In this document: piece by piece, positions 1 to 64,000 of the stretch
How positions within the stretch are numbered: position 1 is the first letter of the stretch
How the letters are laid out: the number at the start of each line of letters is the position of its first letter
Notes under the pieces: generated by a model
The model's database searches: none
What the model saw: the letters and a program-made list of their open reading frames with translations, nothing else
What the model was told of the DNA's origin: nothing
NCBI RefSeq assembly: GCF_964340395.1
Contig: NC_135561.1
Coordinates: 8,575,732-8,639,731 of the forward strand
Length of the DNA stretch: 64,000 nt
Reading direction: 5' to 3'
DNA from: Glandiceps talaboti
Taxonomy: Eukaryota; Hemichordata; Enteropneusta; Spengelidae
Position numbers and translations under genes: made by a program

Positions 1-177
1 TAATTGGTATAATATTCGAAATTACAAATTAACTACCATGGCAACGGTATGTTATTCTTCTCCACTATTAAACACAGTGCCATAGCATTCTTTTGATATG
101 TGTCAGTGAAAGTTAATCTATTTCAGTTAAACAGAAAGTCCAACAAAAGTTTGAACGGAATTTAAGTTGTATCCTAC

Positions 178-361
178 CCAATACCAGCTCCTAGTTCCAA
201 CAATTTCGTTCCCTCATATTCTGGAAGCATAGACAATATCTCCGGTCTTTCTATTTCATCCAAGGCGTCTGATGTCGAATCAAGGATTACTGCTTCTAAT
301 GTTGTTTCCGTTGCATGCATCTTCCAAAAGTCCGTCATTTCCTTGCGAGTTTCATTCTCAG
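178..361 (-). CDS. pmt: Phosphoethanolamine N-methyltransferase exon 2, copy A (partial gene)
   Basis: One 184-bp exon of a PMT gene whose remaining 3' exons lie left of the window. It has an AG acceptor at 363-362 and a GT donor at 177-176. The peptide carries the family N-terminal signature MTDFWKMHA, the stretch LDSTSDALDEIERPEIL, and ends in the SAM-binding motif I start LELGAGIG. PMT transfers methyl groups from S-adenosylmethionine to phosphoethanolamine on the way to phosphocholine. The reading frame is open. It differs from the copy-B exon at 21848-22031 by a handful of residues (ENETRKE against EVETRRE, EAVIL against EAGIL, ILSML against ILHML), so the copies have diverged while staying open. 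The exon starts in phase 1, so a first exon should lie at higher coordinates; I could not identify it. Confidence 0.85.
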
Positions 362-744
362 CTGTTTTGAAGAAATGTAATGTACAGTAAATATCCTGAT
401 ATATAGCTAGTATCACGTAGCAGAAATGAAAGACCTGTTTATTCATCGCGGTATATTTTCACTTGGGGAAAGGCAGAGATAAAACGCTATGAGTTTGTTT
501 TATTTTCAGAGAACTAGATAGCCTAGGGACAAGTTTAAGGTCAAGTCCGATAACAAGTTGTATCAGTTGAGAGTACGCAAGAGATTATTAATTGGAGATA
601 CTTCTCTAGACTCCGTCGCGTGTTATTGCGATCGATGCATCGCAGTTACACATCAACGAATGATAAGTGCTATGTATTTTCCATAGGTGTACGTTAGTTC
701 TCGAATATCTATTATGACTTGAAAAAAAGTGAACGCAATATAAG

Positions 745-1113
745 TGAGACGAAACGTTGTAACCTCTGTTTAACTGACAAACTTTGTATAATCAATGCTG
801 AAAAGAGTATGTTACTGAACAAAATATCCGTACTTGTCTCGAAATGTCACTATGAAGGCAAATACTCGCTCGCCAACTACAGAAGTAACCCCAGGTAAGG
901 AATAGTTTAGTCCGACCACCTTGTTACGCATATCACGTGAAATGAAATTGGAACTTCATAGAACTATACTGTATGTTAGTCGCGTATTTGATCGCAACAA
1001 GCGTGAAACTCTGCGTAACAACTCATAACATCCTTATTCTTTTGAACTAAGCCTATAATGCTCTGCCACTAATTTTTGTATCGAGCACTGTTCTCTCCAG
1101 CGAGACACTCATT
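745..1113 (+). mobile_element. Old Penelope-like element remnant (copy A)
   Basis: The + strand at about 750-890 encodes RCNLCLTDKLCIINAEKS followed by a VSKC.YEGKYSL stretch. This matches the C-terminus of the GIY-YIG protein encoded at 22945-23820 (RCNLCLTEKLTIIKA and ISKCRHENKFYL). It is followed by a tail with gctctgccac and gagcactgt that also follows the younger PLE at 24150-24180. The same remnant is in copy B at 22312-22698, so the insertion predates the duplication. It is a short broken fossil. Confidence 0.7.
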
Positions 1114-1163
1114 GCCTTACCATTGGTATTTGAACAATTTTCAGTGAATATACTGTTGGTTGT

Positions 1164-2680
1164 CGACACACCCTTTTCTGCATTCAGTTATTTGAATGAC
1201 ATCCACTGCACTGCAAAACAAGTGGAATGACAGCCGCCACTCTAAATGATTCCAAAGTGTCATTCAACTAACTGAATGTAGAAAGGGGTGTCATTCCACT
1301 GTTTACATACTGGAAATATTGTCATTCCAGTTCCGAAGCCTTGAAAATGCTGTCATTCCAGTTAATTTATATTATTATTATTATTATTATTATTTTATTT
1401 TTTTTTATTAATATTACTTTATTATCCCTCACGGGGAAATTTGTCTTGCAACAACACAGAAAAGCATACATATAATCTTTCACGTTAAAGTAGTACAAAG
1501 AACAACAAAAGTACGAAGACAATAAAAACTGTGTAAAAGACTACATAAAAAACACTCACATTCCTTTACTTCTTACATTCTCTGGTTAAGTATTCTGATG
1601 GCAGAAGGTACGTAACTGAGCCGAGCACGACGTGTTCTCAAGTATAAAATTCGATACCTGCGACCCGAGGGAAGCATCTCAAAATACTTAACTAAGGCAT
1701 GGGAAGGGTCAATGGTAATTTTTGTGGCTTTAACAAGTGCTCGTTTTCCATATAATGATTTCATGCTTTTACATTCAGTTCCACATATTTTAGTACAGGC
1801 ATTGACAACTGTCTGTAATTTGTTAACATTTAAAACAGTCAATCCTCCAAACCAGCTTAGAAACGAAAAGGTAACTACACTCTCAATGTGGCTAGAGTAG
1901 AATGCTTTCAATATAACTGGTCTAATATTCAGTGATCTTAGTTTACGCAGTAAGTACATTCGATTCGCTGTTGGCATTTCTTATATACAGCATCGGTGTT
2001 CTGTTGGAATGTAAGTTTGTCATCAATGAGTGTTCCTAGGTAGCGGTATATTGAAACACGTTAGAGAGGCGGCTGTCATTCCATTGGATTTACAATGCAG
2101 AGGGTGTCATTCAACTAACTGAATATAGAAAAGGATGTCATTCCACTGTTTAGATACTGGAAATGCTGTCATTCCAGTTTCAAATCTTTGTAAATGCTGT
2201 CATTCAACTTATTTTATAGAATGGCGGCTGTCATTCCACTTGCTTTACAGTGAAGAGGGTGTCATTCAACTAACTGAATGCAGAAAATGGTGTCATTCCA
2301 CTGTTTACATACTGGAAATGCTGTCATTCCAGTTCCAAAGCATTGAGAATGCAGTCATTCCACTTAATTTATAGAGTGGCGGCTGTCATTCCACTTGTTT
2401 TACAGTGAAGAGGGTGTCATTAAACTAAATAAATGCATAAAAGGTTGTCATTCCACTGTTTACATATTGGAAATGCTGTCAAGTTCCAGTTCCAAAGCAT
2501 TGGAAATGCTGTCATTCCACTTATTTTATAGAGTAGCGGCTGTCATTCCACTGGATCTACAGTGTAGAGGGTGTCATTCAACTAACTGAATGTAGAAAGG
2601 GGTGTCATTCCACTGTTTACATACTGGAAACGCTGTCATTCGTTTTCCATCATTCGGGTTGTCATTCGTTTTAGGGTCAC
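1164..2680. repeat. Higher-order minisatellite with tgtcattc sub-repeats
   Basis: A tandem array built of ~30-bp sub-repeats, each opening with tgtcattcca or tgtcattcaa, grouped into a unit of about 155 bp. Unit starts (tgtcattcaac or a close variant) fall at about 1258, 2105, 2260, 2414 and 2571. Bases 1165-1245 hold one unit in the opposite orientation. The array is interrupted by a LINE fragment at 1367-2062. Copy B of the duplication lacks the array: there the flanking words gttggttgtcgaca and gatagaaaatatcat are adjacent. Open frames across the array translate to repeats of AVIP and CHST type and are not taken as genes. Confidence 0.9.
1367..2062 (-). mobile_element. Rex1-like LINE, 5'-truncated fragment
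   Basis: On the minus strand the fragment encodes the C-terminal part of a Rex1-type reverse transcriptase: an RYLGTLIDDKLTF block, then FYSSHIESVVTFSF, LSWFGG, and the diagnostic LPSGRRYR with FVPSAIR-like end (YVPSAIRILN). A frameshift sits between the RYLGTLIDD block and the MYLLRKL block, near 1970-1980. The 3' end is typical of the clade: caaatttccccgtgagggat followed by aataaagt and an ATT-rich simple tail (1370-1435). It lies inside the minisatellite, between ttaatttata on the left and the gaggcggctg word on the right, so it inserted after the array formed. Confidence 0.82.
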
Positions 2681-3848
2681 CCTCTGATCGACAATATAAT
2701 ACTTCAGTTACAGCTAGCGCAACTTTAATTGATTATAGTCTTTTAAAAAGAAATGAATTCGTTATTTTTAGTAGCGTTTTAGTCAGCTTGCTTACATTTA
2801 GCTGTACCTAGTGTGGACCATATACTATAACATTGTCACTGTGCCAAGCATAATTGTCACCATGCAAGAAATGAGAGACACCATCCATAGAAAGCAAGGG
2901 CTTTGAAGCCAATCGTAAAATGTCGCTAGAAATGAGTAAATAAATAAGAAACACAATAAATAGATTACTAACCGTCACCGTTGCTAGCCATCTGGTACTG
3001 CTTTCGTTAATGGTATCACCTCTGAGACAACAAAACTTTCACGTTACCAAAGAGCCTTCAACTAAAAGTTCCCGTCTCGAACAGATTTATAAAGGTAATG
3101 TCACCAGAATGTTCCATTCGATGTTATGCAGAGGGACGATTAACATGAATATTTCTTCTGGAGGGACTGAAACTTATAAAACTAGTTTGGTAACTGAATT
3201 TACTTCTGGACTTCGCGACCGCATTGTGATGAAAAAGGAGAAATAATGTGCTGCAGTGTAAACCCGGTAACATTGGCAGCATATATCTATATTGTTGGAA
3301 TAGGGGAAAGCTTGACGTAGTAATACACATGATAAATGGAATGTTCGACGGTGAACTGACAAGTCACGCTCCGTGTGCGTGAGAAAGGTTCATTATTACA
3401 CATGTAATACGAACATAAGGACGAACATCATATTCATAGCGTATTATGATTTGTATCACCCCACTGTGTACGTTGATGTGCAGTCAGAAATAAAACCGGA
3501 CTGGATGTTTTCATTGTTGACTATGCAAATAAGATCAATTGAGGTAAAATAGATCCTAATACAAAACCAATCCCTGTTGAAAATAAACAAATACATTCAT
3601 TTATTTTTAAGAACATACCAGTCTTTCAGATTCTTACACGATTTTTGAAAAAAAAGTATTTGTTGGTTCATAAAGTATTTCACTATATAGTGATAAGAAG
3701 TAGTCTTTTTTTCGTTCTGAGCACAGGCGTTTCTATATAACCCCTGCAATGGTAGTATATGTAAAAATATTGCTTTCTAATCGAGTCAAAATCATTTAAT
3801 TTATATGTATACATACAATGGGAATATTGATTAACGTTCAGTATATAT

Positions 3849-5408
3849 TGAATTGAATTGAATTTATTTTCACCGGAAACATAAGGTAATAACATTACAG
3901 AGAGGAAAATACAAATACAGTAAAAGAAAATGCTCTGGTGAGGACCATGGAAATAGTTTACTAGAAACTAATCTAGTCCATGGTCCTTATCCTGTCAAAA
4001 TATAGAAGGTAAAGATACACGGCGTACTTATGATAAATAATTAATAATAACAAATAATATAGTAATAATCAATACACACATACATATTCACAAATCTATT
4101 ATAGCACATGTACAGAAAAAGATATTTACATATTTACAGTACAAATTTGAATCAAGAGAAAAGGTGTGTCTTTATACATTTTTTAAATTCATGTCGCTTG
4201 TGTATATTCTTTAGTTTGTTTGGTAGGGAGTTCCAATGTTTGGGTAATGCATATTTGAAATTCTTTTGACAAATTGTAAGATTAACTTTTGGAATGGGAA
4301 TGTTACAACTGAGGGCTGATCTGGTAGGGTAGCTATGGGATAGACGGTTAGTAATGTAGTGGTTAATATGAGCATAGCGGTTATTTTGTAAGTCATAGAC
4401 AAACATGCATGTTTGGAATTTACACAGTTTATGGATATCTAATATGCGGAGTTGATTGAAAAGGGGCGCAGAATGTGTTTGATAATCAGAGAAAGTGATA
4501 AGTCGAGCTAGTTTCTTTTGCAAGATTATAAGTGGTTCGAGTAATGTACGATAGGTGTTACCCCAAATTTCAAGACAGTAACTAAGATGGGGGAGGATTA
4601 AAGTGTTGTAAAGTAAACAAGGGTGGACCTTGGGACATAATGGCGAATACGAGAGATGATTCCGATTTTGGGACTTATAGTTCGGGTTACTTTTTCGATG
4701 TGAGATTTCCAGGTGAGAGCTGGGTCGATGGAAATACCTAGATACGTGGCCGATGATACACACTTAATTGGTGTGTCGCTAATACTTAGGGTTCCCTCGA
4801 TGTGAGATATCCTCTGGGGAGTTTTGATAATCATATAGTTAGTTTTGTCAACGTTAATTGTTAGTTTGTTAGCATTGCACCAGTCGTTAACTTTTTTAAA
4901 ATGATCATTTATAACATTAAGATTGATATTATTAGTTTTCATGAATTTGAATAGGTTAGTGTCATCTGCAAATAAACGAAAATTGAAGGCGTCAGTAGAT
5001 TTGTTAATGTCGTTAATATATATGAGGAAGAGGATTGGTCCAAGTATTGATCCTTGGGGTACCCCACACTTAATTTGTTTTGGATTGGAGTTGATACCAT
5101 TTATGCTAACGACCTGTTGTCTATTTTTAAGGTAATTTTGAAACCAAAGGAGCGGAACACCTCTAATGCCGTAATAATATAACTTTTGGATAAGAATATG
5201 ATGGTCAATTGTATCGAATGCTTTTTTGAGGTCGATAAAAATGCCAAAGGTGACGAAGCCCTGGTCCATTTTGTCAGTAATGTCAGATATGAGGTCAGCA
5301 AGGGCAATTTTCGTATTAAACATTTTGCGGAAACCGTATTGAGTACTGAGAAGAATGTCAAATTTATCTAGAAATGATACTAATTGGTCTTTAACGATTG
5401 ATTCAAAT
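3849..5408 (-). mobile_element. CR1/Jockey-group LINE, 5'-truncated, inserted in copy A
   Basis: The minus strand from about 5416 to 4598 encodes reverse transcriptase with, in order, STQYGFRK, FIDLKKAFDTIDH, the QGS block CGVPQGSILGP, the catalytic FADDT, and TINVDKTNYM. The C-terminal part (PHLSYCLEIWGN, ARLITFSDYQTHSAP, PKHWNSLP) follows in another frame down to 4152, so there is a frameshift near 4600-4615. There is no endonuclease or ORF1, so the copy is 5'-truncated. The 3' UTR contains an 11-bp inverted repeat around the words ggaccatgga and tccatggtcc. It ends in aataaattcaattcaattca (bottom strand). Copy B (27045-27066) has the unoccupied site, gttcagtatatat followed directly by gcaaatgtc, so this insertion is younger than the duplication. 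A target duplication of about 6 bp (atatat) is possible. Confidence 0.9.
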
Positions 5409-6020
5409 ATATGCAAATGTCATGGGGAGGGTCAAGTTTTACAAAATGGGACAAAGGGGTGGGTCACTTTTTACGAATGTAGAATGGGGGGGGGGTTTCA
5501 TGTTTTTTTCTCTCCAAGATTTCTCACTCTAAAATTGAAAAATAACATTATAAGCCTGTATGCCCTTGACATTTGTAACAATGTTGTGTAGAAACCTGGT
5601 GGCGCTTAACTTCAGTACGCAGTGCCTCAGCATGGAATTTGTGAGGTCAATCATAACACTTTTAACATTGCAAAGTTAGATTTATAGTATCAATGTACAC
5701 ATTACGACGCTAAGATCATTACCATGTCTTATGTACTATATCCGAGATCGTTTGCCAGTCCAGCTGTTATATTGAGGCAACGATCTCTCTCTTAAGCTTC
5801 ATCGTAGTGTTTTTAATTATGCTGCGACCCTTAGTTTGTCTTCAGCAAGAGTCAGAGACTGTGTTGGCTGTCTGAGATTAACATAATTAGTCCCGCAGTG
5901 GAGGGGGGGGGGGCACTTCCAAAATTTTCATACGTGTATTTATTTTTGTGCTCCTATTCTATTGTAATTATAATGTGTATTTATTGGTGAAATAACTTCC
6001 ATTGAGTTGGCAAGTCACTT

Positions 6021-6026
6021 CTTCTT

Positions 6027-6096
<70 letters not shown>
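6021..6096. repeat. (CTA)n microsatellite, copy A
   Basis: A ~75-base run of CTA triplets. The matching site in copy B at 27618-27705 carries the same repeat plus an ATC extension, so the microsatellite existed before the duplication. Confidence 0.95.
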
Positions 6097-6409
6097 ATCA
6101 TACGGGGTGTGTGACCCAAGTTGAAACCTTCTACTTATGCGCAATCCAAAAATAGACCAATTGTTACAAACAGACCCTTAGTTAATAGTGTGGGGGCATA
6201 TGGCAGATTTTTGGGTTTCGTGTGAAATTCATGTATATATATCTCATTGTGTTCCCCGTCATATGAGCAAATAAAAAATATATTTTGGCAATTTTTATTT
6301 CAATATTAAGGGTAATTTTTGCAGCAGTTTCATAAATGATGTAAGATCATGTTTTTTCTGTATATTGATGGCAAATTAGAATATGTGAACTGTACGATTG
6401 CTTTATATC

Positions 6410-6425
6410 TGTATACATGTACTTA
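6410..6425. repeat. LINE target-site duplication, left
   Basis: The 16-bp word tgtatacatgtactta is repeated exactly at 10714-10729. The pair brackets the LINE at 6426-10713. Confidence 0.9.
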
Positions 6426-7035
6426 CGAGATATTCAAAGTGACACCAAGGAGATGAAAAAGGATATCAAACGTATCACTGGTTCCATTGATGATTTGCAA
6501 AAGAAATATAGTAAGCTGGTGGATGAAAACAAACTTCTTACGAAACGACTAGATACCATGGAAAAACTGTGCGATTCATAAAGGTCAGAGTTGCAGAAAT
6601 AATTTGATATTCTATGGCATTGAAGAACAGGCGAGAGAAACATGGGACGACTGTGAGACTAAGGTTAGAGATATTATTGGTAACAAACTTAATATTGATG
6701 GCGCGAATGATGACAAGGAAATTGGTATAGAGAGAGCTTATCGTATGAATAAATCAGCAGCTTCGCAAGGGCCAAGACCTATTATTGTTAAGTTCTCAGC
6801 GTACAAATCTAGATCTAAAATCCTGAAAGCTGGAAGGGATCTGTTAAAGAACTCAGGGTTATTAGTCAAAGAGGATTTTCCTCCACTTATTCGATCGACT
6901 CGCAGGAAACTCCGTCCGTTTCTCCAGACAGCTTTAGATGGTGGTAAACGGGCATTTCTAAGTTTTGATAAGCTCGTCATTGAAGGAGAGCGTTCCTGCT
7001 TTGATGAAGCTACAAATGACTTTCGAAAACTATAG
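6426..7035 (+). pseudogene. LINE ORF1, L1-type RNA-binding protein (5'-truncated)
   Basis: The first ~50 codons (6426-6580) form a Lys/Glu-rich heptad segment (KEMKKDIKRITGSIDDLQKK), a likely coiled coil. After a frameshift and stop near 6580 the frame continues with NNLIFYGIEEQARETWDDCE. This starts an RRM, followed by IERAYRMNKS, RPIIVKFSAYKSR and the C-terminal domain (LLVKEDFPPLIRSTRRKLRP). In L1-like LINEs this protein binds RNA and trimerises through the coiled coil. It ends in TAG at 7033-7035, and the downstream endonuclease frame continues in the same phase right after that single stop. Confidence 0.8.
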
Positions 7036-10000
7036 GGACGTGGCCAGGCCCGAGAACACAGTGCTGCTAATATAAGAAGTGGTGCAGAAACTGCAATCTC
7101 TGTCGTGTCATGGAATGCCAACGGTTTGAAAAGACACTTATCGAACTATGACTTGATAAATCAACTTTCTAAATTTCCAATTGTTTGTATTTGTGAGACA
7201 TTCGCAAATAGTTGCGATCAATATAAAGATCTTTTACCAGGTTTTACAGGGTTTGCTAGTTGCAGACAAAGAGCTACTGATGTTGGTCGCAACTCTGGTG
7301 GTATTTTAGTTTTTGTTACTGACGTTATTGTGAAACATGTTAAAAGAATCTACAGTCATTTGAATGACATAATATTTATTGAGCTTAAAAAAGATGTATT
7401 TAATATAACTAGAAATTTTTGTATTTACTTATATCTCTCCAGAAGGGTCAAATATTTATACTCAAGGTGAACATAATGGTATTGTACGTCTGGAAAATCA
7501 CCTCACGCAATTGTATGTTGATTATCAAGATTTTGATTTGGTTTTAGCTGGTGATTTCAACGCTAGAACGGGTAGAACGTTAGATTTTATCCCAGTAGAT
7601 TATCATGATGTATCTGATCCTATAGATTACGATGATTTTAATATTAACAGACAAAGTAAAGACTCGCAGGAAAATAATTTTGGTCGCGCACTAGTTGAAC
7701 TTTGTTGCAGATTAAACGTACATATTTTAAATGGCAGATTTGATGGTGACATAAATGGAGAGTACACCTGTTGTACTAGCCAAGGTGTTAGTGGTGTTGA
7801 TTACATTATAGCCTCAACTTCTTTGTTCGAATTTGTGAAAGACTTTAAGGTTGGGATTATTGACGTATCAGATCATTTCCCCGTCAGTTGTCAATTTCAT
7901 TTTAAAAACAATAATTATTGTGAAAGCGATAATGAAATGGTTATATCACCATGGCAACGTTTTATTGGAAAGAACAGTCATCTGCTGTATACGAGGAGAA
8001 ACTGCAAGACGAAGTGTCACTTAATTTGTTTACTCAGTTTGAAAATAACATTGCTAATGACAACATTGATGGTGCTGTTACTTTGTTGAATGATGTCATT
8101 GGACGAGCTGCACAGAGTATGCAAAGTACCTATGACCGCAGAAATCACAACAGAGTAAACAAAGCATGGTGGGATATGGAGTGTGAAAATGCTCGAAAAG
8201 AAAAATTCAACAAGCTTAAAAAGTTTCGTTCTTCAAATAATGCCAATGCTCTAATGGAGTATAAAATGTCTAGGAATAACTTTACCCGACTTTGTCGTGA
8301 TAAAGTTAAATGTTACAAGGATAAACAAAAGAATATTTTAATGCAAAGCTGCAACAACCCCTCCCACTTTTGGAATATAATTAAAAGTATCAGGGGGGAA
8401 TGTAACGTAAACCAAAAATGTAATATTCAGCCATCCGAGTGGTTTAATTATTTCAAAACATTATTGAATCCCACTGATGCTAATTCTCATGTTGACAAAG
8501 ATTTTGGCCGAAAGGTTCACAGAGATTTGGAAGGTCACGATATATCATGTGACGAATGTCGTAACAACATACCAACAGGTGTCAATGCAAATATAACTCT
8601 TGATGAAATTTATGAAGTCATTAACAGTTTTCCAAACAATAAAGCTCCAGGGCCTGATGGTTTTATCTGTGAACTTTTCAAAAAGGGTTTGCACACACTT
8701 TCTACTCGATTGCAGCTCTTATTTAATTGTATTTTAAGTAATGGTAAATTTCCGAGCGATTGGGGTAAGGGTATTATTTGTCCTTTGTTTAAAAAAGGAT
8801 GTAGAACAGATGTAAACAATTACAGAGGGATTTCTCTCCTATCAATCACGAGCAAAATATTCACAAAGATTATAAATGGTCGTCTTGTTAATTGGGCAAA
8901 AGAACAGTCTATTATAGTTGAATCCCAGGCAGGTTTTAGGAAAGGGTATTCAACCATAGACAATTTATTTACTTTGCAATCTTTGACTTGTAAATATCTT
9001 TCACAGAGAGGAGGTCGCATGTATTGCATATTCATTGACTTCTCCAAAGCATTTGATCGAGTGAATCATGTTTACATTTGGCATAGACTCATAACTTATG
9101 GATTACATGGTAGGGATCTAGCTGTTTTACGTTCAATGTATAGTAATCTTCCGTCTTGTGTTCGTTGTAATGATGGAATTACAGATTACTTTGATTGTAA
9201 GATTGGAACGAGACAGGGATGCATGTTAAGCCCTTTTTTATTTTCTTTGTTTATTAATGAGTTAGGGAATTATATGAATGACAATGCAGCAGGTGATATT
9301 TTCGTAAGCGAAGATTCTCCTTCTGTTGGTGTCTTAATGTATGCTGATGACGTTGCAGACGCGGCAGATCTGCCAATCTGGTTACAACGTAAAGTGAATA
9401 AGCTAGAAAAAATTTGTGAACATTGGGCAATGGAAATAAATTTGGACAAGACAAAGATAATTGTCTTTCGTAATGGAGGTCCATTAAGACGGTCTGAGAA
9501 ATGGTTTTATAGTGGACATGAGATAAATGCTGTGTCATATTACAACTATCTAGGCTTATTAATTTCTTCACGATTATCTAGGTCACCGGCAAAAAAGAAC
9601 TTACTTGTGAGGGGGAACAAAGCACTATTTCAAATTCAAACTGTTATCAGGAAGTTAGGTACATGTATATCACTCAAACATTCGTTTAAACTGTTCGATG
9701 CAATTGTTGTACCAATAGTTTGCTATGGTAGTGAAATTTGGGGGTTTGAATATGCTGAACAGGTCGAAACAATACAGTACAGGTTTTGCCGTTTTCTGCT
9801 TGGTGTAAACAGTAATGTTAATTCAGGGGCTCTACTTGGAGAATGTGACAGATTTCCTCTTTGTTATGTATATTTTAAACGCTGTATCAAGTATTGGGTA
9901 AAGCTGATTGGTATGGAAAGTGATAGGTATCCCAAAGTGGGTTATTTAATGCTGAAAAGACTTGATCAAGCAGGTAGAATAACTTGGGCTACACATATTA

Positions 10001-10549
10001 AGCGTTTGTTGATGAGATATGGATTCGGCATTGTTTGGTTTGAGCAGCAGGTTGGTGACCAAGAAGTTTTTATAAAATTATTTTCTCAAAGATTAAGAGA
10101 CTGCTGTTTACAGGAATGGTCTACCGCAATCAATGGTTCAGCCAGACTTCGTACATACAGTGAATTCAAATCAGAACTTGAACCTGAAAAGTATCTAACG
10201 TGTATTTCAGTTTTTGCCTTTAAACAGACTCTGGCTCGATTTCGATGCTCAAGTCACAAAACTTAGAATTGAAACGGGAAGACATGAAAATGTGTTTCTA
10301 GACGATCGTAACTGTCCTTACTGTACTCACCAAAATGTAACTATTGTAGAAGATGAATATCACTTTCTTTTGGTATGTCCATTATATGCTCTTGACAGAG
10401 TTAGATATATTCCACCACAAGTTCATATTTTTCCGTCCAAGGAAATGTTTGTTGCCCTTCTTTCTAGTACAAACCTTCACCTTATACATCGTTTATCAAT
10501 TTACGTATTTAAGTCTTTTAAGACAAGAGAGACTTTTGTTCAATTATAG
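7036..10549 (+). pseudogene. LINE ORF2: endonuclease and reverse transcriptase
   Basis: The endonuclease starts with VVSWNANGLKR (about 7099). It continues through CICETFA, then after a frameshift near 7415 through YISPEGSNIYTQ, AGDFNARTG, and ends with VDYIIAS and VSDHFPVSCQF. A second shift near 7940 leads into the long frame 7951-10266. This carries NNKAPGPDGF, GISLLSITSKIFTKI, QAGFRKGYST, FIDFSKAFDRVNH, GTRQGCMLSPFLFSLF, the catalytic MYADDV, and EINLDKTKI. A third shift near 10220 leads to the tail CPYC.....VEDEYHFLLVCPLY, a common Cys/His motif at the end of such LINEs. The protein would nick target DNA and prime reverse transcription from it. The shifts mean this copy cannot make a full product. 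Confidence 0.88.
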
Positions 10550-10713
10550 TTATACCTGGCATCTACAAATGTTTTTCTTTTCTTTCCATAGCGTCATTTA
10601 TGTATTTAAGAATTTATTAGTTTTTGTTTATTTTGACCGATCCTTTTATGTGAAATATTACTTTCTTTGTATGATAGGCCGTGGCCCTTTACTGAAATAA
10701 ATCTATCTATCTA

Positions 10714-10729
10714 TGTATACATGTACTTA
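10714..10729. repeat. LINE target-site duplication, right
   Basis: Exact copy of the 16-bp word at 6410-6425, directly following the (atct)n tail of the LINE. Confidence 0.9.
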
Positions 10730-10964
10730 TGGGCATCCTGTAGACTATAAACTTGTAGACAGTTGTATAATTTTGCACTTTAATCACAAAATGATAAATT
10801 CTGGCTTCTTTATTTGCATATCATTTGCATATTATGTATGATGCTTTCGGTTTATTTGATTTCCTGTATTCTTTGATGTTGGTGATTGCTATTCTTTCAA
10901 AAATGTACGCCAACCATGAATTATTTCAGTTACTATGATATGAATACTCTGGTTGGTTTTTATC

Positions 10965-11640
10965 TTTTAAAGCACTTGTAAGTCCACACCTTGACTATGC
11001 TTCCCCAGTGTCTTCCCCACATACATACAAGTAGGGATATTGCATTTTTGGAAAAAGTGCAGCGTCAGTTCACCAGGATGATTCCGCAGCTTGGTGGCTT
11101 GATTTTATGAGGACAGTTACGCATATTGAAACTGACAACTTTAGAAACTAGATGAATTAGAGCTGATTTGCTTGAAGTGTATAAAATTTTCCATTTACAT
11201 ATTCTCCTTGATCCAGTTGTATTTTTCAAAGTATCTACTTCGACAACAAGAGAATATCGATTGAAATAATTTAAAGACAGATCCGGATTGGATATACCTA
11301 AATATTTTTTCAGTCGACATGTTGTAAACATTTGGAACAGTTTACCAGAAAGGGTTATTGTTATTACTACACCAATTAAATCATTGTAATTACTTAGTAA
11401 TTCTTTTAATCCAGATTGGATATACGTAAATATTTTTCCAGTCAATATGTCGTAGACATTTGGAACAGTTTACCAGAAAGGATTATTGTGACTACATCAA
11501 TTAATCATTTTATAGTGTGAATTGATAACACCTCAGAACAGTAAGGGGTCTATAAAAGCATCAATGGCTTCCTTCCCCATGTACATTCATGGGTACATGA
11601 ATCGTAAAAAATTAAAGACATTCATTTATTGCATAGAACG
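10965..11640 (+). mobile_element. Degraded CR1-like LINE 3' fragment with internal tandem duplication
   Basis: In broken frames the + strand reads like the C-terminal end of a CR1/Jockey-group reverse transcriptase. Recognisable pieces are LVSPHLDYASPV at 10975-11010, a LEKVQRQFTRMIPQLGG-type stretch at 11049-11100, LTTLETR near 11140, and VVNIWNSLPERVI at 11320-11360. Part of the last block (SGLDIPKYFFSRHVVNIWNSLPE) is tandemly repeated at about 11408-11510 with an offset of about 132 bp. It ends with a short tail near gggtacatgaatcgtaaa. Many frame breaks point to an old copy. Confidence 0.75.
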
Positions 11641-13742
11641 ACCCTTGCCGAATGATATGTCCTTTTGACCAATTTCGGCGTATTGGTGTGACTTGTTATC
11701 AAGTGTACATACACACATTAAAAATATTCCTTCTCAGATCTGGCATCTGGTTTTAATACGTATCTACACATGTCGTATTGAATCCTGGACAGGTACATTC
11801 TACACAGGATATAGAGTCCAAGTTTAGGTCTACACAAAATTTGAAATTTTACCTCTCAATATTAGCATACAAGTTACATAAATTAGACCTCTTGCAAATA
11901 TTAGATAGAAAAGAAACATCACTCAGTAAAACACCTTTAGAAACCTTCAGAATGTTTTACCCCCACTTTTGACCAATTGAGATACTTTCTAGAGCAATGG
12001 AAAAAGTCAATATGGCAGCTACTTTAGGACGTTTTTGTTATTTGTTCTGTATGCAGTTCTCCCTCTACGTTCTGTAAAAATATCATATTAAAAAGTAAAT
12101 GAATCGTTGTTAAAGGCATTTCATGAGTGCTTATTAATTTCCCACTTGCAATGGTGTCAAAATGAGATAGACTTAGTCATCAAGTTGGCATGTGACTACT
12201 TATTCCCAGCAATAAAGGTTATTTGTGTATGAGACGTTTACGTTGAGGATTTGAATGTCAGATTTTCTTTGAGTACTAAAACACGTGTAATGATAGCTAA
12301 CAATGCAATAAAATTTGATTTAAGATACTATTTTCTGGTGGGTTGGCGGTTGGGGTTGGGTGGTACATTAGAATATGTCTCTGCTGTCAACTTTATTCAT
12401 GACTGAAGTTCGTTGCGTAATCGAATGTAAGAGTGCCTTCACGCTGAATAATAACTAAACTAAATATGCATATATTCATATTGTTCCTTTGAAATATTAT
12501 AAAAGACATTCTTCAGATACTGAATTTATCATCTTTATTTTATACTACATTGTCCTTGATCTACTTTTATTGTAGAATTTCGATGAAATAACGTAATCAA
12601 ATGTAACAGCGAAGAACACGTCTATTCATGTTGTTCCTTTGAATTGACATGTAACGCCATCCAAATAGCTATACTAGTAGAAACGTAGACAATGCATACG
12701 ACATAATGGCGCGAGTAGTTTTGAATAAAAATAATTGGGTCTATTCACTCGAATACATAACTTTGTATAGTAACCATTCAATTGATGCTATGCTATTGAT
12801 CAACAATATGTTTATGTCAGATGTAAACTGAATGCCTTCAATAAAGGCAAAACTTTAGATTGCTGTTCCTTCACGCCTTGTCGAAAAAAATTCTGCGCTA
12901 CGAGACATGATATTGCATATCCATTAGTTACTACATCAATAAATAAAATGTAGCTTTGGAACTCATTTTTCATATCCTCTTCTGTAAAAGTTGAGTTTGC
13001 TGTATTTTCAACCCACTCTAACTTTCACTAGAGTTTAGTTCACTACAAGAAATGTCATATTTGACCATGTCTTTCCACCAGGGTAAATCTTTAGCAGAGG
13101 ATGTGTAAATGTGGTGTATATGAGACGAAGTGACACTTTTGACTTAATTCACCTCCGGTGACCTCTCCCCTGGGGCTGTGAAGTCATAAGTATCACTTTG
13201 TCTCTTCTTTCATGCCAGTAAAATCAATTTAATACTAGGCAATAATTTAAAAAAAAAATATTAACCAGGTCTACCACTCAAGTAGTTGTTTTGTCAACTA
13301 TTTTTGTCCTTGTTACCACGTCTATTCAAATAAAACCTACCAAAGAGTACCCATTCATTCTCATTCAGGCTACCAGCCTACCATCCACAGACACCATCAC
13401 GATCTAGGTTAGTGTAATATGTTCACCCTATGAGATTCGCCAAGTTTTATTACAAAAGGACGATGGATATAGTTACTTGTTTCAAAGATGGTAAATGTAA
13501 TTTGCTAGTTAAATTTCAGTAATTGTATGTGTATTAATGTTGTACAGCTCGGTGTAGTTTTAGTGGAGATTCGACTAACCCTAGGCTTTGCATCACCGTT
13601 TCATAGCTGACCCCCACAGGCTACCTGTTCCGAATATATGCATGAACTGTTTATTGTTTCGATACTGATCAGAGGTATGACAATAATTTAGCTTACATCT
13701 TACAAACTAATTGTTAAAAAAATTATTCTTTGTGGTTCTGAT
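11641..13742. other. Non-coding stretch, no gene seen
   Basis: AT-rich sequence with only short open frames that show no recognisable motif. No RNA gene or clear mobile element was identified. Confidence 0.6.
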
Positions 13743-14170
13743 GTAAGCAAGGTGTAGGCATTGAAATCTAATTTTGAAGTAACAGTTGTAGTTATAATGA
13801 TTGCATTCTCGCAAACCAGAGTTATTTATGTCTACTTCTACATTACGAAATAAAAGGCTCGTTAAGAACGTTGCCGTAAAACAGGCCGTGGTTTGCGACG
13901 ATGTAATGATTGTTGCTTTTTTTGTTCCTGGGTTTACACTAAAGTTTAATACTGAGGAAGAATAAAAAGCACCAGCAAAAGGTCAAAACAAAAAGCTAAT
14001 GCTACAATTATTATTGCACCTATGTCTAAGCCTTAACACTATCTAGATATTGCATCACACCAGTGCAATATGTGGATATTTCATATAATCAGTGCACGTG
14101 CTAGACTGCACCGTGCCGGTGCAAATAATGTACTCGTGAAACAAAGGGTGTACACACGTGAAGTGGTGTA
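13743..14170. repeat. Dispersed repeat R2, copy 1, carrying a nested R4 repeat
   Basis: Matches 61752-62189 in order through several shared words: taagcaaggtg, aggcattgaa, gaggaagaataaaa, ttattgcacctatgt, ccagtgca, and acaaagggtgta followed by acacgtgaagtggtgta. Between about 13800 and 13905 this copy holds extra bases, absent from the other copy. They contain ttgccgtaaaa and tttgcgacgatg, the signature of the R4 repeat at 19193 and 57190. No coding capacity is seen; a non-autonomous transposable element is a reasonable guess. Confidence 0.65.
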
Positions 14171-14392
14171 AGTTCAGGTACGTACCCCTCTAGCACATAC
14201 ACGTTATTAAAGTGCTTTATACTTTTCATTCAGGGATATGATGACAACGCCACAGGAATTGTCAATTTCGCAAAGTGAACACAGGCGGGCGCTGTATTTT
14301 AGGACAAAATGGCGACATACATGAAATTGTGATATCGGAAGATAAAACCGATTTTTAAGCTATACCAACGACAATTCAGTTATTTAATTTCA

Positions 14393-14711
14393 ATTCTTTA
14401 TTAACTTTTATCAATTTATGCTCATCAGTACAGGATGATAAAGAAAAAAATTATACATTACAAAAGGAAAATAGTGATGGATGGAAAAAAACCCACACCA
14501 AACAACCAATAATGTACTGGAAAATGAACAGTTATGTGTTATATGTATGCACGTTTTAAATATTTGCATAGATTACAAAGCTGCTTACTCTGCTGCTTAC
14601 CATTGTTTGTGAAAATAACTGTATGCCACGTAGTTCTCTGTACAATGGACATTTGTATAAAATGAAACTCGTCAATATCATTATCACAGTATGTACAGTT
14701 CCTCATATGTT
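14393..14711 (-). mobile_element. LINE 3' fragment (Cys-tail end)
   Basis: The minus strand encodes RNCTYCDNDIDEFHFIQ, a degenerate version of the C..C...(D/E)E.HF motif at the end of LINE ORF2 proteins such as the one at 10300-10380. The rest of the frame is diverged. It ends with a 3' UTR (ctgatgagcataaattga, then ttaataaagaattg) at about 14393. Its 5' border coincides with the start of repeat R1 at 14712. Confidence 0.6.
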
Positions 14712-14897
14712 TAATATTCATGAGCACAGAAATGCTATGCACATCAGTGTAAAACAGCTCTCCTGAATATTCAATGTTAAACCATTCAATAATGTATTTC
14801 TGCTATTTCCCATGATGCAATAACTCATTACCAAAGATACCCTATATATGCACAAGATCAACTTGATGTTTCCATCTGAAATGCTAATAATTGTAGG

Positions 14898-14975
<78 letters not shown>

Positions 14976-15042
14976 TATCATGAAATGACTCTCCATCACC
15001 CATAAATTATGAAAATGTCTCTGTTTCCTGAAGTGGCGTTCC
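14712..15042. repeat. Dispersed repeat R1, copy 1, with (TA)n expansion
   Basis: Homologous to 49118-49373 along its length. Shared words include aatattcatgagcac, aaatgctat, cagtgtaaa, cccatgatgcaat, cacaagatcaacttgatgtt, taattgtagg, and gaaaatgtctct followed by tttcctg.agtggcgtt. A (TA)n run of about 75 bases at 14898-14973 interrupts this copy where the other has plain sequence. The motif gaatattcat occurs at both ends of the first ~60 bases in opposite senses, which may reflect terminal inverted repeats of a small element. Confidence 0.7.
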
Positions 15043-15462
15043 CAAACCAATATTACTGCGGAAAATGTGCTATCGACAAACGAGGACAACAACAATCGAT
15101 GCGTCGGATTACTAAGAAGACAAGCTAAATCTATTTTAACAGTTCTTGCATTTGGCAGATTATACAAGTGGGTAATCATGACGTCTTGCCTCAAAAGTTG
15201 GCTATGTGGATATTAATCACCTTGCAGTCAAGTTGGTGAGCAATGAATGCGGTGGAACATGTCGCCACATGAAAAAAATGCTATCAGAAACGCCACCCTA
15301 CTTTGAGTGTTATCGATCGTTGATAGCTTCAAATTATTGCAATAATAGATTTAGTTTGTGTCTGTATTAAGTTCCCGATAGTCGATCTGCCAAAGATTGT
15401 CGCACCATGATAACCAGTGATTGACAGCACCGCACTTATAGAGACCCATTAGAATGACGAAC

Positions 15463-16648
15463 TTATGTGGTAGGAAATCTCTTCTTTTGAAGTAGCCAAC
15501 AAAACTGATTATTCTTATTTTTCAACTGAAACCGACAGATTTATAAGAAGGTTGGTTAATAAACCTGGAATTAAGACATTGACTCTGCGATAACAAAAGG
15601 ACTGAAATGCAACTGTACTTATGAATGATAACCCTTTCGCTGATCTTAGGATGGGTTGGTATTAAACAGACACTTAGACATGGTCTTCAGAAAACTTGAC
15701 ATGGTTCACTGTTGAGCTAGAGTTCGGTTGTCCTTTTGTAAAATAGCAAACTCCTTTATGTCTACAGTTTTTACGAAACAAACAGCACATACAACAACGG
15801 AAGTGGTTAACAAGCAAAGCGATACTTGTAAGTTCTGTTCTCATCAACAATACGTTTTCATAACGATAATATCAGGAATCCAATTATATTATTCCACTTA
15901 TCAGAAAGACAAAAGATTATACAGTTTGGCCACCAGGAGTGCTATTCAGCGGCAGCTTTTCCGGATGATGGGCGAAGTCACGAATAAGTGAAGGCCATGG
16001 TCACCTAGTAGTATGCTAACTTCTTATTTTTAAAAAAATCTTTCTAGTGTTTCACGTCAAAGATTGGTTGCATTCTCAATCAATAAAGCATTTTGCTAAC
16101 TTTGTTTCAGGTAATATAATTTGTCGGAATGTACAACATTGTCATTGTCATAGTTTGTTGAATGCTTCACGGGGTTATTTTAGCCCTCATTTTTCCTTTC
16201 ACGGGGCGCCCTCTCATAACTTCTTTCGGAAATGACCGTGACTGCAACATGCATTGTGTGACTGGAATATGGTGTTTTGAAGTTACAAGGGTGAATTCGA
16301 CCCCTTATACTTCCTTCAAGTACAGTATGATATCCGATACTTCTATACATAAGATGTAAACGAACCCAATTAACGCACAAAGTTGACAGATGTGTGGTAT
16401 AAATAAAAGGATGACATTTTCGTATGTCTTCAATTCTAGTCATTCCTATAATTGTGCGAATCACACTTTCAGCACGATTCACAGTGTCAATTCGTAAAAC
16501 TTTAGCACAGAGTTTAACATGAAAACTGTTATTTACAACGTCACAACAAATGTAACAGTTATACATTACATTAGGAATAGTACATATATAATACAACCGA
16601 TAGTCAGCCGGACGGACGGACGGACGGACAGACAGGCAGGCATGCAGG

Positions 16649-16706
<58 letters not shown>

Positions 16707-19700
16707 GGTAGGCAGGCAGGCAGGTAGTCAGGCAGCAGGCAGACAGTCAGCCAGTCAAGAAAAAGGACAGGCAGTTGAACAGACAGGCACACACAGGTGA
16801 AGGCTAACATAAACCAAGATAAATGTTTACCCACTTTCTTATACGACTGTAAGGTTTTGGAAAAGATAACCTTAAATCCAAATGAACCATTCTCTCCTTC
16901 GACAGGGATAGATAAACTCTTGAACATAACATCGTAGTTATGATTTGGACGATAAAACGATGGATTATCATCCCATTGTTTGTCACCTACAAATAGATAT
17001 CAAGAAATGATGAGATAAACAATATCTTTGGGAGCTTGACAGGCAAGAAACCAAATTCAAAACATTTATTTTTGAAACTTCGACGTTCCTACAAAACTTT
17101 TCATCGGTAGAACCCCATGACCCTTGTCAGGTAAATAGATTAAAAACATATGTAGAGACTATTGCATGTCTGTATGTCGTCTCGACACTGTGGTTCTGCT
17201 GATATGGGTGTCATACCGGCGTAGTTCTCGGCCCTCGTTCGTTCAGCCATATAATCGCTGCTCTCAGATACTAGACAGCCTGAGATATGAAGGCATGGCC
17301 ATCTATCACCAAATATGTTTAGTCAAAAAAGTGCCAGGGGAAAAACGGCGACGCTGATTTCGTTCCAAAAAGCTTTTTACTTGTGATGTCCAGTATGTCT
17401 CGAAGAATCATTTTCACTACGTACATCTACTTCGCGCAACTTCTCTAACAAATAAGAGGAATGGGGATTATTCAAATTAGTTATGATCCGACCGCTGTAC
17501 ACCGGGGTAGGGAATTATGGGTATGCAAAAAACGGAGGTGCTCAATTAATTTTGCTTTAATACGTCACCAGCGCCCTTATCAGTCTGTGTTCTGTTACAA
17601 CGTACGCCGTATAAATATGAGGATTAAGACACCACTTCCCTTTACATATAAAGTAGAAACGATATAGGTACAGCTGTACGAGCAATAAAGCTCTTCCAAT
17701 AATTACACATACCCAGAATCCCTACCTCAGTATACATGTACGTAAAGCGGGTCTGTTCATGGTTGATTTGTATATTTTTATTTCTCTTACTTCTAGAGAA
17801 ATCGCGAGTTGCAGAGCTGGAGAAAGTGACTTTTTGAGACTGCTGGGTATCGACTATTAGCTTGGACAAAATCAGCCTCGCTGCGACCCCCCTTACAGAC
17901 GTGCAACACACCCCTCCCTCGATGGTATGTAGTAGTAGGCTACAATTGTGTGGCCAGAGTACAGCCAGGAACGATTGTCAGTGTTAGGGCTAGCTTGTTT
18001 TGGTAGTATTTCAATTAGAATACTTCATTCTCAGTCTACTAGTAGTCTATATGCTTACCTCCGCTTTCAAAACAAGCCTCCTTCACAAATAGGTATCCAT
18101 CCTCTTTCAACCACAAGAGGGAAGTCTTGACAAAATTGCGAACTTCGTTGTCAGTTAGGTACATTAACAACCAATTGGTAAATACTATATCAAAGCTGAA
18201 ATGAACGTGAACATTTAACGAATATTAATAAGGTGACGTCATAATTATATAAACTGAGGAAACGAGACGTCTTTGATGAAGCGTGGGCTATAGAGGTTTA
18301 TCTACCATGGAATCTATGGTAGAAAATACCGTGTTTTGTTAGGGTCTTCTGTAGTTGTTTGTTTGTCTGGTTGTCTATCTGGTAAAGGTCGGCATACGAT
18401 GACGGAGTCTGGTATACATAATCGTATATACACAAATAAGCGAGTTATTTGCATGGATATGATATCTTCATTAGACTCAGGTCACGTATACTTGATTGAC
18501 TTTATGTTCCTTTGGTGCTCTGTCATCTTCTGTAGTACATTTCAAATTATTTCAATTTTGTTTGTTTGTTTGTTTGTTTGTTCGTTCGTTTGTTTGTTTG
18601 TTGCAGTTGTTGTTGTTGCTGCTGCTGCTGTAACATTGTTGCCATGGCGTTTTGAATACCCCTATGAGGACCACATTGGAAATAAGTGTTTTTAAAAATA
18701 CTTTTGTGTTATCCTCGGTGATTTTTATCCTTGTATTTTAATATGTACTTGTATAAATTTTTACCCAAATAAATTCAATTCAATTCAATCTCCGAAACAG
18801 AATACTACATAGAACGAACAAATGAATCATGCAACGGAACTTATTAAATCTGATATATCGCTGCTGGAGACATAATTCCTCAGCTCCAGGTCCGAGACTG
18901 TAGACATTCAATGGGTACATATACAGCATAATAATTACAAACGTGGTCTAGCGAGATCATTCTGTCGCCCAAACGATGAAAAAACACCTTAACGGAGAGT
19001 GATAGCGGCCATATGGATGACAAATCGGTATTTATTTTGGTGTTTATTAATAAGACAATTTCACTGTGTTTTTCTCTCAGACCAGTATAGACAATTCTCT
19101 ACAGTGAGAGAAGTCTGAGGTTTTTCTATGTAGACAATATGTGCAACAATACCAGACCGAGTCAATGTTTGTTATTATTAAATGTATTGCCATTCTCGCA
19201 AGCCATAGCTGTCATTACTTCCGCGACCTCTTGACGGTGCGTTTTGGATGGTGCCGTAAGAGAGGGTGTGGTTTACGACGATGTATATTGCAAACCAATC
19301 TGATTAAAATCCGATGTAGATGTCGGCTAATCTTGCATTGCTATCTTACCATCGTTATTTAGCTTGAATTGACCTTCGTAGTAGATGTTTACGTTTTTAG
19401 CCTGAGGCTAAAAACGTAAACATCTACTAAACATCAACCGTAAACATCATTGTAATTCTGGCCGAGTTCACTGTCCTAAGCTTGCTGAACTATCGTCTGG
19501 TGTATGCATGACAGCACAGCGAGCGGTAAAAATAGTCCAGGGTACCAGACTACGGTATCCGCAGTACTCAGTAGTAATTCCAAAATGTCATGATGTCCAA
19601 GCTTTGCTTCGTTCAGGCGAAGTCTTCTCACGCGGCATGTGCCGTAAACTTATACGCACAAAATCAGTTACTTTTGTACGTCATAGTGTGTCTGGATAGA

Positions 19701-22031
19701 TGTCACGAAGTAGTTTGTACTAGGGCTATAAAACTTAACGGCAGGTTCCCGACTTACAAAAAAAAGCAAGCAGGTGTACTCAATGGGCAGATTTGTGGTT
19801 TCCATTAATCATATGTTGTTTCAGACGAAAAATGATGTTTTTAATGGAATCGCCCCTCAAACAAAATTGCGGGGAGGGTGTTTAGCTGTACGTTCTTATG
19901 TGCCCCCCCCCCCCCACTGGTGGTGAAGGATATCTGCACTCCCTCCCCTCCCTTCTACAACTTGCCCGCCAGCCCACTGCCCAACCAACATTTGTGCGAT
20001 TTACCCACTTTCTCAGGAAATAGTTTATGATTTCACTCATTAGTACACAATGTGTACGTGTGCCCCCCCCCCCCCATTCCATATGTTTCCCTCACACTGC
20101 ATTAAAATCGGGATTTTCCTGCTTGTTTGCTTCCCTCTCGCTACCAACTGGGAAAAATTTCCCGCCCACTGAAAAATTGCACAAGAACAGCGTTTTGCAA
20201 GAACAGCTTCATTGGCTGCACTAGACTGTACCGCATGGGGATTGGTAGCAGTTGGTATTTTCATCTATTATAACTGACTGAGAAAACTAAAAATTGCACC
20301 GGCGAAAAATCTATAGTGGAATATATTATGTTTTATTGCGTTTCTAGGCCATCGGTTCATATGCAAAGTTTACAAATAGTGAAAAAATACACTTCTGTCG
20401 TACAGATAGCAAAAGTGAGAGAAAAAAGATATTACTTGGTATTTACCTTGAAAGGTCTCATCTCCATACTTAGCTTTATATACAGTGAGATATCTGAATT
20501 AGCAGTATTAATTATAAAGTAATGGGTTGGTTGTGAACATTGATTGGTAAGAGTTGATTTCTAAGGTGATCGATCATATACTGGACAAATTCAAAGAATG
20601 TGGTACTCATCTTCGACATCCCCTAAGTTGCAAATAGTACAAGAGTAGCAACGAGACGAAATGAATAAACCTTATCAAAGTTCTGAATTTTAGTAGTTTT
20701 CGGTGATACCGAAACGATAGATTTACAACATCGTCCTCCCTTCTATAAGAGTTGGCCTCAAATCTATCACATAACATTATCTACCTGTTCTCTTTAAGCT
20801 GTAGCTGTGTCACGTCTGCCTGGAGAAAGTCAATATTCTTGTGATGTCCATTCGTCTCTTTGTTCTTTTCAACGAACGACTCCATAAAATCGACCGCGGT
20901 AACGTGTTCAGCTTTTTCTGCTAAAATTCCAGTAAAACGTCTGAAAAACAAAACACCACTATCCCCTTTAATTTGTGTCCAGTCCCTTAGTTTGCCTGAT
21001 TGAGTCATCCCCGCGAAGTAATTTCCCTCTAGCTCTCTCGCTGCGGGGAAAACATTTCACTGGTATGCCATAATTCTATCATTTCTATTACACCAGTATG
21101 TGTAGCCATCGTACAATATTTGATAATCTCGTTCAAACTACCATCTTGTTTGTTCGAACTTGCTTGTATGTGTATACAATTGTAATCAGGAGCAGAATAC
21201 ATTTCATAAAGTTCTCAAAATCATGACTAATTGTCATCATTGAATGTATACATCAAACATCAAAACTGTAATGCCCGTATAAAATGTGTGAATTGTGGCA
21301 TTAAAATCACTGAAATCGTAAGAATGAAATAGTATAAAACAAACAAGTTTCCAAGATGGTAGTTGGAACAAGATTATCAAATATTATACGATGGCTACAT
21401 ACTGGTGTAATAGAAATGATATAATTGTGACAGGTACCACGCACAATCTTGTTTAAGGTCATGTCGTAACATAACATAACATTGACATTAGCGATTAAAC
21501 TCGAAACCAAATTGCTCACAAAAATGTCGACCACGTGACATGTACGACGAAAGTATGCAGACATCTAAATCGTCTGCAACACTAATTTGGGGCTGAAATA
21601 TGTAATAGTCACGTATATGGTATAGTATTTCCTATCTCTGCACGCATGTGAGATCGGATTATGGATGTTCTAATTGGTATAATATTCGAAATTACAAATT
21701 AACTACCATGGCAACGGTATGTTATTCTTCTCCACTATTAAACACAGTGCCATAGCATTCTTTTGATATGTGTCAGTGAAAGTTAATCTATTTCAGTTAA
21801 ACAGAAAGTCCAACAAAAGTTTGAATGGAATATAAGTTGTATCCTACCCAATACCAGCTCCTAGTTCCAACAGTTTCGTTCCCTCGTATTCTGGAAGCAT
21901 ATGCAATATCTCCGGTCTTTCTATTTCATCCAAGGCGTCTGATGTCGAATCAAGGATTCCTGCTTCTAATGTTGTTTCCGTTGCATGCATCTTCCAAAAG
22001 TCCGTCATTTCCCTGCGAGTTTCAACCTCAA
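15463..22031 (-). CDS. pmt: Phosphoethanolamine N-methyltransferase, single-domain (copy B), exons 2-6
   Basis: Five exons, all with AG/GT borders: 21848-22031, 20785-20940, 18059-18195, 16835-16986 and 15463-15525 (with stop). Phases fit throughout. The peptide carries MTDFWKMHA, the SAM motif LELGAGIGRFTG across the first junction, VTAVDFMESFVEKN, ADVTQ, the PMT signature FDIVFTNWLLMYL across the next, LKEDGYLFVKEACF, YRPNHNYDVMFKSL, FGFKVIFSKTLQSYKK, and the final exon KNNQFCWLLQKKRFPTT then TAA. The enzyme methylates phosphoethanolamine (or its methylated products) with SAM, towards phosphocholine, in the cytosol. Many animal PMTs have two methyltransferase domains; here a stop follows the first. 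The donor after QSYKK is GTGGGT, chosen because it keeps phase 0 with the last exon. The first exon, ending in phase 1, was not found. Introns hold microsatellites, an R4 repeat, a LINE tail and a hairpin. Confidence 0.88.
15526..16834. other. Last intron of the copy-B PMT gene
   Basis: Apart from the GACA-type microsatellite at 16609-16757, no feature is clear. A minus-strand frame at 16180-16596 contains VNRAESVIRTIIGMTRIEDI, faintly like a Rex1/CR1 reverse-transcriptase tail. It is too short and isolated to call. Confidence 0.5.
16609..16757. repeat. (GACG/GACA/GGCA)n microsatellite
   Basis: An interrupted tetranucleotide array of GGAC, GACA, GGCA and related units inside the last PMT intron. 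Confidence 0.95.
18558..18602. repeat. (GTTT)n microsatellite
   Basis: A ~45-base run of TTTG/TTCG units in PMT intron sequence, just upstream of a LINE 3' tail. Confidence 0.9.
18615..18788 (+). mobile_element. CR1-like LINE 3' tail
   Basis: Short 3' UTR remnant ending in aataaattcaattcaattca, the same terminal word (on the other strand) as the LINE at 3849-5408. It also shares a tgaggaccac..ggaaata word with that element's 3' UTR. No coding sequence remains. It lies in the PMT intron between 18195 and 20785. Confidence 0.65.
19193..19290. repeat. Dispersed repeat R4, copy
   Basis: Shares the ordered words ttctcgcaa.cca, gccgtaa.a, gtggttt.cgacgatgta with 13806-13905, and a related form with 57190-57330. 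It lies in the PMT intron. Confidence 0.55.
19379..19429. repeat. Perfect 24-bp hairpin
   Basis: Bases 19379-19402 and 19406-19429 are exact reverse complements separated by the three bases tga. The arm core is gatgtttacgtttttagcc. Part of the arm (gtaaacatc) recurs just downstream at about 19440. It lies in an intron of the PMT gene. Confidence 0.9.
19430..20784. other. PMT intron sequence, no gene seen
   Basis: Contains two poly-C runs (about 19902-19916 and 20063-20076), each preceded by a gtacg..gtg word. No coding or RNA feature is supported. Confidence 0.5.
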
Positions 22032-22311
22032 CTGTGTCGGTGAAATGTAATGTACAGTAAATATCGTGATATATAGTATCATGTAGCAGAAATGAAAGAC
22101 CTATTTATTCATCGAGGTATATTTTCACTTGGGGAAAGGCAGAGATAAAACGCTGTGAGTTTGTTTTATTTTCAGAGAACTAGATAGCCTAGGGACAAGT
22201 TTAAGGTCAAGTCCGATAATAAGCTGTACCAGTTGAGAGTACGCTAGAGATTATTAATTGGAGCTACTTCACTAGACTCCGTCGCGTGTTATTGCGATCG
22301 GTGCATCGGTG

Positions 22312-22696
22312 AGATGAAACGTTGTAACCTCTGTTTAACTGAGAAACTTTGGGTAACCAATGCTGAAAAGGGTATGTTACTGCACAAAAAATCCGAACTG
22401 GTCTCGAAATGTCGCCATGAAGGCAAATACTCGCTCGCCAACTACAGAAGTAAACCCCCGTAAAGAATAGTTTAGTCCGACCATCTTGTTACGCATTAAG
22501 TGCACCCACATCATGTGAAATGGAATTGTTGAAATTGGAACTTCATAGAACCATACGGTTTAATAGTCGCATGATGATCGCAACAAGTGTGAAACTCTGA
22601 GTAACGACTCATAACATCCTTACTCTTTTGAATTAAGCCTATAATGCTCTGCTACTAATATTTGCATCGAGCACTGTTCTCTCCAGCGAGACACTC

Positions 22697-22698
<2 letters not shown>
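22312..22698 (+). mobile_element. Old Penelope-like element remnant (copy B)
   Basis: The counterpart of 745-1113. The + strand encodes KRCNLCLTEKLWVTNAEKG and LVSKCRHEGKYSLANYRS, matching the end of the GIY-YIG protein of the younger PLE. Its tail ends in ctccagcgagacactcat, after which an AT run and the younger PLE follow. It is a broken fossil that predates the duplication. Confidence 0.72.

Positions 22699-22772
<74 letters not shown>
22699..22772. repeat. (AT)n microsatellite
   Basis: A ~74-base AT run between the old PLE remnant and the inverted terminal repeat of the younger PLE. Copy A has no AT run here. Confidence 0.95.
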
Positions 22773-22776
<4 letters not shown>

Positions 22777-22950
22777 TTGGTAGTACTGGAACTCTTTCTT
22801 GGTTGTAACTCGGAGTTTCACGCATTGCGCGATCATCAGACAACTGCTGGTTTCTACTCTCTGGGTGTGTGTGTATATATAGAGTGCAGACAATAGAAAT
22901 ACCATCACTATTGTCTGTGTGTGTATATAGAGTGCAGACAATAGAAATAC
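22773..22950 (-). repeat. PLE terminal repeat, left, inverted
   Basis: Reverse complement of 23953-24149 apart from small length differences in TA/CA runs. It carries the minus-strand hammerhead at 22802-22844. Confidence 0.88.
22802..22844 (-). ncRNA. Hammerhead ribozyme motif (left PLE repeat)
   Basis: Read on the minus strand: stem I strand GUUGU, core CUGAUGA, stem II CGC/GCG with loop GCAAU and a U-U pair at its base, core GAAA, minimal stem III ACU/AGU closed by CCG, cleavage dinucleotide UU, then the stem I partner ACAAC. All conserved core bases of the hammerhead are present. The very short stem III is typical of the minimal hammerheads reported in PLEs. The ribozyme would cleave the element RNA within its terminal repeat. 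Confidence 0.8.
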
Positions 22951-23820
22951 ATACACACGCAGTCTAACCACCTACCCAGCATCATCAAGAACATATCGTC
23001 AGCCATCGGCCGTAGAATTTCCGACATATCATCCGACGAACACATCTTCAACCAGGCAGCCCCACTGTACCAAAATGCACTAAAAACCAGCGGCCACAAA
23101 GAGAACATCACGTACACCAGCACCCCGACGCAGAAAAACAAGAAAAACAGAAATAGAAACACCATCTGGTTTAACCTACCATACAGCAAAAACGTAGCCA
23201 CCAATGTAGGCAAACGATTCCTCAACCTAATCGCAAAACATTTCCCAGCAGACTCTAAGTTACACAAAATATTCAACAGAAACAATGTCAAAGTCAGTTA
23301 TAGCTGCATGCCAAACATGGCTACCATAATCAAAGCGCATAACGCCACCATCTCCAACAGCGAAACTAAACCCACTCAAAAACCTTGTAATTGCAGACAG
23401 AAAGACACCTGCCCTTTGAACGGCGAATGCCAAACGGAAAACATCGTATACCAAGCCACCGTCCACGGAAAACAAACAAAAGTATATATCGGTCTAACAG
23501 AGAACAACTTCAAACAGAGATACGCCAACCACAAACAGTCATTCAAACATGAAAAACACGAAAACAGCACAGAACTATCAAAACACATTTGGAAACTGAA
23601 AAGAAACAATGAGCCTTTTTCCGTATCCTGGTCCATCAGCAAGACAGCCCAAGTATACACCAATAAAACAAAACGATGCAACCTGTGTTTAACCGAAAAA
23701 CTAACTATTATTAAAGCAGCCAAAAGCTCCACACTAAACAAAAGAACTGAGTTGATATCCAAATGCCGACACGAGAATAAGTTTTATTTGTCCAACTTCA
23801 ATAGAGCACCTATCACCTAA
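22945..23820 (+). CDS. PLE GIY-YIG endonuclease region (partial protein)
   Basis: A single open frame of about 290 codons ending in TAA. It opens in the inverted terminal repeat without a natural start. Order of features: LPSIIKNISSAIGRRISD linker, NTIWFNLPYSKNVATNVGK, FNRNNVKVSYSCMPNM, a Cys cluster (CNCRQKDTCPLNGEC), then the GIY-YIG nuclease fold with VYIGLTENNFKQRYANH and ELSKHIW. It closes with CNLCLTEKLTIIKA and ISKCRHENKFYL. In PLEs this domain follows the reverse transcriptase and nicks the target. The open frame over its whole length suggests a fairly recent copy. Confidence 0.85.
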   Translation, partial: KYIHTQSNHLPSIIKNISSAIGRRISDISSDEHIFNQAAPLYQNALKTSGHKENITYTSTPTQKNKKNRNRNTIWFNLPYSKNVATNVGKRFLNLIAKHFPADSKLHKIFNRNNVKVSYSCMPNMATIIKAHNATISNSETKPTQKPCNCRQKDTCPLNGECQTENIVYQATVHGKQTKVYIGLTENNFKQRYANHKQSFKHEKHENSTELSKHIWKLKRNNEPFSVSWSISKTAQVYTNKTKRCNLCLTEKLTIIKAAKSSTLNKRTELISKCRHENKFYLSNFNRAPIT

Positions 23821-23952
23821 ACTAAACCCATTAACTAACGGAACATCAAAGCCCAACATGTAACAACCCGCCAACACTTACTTGTCCGCACCCAATAACT
23901 CACACAATAACAACCAACACCCCCACACATACAACACCTACCCACCGACACA

Positions 23953-24149
23953 GACAATAGTGATGGTATTTCTATTGTCTGCACTCTATATATACACACA
24001 GACAATAGTGATGGTATTTCTATTGTCTGCACTCTATATATACACACACACCCAGAGAGTAGAAACCAGCAGTTGTCTGATGATCGCGCAATGCGTGAAA
24101 CTCCGATCGGGTTACAACCAAGAAAGAGTTCCAGTACTACCAAAACTAT
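23953..24149 (+). repeat. PLE terminal repeat, right
   Basis: Inverse of 22773-22950. It begins with two tandem copies of a ~47-bp unit (gacaatagtgatggtatttc and following bases, at 23953 and 24000) and contains the plus-strand hammerhead at 24072-24118. Confidence 0.88.
24072..24118 (+). ncRNA. Hammerhead ribozyme motif (right PLE repeat)
   Basis: Same core as the left motif: GUUGU, CUGAUGA, stem II CGC/GCG, GAAA, stem III, UU cleavage site, ACAAC. Stem III differs: between GAAAC and GUU lie a few extra bases (ccgatcgg), which can extend the helix by a CC/GG step with a GAUC loop and one bulged U. The changes keep pairing possible. Confidence 0.8.
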
Positions 24150-24204
24150 TACGCTCTGCCACTGCGGTATAGAGCACTGTCTTAGCAGATTGATACTCAC
24201 CGAG

Positions 24205-24205
<1 letters not shown>

Positions 24206-24274
<69 letters not shown>
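24206..24274. repeat. (AT)n microsatellite after the PLE
   Basis: An AT run of about 70 bases directly after the PLE tail word caccgagtt. Confidence 0.95.
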
Positions 24275-24276
<2 letters not shown>

Positions 24277-24285
24277 TTCATGATA

Positions 24286-24531
<246 letters not shown>

Positions 24532-24577
24532 GACCCAAATATTTCGAAGAGACTGAGCTCCTCTTCATCGGTGGGTC
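24532..24577 (-). ncRNA. Hammerhead-like motif, degenerate
   Basis: On the minus strand: GACCCA, then CCGAUGA (one base from CUGAUGA), stem II GAAGAG/CUCUUC with a 9-base loop, GAAA, a very short UAU segment, and UGGGUC pairing with the first strand. The layout is that of a hammerhead but the conserved U4 is C and stem III is almost absent. It is probably inactive or a variant. Confidence 0.4.
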
Positions 24578-24858
24578 TCCAGTTCTGTCAAGCAAGTTCT
24601 GTTACACTTTAAATACTGCAGACAGTGGTTATTGTCATGCAAATTAGTGTTCTTGTCTTGGAATGGTATGAATATTACACTCAGCCAACTGTGGAATACT
24701 GGTGACTACTGGTTGCTATGTTACTGTTTTCTATTGATGCCATTGGTGAGTGTGTCTAGTTTTTTTATCCACAATGATTCACGTAGTTGACGGTAGGTTT
24801 TATCTAAACAGCAATTGGTTCCAAATTGGGCAGAAACTTTGCATGCACATACATGGGT

Positions 24859-25005
24859 ACATGGGAAGACGAATTAGAGCGGAAAAGCCAAGACAAGCCA
24901 CTAGTACAATGGAGATATATCGATGACATTTGGGGACTCTGGACACATGGAGAAGAATCACTTTTACAATACCACAAGCTACGATACGGATGTAGAGCTC
25001 GATAA
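24859..25005 (+). pseudogene. PLE reverse-transcriptase fragment
   Basis: A short frame with TWEDELERK, KPLVQWRYIDDIWGLWTHGE and LLQYHKL. The YIDD box after W.R and the WTHG that follows are the catalytic region of PLE reverse transcriptases. Only this piece of the domain is present. Confidence 0.72.
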
Positions 25006-26109
25006 ATAAATGAAGCAAAGGTGTTTTCAAAGTTTTATTAGAATCTACTCCAGGACTGTACATGCCCAATCATTGTTTTTTTTTAAAACTATTTTCAGTG
25101 AAAATACTGTTGGTTGTCGACATGTCTGATAGAAAATATCATACTCCAGTTACAGCTAGCACAACTTTAATTGATTGTAGTTTTTAAAAGAAATGAATTC
25201 ATTATTTTTAGTAGCGTTTTTGTGAGCTTACTTATTTAGCCATACCTAGTGTGGACCATATAATATAACGTTGTCACTGTGCCAAGTCTAGTCACCATGC
25301 AAGAAATGAGAGACGTCCATAGAAAGTAATCGCTTTGAAGCAAATCGTACAATGTACAAATAAATAAGAAACACAGTAAATAGATTACAAACCGTCACCG
25401 TTGCTAGCCATCTTGTACTGCTTTCGTTAATGGTATCACCTCTGAGACAACAAAACTTCCACGTTACCAAAAAGCCTTCAACTGAAGTTTCCGTCTAGAC
25501 TTCTAACAGTGATAAATGATGGTAATGTCACCAGAACGTTCCATTCAATGTTATGTAGAGGGACGAGTAACATGTATATTTCTTCTGGAGGGACTGAAAC
25601 TTATAAAACTAGTTTGGTATTGAATTTACTTCTGAACTTCGCGACCACATTATGATGAAAAGGGAGAAATAATGTGCTGTAGTGTAAACCCGGTAACATT
25701 GGCAGCATAGATCTAAATTGTTGGAATAGGGGAAAGCTTGACGAAGTAATGTCCCATATGATAAATGGAATGTTCGACGGTGCTCTGACAAGTCACGCTC
25801 CCCGTGTGCGTGAGAATGTTCATTATTACACATGTTATAAGTCACAATAATTCAGCCTGAGTAAAGGACGAACATCATAGGGTAATGATTTGTATCACCC
25901 CACTGTGTACGTCAGAAATAAAACCGGCATTTTCATTGTTGACTATGCAAATGAGATAAATTGAGATAAAATAGATCCTAATACAAAACCAATCCCTGCT
26001 GAAAATAAGCAAATAAATTCATTTGTTTCTAAGCACATACCAATCTTTCAGATTGTTACACAATATTTGAAAAAAAATATTTGTTGGTTCATAAAGTGTT
26101 TCACTACAT

Positions 26110-26915
26110 TTCTTGACCATTGCAAGTTCTGAAGTATATAACTATGCAAATTAGTTCACTGCAAAGAAATATTTTTATTAAAAACTTTAATTACCGAAGC
26201 ATAGCCCAGAGAAGAACAAAAACATATCACAAGCTTCTTAAATATTACAAACCTTCAAGTAGCGGTCGTCTATTTCAATATGGCAAAAGCCTAAATGAAG
26301 ACTTTCGATCGTCAACAGTTAGTTACAGAATTGAAAGTCTGTGGATGTGACAAAACAACTGGTCAGGAGTGTGTTGGTAGTTTTTCAAGGGTAGCGGAGA
26401 AAATGTCCATGTCACTACAGGAAAGAGTGTGTGGACAACATTTTGTGCAATTGGTGAATTCATAGATCATTGATGGGTGGTCTATGTTAAAGCATATTAA
26501 CAATAGATTTCGTTTAGATTTCAAAATCCATTCAAGAGATTTCGAAAAGGACCGTACACAAGCGGAGTTGCTAAAACACAAACTCCATGATCACATCTGT
26601 TGTAAGTATTCATTGCAGACTTGAATGCCGTGTATATGTTTTGTTGTATTGTCATGTGTGTTGGCGATTTTTCGCCCAAAACTCAACAATTAATCTATAC
26701 ACTGAAAGTTTATTTTTAGGACCAGACAGACTATTACGTTGCATTATATAAGCTTACACTCGAAAAATGTGATGTTACAACATGACAAACTTTCACAGAC
26801 ACAGACAAACTGATAGAAAGAGTCGTGTGAACCACAGACAAGTACATTATGTGCATGAACCTACATCAGAGGGGCCTGGTGTTGTTTTTGTATCAATATT
26901 TGTCAGTTTTGATAG
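26110..26915. other. ~800-bp block present only in copy B
   Basis: Copy A passes from tttcactata directly to tagtgataagaag (3680-3695). Copy B has about 800 extra bases between the matching words. The block shows no recognisable coding motif or terminal repeat. It may be an insertion in B or a deletion in A. Confidence 0.7.
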
Positions 26916-27617
26916 TGATAAGAAGTAGACTTTTTTTTCGTTCTGATCAAAGGCGTTTCTATATAATTCCTGCAATCATATGTACAAATATACAATATAT
27001 ATCAAAATTAATTTATATGTATACATATAATGCGAATATTGATTAACGTTCAGTATATATGCAAATGTCATGGGAGGGTCACGTTTTACAAAATGGGACA
27101 AAGGGGAGGGTCACTTTTTACGAATGGAGAATGGGGGGTCATGTTTTTTACCCAAGATTTCTCACTCTAAAATTGAAAAATAACATTATTAGCCTGTATG
27201 CCCTTGACATTTGTAACAATGTTGTGTAGAAACCCGGTGGCGCTTAACTTCAGTACGCAGTGCCTCAGCATGGAATTTGTGACGTCAATCATAACACTTT
27301 TAACATTGCAAAGTTAGATTTATAGTATCAATGTACACATTACGACGCTAAGATCATTACCATGTATTATGTACTATACCCAAAATCGTTTGCCAGTCCA
27401 GCTGTTATATTGAGGCAACGATCTCTCTCTCTTAAGCTTCTTCGTAGTGTTTTTAATTATTCTGCGACCCTTAGTCTGTCAAAATCTTCAGCAAGATTCA
27501 AAGACCGTGTTGTAATTATAATGTGTTTTTATTGGTGACTTTTTTTCTTTTTTCTTTTGATTTATTTGGTGACTTAGAAGTCCATTGAGTTGGCAAGTCC
27601 CAATAATCAATAGATAA

Positions 27618-27679
<62 letters not shown>

Positions 27680-27705
27680 ATCATCACCATCATCATCATC
27701 ATCAT
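27618..27705. repeat. (CTA)n(ATC)n microsatellite, copy B
   Basis: The counterpart of 6021-6096, with an added ATC run at its right end. Confidence 0.95.
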
Positions 27706-27820
27706 ACGGGGGTGCGCGGCCCAAGTTGAAACCATCTACTTATGCGCTATTCCGCAAAAATAGACCAATTGTTGATTTCCCGGAACAAACAGACCCTTAG
27801 TTAAGGACTACATATGGCAG

Positions 27821-30800
27821 CCCCCGGGTTGCATCTCATCATGCATGCATATTACGGATTGTCGCGTAAAAGAAAAATCTTGGGGGGAAATCTTCCAGTC
27901 ATTTACCTTTATTCTTTTGATGTTAAGATATTTCTAAAGTATGGGGACGTTTCCTGTGTTATCGACCCATGATTAGGGAATTTTCAGATAAAAAGTCGAC
28001 CCATGTTTAGGGATGTTTTCATGAAAAAGTGACCGACTTGGGCGGCACATACCCGTACACTTTTCTATAGGAGTACACCCCCTGGGAATTAGTCTTTCTC
28101 CAACGTAACGTCATGTATGTGAAAATTGGTGGTTGAGGGCGTTCTACCACTCATGCTGGGACGTAAATTTTCAGTTTTAACCGAGCTATTATTTCTTTTC
28201 ATTCATTTTCACTGTTTCAGTTATCTTGATTCAATTTAGAGATTAATTCTCAAATTTTTTTTTTTTTAAAACCGGAATGTAGGACTGTTCGTGATATCTG
28301 AGTATTGAAATATGAAAATACCTAATCTTGAGAGTCGTGTCGTACGTTTACGCATGCGTCAATGAATCGGACACGCACATGAAATGGAAGCAGAAAGTTT
28401 TATTTGTTATTTTGTGAAAAGGTTGAAATGTTGCACTGAAAGAGATTGTAAAATGCATTGCATAGATAAAGAATATTAATATACAAAATGTTGAATAGTG
28501 GTAACATATATTTTTATAACCCAATCTCAGAACAAACAACCACGATATCGACACCGCATACATTTATACGAAGGTCTTCTGCAAAGTTCAAATCTCAGTA
28601 AACCTCGAAGTTACACCTTGTCAGGGCGCCCTCGGACATCGAATCCCTTTTTAGAAACAAGGCCGTTGAGAGCGCAAAGTGACACGGTGTATCCTGCAGT
28701 CTAACGCAAATACAAGTCTGTCCTACTTTGATTATTACTAACTTACACAGCTCAAAAGTTGTCTATGCGACCAGTAATGATATAATACTACGGAAATTGT
28801 TCTATCGGCAAACTAATACAAACTAAAACTATATATTTGTATATGATAGCTTACACAGGGGACACAGTACCTAGGTTATACCTCAGACCACTGATGGTCT
28901 GAGGTTATACTGAAGCAATACAATCCCAACAATCTGATTATCTTGTCTAATCTATCTCGGTTACCCAGACTCTCGCCGCTGGGGGCTCTGCCTACGAGAC
29001 CTCCCCAAACGAGATATCACAATAATAGTTTTAGTCTGTGACAGTTTTGCAAATGTACAGTTGTCGTGTGAATGTCAACTGTATTGCAATCTGTAGATTC
29101 ATTACAAAGAGGTACACTGCCTCAAACTTTAAACTTTGCGGTTTCCTGCTGTTTGATGTTTCCTAGTCCGTCGTACATACACTACACTAATCTACTGACT
29201 CGAGTGTGCTTAGTATTTAACCCAGGCAATAAACTATTATCAATAATGAATGCATTTTTATTCAGTGATGTAAACAAATGACGTCATCGCTCTATTTGTA
29301 CCATAAGCCAGTAATAATAGTAGATTATTTTGTTATGAACCAAAACCCCAAGATTTGTATATCAGCCCTACTTTACAAGTATTTGATTATCTAGCCATGC
29401 AAATGGGTACCTGGTGGGACGAAATTGTTATGGTATTGATTTACAAAAAACTTAACTGTACCCAGAGTAGTAAATGCTATATCTTACCCAAGATAACATT
29501 GTATATACCACGTTGCCCCTGACAACCGATGTCGGCTCGCAAGGGGGTTAGAATATGCCGCGATGATATCCTACTAAAGGGTTGAGAAGATAGCGTCATT
29601 TAAACGGTTTTTTTCTCGGATGAAAATACGTACACTAAACCGCTATGAAACTATTAGTATTCTAGTGTAATGTTAATGTCAAATGCATGCCTTAGATTGC
29701 AGTAGAAATAGTCTTCTAGCAATTTTAGCAGAAAAGTTGATGGTATAATAATGCGCATGCGTACCTGAATATTTGCGTGTACTTATAATAAATGTCAACA
29801 AATTGTTTATATACATAATTATGCCTAAATACCCATTTTGATATGGTTACGTATTCTCCCTGACTAAAATACTACATATATATGTTTATATTAAGCAAAA
29901 AATTCCCCAAAACTCAACCACATCTCACGCCCCTTCAAAATGGCCCTATGGGTGAGACTTTGGTATCTATTTTGTATTTCAATTAATAAAATAACTTCTT
30001 CTTTTTTTTGTAATTGAAAGACAACGTGAAACAACATATACAAAGCCCGTGCTTGTAATAAAAAGTTTGTTATAGTAGGCAGCTATTTATAAACAAACCC
30101 CAGACACAATTCTTTTCGTTTTTTTTTCTGCAATTATTGACTTGGTTTATATTGTTTCATGTTGTCTTTTTAATTAGAAAAACACAGTAAAAGTTGATTA
30201 ATTAATTAATTAAAGATCCAATTCTTCACCCCATATAACCACATTAATTAAGATTTAAATTATTAATTGTACAATTCAAAAACACATTTCGATCTATTTT
30301 GGGGTGTTATTTTCTTAGCAAATGTGAGAAATTTTTACATCATAATCTTTGGTTATCTTTGTCAAAACTTACACTTTACAAGTGAAAATACTACAAAATA
30401 ATAATTGTTATCCAAGGTTTGTGAAATGTTGCATTTTTATCACCAAAATATCAAAACCTGAAAATAGATCAGAAGGTGTTCTAATCAAAATTGTGATGGA
30501 AAGCTCTTTTGTTGTGGTATTGATTCATAAATATGTATAACTTAAAATGGTGACTGAAGAAATCAACAACTGGTAAACCATAATTTTAGTCAATAAAAAT
30601 CCTATGAATTAGAATTTGTTTTCTCACTGACCTAGAAACAAAAAGTTAATTAAAACTTCTGAAATGTTAATGATCAAATTTAAATATTTCGTAAAAGTAA
30701 CATTATTAGAAATACAAATATTATTATGATAGTTGTAAGAATAGTCCTAAATTTGTATAAAATGATTATTAAATTAAATTATAAATTTGCATGCTAAAAT

Positions 30801-31376
30801 TCATATTTGTAAGCTTGTTAAAACTTCAAAAGATAATACATTTCTTATTAATTCTAGATTACTGGTGCAAAGCCTAAATACTAATATGTAGTGGATACCA
30901 ACTTATCATAACACCAACATACAAAGACCTATTGTTCTCTGTCTAGAGTCACGTGATATGACTTCTTTTCTTTTAGTTTTTACTGTCCATATCGGCAATT
31001 TAGTATTCAGTAAAAAAGCAAAAATGCACAATGTATGAACAAAATGTTTGATTTGATAAAACCGACTATCGTACTTATCCTTACTGAGATGGAAATGTTA
31101 TTATTAATCATATTGCTATGTTACTTTGTTACTTGTGCTTTACTAAAAAGAAATATTTGTTCATTGAATGAATCATTTGGTGACAAAATTTGGAGTACTA
31201 AATATCAAAATTACGATCTGTCTATTACCAATATTTAGTCGTTTTCTGTACAAACAATAACTTATAGGTCTAGAATTTAAAAAGTGTGACACAGTTGTTT
31301 CAAAAGTAATTTTCGTTCTTAATTCAATTTGATTTCTTTTTCACTTTTGGATTATTGGCGGTCGAGTTGGTTGCTT
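27821..31376. other. Gene-free stretch
   Basis: Mostly AT-rich, especially 29,840-31,300. A 10-bp hairpin (cctcagacca with its complement) sits at 28881-28904. No coding, RNA or mobile feature could be supported. Confidence 0.55.
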
Positions 31377-31604
31377 GTCGGTGGCCGAGTGGTTAAACCA
31401 CTTGCGCTTGCCTCTTACTACTGCGGTCGGAGTTTGAACCCATTCTGGGTTTGTTTAGATTTATAATGCTGTAAGTAAGAAGAGCGTCGTTTAGTTTGAC
31501 TCTACTGAACAATGCAGGTTTTCCCTGGGTACTCCGGTTTCTTCCTGCACTAACACTGAACCTTCCTCCTGTTATTTGACAATGCCTGTTGGATGGTAAA
31601 TGAA

Positions 31605-31639
<35 letters not shown>

Positions 31640-31680
31640 ATACATAGATAGATAAATAAATAAATAAATAAATAAATTTA
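31377..31680 (+). mobile_element. tRNA-derived SINE
   Basis: The head resembles a tRNA: an A-box-like gtggccgagtggttaa at 31381-31396 and a B-box-like gagtttgaaccc near 31430-31441, about the spacing of a Pol III promoter. The body contains caggttttccctgggtactc followed by cggtttcttcctgcac, a conserved central word seen in many invertebrate SINEs. It ends in an (AAAT)n tail at 31599-31679. Box mismatches and the tail argue against a working tRNA gene. Confidence 0.75.
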
Positions 31681-32429
31681 ACCCTTTGTAATAACGTGTT
31701 TTTAGTTATAGTGAAAAAAAATTCAAGTTGTATCGTGTGAATTTTTTAAAAATCTTAAAGTTTGTCACGATTCAATGACAGTATTAGATTACCCAGTATG
31801 TCTATAGAATTACTATATATGCCATGCTTTAGACTCAGAGTTAAGTTTTGTTATACTTTGTTGTGACTAATGCCAAACAGTTATTGATATTATTCTATTC
31901 CGAGGTAACGTCATCCAAAGATTCATGTTGAACTCAAAAGTAATCGGAGCTTGGAAATACTGTGAAAGAAATGAAACACTGTTGAAGGTAGAATGTACCA
32001 ATTTCCCTGAATATATATTTAAAGTTATTAATTTAAAAAAATCTGTTTAAAGTTATTAAAATCTCTCCATAACACAGCTTGTTCTTGGTCCTTTATGTGT
32101 AATTTAAGAATTTTGTTGGTGTATGGTACTGTTTTTAAGGAAATTGACAACCCTGTGTTGTTTCCATAGTTACTTGGCGGTCATGTCGGATTCTCAGTAA
32201 AATTGCTTAGTTGTCATATCACTTTGACCTTTAAGTTTCAAAAGTTTGCACAGTTATCCTCCACAGGAAATGAGCTTGAATTGTCTTGAACGAAGTAACA
32301 ATAAAAGTTTGATACTTTAATTTTAAAACCCGAGTTTCTTATACATTAATAGGGAAATTAAACCCCCTAAACTCGCCTGAAAGATACAACCGTGGGACCT
32401 ATCTATTTTCACTTTCAACTTATCGTGTT
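31681..32429. other. Sequence downstream of the first CUB/LDLa gene
   Basis: No gene recognised. The word gaagtaacaataaaa near 32290 recurs in similar context at 42085-42100, possibly a weak dispersed repeat. Confidence 0.45.
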
Positions 32430-33779
32430 CTATAAATAACTCTTAACGCTATCTTCTTTGACAGTGTCATCCGCATCGGCTGAACTCCCTGCTGCTTCAA
32501 CGTCCTCGTTCCGGGATTGATTTTCTTGTCTCTCACCCGTATCTTCATTGTCCTTAGACATTTGTTTCAATTGTTCTTGATGCACCATTCTCTCTCGTCT
32601 GCTTTTCATTATTTTGTACTTCTTCTGGTATTTCTTTACAACGGGTGGATGGGTGTAGTACCACATAAACAGACCACACATTAGCACCAATAAGACAGCA
32701 CAGATAGAGGAAATTACAATATCAACGGTACTAAGTGTACTCCAAGGCACTTGAATAGAAAATATGAATGACAAAGAAATGTTTATAAATATGACGAGAC
32801 CAAATAAATCGGTTTAAATGTTAAGTTCATCTATTCATATTTTGTTTGTTTCTTTGTTGTCCCCCCCGCCTCTCCACCCGTCAATCCATCATTCATTCCA
32901 TCCATCCATCCATCCATCCATCCATCCATCCATCTATCTATCCATCTATCCATCCATCCATCCATCCATCCATCCATCCATCCATCCATCCATCCCTCTA
33001 TTCAATGTATGCTTTTCCGATTCTGTTCTGTTCTGTTCCGACCCTTCCCTTCCCTTCCCTCCCCTTCCATTCCATTCCATTCCATTCCATTCCATTCTAT
33101 TCTATTCTATTCTATTCTATTCTATTCTATTCTATTCTATTCTATTCTATTCTATTCTATTCTATTCTATTCTATTCTATTCTATTTAACCATGTATGTA
33201 AAATGAATGATTGGCCGTTTACAGCATTTTTACACACGAAAATACCCTTTTTTGTAAACTAAAAGAGAGCGCCCTACCATAAAACATAAAACAGATGCAC
33301 TCACCTGCTCCGCAAACGCTTTCTTCCTCATCTTTGCCATCTATGCAGTCTTCTTTCCCATTGCATACATTATCTCTTTCTAGAATACGGTCATTGTCAC
33401 ACACAAATGTACAGGATAAATCTAAAGAGAGGTATCAAACTTTTAATACTTCAAATAATGACGTCGTAGCCATGACGACAATCAGTGATGTGTCTATTCA
33501 CTATTACCATGCAAATTAGAATATTTGGGATAATGTTTGTTGATTGTCCAGATAAGATGAGACGATTAGTTGAACACAGTTTTCATCCCTAGTTCTCAGC
33601 ACGACCATCGATTTGTACGCCACTCTATCGAGATACTTATATCGCGGAGTGATGTGTTTTCCCTCTACACCAAATGTCATTAAGAGAACAGGTCGATAAG
33701 AAATGTTCCACAGTCTACTGTCATTTCAACTAGGTCAGGCACCTTAGTTGTGACTTGAACTGGTTACATTAATACGACG

Positions 33780-33839
<60 letters not shown>

Positions 33840-36800
33840 GATTTTTTTCCTTCTAACCTGTATATACCAATACTTAACCATTGAACGACATAGCCATATT
33901 TCCCGTTATTGTTGGCATGACTATTTTTGCAATGTGAAAATATATATTCTCAAACAATATTGTAATATTTTCTATAGATGAGTCTGAACCCTTAATTTTA
34001 CACCCCACCCCACCCCACCCCCACCCCCATCTGAGTCCCTCCTTCCACCCGTTCCATAATTGCATCATAAAATGTCAGCGGATTGAAAGAAATAACTAAC
34101 AGACTTTGTCTTTGGAACCTAAATTTAATATTACTTTCTAATTTCCGAACTTCCGAGAACCTTCTTCAGACAAGACTCCTCAGTTCGTTGCATCTAATCT
34201 GTTTTTCAGGATTGCTAATTTTTTACCGAGTGGTTAATTAGACATCTTTTCCACCACTATAGGTAGACAACCTACAACTTCTTGTTTCTTTTGAACCGTC
34301 AGCATATTTTAATAATTGAAGATATAAATGTCTCGGTAAGCTTTTTTTTTTATAAGTCGTTCATCATCCAAAATGTAAGAATTCCACATCATTTCTACCG
34401 ACATACACGTGCAATGGAAGCCAGTTAAGTTGAAACAGATCGCAGTGTCGCGATGAAATTCTGTATATTTTATCGTCTGCTTCAACAAAAATCTTACCAG
34501 CACTGCTACATTTTATCGTCTGGCTTTACACAAATATCAGTAACGATTTTGCTATATAATTTATCGCCTGGCTTTACTAAAGTCTTACTGACACTGCTAC
34601 ATTTTATCGTGCAGTATTATAAAACTCTCAATAACATTTACACTGTATTCAAAAATGTTACTGACATTGCTACATTTTATCGTCTGCTTTGCAAAAATCT
34701 CACTAACATTCATTTATCGTCTGGGACTTCAAAATCTAACTACAGTGCTATATTTTATCGTCTGTAGCAATGTAAAGTTGTGTTAAGTCAGACGATAAAA
34801 TGTAGCCATGTTCAGTGAATGTTAGTAAAAAAAATTGTTGGACCAGGCGGCGTTTTGTTTCAAATCAAGTGGCTTCCATTGTATCTCGCTGTATGACTCA
34901 CCATTTGTATTATCATACAGTTCGTCTTCACCGTTCGGACAGTTATCAATGCCATCACACGTCAAATCCTTGTGTATACATACAACGTTATCACCATTAC
35001 ATAGGAAGCAGCCATCTATAGTGAAATATATCGATTCAAACACGTTCAATTAAGTAAATACCCTACAGGTCCAAAGTTGTTAGCATCCGAGTTGAATTGA
35101 TTTACTAAATTGGCAAGTTGCCATGATAACGGGAACTGTCGTTCAGGCGGGAAGTGTCGTTCGTCTGCTCGTAAGAGTTTCAAGATAATTTTGTAATTAT
35201 AATTATAATTATAATAATAATTACTAATGAAACAGTAAACATTGTTTCTATTAATCCAGTTTTTAAAAACGTGACCGTAGATTTACAGAAATATTGTTCT
35301 CATCATTCTGGAGGGAATTTAGTAAATTGAGATATAGTATCAGAAGCACGCTGTAATGATTTACGACGTAAAGAGTTATGTCAGATGTGATGAGATACTG
35401 TCTTACGTTCAATCGCTTGTAACATTTCCTACACCTGAGCCACTCATTGGTATTCTCTGTAAAGTTGAAACATCTTGACGTAGTAGGTTAGAAGCACTCA
35501 TAATTCGTTTATCGTAAATACATAGTGTCGTTTTATAATTGTGTTTTATCTTTAATTTCTGACGGCATCAAAATTGAACACCCACCTGTCTCAGTGGAAC
35601 TATACGCTTCCACAATGATATCGAACTGTGGATCTTTCTCTAAGTATGACACGTCGATTGTTATGGTAACGTCGACCGAATTACCGGACGCATAATAAGG
35701 AGTCCCCCGCCGGAGATTTGGGTCTCCCTGCACTACAGCATCATCCAATGTATGACAGATTTGAAGACCACCAATGACTGGGTCGGATGCTTCAACTGAA
35801 ATACCACAGCCTGGATTGTTTTCCACGGGGACGTGAAATTCGCCGGAAAATCCACCTACTTTCAGTTTTCTGTCCTCCGGGGCTGATACTTTCAGGTTGA
35901 TGTGGCATGCTTCCTGAGACGTGACTCCTGTGAGATTGACTGCAACCAGTTCAATTGGTTCGTCGTTAGACAAATCCCGGCTGATAGTTAGATCAGGTGT
36001 GCACTGTGTCACGTCGACTGCAAAGAAATCGAATCTTTCAGTTAGGATAAATAATGAATTGAAAATACATCATAGTGACGTCATTTGCTGAATCAAGCTA
36101 AAAAAGCTACGCCTGAAGAGTTAGAAATACACATCGCAAAGAAAACCACGTTTGCTGTACGTCTTAGCTGTATTGTGAGAAATAGGACATTGCTACCTAA
36201 ATGGCTGTGTAAAGGTGATGGTGCATGACCTGTTTCTGCGACAGTAGTTGCATATATTTCTTAACTATTTCTATTCTGTCTCGTGATTGGCCCTCTTCTT
36301 TTTTTGTTGTTGCTTATCTCAAAGACTTGTTGCTGTCTTTAGTACTAGCTCAAGTCCACCGTCCAAACCACAAACTCCCCACGACAAATCTCTTGTCTTG
36401 GCTATCTGTCGCCTCGTGCATTAGTTTAGACTACTATTGTTGTGGTTGTCTGATCGAACACTGATACCACAGTTTGTAATATTGCAGTATAGTTTTTACT
36501 GTAACATGGTGACAAATTCAAAACCAAGCTTTCGCTCAAAATTTAAACTTGCCACAACACACTACCTAAAGATAATATTGACCACTAATTAACAGATTAT
36601 GTCTTTTTTAAAATTAATTATTGACTAATTTTTAGCGAATATATCTTTCTTTATTTGATGGACAAAAATCTAAGTTGCAGCTAGTGCAGGTTTAAGAGAA
36701 CTCTAGGTTGCCATTGTTGTAACTTTGCATAGATGTGTAGTCACACTGTATGGAAACAATTGCAGCCATTTAGATTTGTCAAGTGAGGGCGTGCTACATA

Positions 36801-39800
36801 GAGATAGAAATCAGCCCGGTGTCGCAATTGGGTTTCAATTGGGGGTCTCGATGAAAAGCTACCATGTAATTGTTTTGTGCATATTCATCTCACAATGTGC
36901 TGTTAGTTGGGATAGTTATAGCCCAATATTTTACTTCATTCAGATGAGCAAAATGCGAAGCATTATCAATAGAAGCGTAATGACAAAGCTATTTATGTTG
37001 TATGTTTATTTATTACCCTTTCAGCTTATCGCAGTTTTTAGAAAAAATCTCACATATAGCAACAATATGTAAAAAAAAAAAAAAAAAAAAGTATAATACA
37101 CACCAAGACAGAGGAGAGCTTACAAATGAAAAAAGAGTAATTTCCATTAAAATATAGAAAAATATTGTGTGACAAGAAAGAACAAACAGGTGCAAGGCGC
37201 CTCTAATTGTATTCAACCTACATCAAAATACGTTTTAAAAAATCATAAATAAAACTGTCACGAGTATTTTCTGGCTGAAAGAAGATTCCTGTGTAGGCTT
37301 TATAAATAACGAACAATGGGGAAAATAATGTTGATTCTGAACGCCATGTTGACTCATGTTTCATGGTCCGTAGAACCAATAACATACGTAGACGCGACAT
37401 AGGACGACCATGGTAAAATCCTACATTTTTCCCCCAAATGTGTACAACTTGGCTATAACAAATGTTATACTGTTTCCCTTGCACGTGTATTTTTGGTAGG
37501 AATTGAACGAATTCTGACCTATATAGAGAAAGCTAGCAATGGCTGCTACTGGATTTTAACAGCTAGCATAACAGTATACTCCTGGGAAAATTCAGATATT
37601 AACGTAATAATGGCAATGGAGTGAATGAAGAGATAAGAACCCATTTATGCATGCAATATACGGTTCAAAGACTTAGCATAGAAGACTTTTACTTCTTTGT
37701 AATGGTTGTCAACCCAAGAACAAGTCATTCGGGTAATAATCTGTCTACACTAATGTGAGTCAACGCCATGGTATTTAATATGACTATTACTTGAACAATA
37801 ATCCTGTCGGCAGGTGCCTGAATGACTTTGATCGAAAGGAATGTAAGTTCCATATCCAGGGTATGTGATAAATAACTGAAATTTGTCGATTAATTGTAAT
37901 GCTGGTCAGTGTTTGGATTCTGTTACATTCTCCGTTGCAATGTGTATTTGTAGATATACACACCGTGGTTATTAAGAATTCAGTTACAAGACTATGAGAA
38001 GCCAATAAATTTGTGATAGTTTCCTAAGATATTTACTAAATTGAAATTGAAAGCCTCGATTAATCCATATGATGTAGTGATAGGCTAAGTATTTGCTATT
38101 GGCTTGTAATAATTATCAAATGCTTAATACATAGTCTTACAAAGAGATCTGGTATAAATTTAGCAGTTTTTGAAATTTCCAATTCGATAGATTATACAAT
38201 ACTTCAGACATCATTACCAGTAGTAGCCTACATTGATGACACGCTATCTCAACTTTGATAGTGATCACATCAGAGAAATGTAAGTGCGCATGCGTAGATA
38301 TATTAGCGTAAGAGGATGAACGATAATGCAAGATGTGGATGACAATAAATCAAATAAATGGAACAAAAAGTATATATTTTGACAGCATTCGATGTATGGC
38401 CTTTAGACGAGATAAATTGAAAATTGATAATGATATCAACCATGCGCTTGGTTAGATATATCATCATGCCATGGCAGAACCCCATCACGCGTAGGTGAAA
38501 GTTTGACGTACGGAGTGGTCTGTCACGGCGCGGTGTATATGCACGAGTGCAGCCGTGCGAGTGAACGTAGTACATCAGAAAACGCGTGCACATACACCGA
38601 GTACCCAAATAAAATTTGATAAGTTTCACATAAAAAAAATGCCACCGTGTAATTCGTGTAATTTTAAGTCCGTGTACAGGGGACTGATCGCGCATTAAAA
38701 ATTAATTTACAGGAATGTAAAAATGTTTTTGGCAGAACACTGAAGTATAAATACCACTAGTATGCGCACGCACCGATGCAAGCGGGCTCATTCGTAATAG
38801 TATGTATATCACGTGAACGTGATGTGCTGTATTAATGTCTGAATTGTGTGTAGCATTCTAGTTATAGCTCTCAAGAGACAATATTTAAGCCAAGGTTTAT
38901 TCTGTCTAGTGTCTATATGTCGTTTTAGTCACGTGCAATGTTTATAAACGATTCACTCACATCTTTGCTGTTGAAAGTTGATGACGAAAAGTCCCTTGTA
39001 TCTAGGATAGCACAACGTATATTGACCTCATACCGTATATGTTAATAGGAATACATGTTTGTACATTCTAATGCATGTGAATTTAAAGTTTAAAGTGATA
39101 CATGCTGAGTTTATATCTTTTTGCTTAAAATACTTACAAAAACATCAATCTACTATTCTTTTACAGTGCTAGTGTCGTTGCACACTGTCTATGATGACAT
39201 TACAATATGTGTTCTGGCATTGTTAAAACTGTTGACTGTATAGTAGAAAGTTCCTGTACATATTTTGATACGACGTGTGATGAATTACGTCATCGAATCT
39301 TTTACAGGTTATATCCCATAATACCAGGTTTGAGTTCAGTCAATTGCACGTAATGGTTAAGTATGCACGAGTAAGTAGAATAACGTGAGTGCCTTTAAAA
39401 TGCAGAACAATTACACCCCAAACACATTATAAACTCAACTTGTCGTCTCCGTGTACAGCGAACAGACCGAGTTTGCCTTTCTTGCCATAACAATGTAGAA
39501 GATGAATATCATTTCTGTTTAATTTGTCCATTTTATCATGACGTCAGAATCAAATATTTACCTCGTTACTTTTATATTACACCTTCTCATTACAAATTTA
39601 GGTTTCTTTTACAAACTCAAAGTATTATTCTAATTAGAAATTTAGCAAAATATGCTCTTTTTTTCAAAACAAAAAAGGGACCAGTAAATTCAATCCAACA
39701 TAAAAAAAAAAAAATGAGTGCACATAACATTAAGATATTTAAGTACCAGTAAATATGTATTAAATGTATGTGAATTAATCTAGATAAAGATTTGGTATGT

Positions 39801-40891
39801 CCAAGAACGTGTTGATACATTTAAAACAAATTGATGAATTTGAGTACGAGTTATATGTTGAAATATAGTTCATTACATTTGTGTAGTGGTTAAATTGATA
39901 TATCAATATATGACAGCAGAGGTGAATGTACTTTAAGAAGGCCGGTGAGTAAATCAATCAACCGGTTGATGAATTCGAATGCAAATTAATGTATTTACAA
40001 CATGATATGTTAATTAGTTTACGTACGAGTTAATATTTTGAAATTGTACTTTTTTTGTAATTGAAATTAATAGATTTAATTAGATAATTAATACATTTAA
40101 AGGACCATACATACTGTACATACAAATATGGGATTAATGATAACGGTTTTTTACAACAAGTTCGTGACTTTTACATGTAATTTTCACACTAACCTTGTAC
40201 TATAATTTACAATTATACGTAGTATATGATGTATGATGTACGACGCATTGTAAATGGGGTCTGCAAGGAGAGTTCATGCATGCTCACACAAGCAGCTTTT
40301 TTTCTGAATATAACAAGGCTAGATAAATGATAATTATGGAATAATTTTCTCTCTTACGTGACCAATTATGTCAACACTGAACTTTTTAACGTGTCGACAT
40401 TACATTCCCTGGTATATCAACAACACTTGAAAATAAAATATAAAATATAAAAACGTGGCATTCAGCACCTTGGGATATATACTCCGCTATATCCAGTAGC
40501 TTTTAACGTTCAAATATTACAAATTCGGCGAGACTGGGTTGGAGAAGCAGATATAGGAAATATTAACCTTGACATTTTTCACGTGGATTGGACATGTATT
40601 AATCCATTGCGTGCTAACACAGAGATACAATATTGGTATATACATGACGCTAGGATTTATCACGCATGAGATATCATGAAAAAAAAAGCTGGTCGTACAA
40701 TATGTTATAGAATTAGTTACACGAGAAAGAATGGTGTCAATGACAACCGATCCTTTACAATTTTCAGTCTGCTTCAACTATCAATAAACAGGAATATTCA
40801 CATATTATTTTGGGCCGGAAGTTTACGACCTCATAATTTCTTTCATTTTATTTTCATTGTGATGCCTTTCAGCAGACAGACATATACTTAT

Positions 40892-40963
<72 letters not shown>

Positions 40964-41013
40964 CACACACACACACACACGCACGCACGCACGCATATAT
41001 ATATATATATATG

Positions 41014-41101
<88 letters not shown>

Positions 41102-42655
41102 CAGATAGATAGGTAGATAGGTAGGTAGGTAGGTAGGTAGGTAGGTAGGTAGGTAGGTAGGTAGGTAGGTAGGTAGGTAGGTAGGCAGGCAGATAGAGTT
41201 GTCTGTTTCAACAAATAGAAGAATTGTTACATTTAGATCCTTTAAGGATGCGAATTGCCAAAAGTTAGATCACACAAAGATAATTGCTGTTTAAATTCAT
41301 GAAGCTCGACGAGGAAATGCAGCAGAGTTTATAGTAAGGTTTTTGTCAAGCCACATGTTCCAGACTAACTGTCTTCTATTGTACGTTACATCGGCAATGT
41401 ATTTCCATATATCTGAATGATACAATATATAGGGCAGTTGTATCGTTCAGGTGCTATGGATTGAAACAGGTCTGTGGTTTTGAGTCTCATCATAGGATTC
41501 CCAAGGGACCTAGCAATCATTTTTTCAATTTCCAGCTATCTAGTGATCATGATATGCCATGTTTACATTACATTGCTCTTTCTCAACTTTTGATAATTTA
41601 TCAAATGTTTCCATTTTAGAAATTAAACTCGGTAGACATTGAGTCATATTGTGACGGTATTTTAGCCAACATTTATCCTTGACGTACGATATATTGCTTT
41701 TTCGCTTTGAAAAAATATGTTCAAATAATGATTCAGAAAAGTTGTTATTTCCCTGCCAAGCTGAAATAATATAGTGAAATAATTGCCATGTTGTTGTGAA
41801 TCCAATAACACGAACCATACAAGCTGCAATATTTTAAATGTTTGTCTATCATTTTCCCGCTATTACTCAATTTGTGACGTGGAAACAATTGGTCAGGATA
41901 AAAATTTTCGTGTCCTTTCTGGCTGTAACTCAAAACACAGCAAATATTGTAGGATTACATTTTACTATCTGATATGGTAGTGGTTATCCTCATTGAGGAT
42001 ATGACGTAATGATTCTATTACTAAATACTCAAATAGATTTCATCTCCAGTCCCGACACATTTAATTGGTTTGGACTTTCTTGAAGAAAGTAACAATAAAA
42101 AATGTTTAAGATGTTTACATTAAGATGGAGGATACTTTATTTGGATTTTTGGAATAATATTTTCAAGATTGGTGTGTATGTATGGTTGGCATTGACCATG
42201 GCCTGATTGGTGTTCTGTGTCTTTAAATTAATTTTGAACTAATTGAACGGAAAATTACGTTGTAATTGACGAGAAGGTTAATAGCCGTTCAGATCTTGAT
42301 GAGAAGTTATGTATGCGTCACTTTTGTTCAACCTACTAGCTGACTGGGTGTGGCCAAAGAAATTAGCATGATTTCTCTGTCATACCACTGCATGTGACAA
42401 GTCGGGCCACTTAGAAAAGTCAAAGTTTCCTGAAATGTACTGCAATGAATACTAAAAAGGGATTACTCGGACAAGGTAAATTTTCTCTGTGATACATGCT
42501 AAAATACAAAACAAAGCTTAAGATAATTTTTCTCCTTACATACGTGTGCGTGCGCTTAGTGAATATATTTCAGTAAAAAAAACATGCCTTGAATAATTGT
42601 ATACGTTACGGATTTTTTTCGTAACAGTTGAGAAAGAGTTTAATGTCACAGTCTC

Positions 42656-42753
<98 letters not shown>

Positions 42754-43994
42754 GTCAATAAATTTGAATCAAAATGTTTGCATGTCTGACCACTTTTACC
42801 TAGAATAGTTGCTTCCATTCAGATGAAAGCCTCACCTCATTTAACCCTTCAAAGACCAACGCCCTAATTTAGGGTGTAATCACCTCGGGGAGCAAAGTCC
42901 CCCCCCCCCCCCCTTAATGGGTTAACTGGATCGCATACGATAAATGCGCCAAAGATCGGTTTGTTGTTTGATCTATGTAACAAAGCTCTGTTGTGTGAAT
43001 ATAACTAAAACTCTACGTCAATAAAGAGTCATATGTAACGTATACCGTAGGGTAACATTATACATAGCACATTTTGCTCAATATAATTTATTCACAGTAT
43101 TACAGAATTGACCCTCAGCGCACCGACATTGGACTGTGAACTGGAGTTAATATTTCATAATTTTGCACACAGTACTATCATCGAATAGCAGGTCATGTAG
43201 TTTACCGAACAAGGAGGATTAAAACGTGTCCAGTAATAATGATTTGTGTGTTTTTCATCCCAGCAAAATTTAACAGATCAGGTTATAGTGGAATGTTATA
43301 ATTATTGTAGCTGAAAATCAAGTTGAAAGTTTACGAATCTATCATCAGAAAAACATATTTTAAGAGCGGAAAGGGGCGTAGTATAGAAATGATGATATAA
43401 TCATAAGGTCAGACGAGACACAATTGGAAAACAATTACACACCCCAGTTTGACAATAACGTGTTAGCAACCCCGGCAGCCAAAGGGCAGGGATACAGTCT
43501 TGCGTTCTTGGAAATCCACATCAAACATTACAATAAATGAACTTAAAAATCATCAAAGAGCGGATATGAATACAATTGTGCAAGGTTATTATAGGTTGAA
43601 TACATATACCGGTAGTTGAAACAGTTGTCACGGCATGCAATGATGAATAGAAACGACATATAATTATATTGAATGAGTTAGGGGGCTTTGAAAGGCTACA
43701 TACTACAATGACAAAATGTACAATTTCAATATTTTTTTTGGAGCTCGTATTCATATTTTATGTCTGTATTTGATGTTCAAAGCATGGTATATTACTGTGG
43801 CAATTCAGTTTTCTAATAATGCCACCAGAATGAAATATAACGTGGGAGATTTAGAACGTCAAAGGTATTTCTTTGGGAGAATATATCGTACCCATAATTT
43901 AGCTTCCGTCTACGCGTCTGGAGCAGATTCTATTGTCGAACTGTTGAAAGGATTTTTTTGTTCATAAAATTTGCTTCGAAATGTAATTTTTTTT

Positions 43995-44061
<67 letters not shown>

Positions 44062-45311
44062 ATATGGATTAATGTTAAAGATGCAAGTACGCGAATTCGA
44101 ACTTTTATATCGTTCATCCAATAAAAATGTTTGATGAGATTTTCATCAAATAAATGTAATAGCGTTAGAGATGATTTAAAAAAAATGTTGATAATACGTC
44201 AATGAATTCAGAAATATATAACATTTTTTTTAAATCATTTATTTTGGGATTGACATAAATTGTATGAATGAAAACAGGAGAGTGGAAACATTCCAGTTTC
44301 TAATCACGCCCTGAAATTTGTCATAAACTTGTCATGTAACCTAAATTAGTAAAAACGATAAAAGAATGTTAGTGTTAGATATCTGCATATTAAACGCCTT
44401 GTCAACAATACATGTATTTTGAACTATGTACTCTTTATTTTAATTTCACATATTTCACGTCAGCTTTGACACGATGAGAAAAGCTGTCAATTAATTGATA
44501 TTCGAGGCAATCGTTCCGCTATAATTAAGGTGAAATTGTTCATTAAAAAGCCGTTCAATTATACATGAGATGTTAAATAGCGCGATATTACTATAACACT
44601 TGAGGTTGCCCATATGCTTGCTACATACATTTATGCCAATGACTATTTTTTTTTTTTTTTTAAAACGCACTGGAAAACGCCCTTTTTCTCTTTAGGTCAC
44701 GTGACCGGGAAATTTAATGGGAGTTATAGTATACCGGGGATAATCAAACAGACGGAAAATGGCAAATATGTGATAATGTATTTGACAAAATTTATGTACA
44801 TTGTGTATTTCAATAACACGCCTTTTTTTTACTATTGAAAGAACGGAACTACAGAATGTACAGTACGCGATATTCAAAGTAAGGTCAGTAGTGTGTGTAG
44901 AACCGCACACAGCAGACCTCACAAAAACATCTGTGAACGTGCTGGAACAAAACACAACCTTCAATTTTACTCAATTTTAATACCCATTTGAATGAATCAG
45001 CCAGATTAATCGGCGGCTGCTAATTTAATCTATGCATATTATTTTCACACATCGATATCTTTGTCATAAATGTTACTGTACTCACAAAATTATTTATAGG
45101 GATGGAAACTAAAGCATTGAGAGCTAACAATCCTTTGGAAAATATTTAGATGATAAAATAAATTATTACACAAAATGTATTTGAAATGTGACCACCTACC
45201 TCTCTGGTATAGGTCCGTCCTAGCCACAACGACAGAGATAGCGCAGATAATTATTACAATGCACATGAAAAGTGTTGTCTTTGAGGTGTAACATGCTTTA
45301 CCCGCAGCCAT
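32430..45311 (-). CDS. CUB-like/LDLa type I transmembrane protein (gene 1)
   Basis: Exons on the minus strand: 45200-45311 (signal peptide), 35586-36017 (CUB-like), 34902-35015 (LDLa 1), 33305-33421 (LDLa 2) and 32430-32749 (membrane span and tail, with stop). All borders are AG/GT and every intron is phase 1, giving a 364-residue protein. The signal peptide reads [20 protein letters not shown] and runs on through a hydrophobic core to VVVA. The CUB-like exon has four cysteines and an NLT glycosylation site. LDLa 1 holds [13 protein letters not shown] and LDLa 2 [14 protein letters not shown], the calcium-binding signature. The span is about [20 protein letters not shown], followed by a Lys/Arg-rich then acidic tail ending KSYL. 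It is probably a cell-surface receptor or adhesion protein; no ligand can be named. The signal exon is 9.2 kb away and is linked only by phase and strand, so it is the weakest part. Confidence 0.75.
32896..33186. repeat. (CCAT)n and (TTCTA)n microsatellites
   Basis: CCAT units at 32896-32998, then TTCC-type and TTCCA/TTCTA pentamers at 33038-33186. It lies in the last intron of gene 1. Open frames through it ([18 protein letters not shown]) are repeat artefacts. Confidence 0.95.
33785..33838. repeat. (CA)n microsatellite
   Basis: A ~54-base CA run in the intron between the two LDLa exons of gene 1. Confidence 0.95.
34465..34806. repeat. Intronic minisatellite with an inverted end unit
   Basis: About seven diverged units of 40-75 bp, each starting with a version of attttatcgtctg and most containing cttactgacactgctac. 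The last forward unit (34751-34764) is followed after 24 bases by its inverse, cagacgataaaat (34789-34801). It lies ~96 bases from the LDLa 1 exon end at 34902. Confidence 0.85.
37250..37490. repeat. Dispersed repeat R3, copy 1
   Basis: Diverged match to 60722-60960. Shared are gtcacgagtattttc.ggctgaa at the start, and later a g.catag.acgacca.ggta block followed by an att(t)tc word. Similarity in between is weak. Confidence 0.4.
39474..39712 (+). mobile_element. LINE 3' fragment (Cys-tail end)
   Basis: The + strand encodes [20 protein letters not shown], then [13 protein letters not shown] and [13 protein letters not shown]. This is the C-terminal Cys/His tail of a LINE ORF2 and resembles CPYC...VEDEYHFLLVCPLY of the element at 6426-10713, but belongs to another subfamily. 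It ends in an A-rich stretch near 39700. The rest of the element is missing. Confidence 0.78.
40891..41194. repeat. Composite (GACA)(CA)(GCAC)(TA)(GATA)(GGTA) microsatellite
   Basis: Successive runs: GACA to about 40960, CA and GCAC to 40994, TA to 41012, GATA to about 41110, then GGTA to 41190. Confidence 0.95.
42657..42746. repeat. (TA)n microsatellite
   Basis: A ~90-base TA run. Confidence 0.95.
43998..44058. repeat. (GT)n microsatellite
   Basis: A ~60-base GT run. Confidence 0.95.
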
Positions 45312-47292
45312 GTCTTAAACAGCTCTCAATAAAACACCTGTTTTAAGTGACACTTCAACTTGTAGCCTTAAACTGTGATATGCTATGACACATAGCAGTG
45401 GTTTTCCTGTAGTGGCTAATAACACATGCTTGACTCGGCAATAGAAAATTCTATTCGCATCTCACCAGAGTGCTTCGGAAGTCCTACTTACACCAAGTCG
45501 TTCCACTATAATGTGACAAAAATCATAATTTAGACATGATTCTCATTAATTTGTGACAGGTATTTGTGCCCTTTAGGTGAACGTAAAACTGTAGTTAGGA
45601 TCACCTAGGTGAGAGTAAAATTGAAAGGGAGGTGATGTGATAAACTGGGGTTTAGTTGTGAGCAAATATCGGCGACCAACGATCATTCTTACAGACCTCT
45701 TGTTTGTATCTGCTTTCAATTTCAACAAATAATAAATAATCAGCACATCAAATAAATAAACAAAAAAAAAACCAACATAATAGAGCATAAATTATCCGTT
45801 ACACCCGGATTATTTTACTGTGTCCCATTGTTCATCACATATTCATTTCTTTAGTAGCTGTTCAGTCCGTTTGTTTGTTTGTTGTTTGTTTGTTTGTTTG
45901 TTTGCTTGTTTGCTTTTCGCTTTAAAAAATCCTAATTTTGAGCCGCCAATTAGGTGTCATTCTGTTAAAATTAAACAACACTTCATCAAACGGTGGCCGA
46001 TAAATGTGCGAAATGATTGTCAACGATCGCTGTACAACGTGACCCAAGTATTAGATCGTGCTCATTAAATTTAACACAAAAAATTTCAATTCATCACCGT
46101 TAAGGACAACGAAATATGTATAATTCTGAACTCCCCTGTGGCTATGACCCAACATCACACTGAACATTAATACATCGAGATCTATCATGACCGTCATGAC
46201 AGTATTACGAAATAATTTCATTTTTTGCAGATCGAAAATATCATAAGATAAAACAAAACCTAATATGTAAGTCTGGTGTATATTGACCATAAAAAGTGAC
46301 GTCATTATTTCATTTTAAAACGACTGTACCACATGAAGTTTATCACATCAATGCACGCCTAAGATTGTAATATCTGCGACACGCCTACGAGTTTCACAGT
46401 TATTATTCTTCCCCCGAGGGGATGAATTCATTAATGGAATATCAGTCCAGCGAGAGAATATGGCCCATGAAGTATGACGGGACAGCCTAATTACATACTC
46501 TTCAATAAACATACTGAAGGCAAACTCGATGACAGTCATTGTTTTGTTTTTTTACAATTTCAGTTTAACTTCTCTATCTTTTTTAAAGCGGAATTCCGTT
46601 CCTAGATCACGTGATCTGTCATAGAAATATTTCCATGGTAACTTTATTGTATGTGGCTTTCCGCTTTTTTTCTCTCTTACTTTTATAATGAAGATATTTG
46701 TCTGGTGAGCGAGAAAATGAGGATTATTTATTCATTAACGTATAGTTGTATTCATCTCTTGGGATCTGTTCTAAAACCTCGCACTGAGCGGTTGAGGTAA
46801 AAGGGTTACACTATTTGTACTGGAGGGAGTGACGCCAATTAACTCGCTATAAATCATCACAGTAGAGAAAAGGGAAATGATAATCAATAAAATATCTATT
46901 CTAACAGATCAACACGTTCGTATATTTAGGGTTTATTTTTTTTTACCAGCCTTCAGTTTTGATCAATATTTGCACAAGGTTAACAATATTTTTCTTTAAC
47001 GTGCTCAGCATAAGGCTTAAAAAATAGTTTGGTTCCGGTTACCTGAACCCACCTAGATTTTCACGCAGACCCTTTTACGTATTCGAGAAAAAAATATTAA
47101 AATCGCGAAAATTGTGAAGTCTCGCCAGAAATAGTGGATGTGGAAACTGACATAAACTTTGAAAGACAATGTAAAACTGTTCTTCCAATCTGTGTAATGG
47201 CTGTACATCTGATGGGAACAAACCAATAACACAGAGACTATATGGAAAACAACGGAAAACATCACTACCTGAAATAGACACTCACACGTGTA

Positions 47293-47323
<31 letters not shown>

Positions 47324-49117
47324 AAGAATGATGTGTGAACAAATTCATTATTACGAATGAACAAATCAACGAGCCATCCAACATGGTGTCAACTTGTGTT
47401 GTCACGTGATCGTCGACGAGAATGGCCGTGGAAATGCGAGAAAAAGTCAGCGCTACTAACAACATGAAGTTACTTAAATTGATCGTAGTCAAATATCAAA
47501 ACTATTTGATCCGATCATCATTACAATGGCGGAGTAATTCATTCGAGAATCATTTCTCATCGACTGTGCTCCCAGCTGTTTTACGCTCATAAAAAGTGTT
47601 TTATGTGAATAACAGTAAGCCCATTACTGTCATTAATTGTCTGTACGTAGTTTCTAGCTATACTCTACTCTACACAGCGATTCTCATATTTATTTCAAAC
47701 ATCAATGTCCGATTGTAGATTGAACACCACTGCTACTGTATATGACGATTCAATCAATATTTGTAGCTATATTTGCATACTTTGTACTAATGTGAAATGG
47801 TGGTTTTCAACACTGTCGATCAAGCGTATCGAACAGACCTTCCCTGGAGCCCTATTATATTTTCCATATAATGACTCTGAATTTTTTGTAAATAGAAAAA
47901 TGTCGACGTTTCTAGAGCCCAGAGTTGAAATCGTCGAACAGCTTGATAAACACACAACTTCTGGGATAAGAGAAATTATATTTTGAGGATCTTACCGTGG
48001 TTTTCAGGATATAGAATTAAATGTAAAGAAGATAAATATAATATGAAACAATCTCAATCAACTTTCTAAGTCGCCTTCAAGGCGCCACGCTTATTATAAA
48101 AAGATATGCGTCTCCAGGTGCACTAAGAAATAAATATCACTTTAGTACAATGGATTGGGAATACGAGACAAAGTTGATGGATTATTTCACCTTTTTGTTG
48201 CCATGGTGACAAATTAACATCGCCTAGTGAAGTTAACTGGATGTCATTATGAGATGATTGAAATGAATTGTGTGCCCCCTTTTGACATTCTATTTCAATG
48301 CTTTATTATTTGCATATAATACGTACATGTTGACGACAGTAATACTGTATTGTCTGCCACAAATCAACCGCATTACGTCGTCAGGGCTAGACAATGAGGT
48401 AGGACTAACTGAATACTGTGTCTCATCATGAATTGATTCCCTGGTGTTGTCTCTAGCTTTGAAGTATTCAAAATAGAAGATTGATAAACCGTTTGGAGAT
48501 CACCTGGGAAGACTTGTTGCATACATAACGGTACCCTGGATTTAACCTACCTCGCTAGAGTTCTCATTTTTCTTCAACTTTCCAAGGGTCATTAAACACG
48601 TCATACGCTGCAGGTTCACAAGTCTACGCATATTTTAATCTAATGACGTTCGCGCGTTTTACATTGCGCATTTTTCTGCGCACGACGCACTTTAAAAACG
48701 AGATATTCACGAGACTTCATTCTGGCAATCGTTCTGATTCAACGAAAGGTATATTTCAACAATGGCTTATAAGATTTAGTTGTCATCACACTAGGGAAAC
48801 TTCAGTATAACTTGTCTGGAGACTGCGATATAAGACCACAGGGACACATATTATTGCTTAGATTATTGTTTTCCAAAGGGCAATATCACACGAATCTTGC
48901 TACTACAAATGTATCAATATACGCTCTATAATAAAAGATAACTAAAGGGCGGACACTGAACCAGAAGTCCATAGTAACTCCCCTGTAGGCAATTTAACAT
49001 TTTCGTCATCGTGCCGTATTTAAACTTGTCTAGTCTAAGAGATCATTTATATCATATGCCATCACCCCCTTTATTAATTAACCAATCAGTAGACTGCTAT
49101 CGATGGCTATGCACACT
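45312..49117. other. Intergenic stretch between the CUB/LDLa genes (left part)
   Basis: Short runs only, such as (TTTG)n near 45875-45905 and (AT)n near 47293-47317. A minus-strand frame at 47265-47492 begins MTTINLSNFMLLVALTFSRI and looks like a signal peptide, but it has no convincing donor site. Confidence 0.45.
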
Positions 49118-49373
49118 GAATATTCATGAGCACCAAAATGCTATACACTTCAGTGTAAACAGCTGTCATGAATATTCATTGTGCAACCATTGATTACATT
49201 ATTTCTGCTAACTCCCATGATGCAATAGTCCATAGCTAAGACACCCTATAAGGGCACAAGATCAACTTGATGTTTCTCTCAAATCATAAGTAATTGTAGG
49301 TGATGTAAAATCATGAAATAACTCCCCAGGACAAGTAGTTTATGAAAATGTCTCTATTTCCTGGAGTGGCGTT
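49118..49373. repeat. Dispersed repeat R1, copy 2
   Basis: Same order of words as 14712-15042 but without the TA run. It keeps gaatattcatgagcac near its left end and catgaatattcattg about 45 bases further. Confidence 0.7.
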
Positions 49374-49647
49374 TTCATTTTTTTGAGCAGTTGAAAACTC
49401 TATAATGGCGACAGAAAGATTTTGTTATGTTTCTACTTTTATAATTTGAGTAGACATTTTTTCTTCACCGTCAGAGTTTATCGTTGTTGGGCTATATACA
49501 TATACATTATTTGAAGCTAGAGTTGTATCTACAGAAAATATTCACATTTATTTGATAAAGTATATGTTTGGAAAATGTTTTCTTTTGAGCGGATTATTTG
49601 GAAGAGAAACTCAATTTACTATTGTATTGGCGTGTTTGTGTGTACCC

Positions 49648-49648
<1 letters not shown>

Positions 49649-49691
<43 letters not shown>
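49649..49691. repeat. (GT)n microsatellite
   Basis: A ~43-base GT run. Confidence 0.95.
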
Positions 49692-49694
<3 letters not shown>

Positions 49695-49941
49695 ATTGTA
49701 TTTTTGCATCAATATTTACTTCATACAACGTATAATGCAATTACTGTACAATGACTAAACTGCATTACCCAATTATCCAGCGTATGTATATTACTAATAT
49801 ACCATCCAAAAAGCAAGCAGAATATTATTTATTCAAATGAATCATAAACATGCAAAATCTAACAGTTCTTGTGATTCCCATATTTGGAACATGTGTATCA
49901 AGTTTTATTAGATTAAAGGCTGATCTTTTGAGATATCGTCG

Positions 49942-49972
49942 CAGACAGACAGACAGACAGACAGACAGACAT

Positions 49973-50019
<47 letters not shown>

Positions 50020-50020
50020 G
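49942..50020. repeat. (GACA)n microsatellite
   Basis: A ~78-base GACA run with one CATA interruption. Confidence 0.95.
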
Positions 50021-50708
50021 CGCTAAATCATTATACCCTCTCACTGGCATTCGGAAGGGTGGAAGATAAATGTAGCGATCTAAGATTTCACCTCGTGAGG
50101 GCGTCCTATCGATCATGAGATAGGGACTCATAGATCTAGTTTTCATTCTAGTAGATACCATTAAGGGAATCGTCATCAAGAGGTCATAAAAAAATCTTTG
50201 AAATGTGACTTCGCATGGAAAGGAAAAATGAAATCAAAATATACTGATATACATTGACAACTAAACAGAAGAAACACAAATATTTGAATGTTCTTTTATT
50301 GGCTTTATTCTACAAATATTTCGTTCTCTTTCAACACGTATTGAAAACAGCAGAAACACATTTCATTGGGACACATTGCATCATTATACCCACTATTCGA
50401 CTACTGTAATATTGTACACTACTATTATACGACTGCTTTTCTTTATTGTGTAGTCTAGATCTGCTTGTCATACAAATACAGCATCGATATAAGGAAGGCA
50501 TTGTATCCATGGCTACTAACGAAAACGTCACACAGACACTAACCTCTGATTGGTCAGTACAGATTGAGGATACACACCAATTGGAAATCACTAATCTATT
50601 ACAACGTGATGTAGAGAGGTCCAGCTAGTAGTACGTTCAATCACAGACTGTGGTTCAATTCGATCTTATTGGTAGCTTGTGCCCGCTGGAGGCTTTAGGA
50701 ATGACCCG

Positions 50709-50757
50709 TGTCCGTCCGTCCGTCCGTCCGTCTGTGTACGTACGTCCGTCCGTCCAT
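50709..50757. repeat. (GTCC)n microsatellite
   Basis: Two GTCC runs separated by gtctgtgtacgtac. Confidence 0.9.
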
Positions 50758-51570
50758 CGGTGGACTTGCTGGCACTCACTGTATACATCAATCGGTACAT
50801 TTTCGTCTTGGTCGCTGCTATTAACGAAACCGTAAACAGACACATTGTGATTTACACCAAAGTTTGAATTGAACGACGAACCGACATCTGCTGTAACATC
50901 AAATTGCAACAAAGTCTAAACTATTTCTACTACTACTTGATTTTCTAACTATGTTCATAAACGTGACTTCAGCCTCCTGCAACATCTCTTTTTACACGTT
51001 TGAATATCCCTCATATCTTTGAACAAAACTTAACAATTTTTAACAACACCGACAGTTTACCACGACAGTTCACATCTGTACAGCAGTCAAAACTTCATGA
51101 ATGTTATTACAAGACTTTGAGTATTCTAAAACATTTTTTTTCGAGACTTCATTATTCACATCTCATAGCATATACATATAACGAATTCTTGCTTTCTGGA
51201 GATGACTCACAGTGAATAAATATAAGCACTCATTAAAAAAAAACAGGCCGTTACAAAACAGTATATACTAGACAATTGATTTCGAATATTTTTTTTAGAT
51301 TTTATGTAAAGTCTTGGAAAACCAATAAAATGAATAAATATGGTATTCAAACACCAGTTGCTGTTTTTATACACAATGTGTCTGTCAATGAAGTATGTAA
51401 ATATTGTTTGGTCAGCCTTTGCTGTTACTTATGGATTGTAGAATAAATTAATATTAAATAAACATTACAAATTTGCATAAAGGTTTCATTATTGTCAATA
51501 TCTTGCAAATGTGTTTACATAATTCGAATAATTATCAAGAGATTAGTCACAACACAGTAATATTTGTTTG

Positions 51571-51620
51571 TTTACTTACTTACTTACTTAGTTACTTAGT
51601 TACTTACTTACTTACTTACA
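51571..51620. repeat. (TTAC)n microsatellite
   Basis: TTAC units with two TTAG variants. Confidence 0.9.
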
Positions 51621-51830
51621 ATCATTGCTTGAAAGACGTGTAATTACAGCATAGAACTAGTGAAGAAGAGGGTTGCCATTGGTGATGAATTTGTTGTATA
51701 TAAAGACATGAAGATCGAATTACAGCAGATTATTGTCCATTATCAAGTTTGTTTATCTTATAAAGTTAGTCAGGAAACAAATGTGAGAATGCAGATTTTG
51801 AACCGACTCCGTGTGAACACTTGGTGTTGG

Positions 51831-51938
51831 TATATCAATGACGTCACGATTATATCAATGACGTCACGATTTGTATCAATGACATCATAATTGTATCAAT
51901 GACATCACGATTATATCAATAAAATCACGATGTGTATC
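51831..51938. repeat. Minisatellite containing TGACGTCA words
   Basis: Five units of about 21 bp of the form tatatcaatgacgtcacgat. The first two contain the perfect palindrome tgacgtca; later ones are mutated to tgacatca or aaaatca. Confidence 0.85.
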
Positions 51939-52433
51939 GGCGAGATAATGTAAAATTCATTTCAGATTAACGAGAGAAATCCAATGTTTCAACACTGGTG
52001 GCGCAATTTAAGAATTTGAGCTTGTTTGCGAACTTGTGTCGTAAGGTTGTAATATCAAAAGACTTCTTGCTAAGGATTTCAAAAGTTTTCAAGTACATTT
52101 TTATAGATTCTTCACTGAAATGGAAACTTAGAATCACAACTAGTGCTACAATTGCTTTCATCTTGTTGACAAAGTCTGTGTGCCAAAAATCACTAGTACA
52201 AGGGTTGACACATTGATAGTTATAACCTACATCTAAATAGTTTAAAATGTTCATACATAATGTTTTATGTTTTTTTTATCCAGTATAAAAACCTTGTTCA
52301 CCTTCACACTATCGTTTTTGTAACTCTGTCTTTGTTCTCATGGTTTCGTTTTTTTATCCTTTTACTTTTAATTTAAAAGTATTTGTTGAGTCTTCTTGAA
52401 AAAGAATTGAACTTGCATCTTTCTCTCTCTAAA

Positions 52434-55167
<2,734 letters not shown>

Positions 55168-57189
55168 CTGTGGAAGAAGAGAGAGAAAAGAGAAGAGGAT
55201 TTATGAAAGTTTTAAGTCACAAAAAAATCAAAAAATACATTTGTAGTAAAGCATAGGTCTGTATACCATATATCTTCCTAATTTCTACATTCAAAGCCAT
55301 GATGTACAGTATGACCACTAGGTGGCGGTATAATCAGCCAGATAAACAAACTCAAACTCATTGTGTGGCTTTTAGCCGTAAAATTAGGCCCTACCTGATT
55401 AATGTTTTAACCTGATAAAACCTGAATGTGAAACCATTTACCTTGCACAAAAAGTATAGCGCTATTTTTGTCTAAAATCAGTAAACGTGGATTAAGAGTA
55501 TGTATCGTTGCCGTAAAAAAGACAGTAGCAGTTCTGTTTTCCGGCAGTGGTCTAAATCTGAACCACAGACTTTCCTTTTCTGTGTCTGAACATAATATGG
55601 TGTCACGTAGAACAGTAATTGAGGGTTAAAGGTCAAGTAGTGACATGTCAACAACATAGTAACTTAATTTTTTGTCAAGTCTTTCAGCAATTAGTCAGTT
55701 AGTCAATCAGTCAGTCAGTCAATCAGTCAGTCAGTCAGTCAGTCAGTCAGCCAGTCAGTCAGTTTAGTCAGTCTTTCAGTTACTCAAACAGTCACTCCAT
55801 AAGATAGGCAGTCACGGAGTCGCTCACTAAAGGAGCCAGTCGGCGGTAAATCAAATGAACAATCGCCTTAATTGTGAATGTCAGTGAGTCGCTGAATCAG
55901 CTTGTTCTTTACAAAAAAAACCTGATACTCCGTCATCGCATTGAACAGTATGAACCAACTAATTAACTCTAAATCAATGACAACATTAATCACAATCAGA
56001 TCCGAGTACTATGCCTCAAGCACAAAATACATCAATATCGTAGGGACCTTATCAATCTTCTGTACTAAGAAAATGTCGCCATGACAACTGAACAATTTTA
56101 TGACAATGGCACAACAGGGGATAAAAAAGTAGACAATTAGTCCATCCATCAGTCAGTCAATATATCGTGAAATCAAGATTTGATGACGATCCCCCAACTC
56201 TAATATTGCCTGTACGCATGATAGATGAACTCCCCTTCACACAAGGACAGGATTTTGACTATGTTAACTGCGAATGACGTCACAAGAGTATTAGCAAGGT
56301 GTATGGGCATAAAGGCTATTTGGACCCCTTAAGTGCCCATTAACTTCTCAAGAAGGTACTAAAAACACATCAAATAAAAACATCTCTTCTACTCCAGAGA
56401 AAGAGTTCTTGTTTTGTTGCACTCGATATTATTACGAGCACATTTCTGATAACCACTCAGATTCCATTGTTGTTTATCGTTCAACAGCGTAATGTAAGTA
56501 CATGATATCATAAGAGTAGAGAGATGGGTCTTATTACAAATTTCCTCTCGTACAGAGTGACCTTTTAAAAACATGACTTTTATCTCCGGAGACAGGTTTC
56601 ACAAACCAATGCCTTTTAAATTTAAGTACTTAAAGATTTTGTGCTGACTATAAAAACGTTGCAGGTAAAACACATCATCAGCATTCACTTCTAATGATAT
56701 ATGAAAAGTTCATGGCTTCCACGTATGCACGGCCAACACTCACCGAAAAATCGATATCCGTGATTTTTATGTTACACAAAGAACTCCATATGATCTTTTC
56801 ACGATCATTTTCAAAATTATGAAAACAAATCGTTTGTAATTGTTGTTTTTTCATCTGTGACAAACGCCACGATACAATATTCCCGTTGCCATAGATACTA
56901 CATTATCTCTCATTCACTTGCGCAGATAAAGTGCGTTCTACTCCAATTCTGCTTCTAATAAAGTATAGAGTTCAATGAAGTTCATAATGAGCACTTCCTA
57001 CGTTGCTTACAATATACTAGGCTCTGTTATTGTATGAATAAGGACACCCGTTTGACTCTAGTCTACACAAACATTTTGATGAAAAAATTATATAAATACG
57101 TGGTAATTCTTCCTTCAACTGGCATTGTTATTGAAAAATCAATCAATGAGGTGCTTTCAGAATGTCATGATCACATGACGTATTTATCT
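55168..57189. other. Upstream of gene 2, no gene seen
   Basis: Holds the CAGT microsatellite at 55691-55766 and a gttgccgtaaaaaagacagta word at 55509 that echoes repeat R4. No exon recognised. Confidence 0.45.
55691..55766. repeat. (CAGT)n microsatellite
   Basis: Imperfect CAGT/CAAT units. Confidence 0.9.
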
Positions 57190-57400
57190 CTTCTTGCAAA
57201 CCAAGAGCACACTTTTTCCGCTCACGCAACTTCAGCTGAGCGAACTTATTGCGTATGCGAGGTAGGATTGCCGTAAAAAGGACAGTACTTTGCGACGATG
57301 GAGTAGTGTTGCCGTAAGAGGATTGACGTTTACAACCATGCACGTTTGCGGTAATGACGTGATGTAGTGCCACGGTTGCCGTGAGATTGTACGGTGCTGA
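57190..57400. repeat. Dispersed repeat R4, long copy
   Basis: Contains cttgcaaaccaagagc, attgccgtaaaaaggacagt, tttgcgacgatgga and a second tgttgccgtaagaggattg unit, followed by two further degenerate gttgccg/gtttgcg units. It looks like the R4 core repeated in tandem. Confidence 0.5.
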
Positions 57401-58095
57401 CATGTAAGTGTGTGTTATATGAGAAAACAAACACGCTCAAAAACATCGACATATTCTACAAGCAAAACGTTTAGTCGAATGGTTTATGAATTAACCTGAT
57501 ATGATCGATTCTGGTGCTAAAGTGTATAGTGAATTCTAAAATCACGATTTCGATTAGAGCGACCTATGATGCTATGTTTCTTATCACCCAACGACCCTAT
57601 ATTTCTTCATTTTTGCGAAATTGAAAAAAAATATGCGCCCTCTGCGGCAGGATTAGAAAAAAACACGCCACTCATTGTCCAATCTGGATTAAGTTATCGT
57701 TTATTACTGAAATACATTGTTTTTTTTCTGACTCTGATTCTCCTTTCTATGTCATTCAGAAGTACAATTATAAATTGAAAGTATCGCAAACATGAACTCA
57801 TACACTTATCGTTTATCAAAACACTTTTTTAGAGTAAACGACCGATCGACCCATCACGATGATAAACATAGACTTAAAATACGTTGTATGTACAATAACA
57901 AACTTTTTATACATTTTTGGGTTACGTTTTGCTATGTATTGAGCTACGAACACAGACTTTGTCACCGTTGTTTCACTTTGAATGTTCGAGTAGGAAGCCA
58001 TGCTAAAATAATTTGATTAATTTAAAATCCAAAATCGATATCCAATCCTCATCCATATGGCCACTTAAGACATGGATGGACCGTCGTACATTCGT

Positions 58096-58097
<2 letters not shown>

Positions 58098-58132
<35 letters not shown>
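58098..58132. repeat. (CAGA)n microsatellite
   Basis: A ~34-base CAGA run. Confidence 0.9.
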
Positions 58133-58135
<3 letters not shown>

Positions 58136-58628
58136 TAAACACTGGCGCCGAAGTAATCTAACATTTCCGAATAACTGCTTACTATGGTAACTTAACAACG
58201 GTCGTAAAATTGTGCTTCAAGATTAGATAGACGAAGTACGTCTACATTGACACGGTCTACCTATTCAATATATGAAAGTGGATCTTGTCTTATATTGAGA
58301 CAATCACAGATTGTGTTATATATCACTTCATCTCCGACACTGATTTCCTGAAATCGAACATCAACCAGCTGCATGCAGGGGTCGAAGATCAAATTGAGTC
58401 ATTCTGAAGCCCCCCCCCCCCCATGAAATATAGAATTTTTCGCAGTCAAAGCAAAGATCTTGGCTTATAAATTAGTCACCATTCTCAGTGTTGTTTGAAA
58501 GGTTGCAATGTATCTTGGAACTATTTGAATATTCAAATAAGTATGTTATTAATCTCTGTTGTTTGTAAGGTAGCTTAAAGTTATCTTTTACATAAAAATA
58601 GACGTGACCACATGTCTTTATCTGTGCA

Positions 58629-58703
58629 ATGTATGTATGTATGTATGTATGTATGTATGTATGTATGTATGTATGTATGTATGTATGTATGTATGTATGT
58701 ATG
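58629..58703. repeat. (ATGT)n microsatellite
   Basis: A ~75-base ATGT run. Confidence 0.95.
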
Positions 58704-58869
58704 TGTTACAACTATCTTTACAATCTATATTATTAGTGACTGTAAAAGACAAAGATCTACGTATGTACACACATTGTAATATATTATTTACATTCAGAAT
58801 GACGAGCACTATCTATCACTGTGATGACATTTTCTAATCTTATTACTCTAAACCAGGTCACTGTGGATC

Positions 58870-59272
58870 CATCGTATTTTCTAATTTAGCACACAGATAT
58901 TTCATTGGTTTGATTTATATTAAGCTATATGTACAATTCCATGGACAACACGGGTCATTAGTTAAAGTCGTAAACAATTCTGACATAGGGTAGCAGTGCT
59001 AGGTTTACTAAGGTTGGCTTCCATTAAAGAGTAAAGGCATAGCGTAGAAGCCAACAACTAGAGTACATGCAGTATGTTTTAATTCTATATGTCACATTGG
59101 GAATGCATCGAATGTCTTACGTTGAGATTAAGTTGACATCCAGGGACGTGAGTCTTTAAAATCAATAGGTTCTTGTAAACCTACATTGCATGAGTCACGC
59201 GAGAATTACATATCTGTCTGTCTGACAGTATGTATATATGTATGTATGTAAGTACATGTATGTATGTATTTC

Positions 59273-59350
<78 letters not shown>

Positions 59351-60721
59351 GTGTGTATTCTATGTATGTGTTTGTTTGTGTATGAGTATATATTTTTCTA
59401 TTTAATCATACATATACACATGTATAGAGAGATATGTATAGATTAAAGCAAGTATATGCTCTCGTCTGGTCTAAATTCTGCCAATGCTGTTAATTAATTA
59501 CTTACACGTTTGCACCATACAAATATTTCATTACAATTCACTACGTTATTATTTGATCTGATTTCCCAAGCCTAAAGCTGCCAGTTTTGATAGCATTATA
59601 AATTACATTCATTAAGATATCAATCGACGTCTTATGAGAGTCTTTAAGACACTAAGCCTATGGTACTGTCAGTTGTATCAGTCAGCCAATGTTGTGTGAT
59701 GTTAACGTTATACCGTTACACAATTTCACTGAGTAATATGTATTCCTTTACTATATGTAAGTTAAACCCAATGTTGCGTGAAACTCTTCAAGGTAATTTT
59801 CATGGTACACGGGTACGGAATATACACCGTGTCTGAACAAATTAATCGCTGGTCACGAATCCTTTTTATTCCGTTCCACACCAGCTTTATTATAACAACC
59901 AGTCGAACTAACCCTGTAGGTAAATTCACTGATCCCTGTAAATTTGTGTTCTTTCCACGCCACAGCTTGAAATACTAACGTGTTATGAATTCTGTCTCCT
60001 ATTACACATTCAGGAGGTTCATTTTTATTGAAAATGTCATTTCATATTTCATAAACTATAATGAGATTTTGCCATAAGTTTATTAATTTTCTAGTGAAAT
60101 GATTAAATATGGAATTATACAATGACTGATTAAAAAAATGTGGACTGGGTATAATGATGAAATATGCTGAAATTAATGTCGTGCTATATGCACGATCTAA
60201 TTTATAGCATAGATAAGCGAGTTTTAGCATATATGTTATTGTTATGTTTGTAATAAAACGCAACCTTTGAAATATTCCACGTTACGTGACAATGCCTGCG
60301 GGGTTGTCGATGTTTGATCATTTACATCCAGCACTGTGAGGTGTGTTGGTTCAAAGCAAACCCAGTACATGATGCACACCATTTTGATATTGTAGAGGGA
60401 AAATTGTTGAAACTTTTGGTAATTTTAGAAAGTACGTGTATTTGTCCTTTAATCTGATTACTTGTTTTGTTGTTTTCGTCAAGGCATTTTTAATTATCCT
60501 GTAGTCCTAATTGTGTTCTGCATATAAACAGCAATTAATTAGGTTATGTCAAATAAGTTTGTTTAGTGTTATAAGTCAAAACTGTCAACACTAATTGTAC
60601 AAAATTAAAAGGAATATTTAGATAGTATTCTCCGACATTTTTTTCGTTCGGCTAAGGAAAATACGGGTGACCTATATATTAAGGGGCCTTGTCACTACGA
60701 ATCGCTAGACAAGTAGTGACA
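58870..60721. other. Gene-free stretch
   Basis: Apart from TATG and GTCT microsatellites near 59228-59348, no feature is supported. Confidence 0.5.
59275..59348. repeat. (GTCT)n microsatellite
   Basis: A ~73-base GTCT run preceded by short TATG units. Confidence 0.95.
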
Positions 60722-60960
60722 ACCCCTACGTCACGAGTATTTTCCGGCTGAATGAAGAAACATGTTGGGAATAATATAATTATACCTCCTTAAGCGCGTA
60801 GTTTATGAAAAATAGCGATTTGGAACGTTTTGATTCATATTTCGAGCATCTCAGAAACAGTGGCGTAGTCACGGGTTGTCGGGATATAGAACGACCAGGG
60901 TATATAATCCATATTTTCTGTTCGAAGATGATAACTTGGATTGTGCATGGTATAAGTAAT
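60722..60960. repeat. Dispersed repeat R3, copy 2
   Basis: Diverged match to 37250-37490, anchored by the gtcacgagtattttc.ggctgaa word and a later atag.acgacca.ggta block. Confidence 0.4.
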
Positions 60961-61751
60961 GTAGTGTTGAAGCAGCTAAATAACCCCATCAGAAAAAAAT
61001 GTATATCCTCACGCTACTGAAAGTGTTTGGAAGGTTACGGACATCATATGTGTGGTCTCAAATTGGCCAATCGGTTTACAGAATGTGCTCACAAATTAGC
61101 AAGTCATTATTAGCAACAGCTAACACTTGTCAAACACGTGTTTCTATCAATTTTCTCACTCTGAGCTTAAGTTTGGATGGGAGCACATGTAGTTGGGCAC
61201 TGTACGTTGAAGGGTGTTTGCGTTTGTAGAGATATTAATCTAATTTGGCTTCTCCACGATTTCAGGAACATACTGGTGAGTACGCACGATTGAATCCCCG
61301 CGACCTCTAAATTTTTATGTCATTTCAAAAAATGTTTGCTTTCGTCACAAGACTTGAAATCGGCTCTGTGCGCCTCAAAATGGGTTATCTAAGTCTGAGT
61401 GTTTGCCCAGACCTGTACTAGTTGGACATTCTACGTCATATCATTAACATTTCGTGCAAATGTAGTGCATGCCAAGTATGGTACGTCTTTCGACATATGC
61501 TCCGTACTCGCATTTTGTCTGGTAGGATGTTCTCTCCATTTCCTAACTTCTCAAATTATCAAATCTACTAAATTATCAGCAAGTTTCGGGACATCATTTA
61601 CCACAATTCAGACTCTGCTATTTGGGTGTACAGCCATATCGTATGATTGTAAAATCGATTAATATTTGACCATAACTTTGGTGATTAAGTTATATGTTCG
61701 ACCTACAAAATGACCTCGAATTTGATTAGCGTATATTCTTTGTGGCTTTCA

Positions 61752-62189
61752 TTTAAGCAAGGTGAAGGCATTGAACTTACTTTTGAATTAACAGTTGTAC
61801 AGTTTGAGAGTAGTTACAATAATTACTGTGTCGATTTTTGTTTTGAGCTGTTTGTTGTTCCTAAGTTTACAGTAAAGGTAGGTTTTGAGTGCCACCGAGG
61901 AAGAATAAAAAACGAAACACTAATGCAACAGTTATTGCACCTATGTTTGAGACACAATGCTTCAAACTAATATTATCTCGCATTTTGTGTTTTATGCAAT
62001 TTTTTTATTAGATGTTCAAAACAAATGCGTAATTTTTGTAGCAAAGAGCATTGTCTTAATGTTGCATCGTACCAGTGCAGTATCTGGTTATTTAACTGAA
62101 CTAGTGCAATATATATTGCACTATGTGGATGCAATAGCGTAAATAATGTAGTCGTAAAACAAAGGGTGTAGACACGTGAAGTGGTGTAT
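61752..62189. repeat. Dispersed repeat R2, copy 2
   Basis: Matches 13743-14170 in order, without the nested R4 insertion. It contains short inverted words around gtgcaatatatattgcac (62104-62121). Confidence 0.65.
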
Positions 62190-64000
62190 AAATGTTATCG
62201 AGTGAAATGCGTTGAAAATACAAAATAAAATCAAAGATGAGGTCCATAAATAAAGCAAAAAGTGTAAATGACAAATGCCTACACTGGAAAGAATCACTGT
62301 ACATACATGAATAGACACATTGTACTGTAGACTTTTCCGGACAAGTTAAACCAAAAGACAAAACTGAAGAAACAAACATAGAACTTATACTACACCAATT
62401 GGACAGATTAATAAGTCTTCTAAAACAATTATTGTATGTAACTCGAACTATAGATCGATTGGGGCTGAATTGTCTCTGATTCAACTTACCAATCTACGAG
62501 TCTCACGTTAATCCAAAACTGTTTACATTATTTTACAGCAAATGTCACTTTCCCTGAAGCTTCATGAGAAAATCAACAACATCGATGTAACAGGATACTT
62601 TACTGTCAGTAAGTAATATGACACGGCTTGGATTATATATTATTCAAAAAACTGCGATATGACTATCTGACTCTGAAAAAATAAAACCCTGTCTTGTTAA
62701 AGACTACCTATACATTTCGATTTTCGATAGTTTATTTTTTCATACTGCAGGTTGTACATCGATACTTCTCACCATACTACAGGTACCAGGGTTCTGAAAA
62801 AAGGTAACATCAATCATACATATATTTCACAAAAGTTTGATATTTCGAAATACGTGTGTATTTCTAATTCATGTCATGTTAGTTCCCAGGGTGCCTATTT
62901 CCCGAATTTGTAATGCACTGATATAAAATTACTTTGAAAAAAAGTGAGAGCTATACTAGGTGTCAGGTTACGTGTAGATCTGAATTTTTAAAGGACTAAC
63001 ATAGAGTACAACCTGTGCCTGATTGCATGTCATGTATAGTGATTGCAATTTCTTAATGGGTCATGGGGGTTTACTCACGTGGTATATACACTAAGCTAAC
63101 AAGTGCACTCGGGCTCATACACTTTATCTTCTTGGCTGACAACTCAGCTGTTTTATTGTCTTCAATTAAACATAAGCCGTAAAGGTTAGATCTTATATAT
63201 GTTTTGCAGTACTGTCACATGTAGGGCTGCCAATTCCAGGGTTTTTCTTTTCAGAATCGCATTTATTTGTTTTTATCAGTATCTTTAGTTACTTTACAAA
63301 TTGTACCATAATACAACTATAATATACAGGGAACCTTGCACATTCTAGCATAAGTATGTTCACATCCTAGAATGCTAGGGTGTGTCCACATTCTAGTGCT
63401 AGGAACAAAGGGACACCTAAATTATTGCTTAGATTGCTGTTTTCCTAAGAAAAAGATGACTTGTTCTTTCCATGGAGATAGAGGAAATGTATTCAAGTCA
63501 AAATGTTGTCATAGCTAGACTTTAGACAAGGAAAACAACAAATCTAAGAAATACTACACGCCCCTTTGGCTAGGAAGAGGAGCATAGCTATGGGCCAGCT
63601 ATGTGCCCCATGTCCCTTGGCTGTGAAAAATATGACTGTTACAGTACTGCCCACCTGTGTAACAGGACTACTGTAAAAGCTGAGTTAACATTCTTCTCAC
63701 ATCTGGTAAACATCCGTGGGAAGTAGCCCTGATACAGTATAATTGCTCACATAGCTTTTATATTAAGAACTTATGGGACAAGCTCTTGTACAGTGTTGTT
63801 ATAAAACCTACACCGAATTGCTATTTCTTACATACAGGTACATGTTATATGGATATGGCATACCAGTTGCACATCTGTCACATCTAGGTACATCGAACAG
63901 CAGTGTGCTGATCAGAGCTGTTTATACAGAGATACTTTCCACTGAGCTTGTACAGCTATGTGAACAAACACGTCCTCGGTATGTGACTGTTACAGAAGTA
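62190..64000. other. Right end of window, no supported gene
   Basis: A + strand frame runs open from 63839 (after an AG) to the window edge and reads YGYGIPVAHLSHLGTSNSS and onward. It could be the start of an exon, but 54 open codons are weak evidence and no family is recognised. Confidence 0.3.

What the first reader, a model, noticed from the sequence alone, without database searches (positions are those of the whole stretch)
22773..24149. PLE flanked by inverted terminal repeats, each with a hammerhead ribozyme
Seen directly: two 43-47-nt motifs with the complete hammerhead core (CUGAUGA, GAAA, cleavage UU) and matching stem I strands GUUGU/ACAAC, in opposite orientation at the two ends of a GIY-YIG frame. 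Known: hammerheads occur in terminal repeats of Penelope-like elements. The two copies differ in stem III (a 3-base loop against an extended CC/GG form) yet both stay pairable, which suggests conservation of the fold. Because the arms are inverted, a transcript through both would also fold on itself, and both strands could give a self-cleaving RNA.
Basis: partly seen in the sequence, partly recalled or inferred. Interest (0 to 1): 0.75.

Follow-up and report, generated by a model that had tools for sequence, protein, structure and literature searches.

The report
Hammerhead ribozymes capping a folded-back retrotransposon
This is a cut-short copy of a known type of animal jumping gene whose two mirror-image ends each carry a small RNA motif of the self-cutting hammerhead type; sister copies in the same genome suggest how such elements insert, and that the RNAs that inserted had mostly not been cut at that motif.

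Summary
Window 22774-24205 is a 5'-truncated Penelope-like element (PLE) in (TA)n. Its inverted arms each hold a minimal type I hammerhead (HHR): 22802-22844 (-), 24072-24118 (+). PLEs with inverted pLTRs, a one-sided tail and minimal HHRs are a known kind. Rfam models miss these HHRs.

The 590-Mb genome adds more. HHR pattern: 1,268 copies, control 4. Tail 34-mer: 1,682, control 0. Close HHR pairs are mostly head-to-head (18 of 24). Of 75 head-to-head pairs, 62 end at a short site S on one side and a long site L on the other; none is S+S. Arms within a copy share variants and have similar lengths. Of 100 tail-sampled arms, 29 stop at the HHR's 5' edge, 38 near S, 2 near the cleavage site.

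Reading: two-strand target-primed reverse transcription, probably on one RNA beginning at the HHR; short copies are strong-stop products from uncleaved RNA. Stem I carries a double change (813 copies; mixed forms 3 and 54). Self-cleavage of a transcript through both arms is unlikely.

The parts
22700..22773 (.). (TA)n flank, left side (target)
22774..22950 (-). left arm: inverted pLTR copy; outer end is the short site S (TA|GTTTTGGTAGTACTGG)
   Evidence: S defined
22802..22844 (-). minimal type I hammerhead motif, cleavage position 22807/22806
22945..23820 (+). 291-aa frame: 5'-truncated PLE ORF (linker after the RT plus GIY-YIG endonuclease, about residues 155-272)
23948..24043 (+). two 48-nt repeats in the right pLTR, also in the left arm
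23966..24149 (+). right arm of the inverted repeat; ends at site S
24035..24042 (+). TATA-box-like TATATATA, predicted start about 30 nt downstream
24069..24074 (+). position that corresponds to the 5'-end hot spot of other copies (-8..-3 of CTGATGA), putative RNA 5' end
24072..24118 (+). minimal type I hammerhead motif with TCGG insertion in stem III; cleavage position 24113/24114; ATG 24080-24082 lies in the core where the ORF frame opens in the tandem copy L148
24150..24205 (+). tail between sites S and L, present on this side only
24206..24274 (.). (TA)n flank, right side

Best explanation
The feature is a 5'-truncated insertion of an EN-containing Penelope-like retrotransposon in (TA)n. 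Inferred mechanism: the element's RNA starts a few nt upstream of the hammerhead (TATA box about 30 nt above), so the HHR is the first structured piece of the RNA and overlaps the start codon. The PLE protein cuts both strands of AT-rich DNA. One 3' end primes at internal site L (+124), the other at internal site S (+68), probably on the same RNA. Both cDNAs run to the template's 5' end, or stop earlier, and are joined with little homology. This gives head-to-head arms with one S end and one L end. Short templates give palindromic HHR-HHR 'strong-stop' insertions; tandem or read-through RNA gives copies with ORF between or within the arms, as in the window. Hammerhead cleavage is not used to make the template. 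Shown: anatomy, end rule in the sample, arm similarity, 5'-end hot spots, lack of a cleavage-site peak. Inferred: transcription start, one RNA per insertion, joining step.
For: Orientation: of the 100 HHR places listed, neighbours under 5 kb are 18 '-+', 4 '++', 1 '--', 1 '+-'; of 134 scored EN matches (1725 candidates), neighbours under 6 kb are 18 '-+', 0 '+-', 5 same-strand. Ends: 62 of 75 head-to-head pairs S+L, 7 L+L, 0 S+S, 6 other; outer flanks mostly (TA)n. 5' ends of 100 tail-sampled arms: 29 at -10..-1, 10 at 0..29, 2 at 30..36, 6 at 37..56, 38 at 57..68, 10 at 69 or more, 5 upstream of -10; 95 of 123 HHR-bearing arms match the known upstream for only 3-8 nt. Similar arms: ends within 5 nt in 24 of 43 pairs, permutation mean 10.3, 0 of 20000. 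Same molecule: arm differences 2.1 within against 4.05 between copies (A, n=27, 0 of 20000) and 0.5 against 2.5 (B, n=8, 8 of 20000). TATAWAWA at -37..-42 in 7 of 7 pLTRs examined (A1, A2, B). Tandem copy L148: unit 2526 bp, frame opens at the ATG in the HHR core. Same biochemistry in the anole PLE PAc: both strands cut and extended, RT start 111-118 bp into the ORF, tail = stretch between two RT start sites, HHR mutants still insert.
Against: A left arm starting at S was detected in only 43 of 100 tail-sampled copies, so many copies are not visibly palindromic. In the S-hot-spot class 28 of 38 show no left arm, which simple collision at S does not predict. The window's own arms are unequal (about 180 nt against about 1.2 kb). 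Without the edge-edge pairs the similarity is weaker (12 of 28 within 10 nt, permutation mean 7.1, 555 of 20000). Two of the seven L+L rows (L036, L060) have one arm that includes S; they may be neighbouring insertions. rests on BLAST matches at E<=1e-4, so very short S arms are missed and some rows may be misjudged (L127 is L+L there but has a 7-nt S arm). Matched variants could also come from gene conversion between palindrome arms. The TATA regions of A and B look related, so they are not independent. No RNA data fix the transcript start. The 60-locus sample was chosen by intact HHR; only the tail sample is free of that choice, and both lie on contig C1.
Confidence: 0.66

Rival explanations
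1. Fold-back: one cDNA starts at L, its 3' end snaps back and copies itself outward until it reaches S, where it joins the other target end. PMC3846280 proposed self-priming for head-to-head Penelope palindromes (on an antisense template).
For: Explains matched arm variants, similar arm lengths, palindromic junctions and L+L ends when the arm stops near S. Published suggestion read as a passage.
Against: Needs copying to stop at S in 62 of 75 pairs; S and L look like the two RT start sites of PAc, which fits priming better than stopping.
Confidence: 0.22
2. Hammerhead-driven processing: the HHR cuts tandem RNA into units that are the templates, as in retrozymes.
For: HHRs sit in both arms of the window element and at both unit borders of L148, and stem I carries a double change.
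Against: Such templates would give 5' ends at +33; 2 of 100 tail-sampled arms lie at +30..+36, while 29 stop at the HHR's 5' edge and 5 go beyond. PAc HHR mutants insert normally.
Confidence: 0.05
3. The HHR core is only codons 1-12 of the ORF plus promoter; RNA cleavage plays no part.
For: Frame opens in the core; TATA just upstream; no trace of cleavage in insertions; Rfam silent.
Against: Stem I changed on both sides in subfamily A2: the 5' strand lies upstream of the ATG and the 3' change is Thr to Pro, so coding alone does not explain the match.
Confidence: 0.25

Closest known systems
Penelope/Poseidon PLEs, e.g. PAc of Anolis (PMC11167929)
   Same: EN cuts and extends both strands; two internal RT starts near the ORF start with the tail between them; HHR overlaps the ORF start; AT-rich targets; tandem units
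   Different: Here S and L are used one per end in 62 of 75 pairs; the paper reports no start-site difference between top and bottom strands in vitro. Many short HHR-plus-tail copies here.
Penelope of Adineta vaga (PMC3846280)
   Same: inverted pLTR on the left, tail optional on one of the inverted pLTRs, palindromes at inverted junctions, TATA/Inr-like in the pLTR, pLTR reaches into the ORF
   Different: low copy number there; the word hammerhead does not occur in that paper; here many arms join a few nt from the HHR core
Minimal PLE hammerheads (Cervera and de la Pena 2014; Lunse et al. 2017; neither held, known from citing papers and from recall)
   Same: type I core with minimal stem III in pLTRs, thousands per genome in many metazoans, dimer cleavage proposed
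   Different: here stem III can be drawn as 3 bp with a 3-nt loop; close pairs are mostly inverted rather than tandem
Non-LTR retrozymes of metazoans (PMC7229834)
   Same: type I HHR, short non-coding copies
   Different: retrozymes are direct tandem repeats giving circRNA by HHR cleavage; these are mostly inverted pairs with PLE ends

Membership tests
Penelope-like element (EN+) | GIY-YIG endonuclease domain | tested here: met
Penelope-like element (EN+) | reverse transcriptase in the same element | tested here: met
   relative L148: RT fold (retrons, telomerase, group II; best E 3.4e-7, 96 hits at E<=0.001) in one 552-aa frame with the EN. Not in the window copy, which is truncated. Pfam none, PDB by sequence none
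Penelope-like element (EN+) | pLTRs from tandem units; tail on one side; inverted pLTR | tested here: met
Penelope-like element (EN+) | telomerase-like RT by phylogeny | not tested
   no tree made; telomerase is among the fold hits only
Hammerhead ribozyme type I (minimal, PLE) | core CUGANGA / GAAA / UH with three helices | tested here: met
   the outermost position of stem II is U-U in subfamily A, A-U in B
Hammerhead ribozyme type I (minimal, PLE) | match to Rfam hammerhead models | tested here: not met
   none at gathering in the window, at E<=1 in 20000-28000, or at E<=10 on both motifs and on A2
Hammerhead ribozyme type I (minimal, PLE) | covariation in stems | tested here: inconclusive
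   for: 2 of 12 pairs with a double change in 8 chosen sequences, 10 of 500 shuffles; 90.6% of cells paired against 24.7-48.3% when slid; genome counts 813 / 3 / 54. But only stem I varies this way, one double change comes from a decayed copy, and few independent events underlie the counts
Hammerhead ribozyme type I (minimal, PLE) | self-cleavage | not testable with these tools
   needs in vitro assay
Retrozyme | template produced by HHR cleavage | tested here: not met
   2 of 100 5' ends at +30..+36

The most novel reading that the evidence does not exclude
PLE integration can be read from these copies as a fixed rule: one RNA, two start sites (L for one target strand, S for the other), run-off at a capped 5' end formed by the hammerhead. 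The hammerhead then acts as a brake: its cut removes cap and AUG and takes the RNA out of the template pool, so only uncleaved RNAs integrate, and selection keeps stem I paired.
Probability: 0.3. Interest if true: 0.75.

Novelty: new member of a known kind. Interest (0 to 1): 0.48.

Why it matters
How PLEs transpose is called little known (abstract of PMC11167929), and the role of their hammerheads 'still a mystery' (passage of PMC7761336). One genome with more than a thousand copies gives countable predictions: S+L ends, similar arms, run-off at the HHR 5' edge, no cleavage-site ends. Each can be tested in the existing PAc assay and by 5'-end mapping.

Tried and rejected
Rejected or disfavoured: chance motif (control); retrozyme-type processing; truncation at random places (two hot spots); two unrelated RNAs per insertion. 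Led nowhere: Rfam, Pfam on the frames, PDB by sequence, Cervera 2014 and Lunse 2017 not held. The species was not identified: the best named relative is Apostichopus japonicus at 62% identity, and an unnamed ENA protein is 98% identical to the L148 frame. Scripts 35, 48 and 50 failed (time limit, crashes; 50 printed part); the numbers used come. Literature: six searches. I read the main text of PMC11167929 and passages of PMC3846280, PMC6155905, PMC7229834 and PMC7761336; in these I saw no count of S+L ends and no mention of a 5'-end hot spot at the HHR edge, but most subscription papers are not held. Rows seen twice: L085/L086 and L102/L103 (same places); the same overlaps exist in the tail sample as separate tail sites. 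Never answered: the genome-wide count of GTTGT..TTACAAC, of the TCGG stem III variant, of the tight-pair pattern, and the scan for other cleavage triplets (GAGTM).

Full report
Observation. Both hammerhead motifs and the inverted arms are in the sequence as described. The left motif is 22802-22844 on the minus strand, the right one 24072-24118 on the plus strand. The right copy has a 4-nt insertion (TCGG) in stem III; of 123 HHR matches tallied only the window shows it, while a copy elsewhere has a different insertion in stem III (C8:15145660). Rfam does not recognise the motifs (A2).

Genome survey. The window lies in a 590-Mb assembly. The HHR pattern has 651+617 copies (control 3+1), a tail 34-mer 817+865 (control 0+0), and subfamily A2 414+399 (control 0+0). 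Samples: 60 stretches covering part of the 100 HHR places listed, and all 100 tail places listed (79 fetched inside earlier stretches). The places listed are all on contig C1, because only the first places are listed.

Architecture. Close copies are mostly head-to-head: 18 '-+', 4 '++', 1 '--', 1 '+-' among HHR neighbours, and 18 '-+', 0 '+-', 5 same-strand among EN frames. Arms end mostly at one of two sites, S (+68 in family A, +74 in B) or L (+124 in A, about +134 in B). Of 75 head-to-head pairs, 62 have one S and one L end, 7 have L+L, none S+S, 6 are other. Five of the L+L rows (four places) have arms that hardly include S; two (L036, L060) have one arm that does. The match threshold hides very short S arms, so the L+L rows are uncertain. 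In the tail sample a left arm starting at S was detected in 43 of 100 copies; the rest show none within 260 nt. The window element obeys the rule: S at 22774, L at 24205.

Where arms stop. In the 100 tail-sampled arms, 29 stop at -10..-1 of the core, 38 at +57..+68, 2 at +30..+36 around the cleavage site (+33), 10 at 0..29, 6 at 37..56, 10 further 3', and 5 go beyond -10. Of 123 HHR-bearing arms, 95 match the known upstream for only 3-8 nt. A TATAWAWA box lies at -37..-42 in all seven pLTRs examined, which predicts a start at -6..-12; its background is 281 of 246,318 positions, but the A and B regions look related. I read the first hot spot as run-off at the RNA's 5' end. The second hot spot has no settled cause: 28 of its 38 copies show no left arm, which a plain collision model does not predict.

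One RNA per insertion. Arm ends agree within 5 nt in 24 of 43 pairs (permutation mean 10.3, 0 of 20000); without the pairs that both stop at the HHR edge it is 12 of 28 within 10 nt (mean 7.1, 555 of 20000). Arms of one copy are more alike than arms of different copies. Of 35 complete palindromic pairs the junction letters are alike only twice, L011 with one in L013, and L019 with L020 on the other strand, so most palindromes look like separate events. Twin priming on one RNA and cDNA fold-back both fit; the S+L rule and the PAc data (both strands cut and extended, two internal starts) favour the former.

The hammerhead's role. Arms that reach the HHR mostly keep all of it and do not start at its cut site, so those templates were uncleaved. 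This agrees with PAc, where HHR mutants insert normally. Yet stem I changed on both strands in subfamily A2: GTTGT/ACAAC became AGTGT/ACACC, 813 copies, against 3 copies of one mixed form and 54 of the other; the count of GTTGT/ACAAC itself with the same pattern was not obtained. The 5' strand is non-coding and the 3' change replaces Thr by Pro, so coding alone does not explain it. The pair count on eight chosen sequences gives two double changes (10 of 500 shuffles); one of them comes from the decayed window copy. This is suggestive, not strong, since few events underlie many copies. The isolated hammerhead folds are weak (-4.5 and -1.7 kcal/mol, against -12.3 and -8.7 for each motif's own MFE), and in the window element the opposite arm would win by far (-77.2; nested energies only, no tertiary contacts).

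Known or new. Inverted pLTRs, a tail on one of them, palindromic junctions and TATA/Inr-like letters in the pLTR are described for Penelope of A. vaga. Internal RT starts, HHR at the ORF start and a protein-assisted HHR are described for PAc. Thousands of minimal HHRs in metazoan genomes and in PLEs, role unknown, are stated in PMC7761336. The window element is therefore a new member of a known kind. What I did not find in the papers seen is the counted S+L end rule, the HHR-edge run-off and the lack of cleavage-site ends among insertions.

Noticed in passing
window 22248-22463 (+) and 22565-22610 (+): Remains of another PLE: C-terminal frame (KRCNLCLTEKL..) followed by a decayed hammerhead (C3 changed, ATGATGA) with its own stem I letters and a similar tail before (TA)n.
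   Followed up: partly
window about 24520-24590 (-): By eye, a hammerhead-like motif of another kind (CCGATGA .. GAAA, possible stem I GACCCA/TGGGTC, AUAU at stem III). Rfam shows no hammerhead at E<=10.
   Followed up: partly
window 24808-25005 (+): PLE RT-like fragment with YIDD motif (motif assignment recalled; Pfam none), a family other than the one studied.
   Followed up: no
window 24293-24526: Near-perfect palindrome (117-nt arms, 99%) centred on (TA)n and bounded by a PLE-like tail.
   Followed up: no
window 7936-10266 (+): 776-aa open frame that looks by eye like a non-LTR (LINE-type) reverse transcriptase.
   Followed up: no
G000:C14:12953603: EN match inside an open frame listed as 2185 aa: possible in-frame tandem PLE units.
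   Followed up: no
G000: Possible intermediate subfamily with AGTGT/ACAAC (54 hits, mostly ..CACCATG..), with stem I mispaired.
   Followed up: partly
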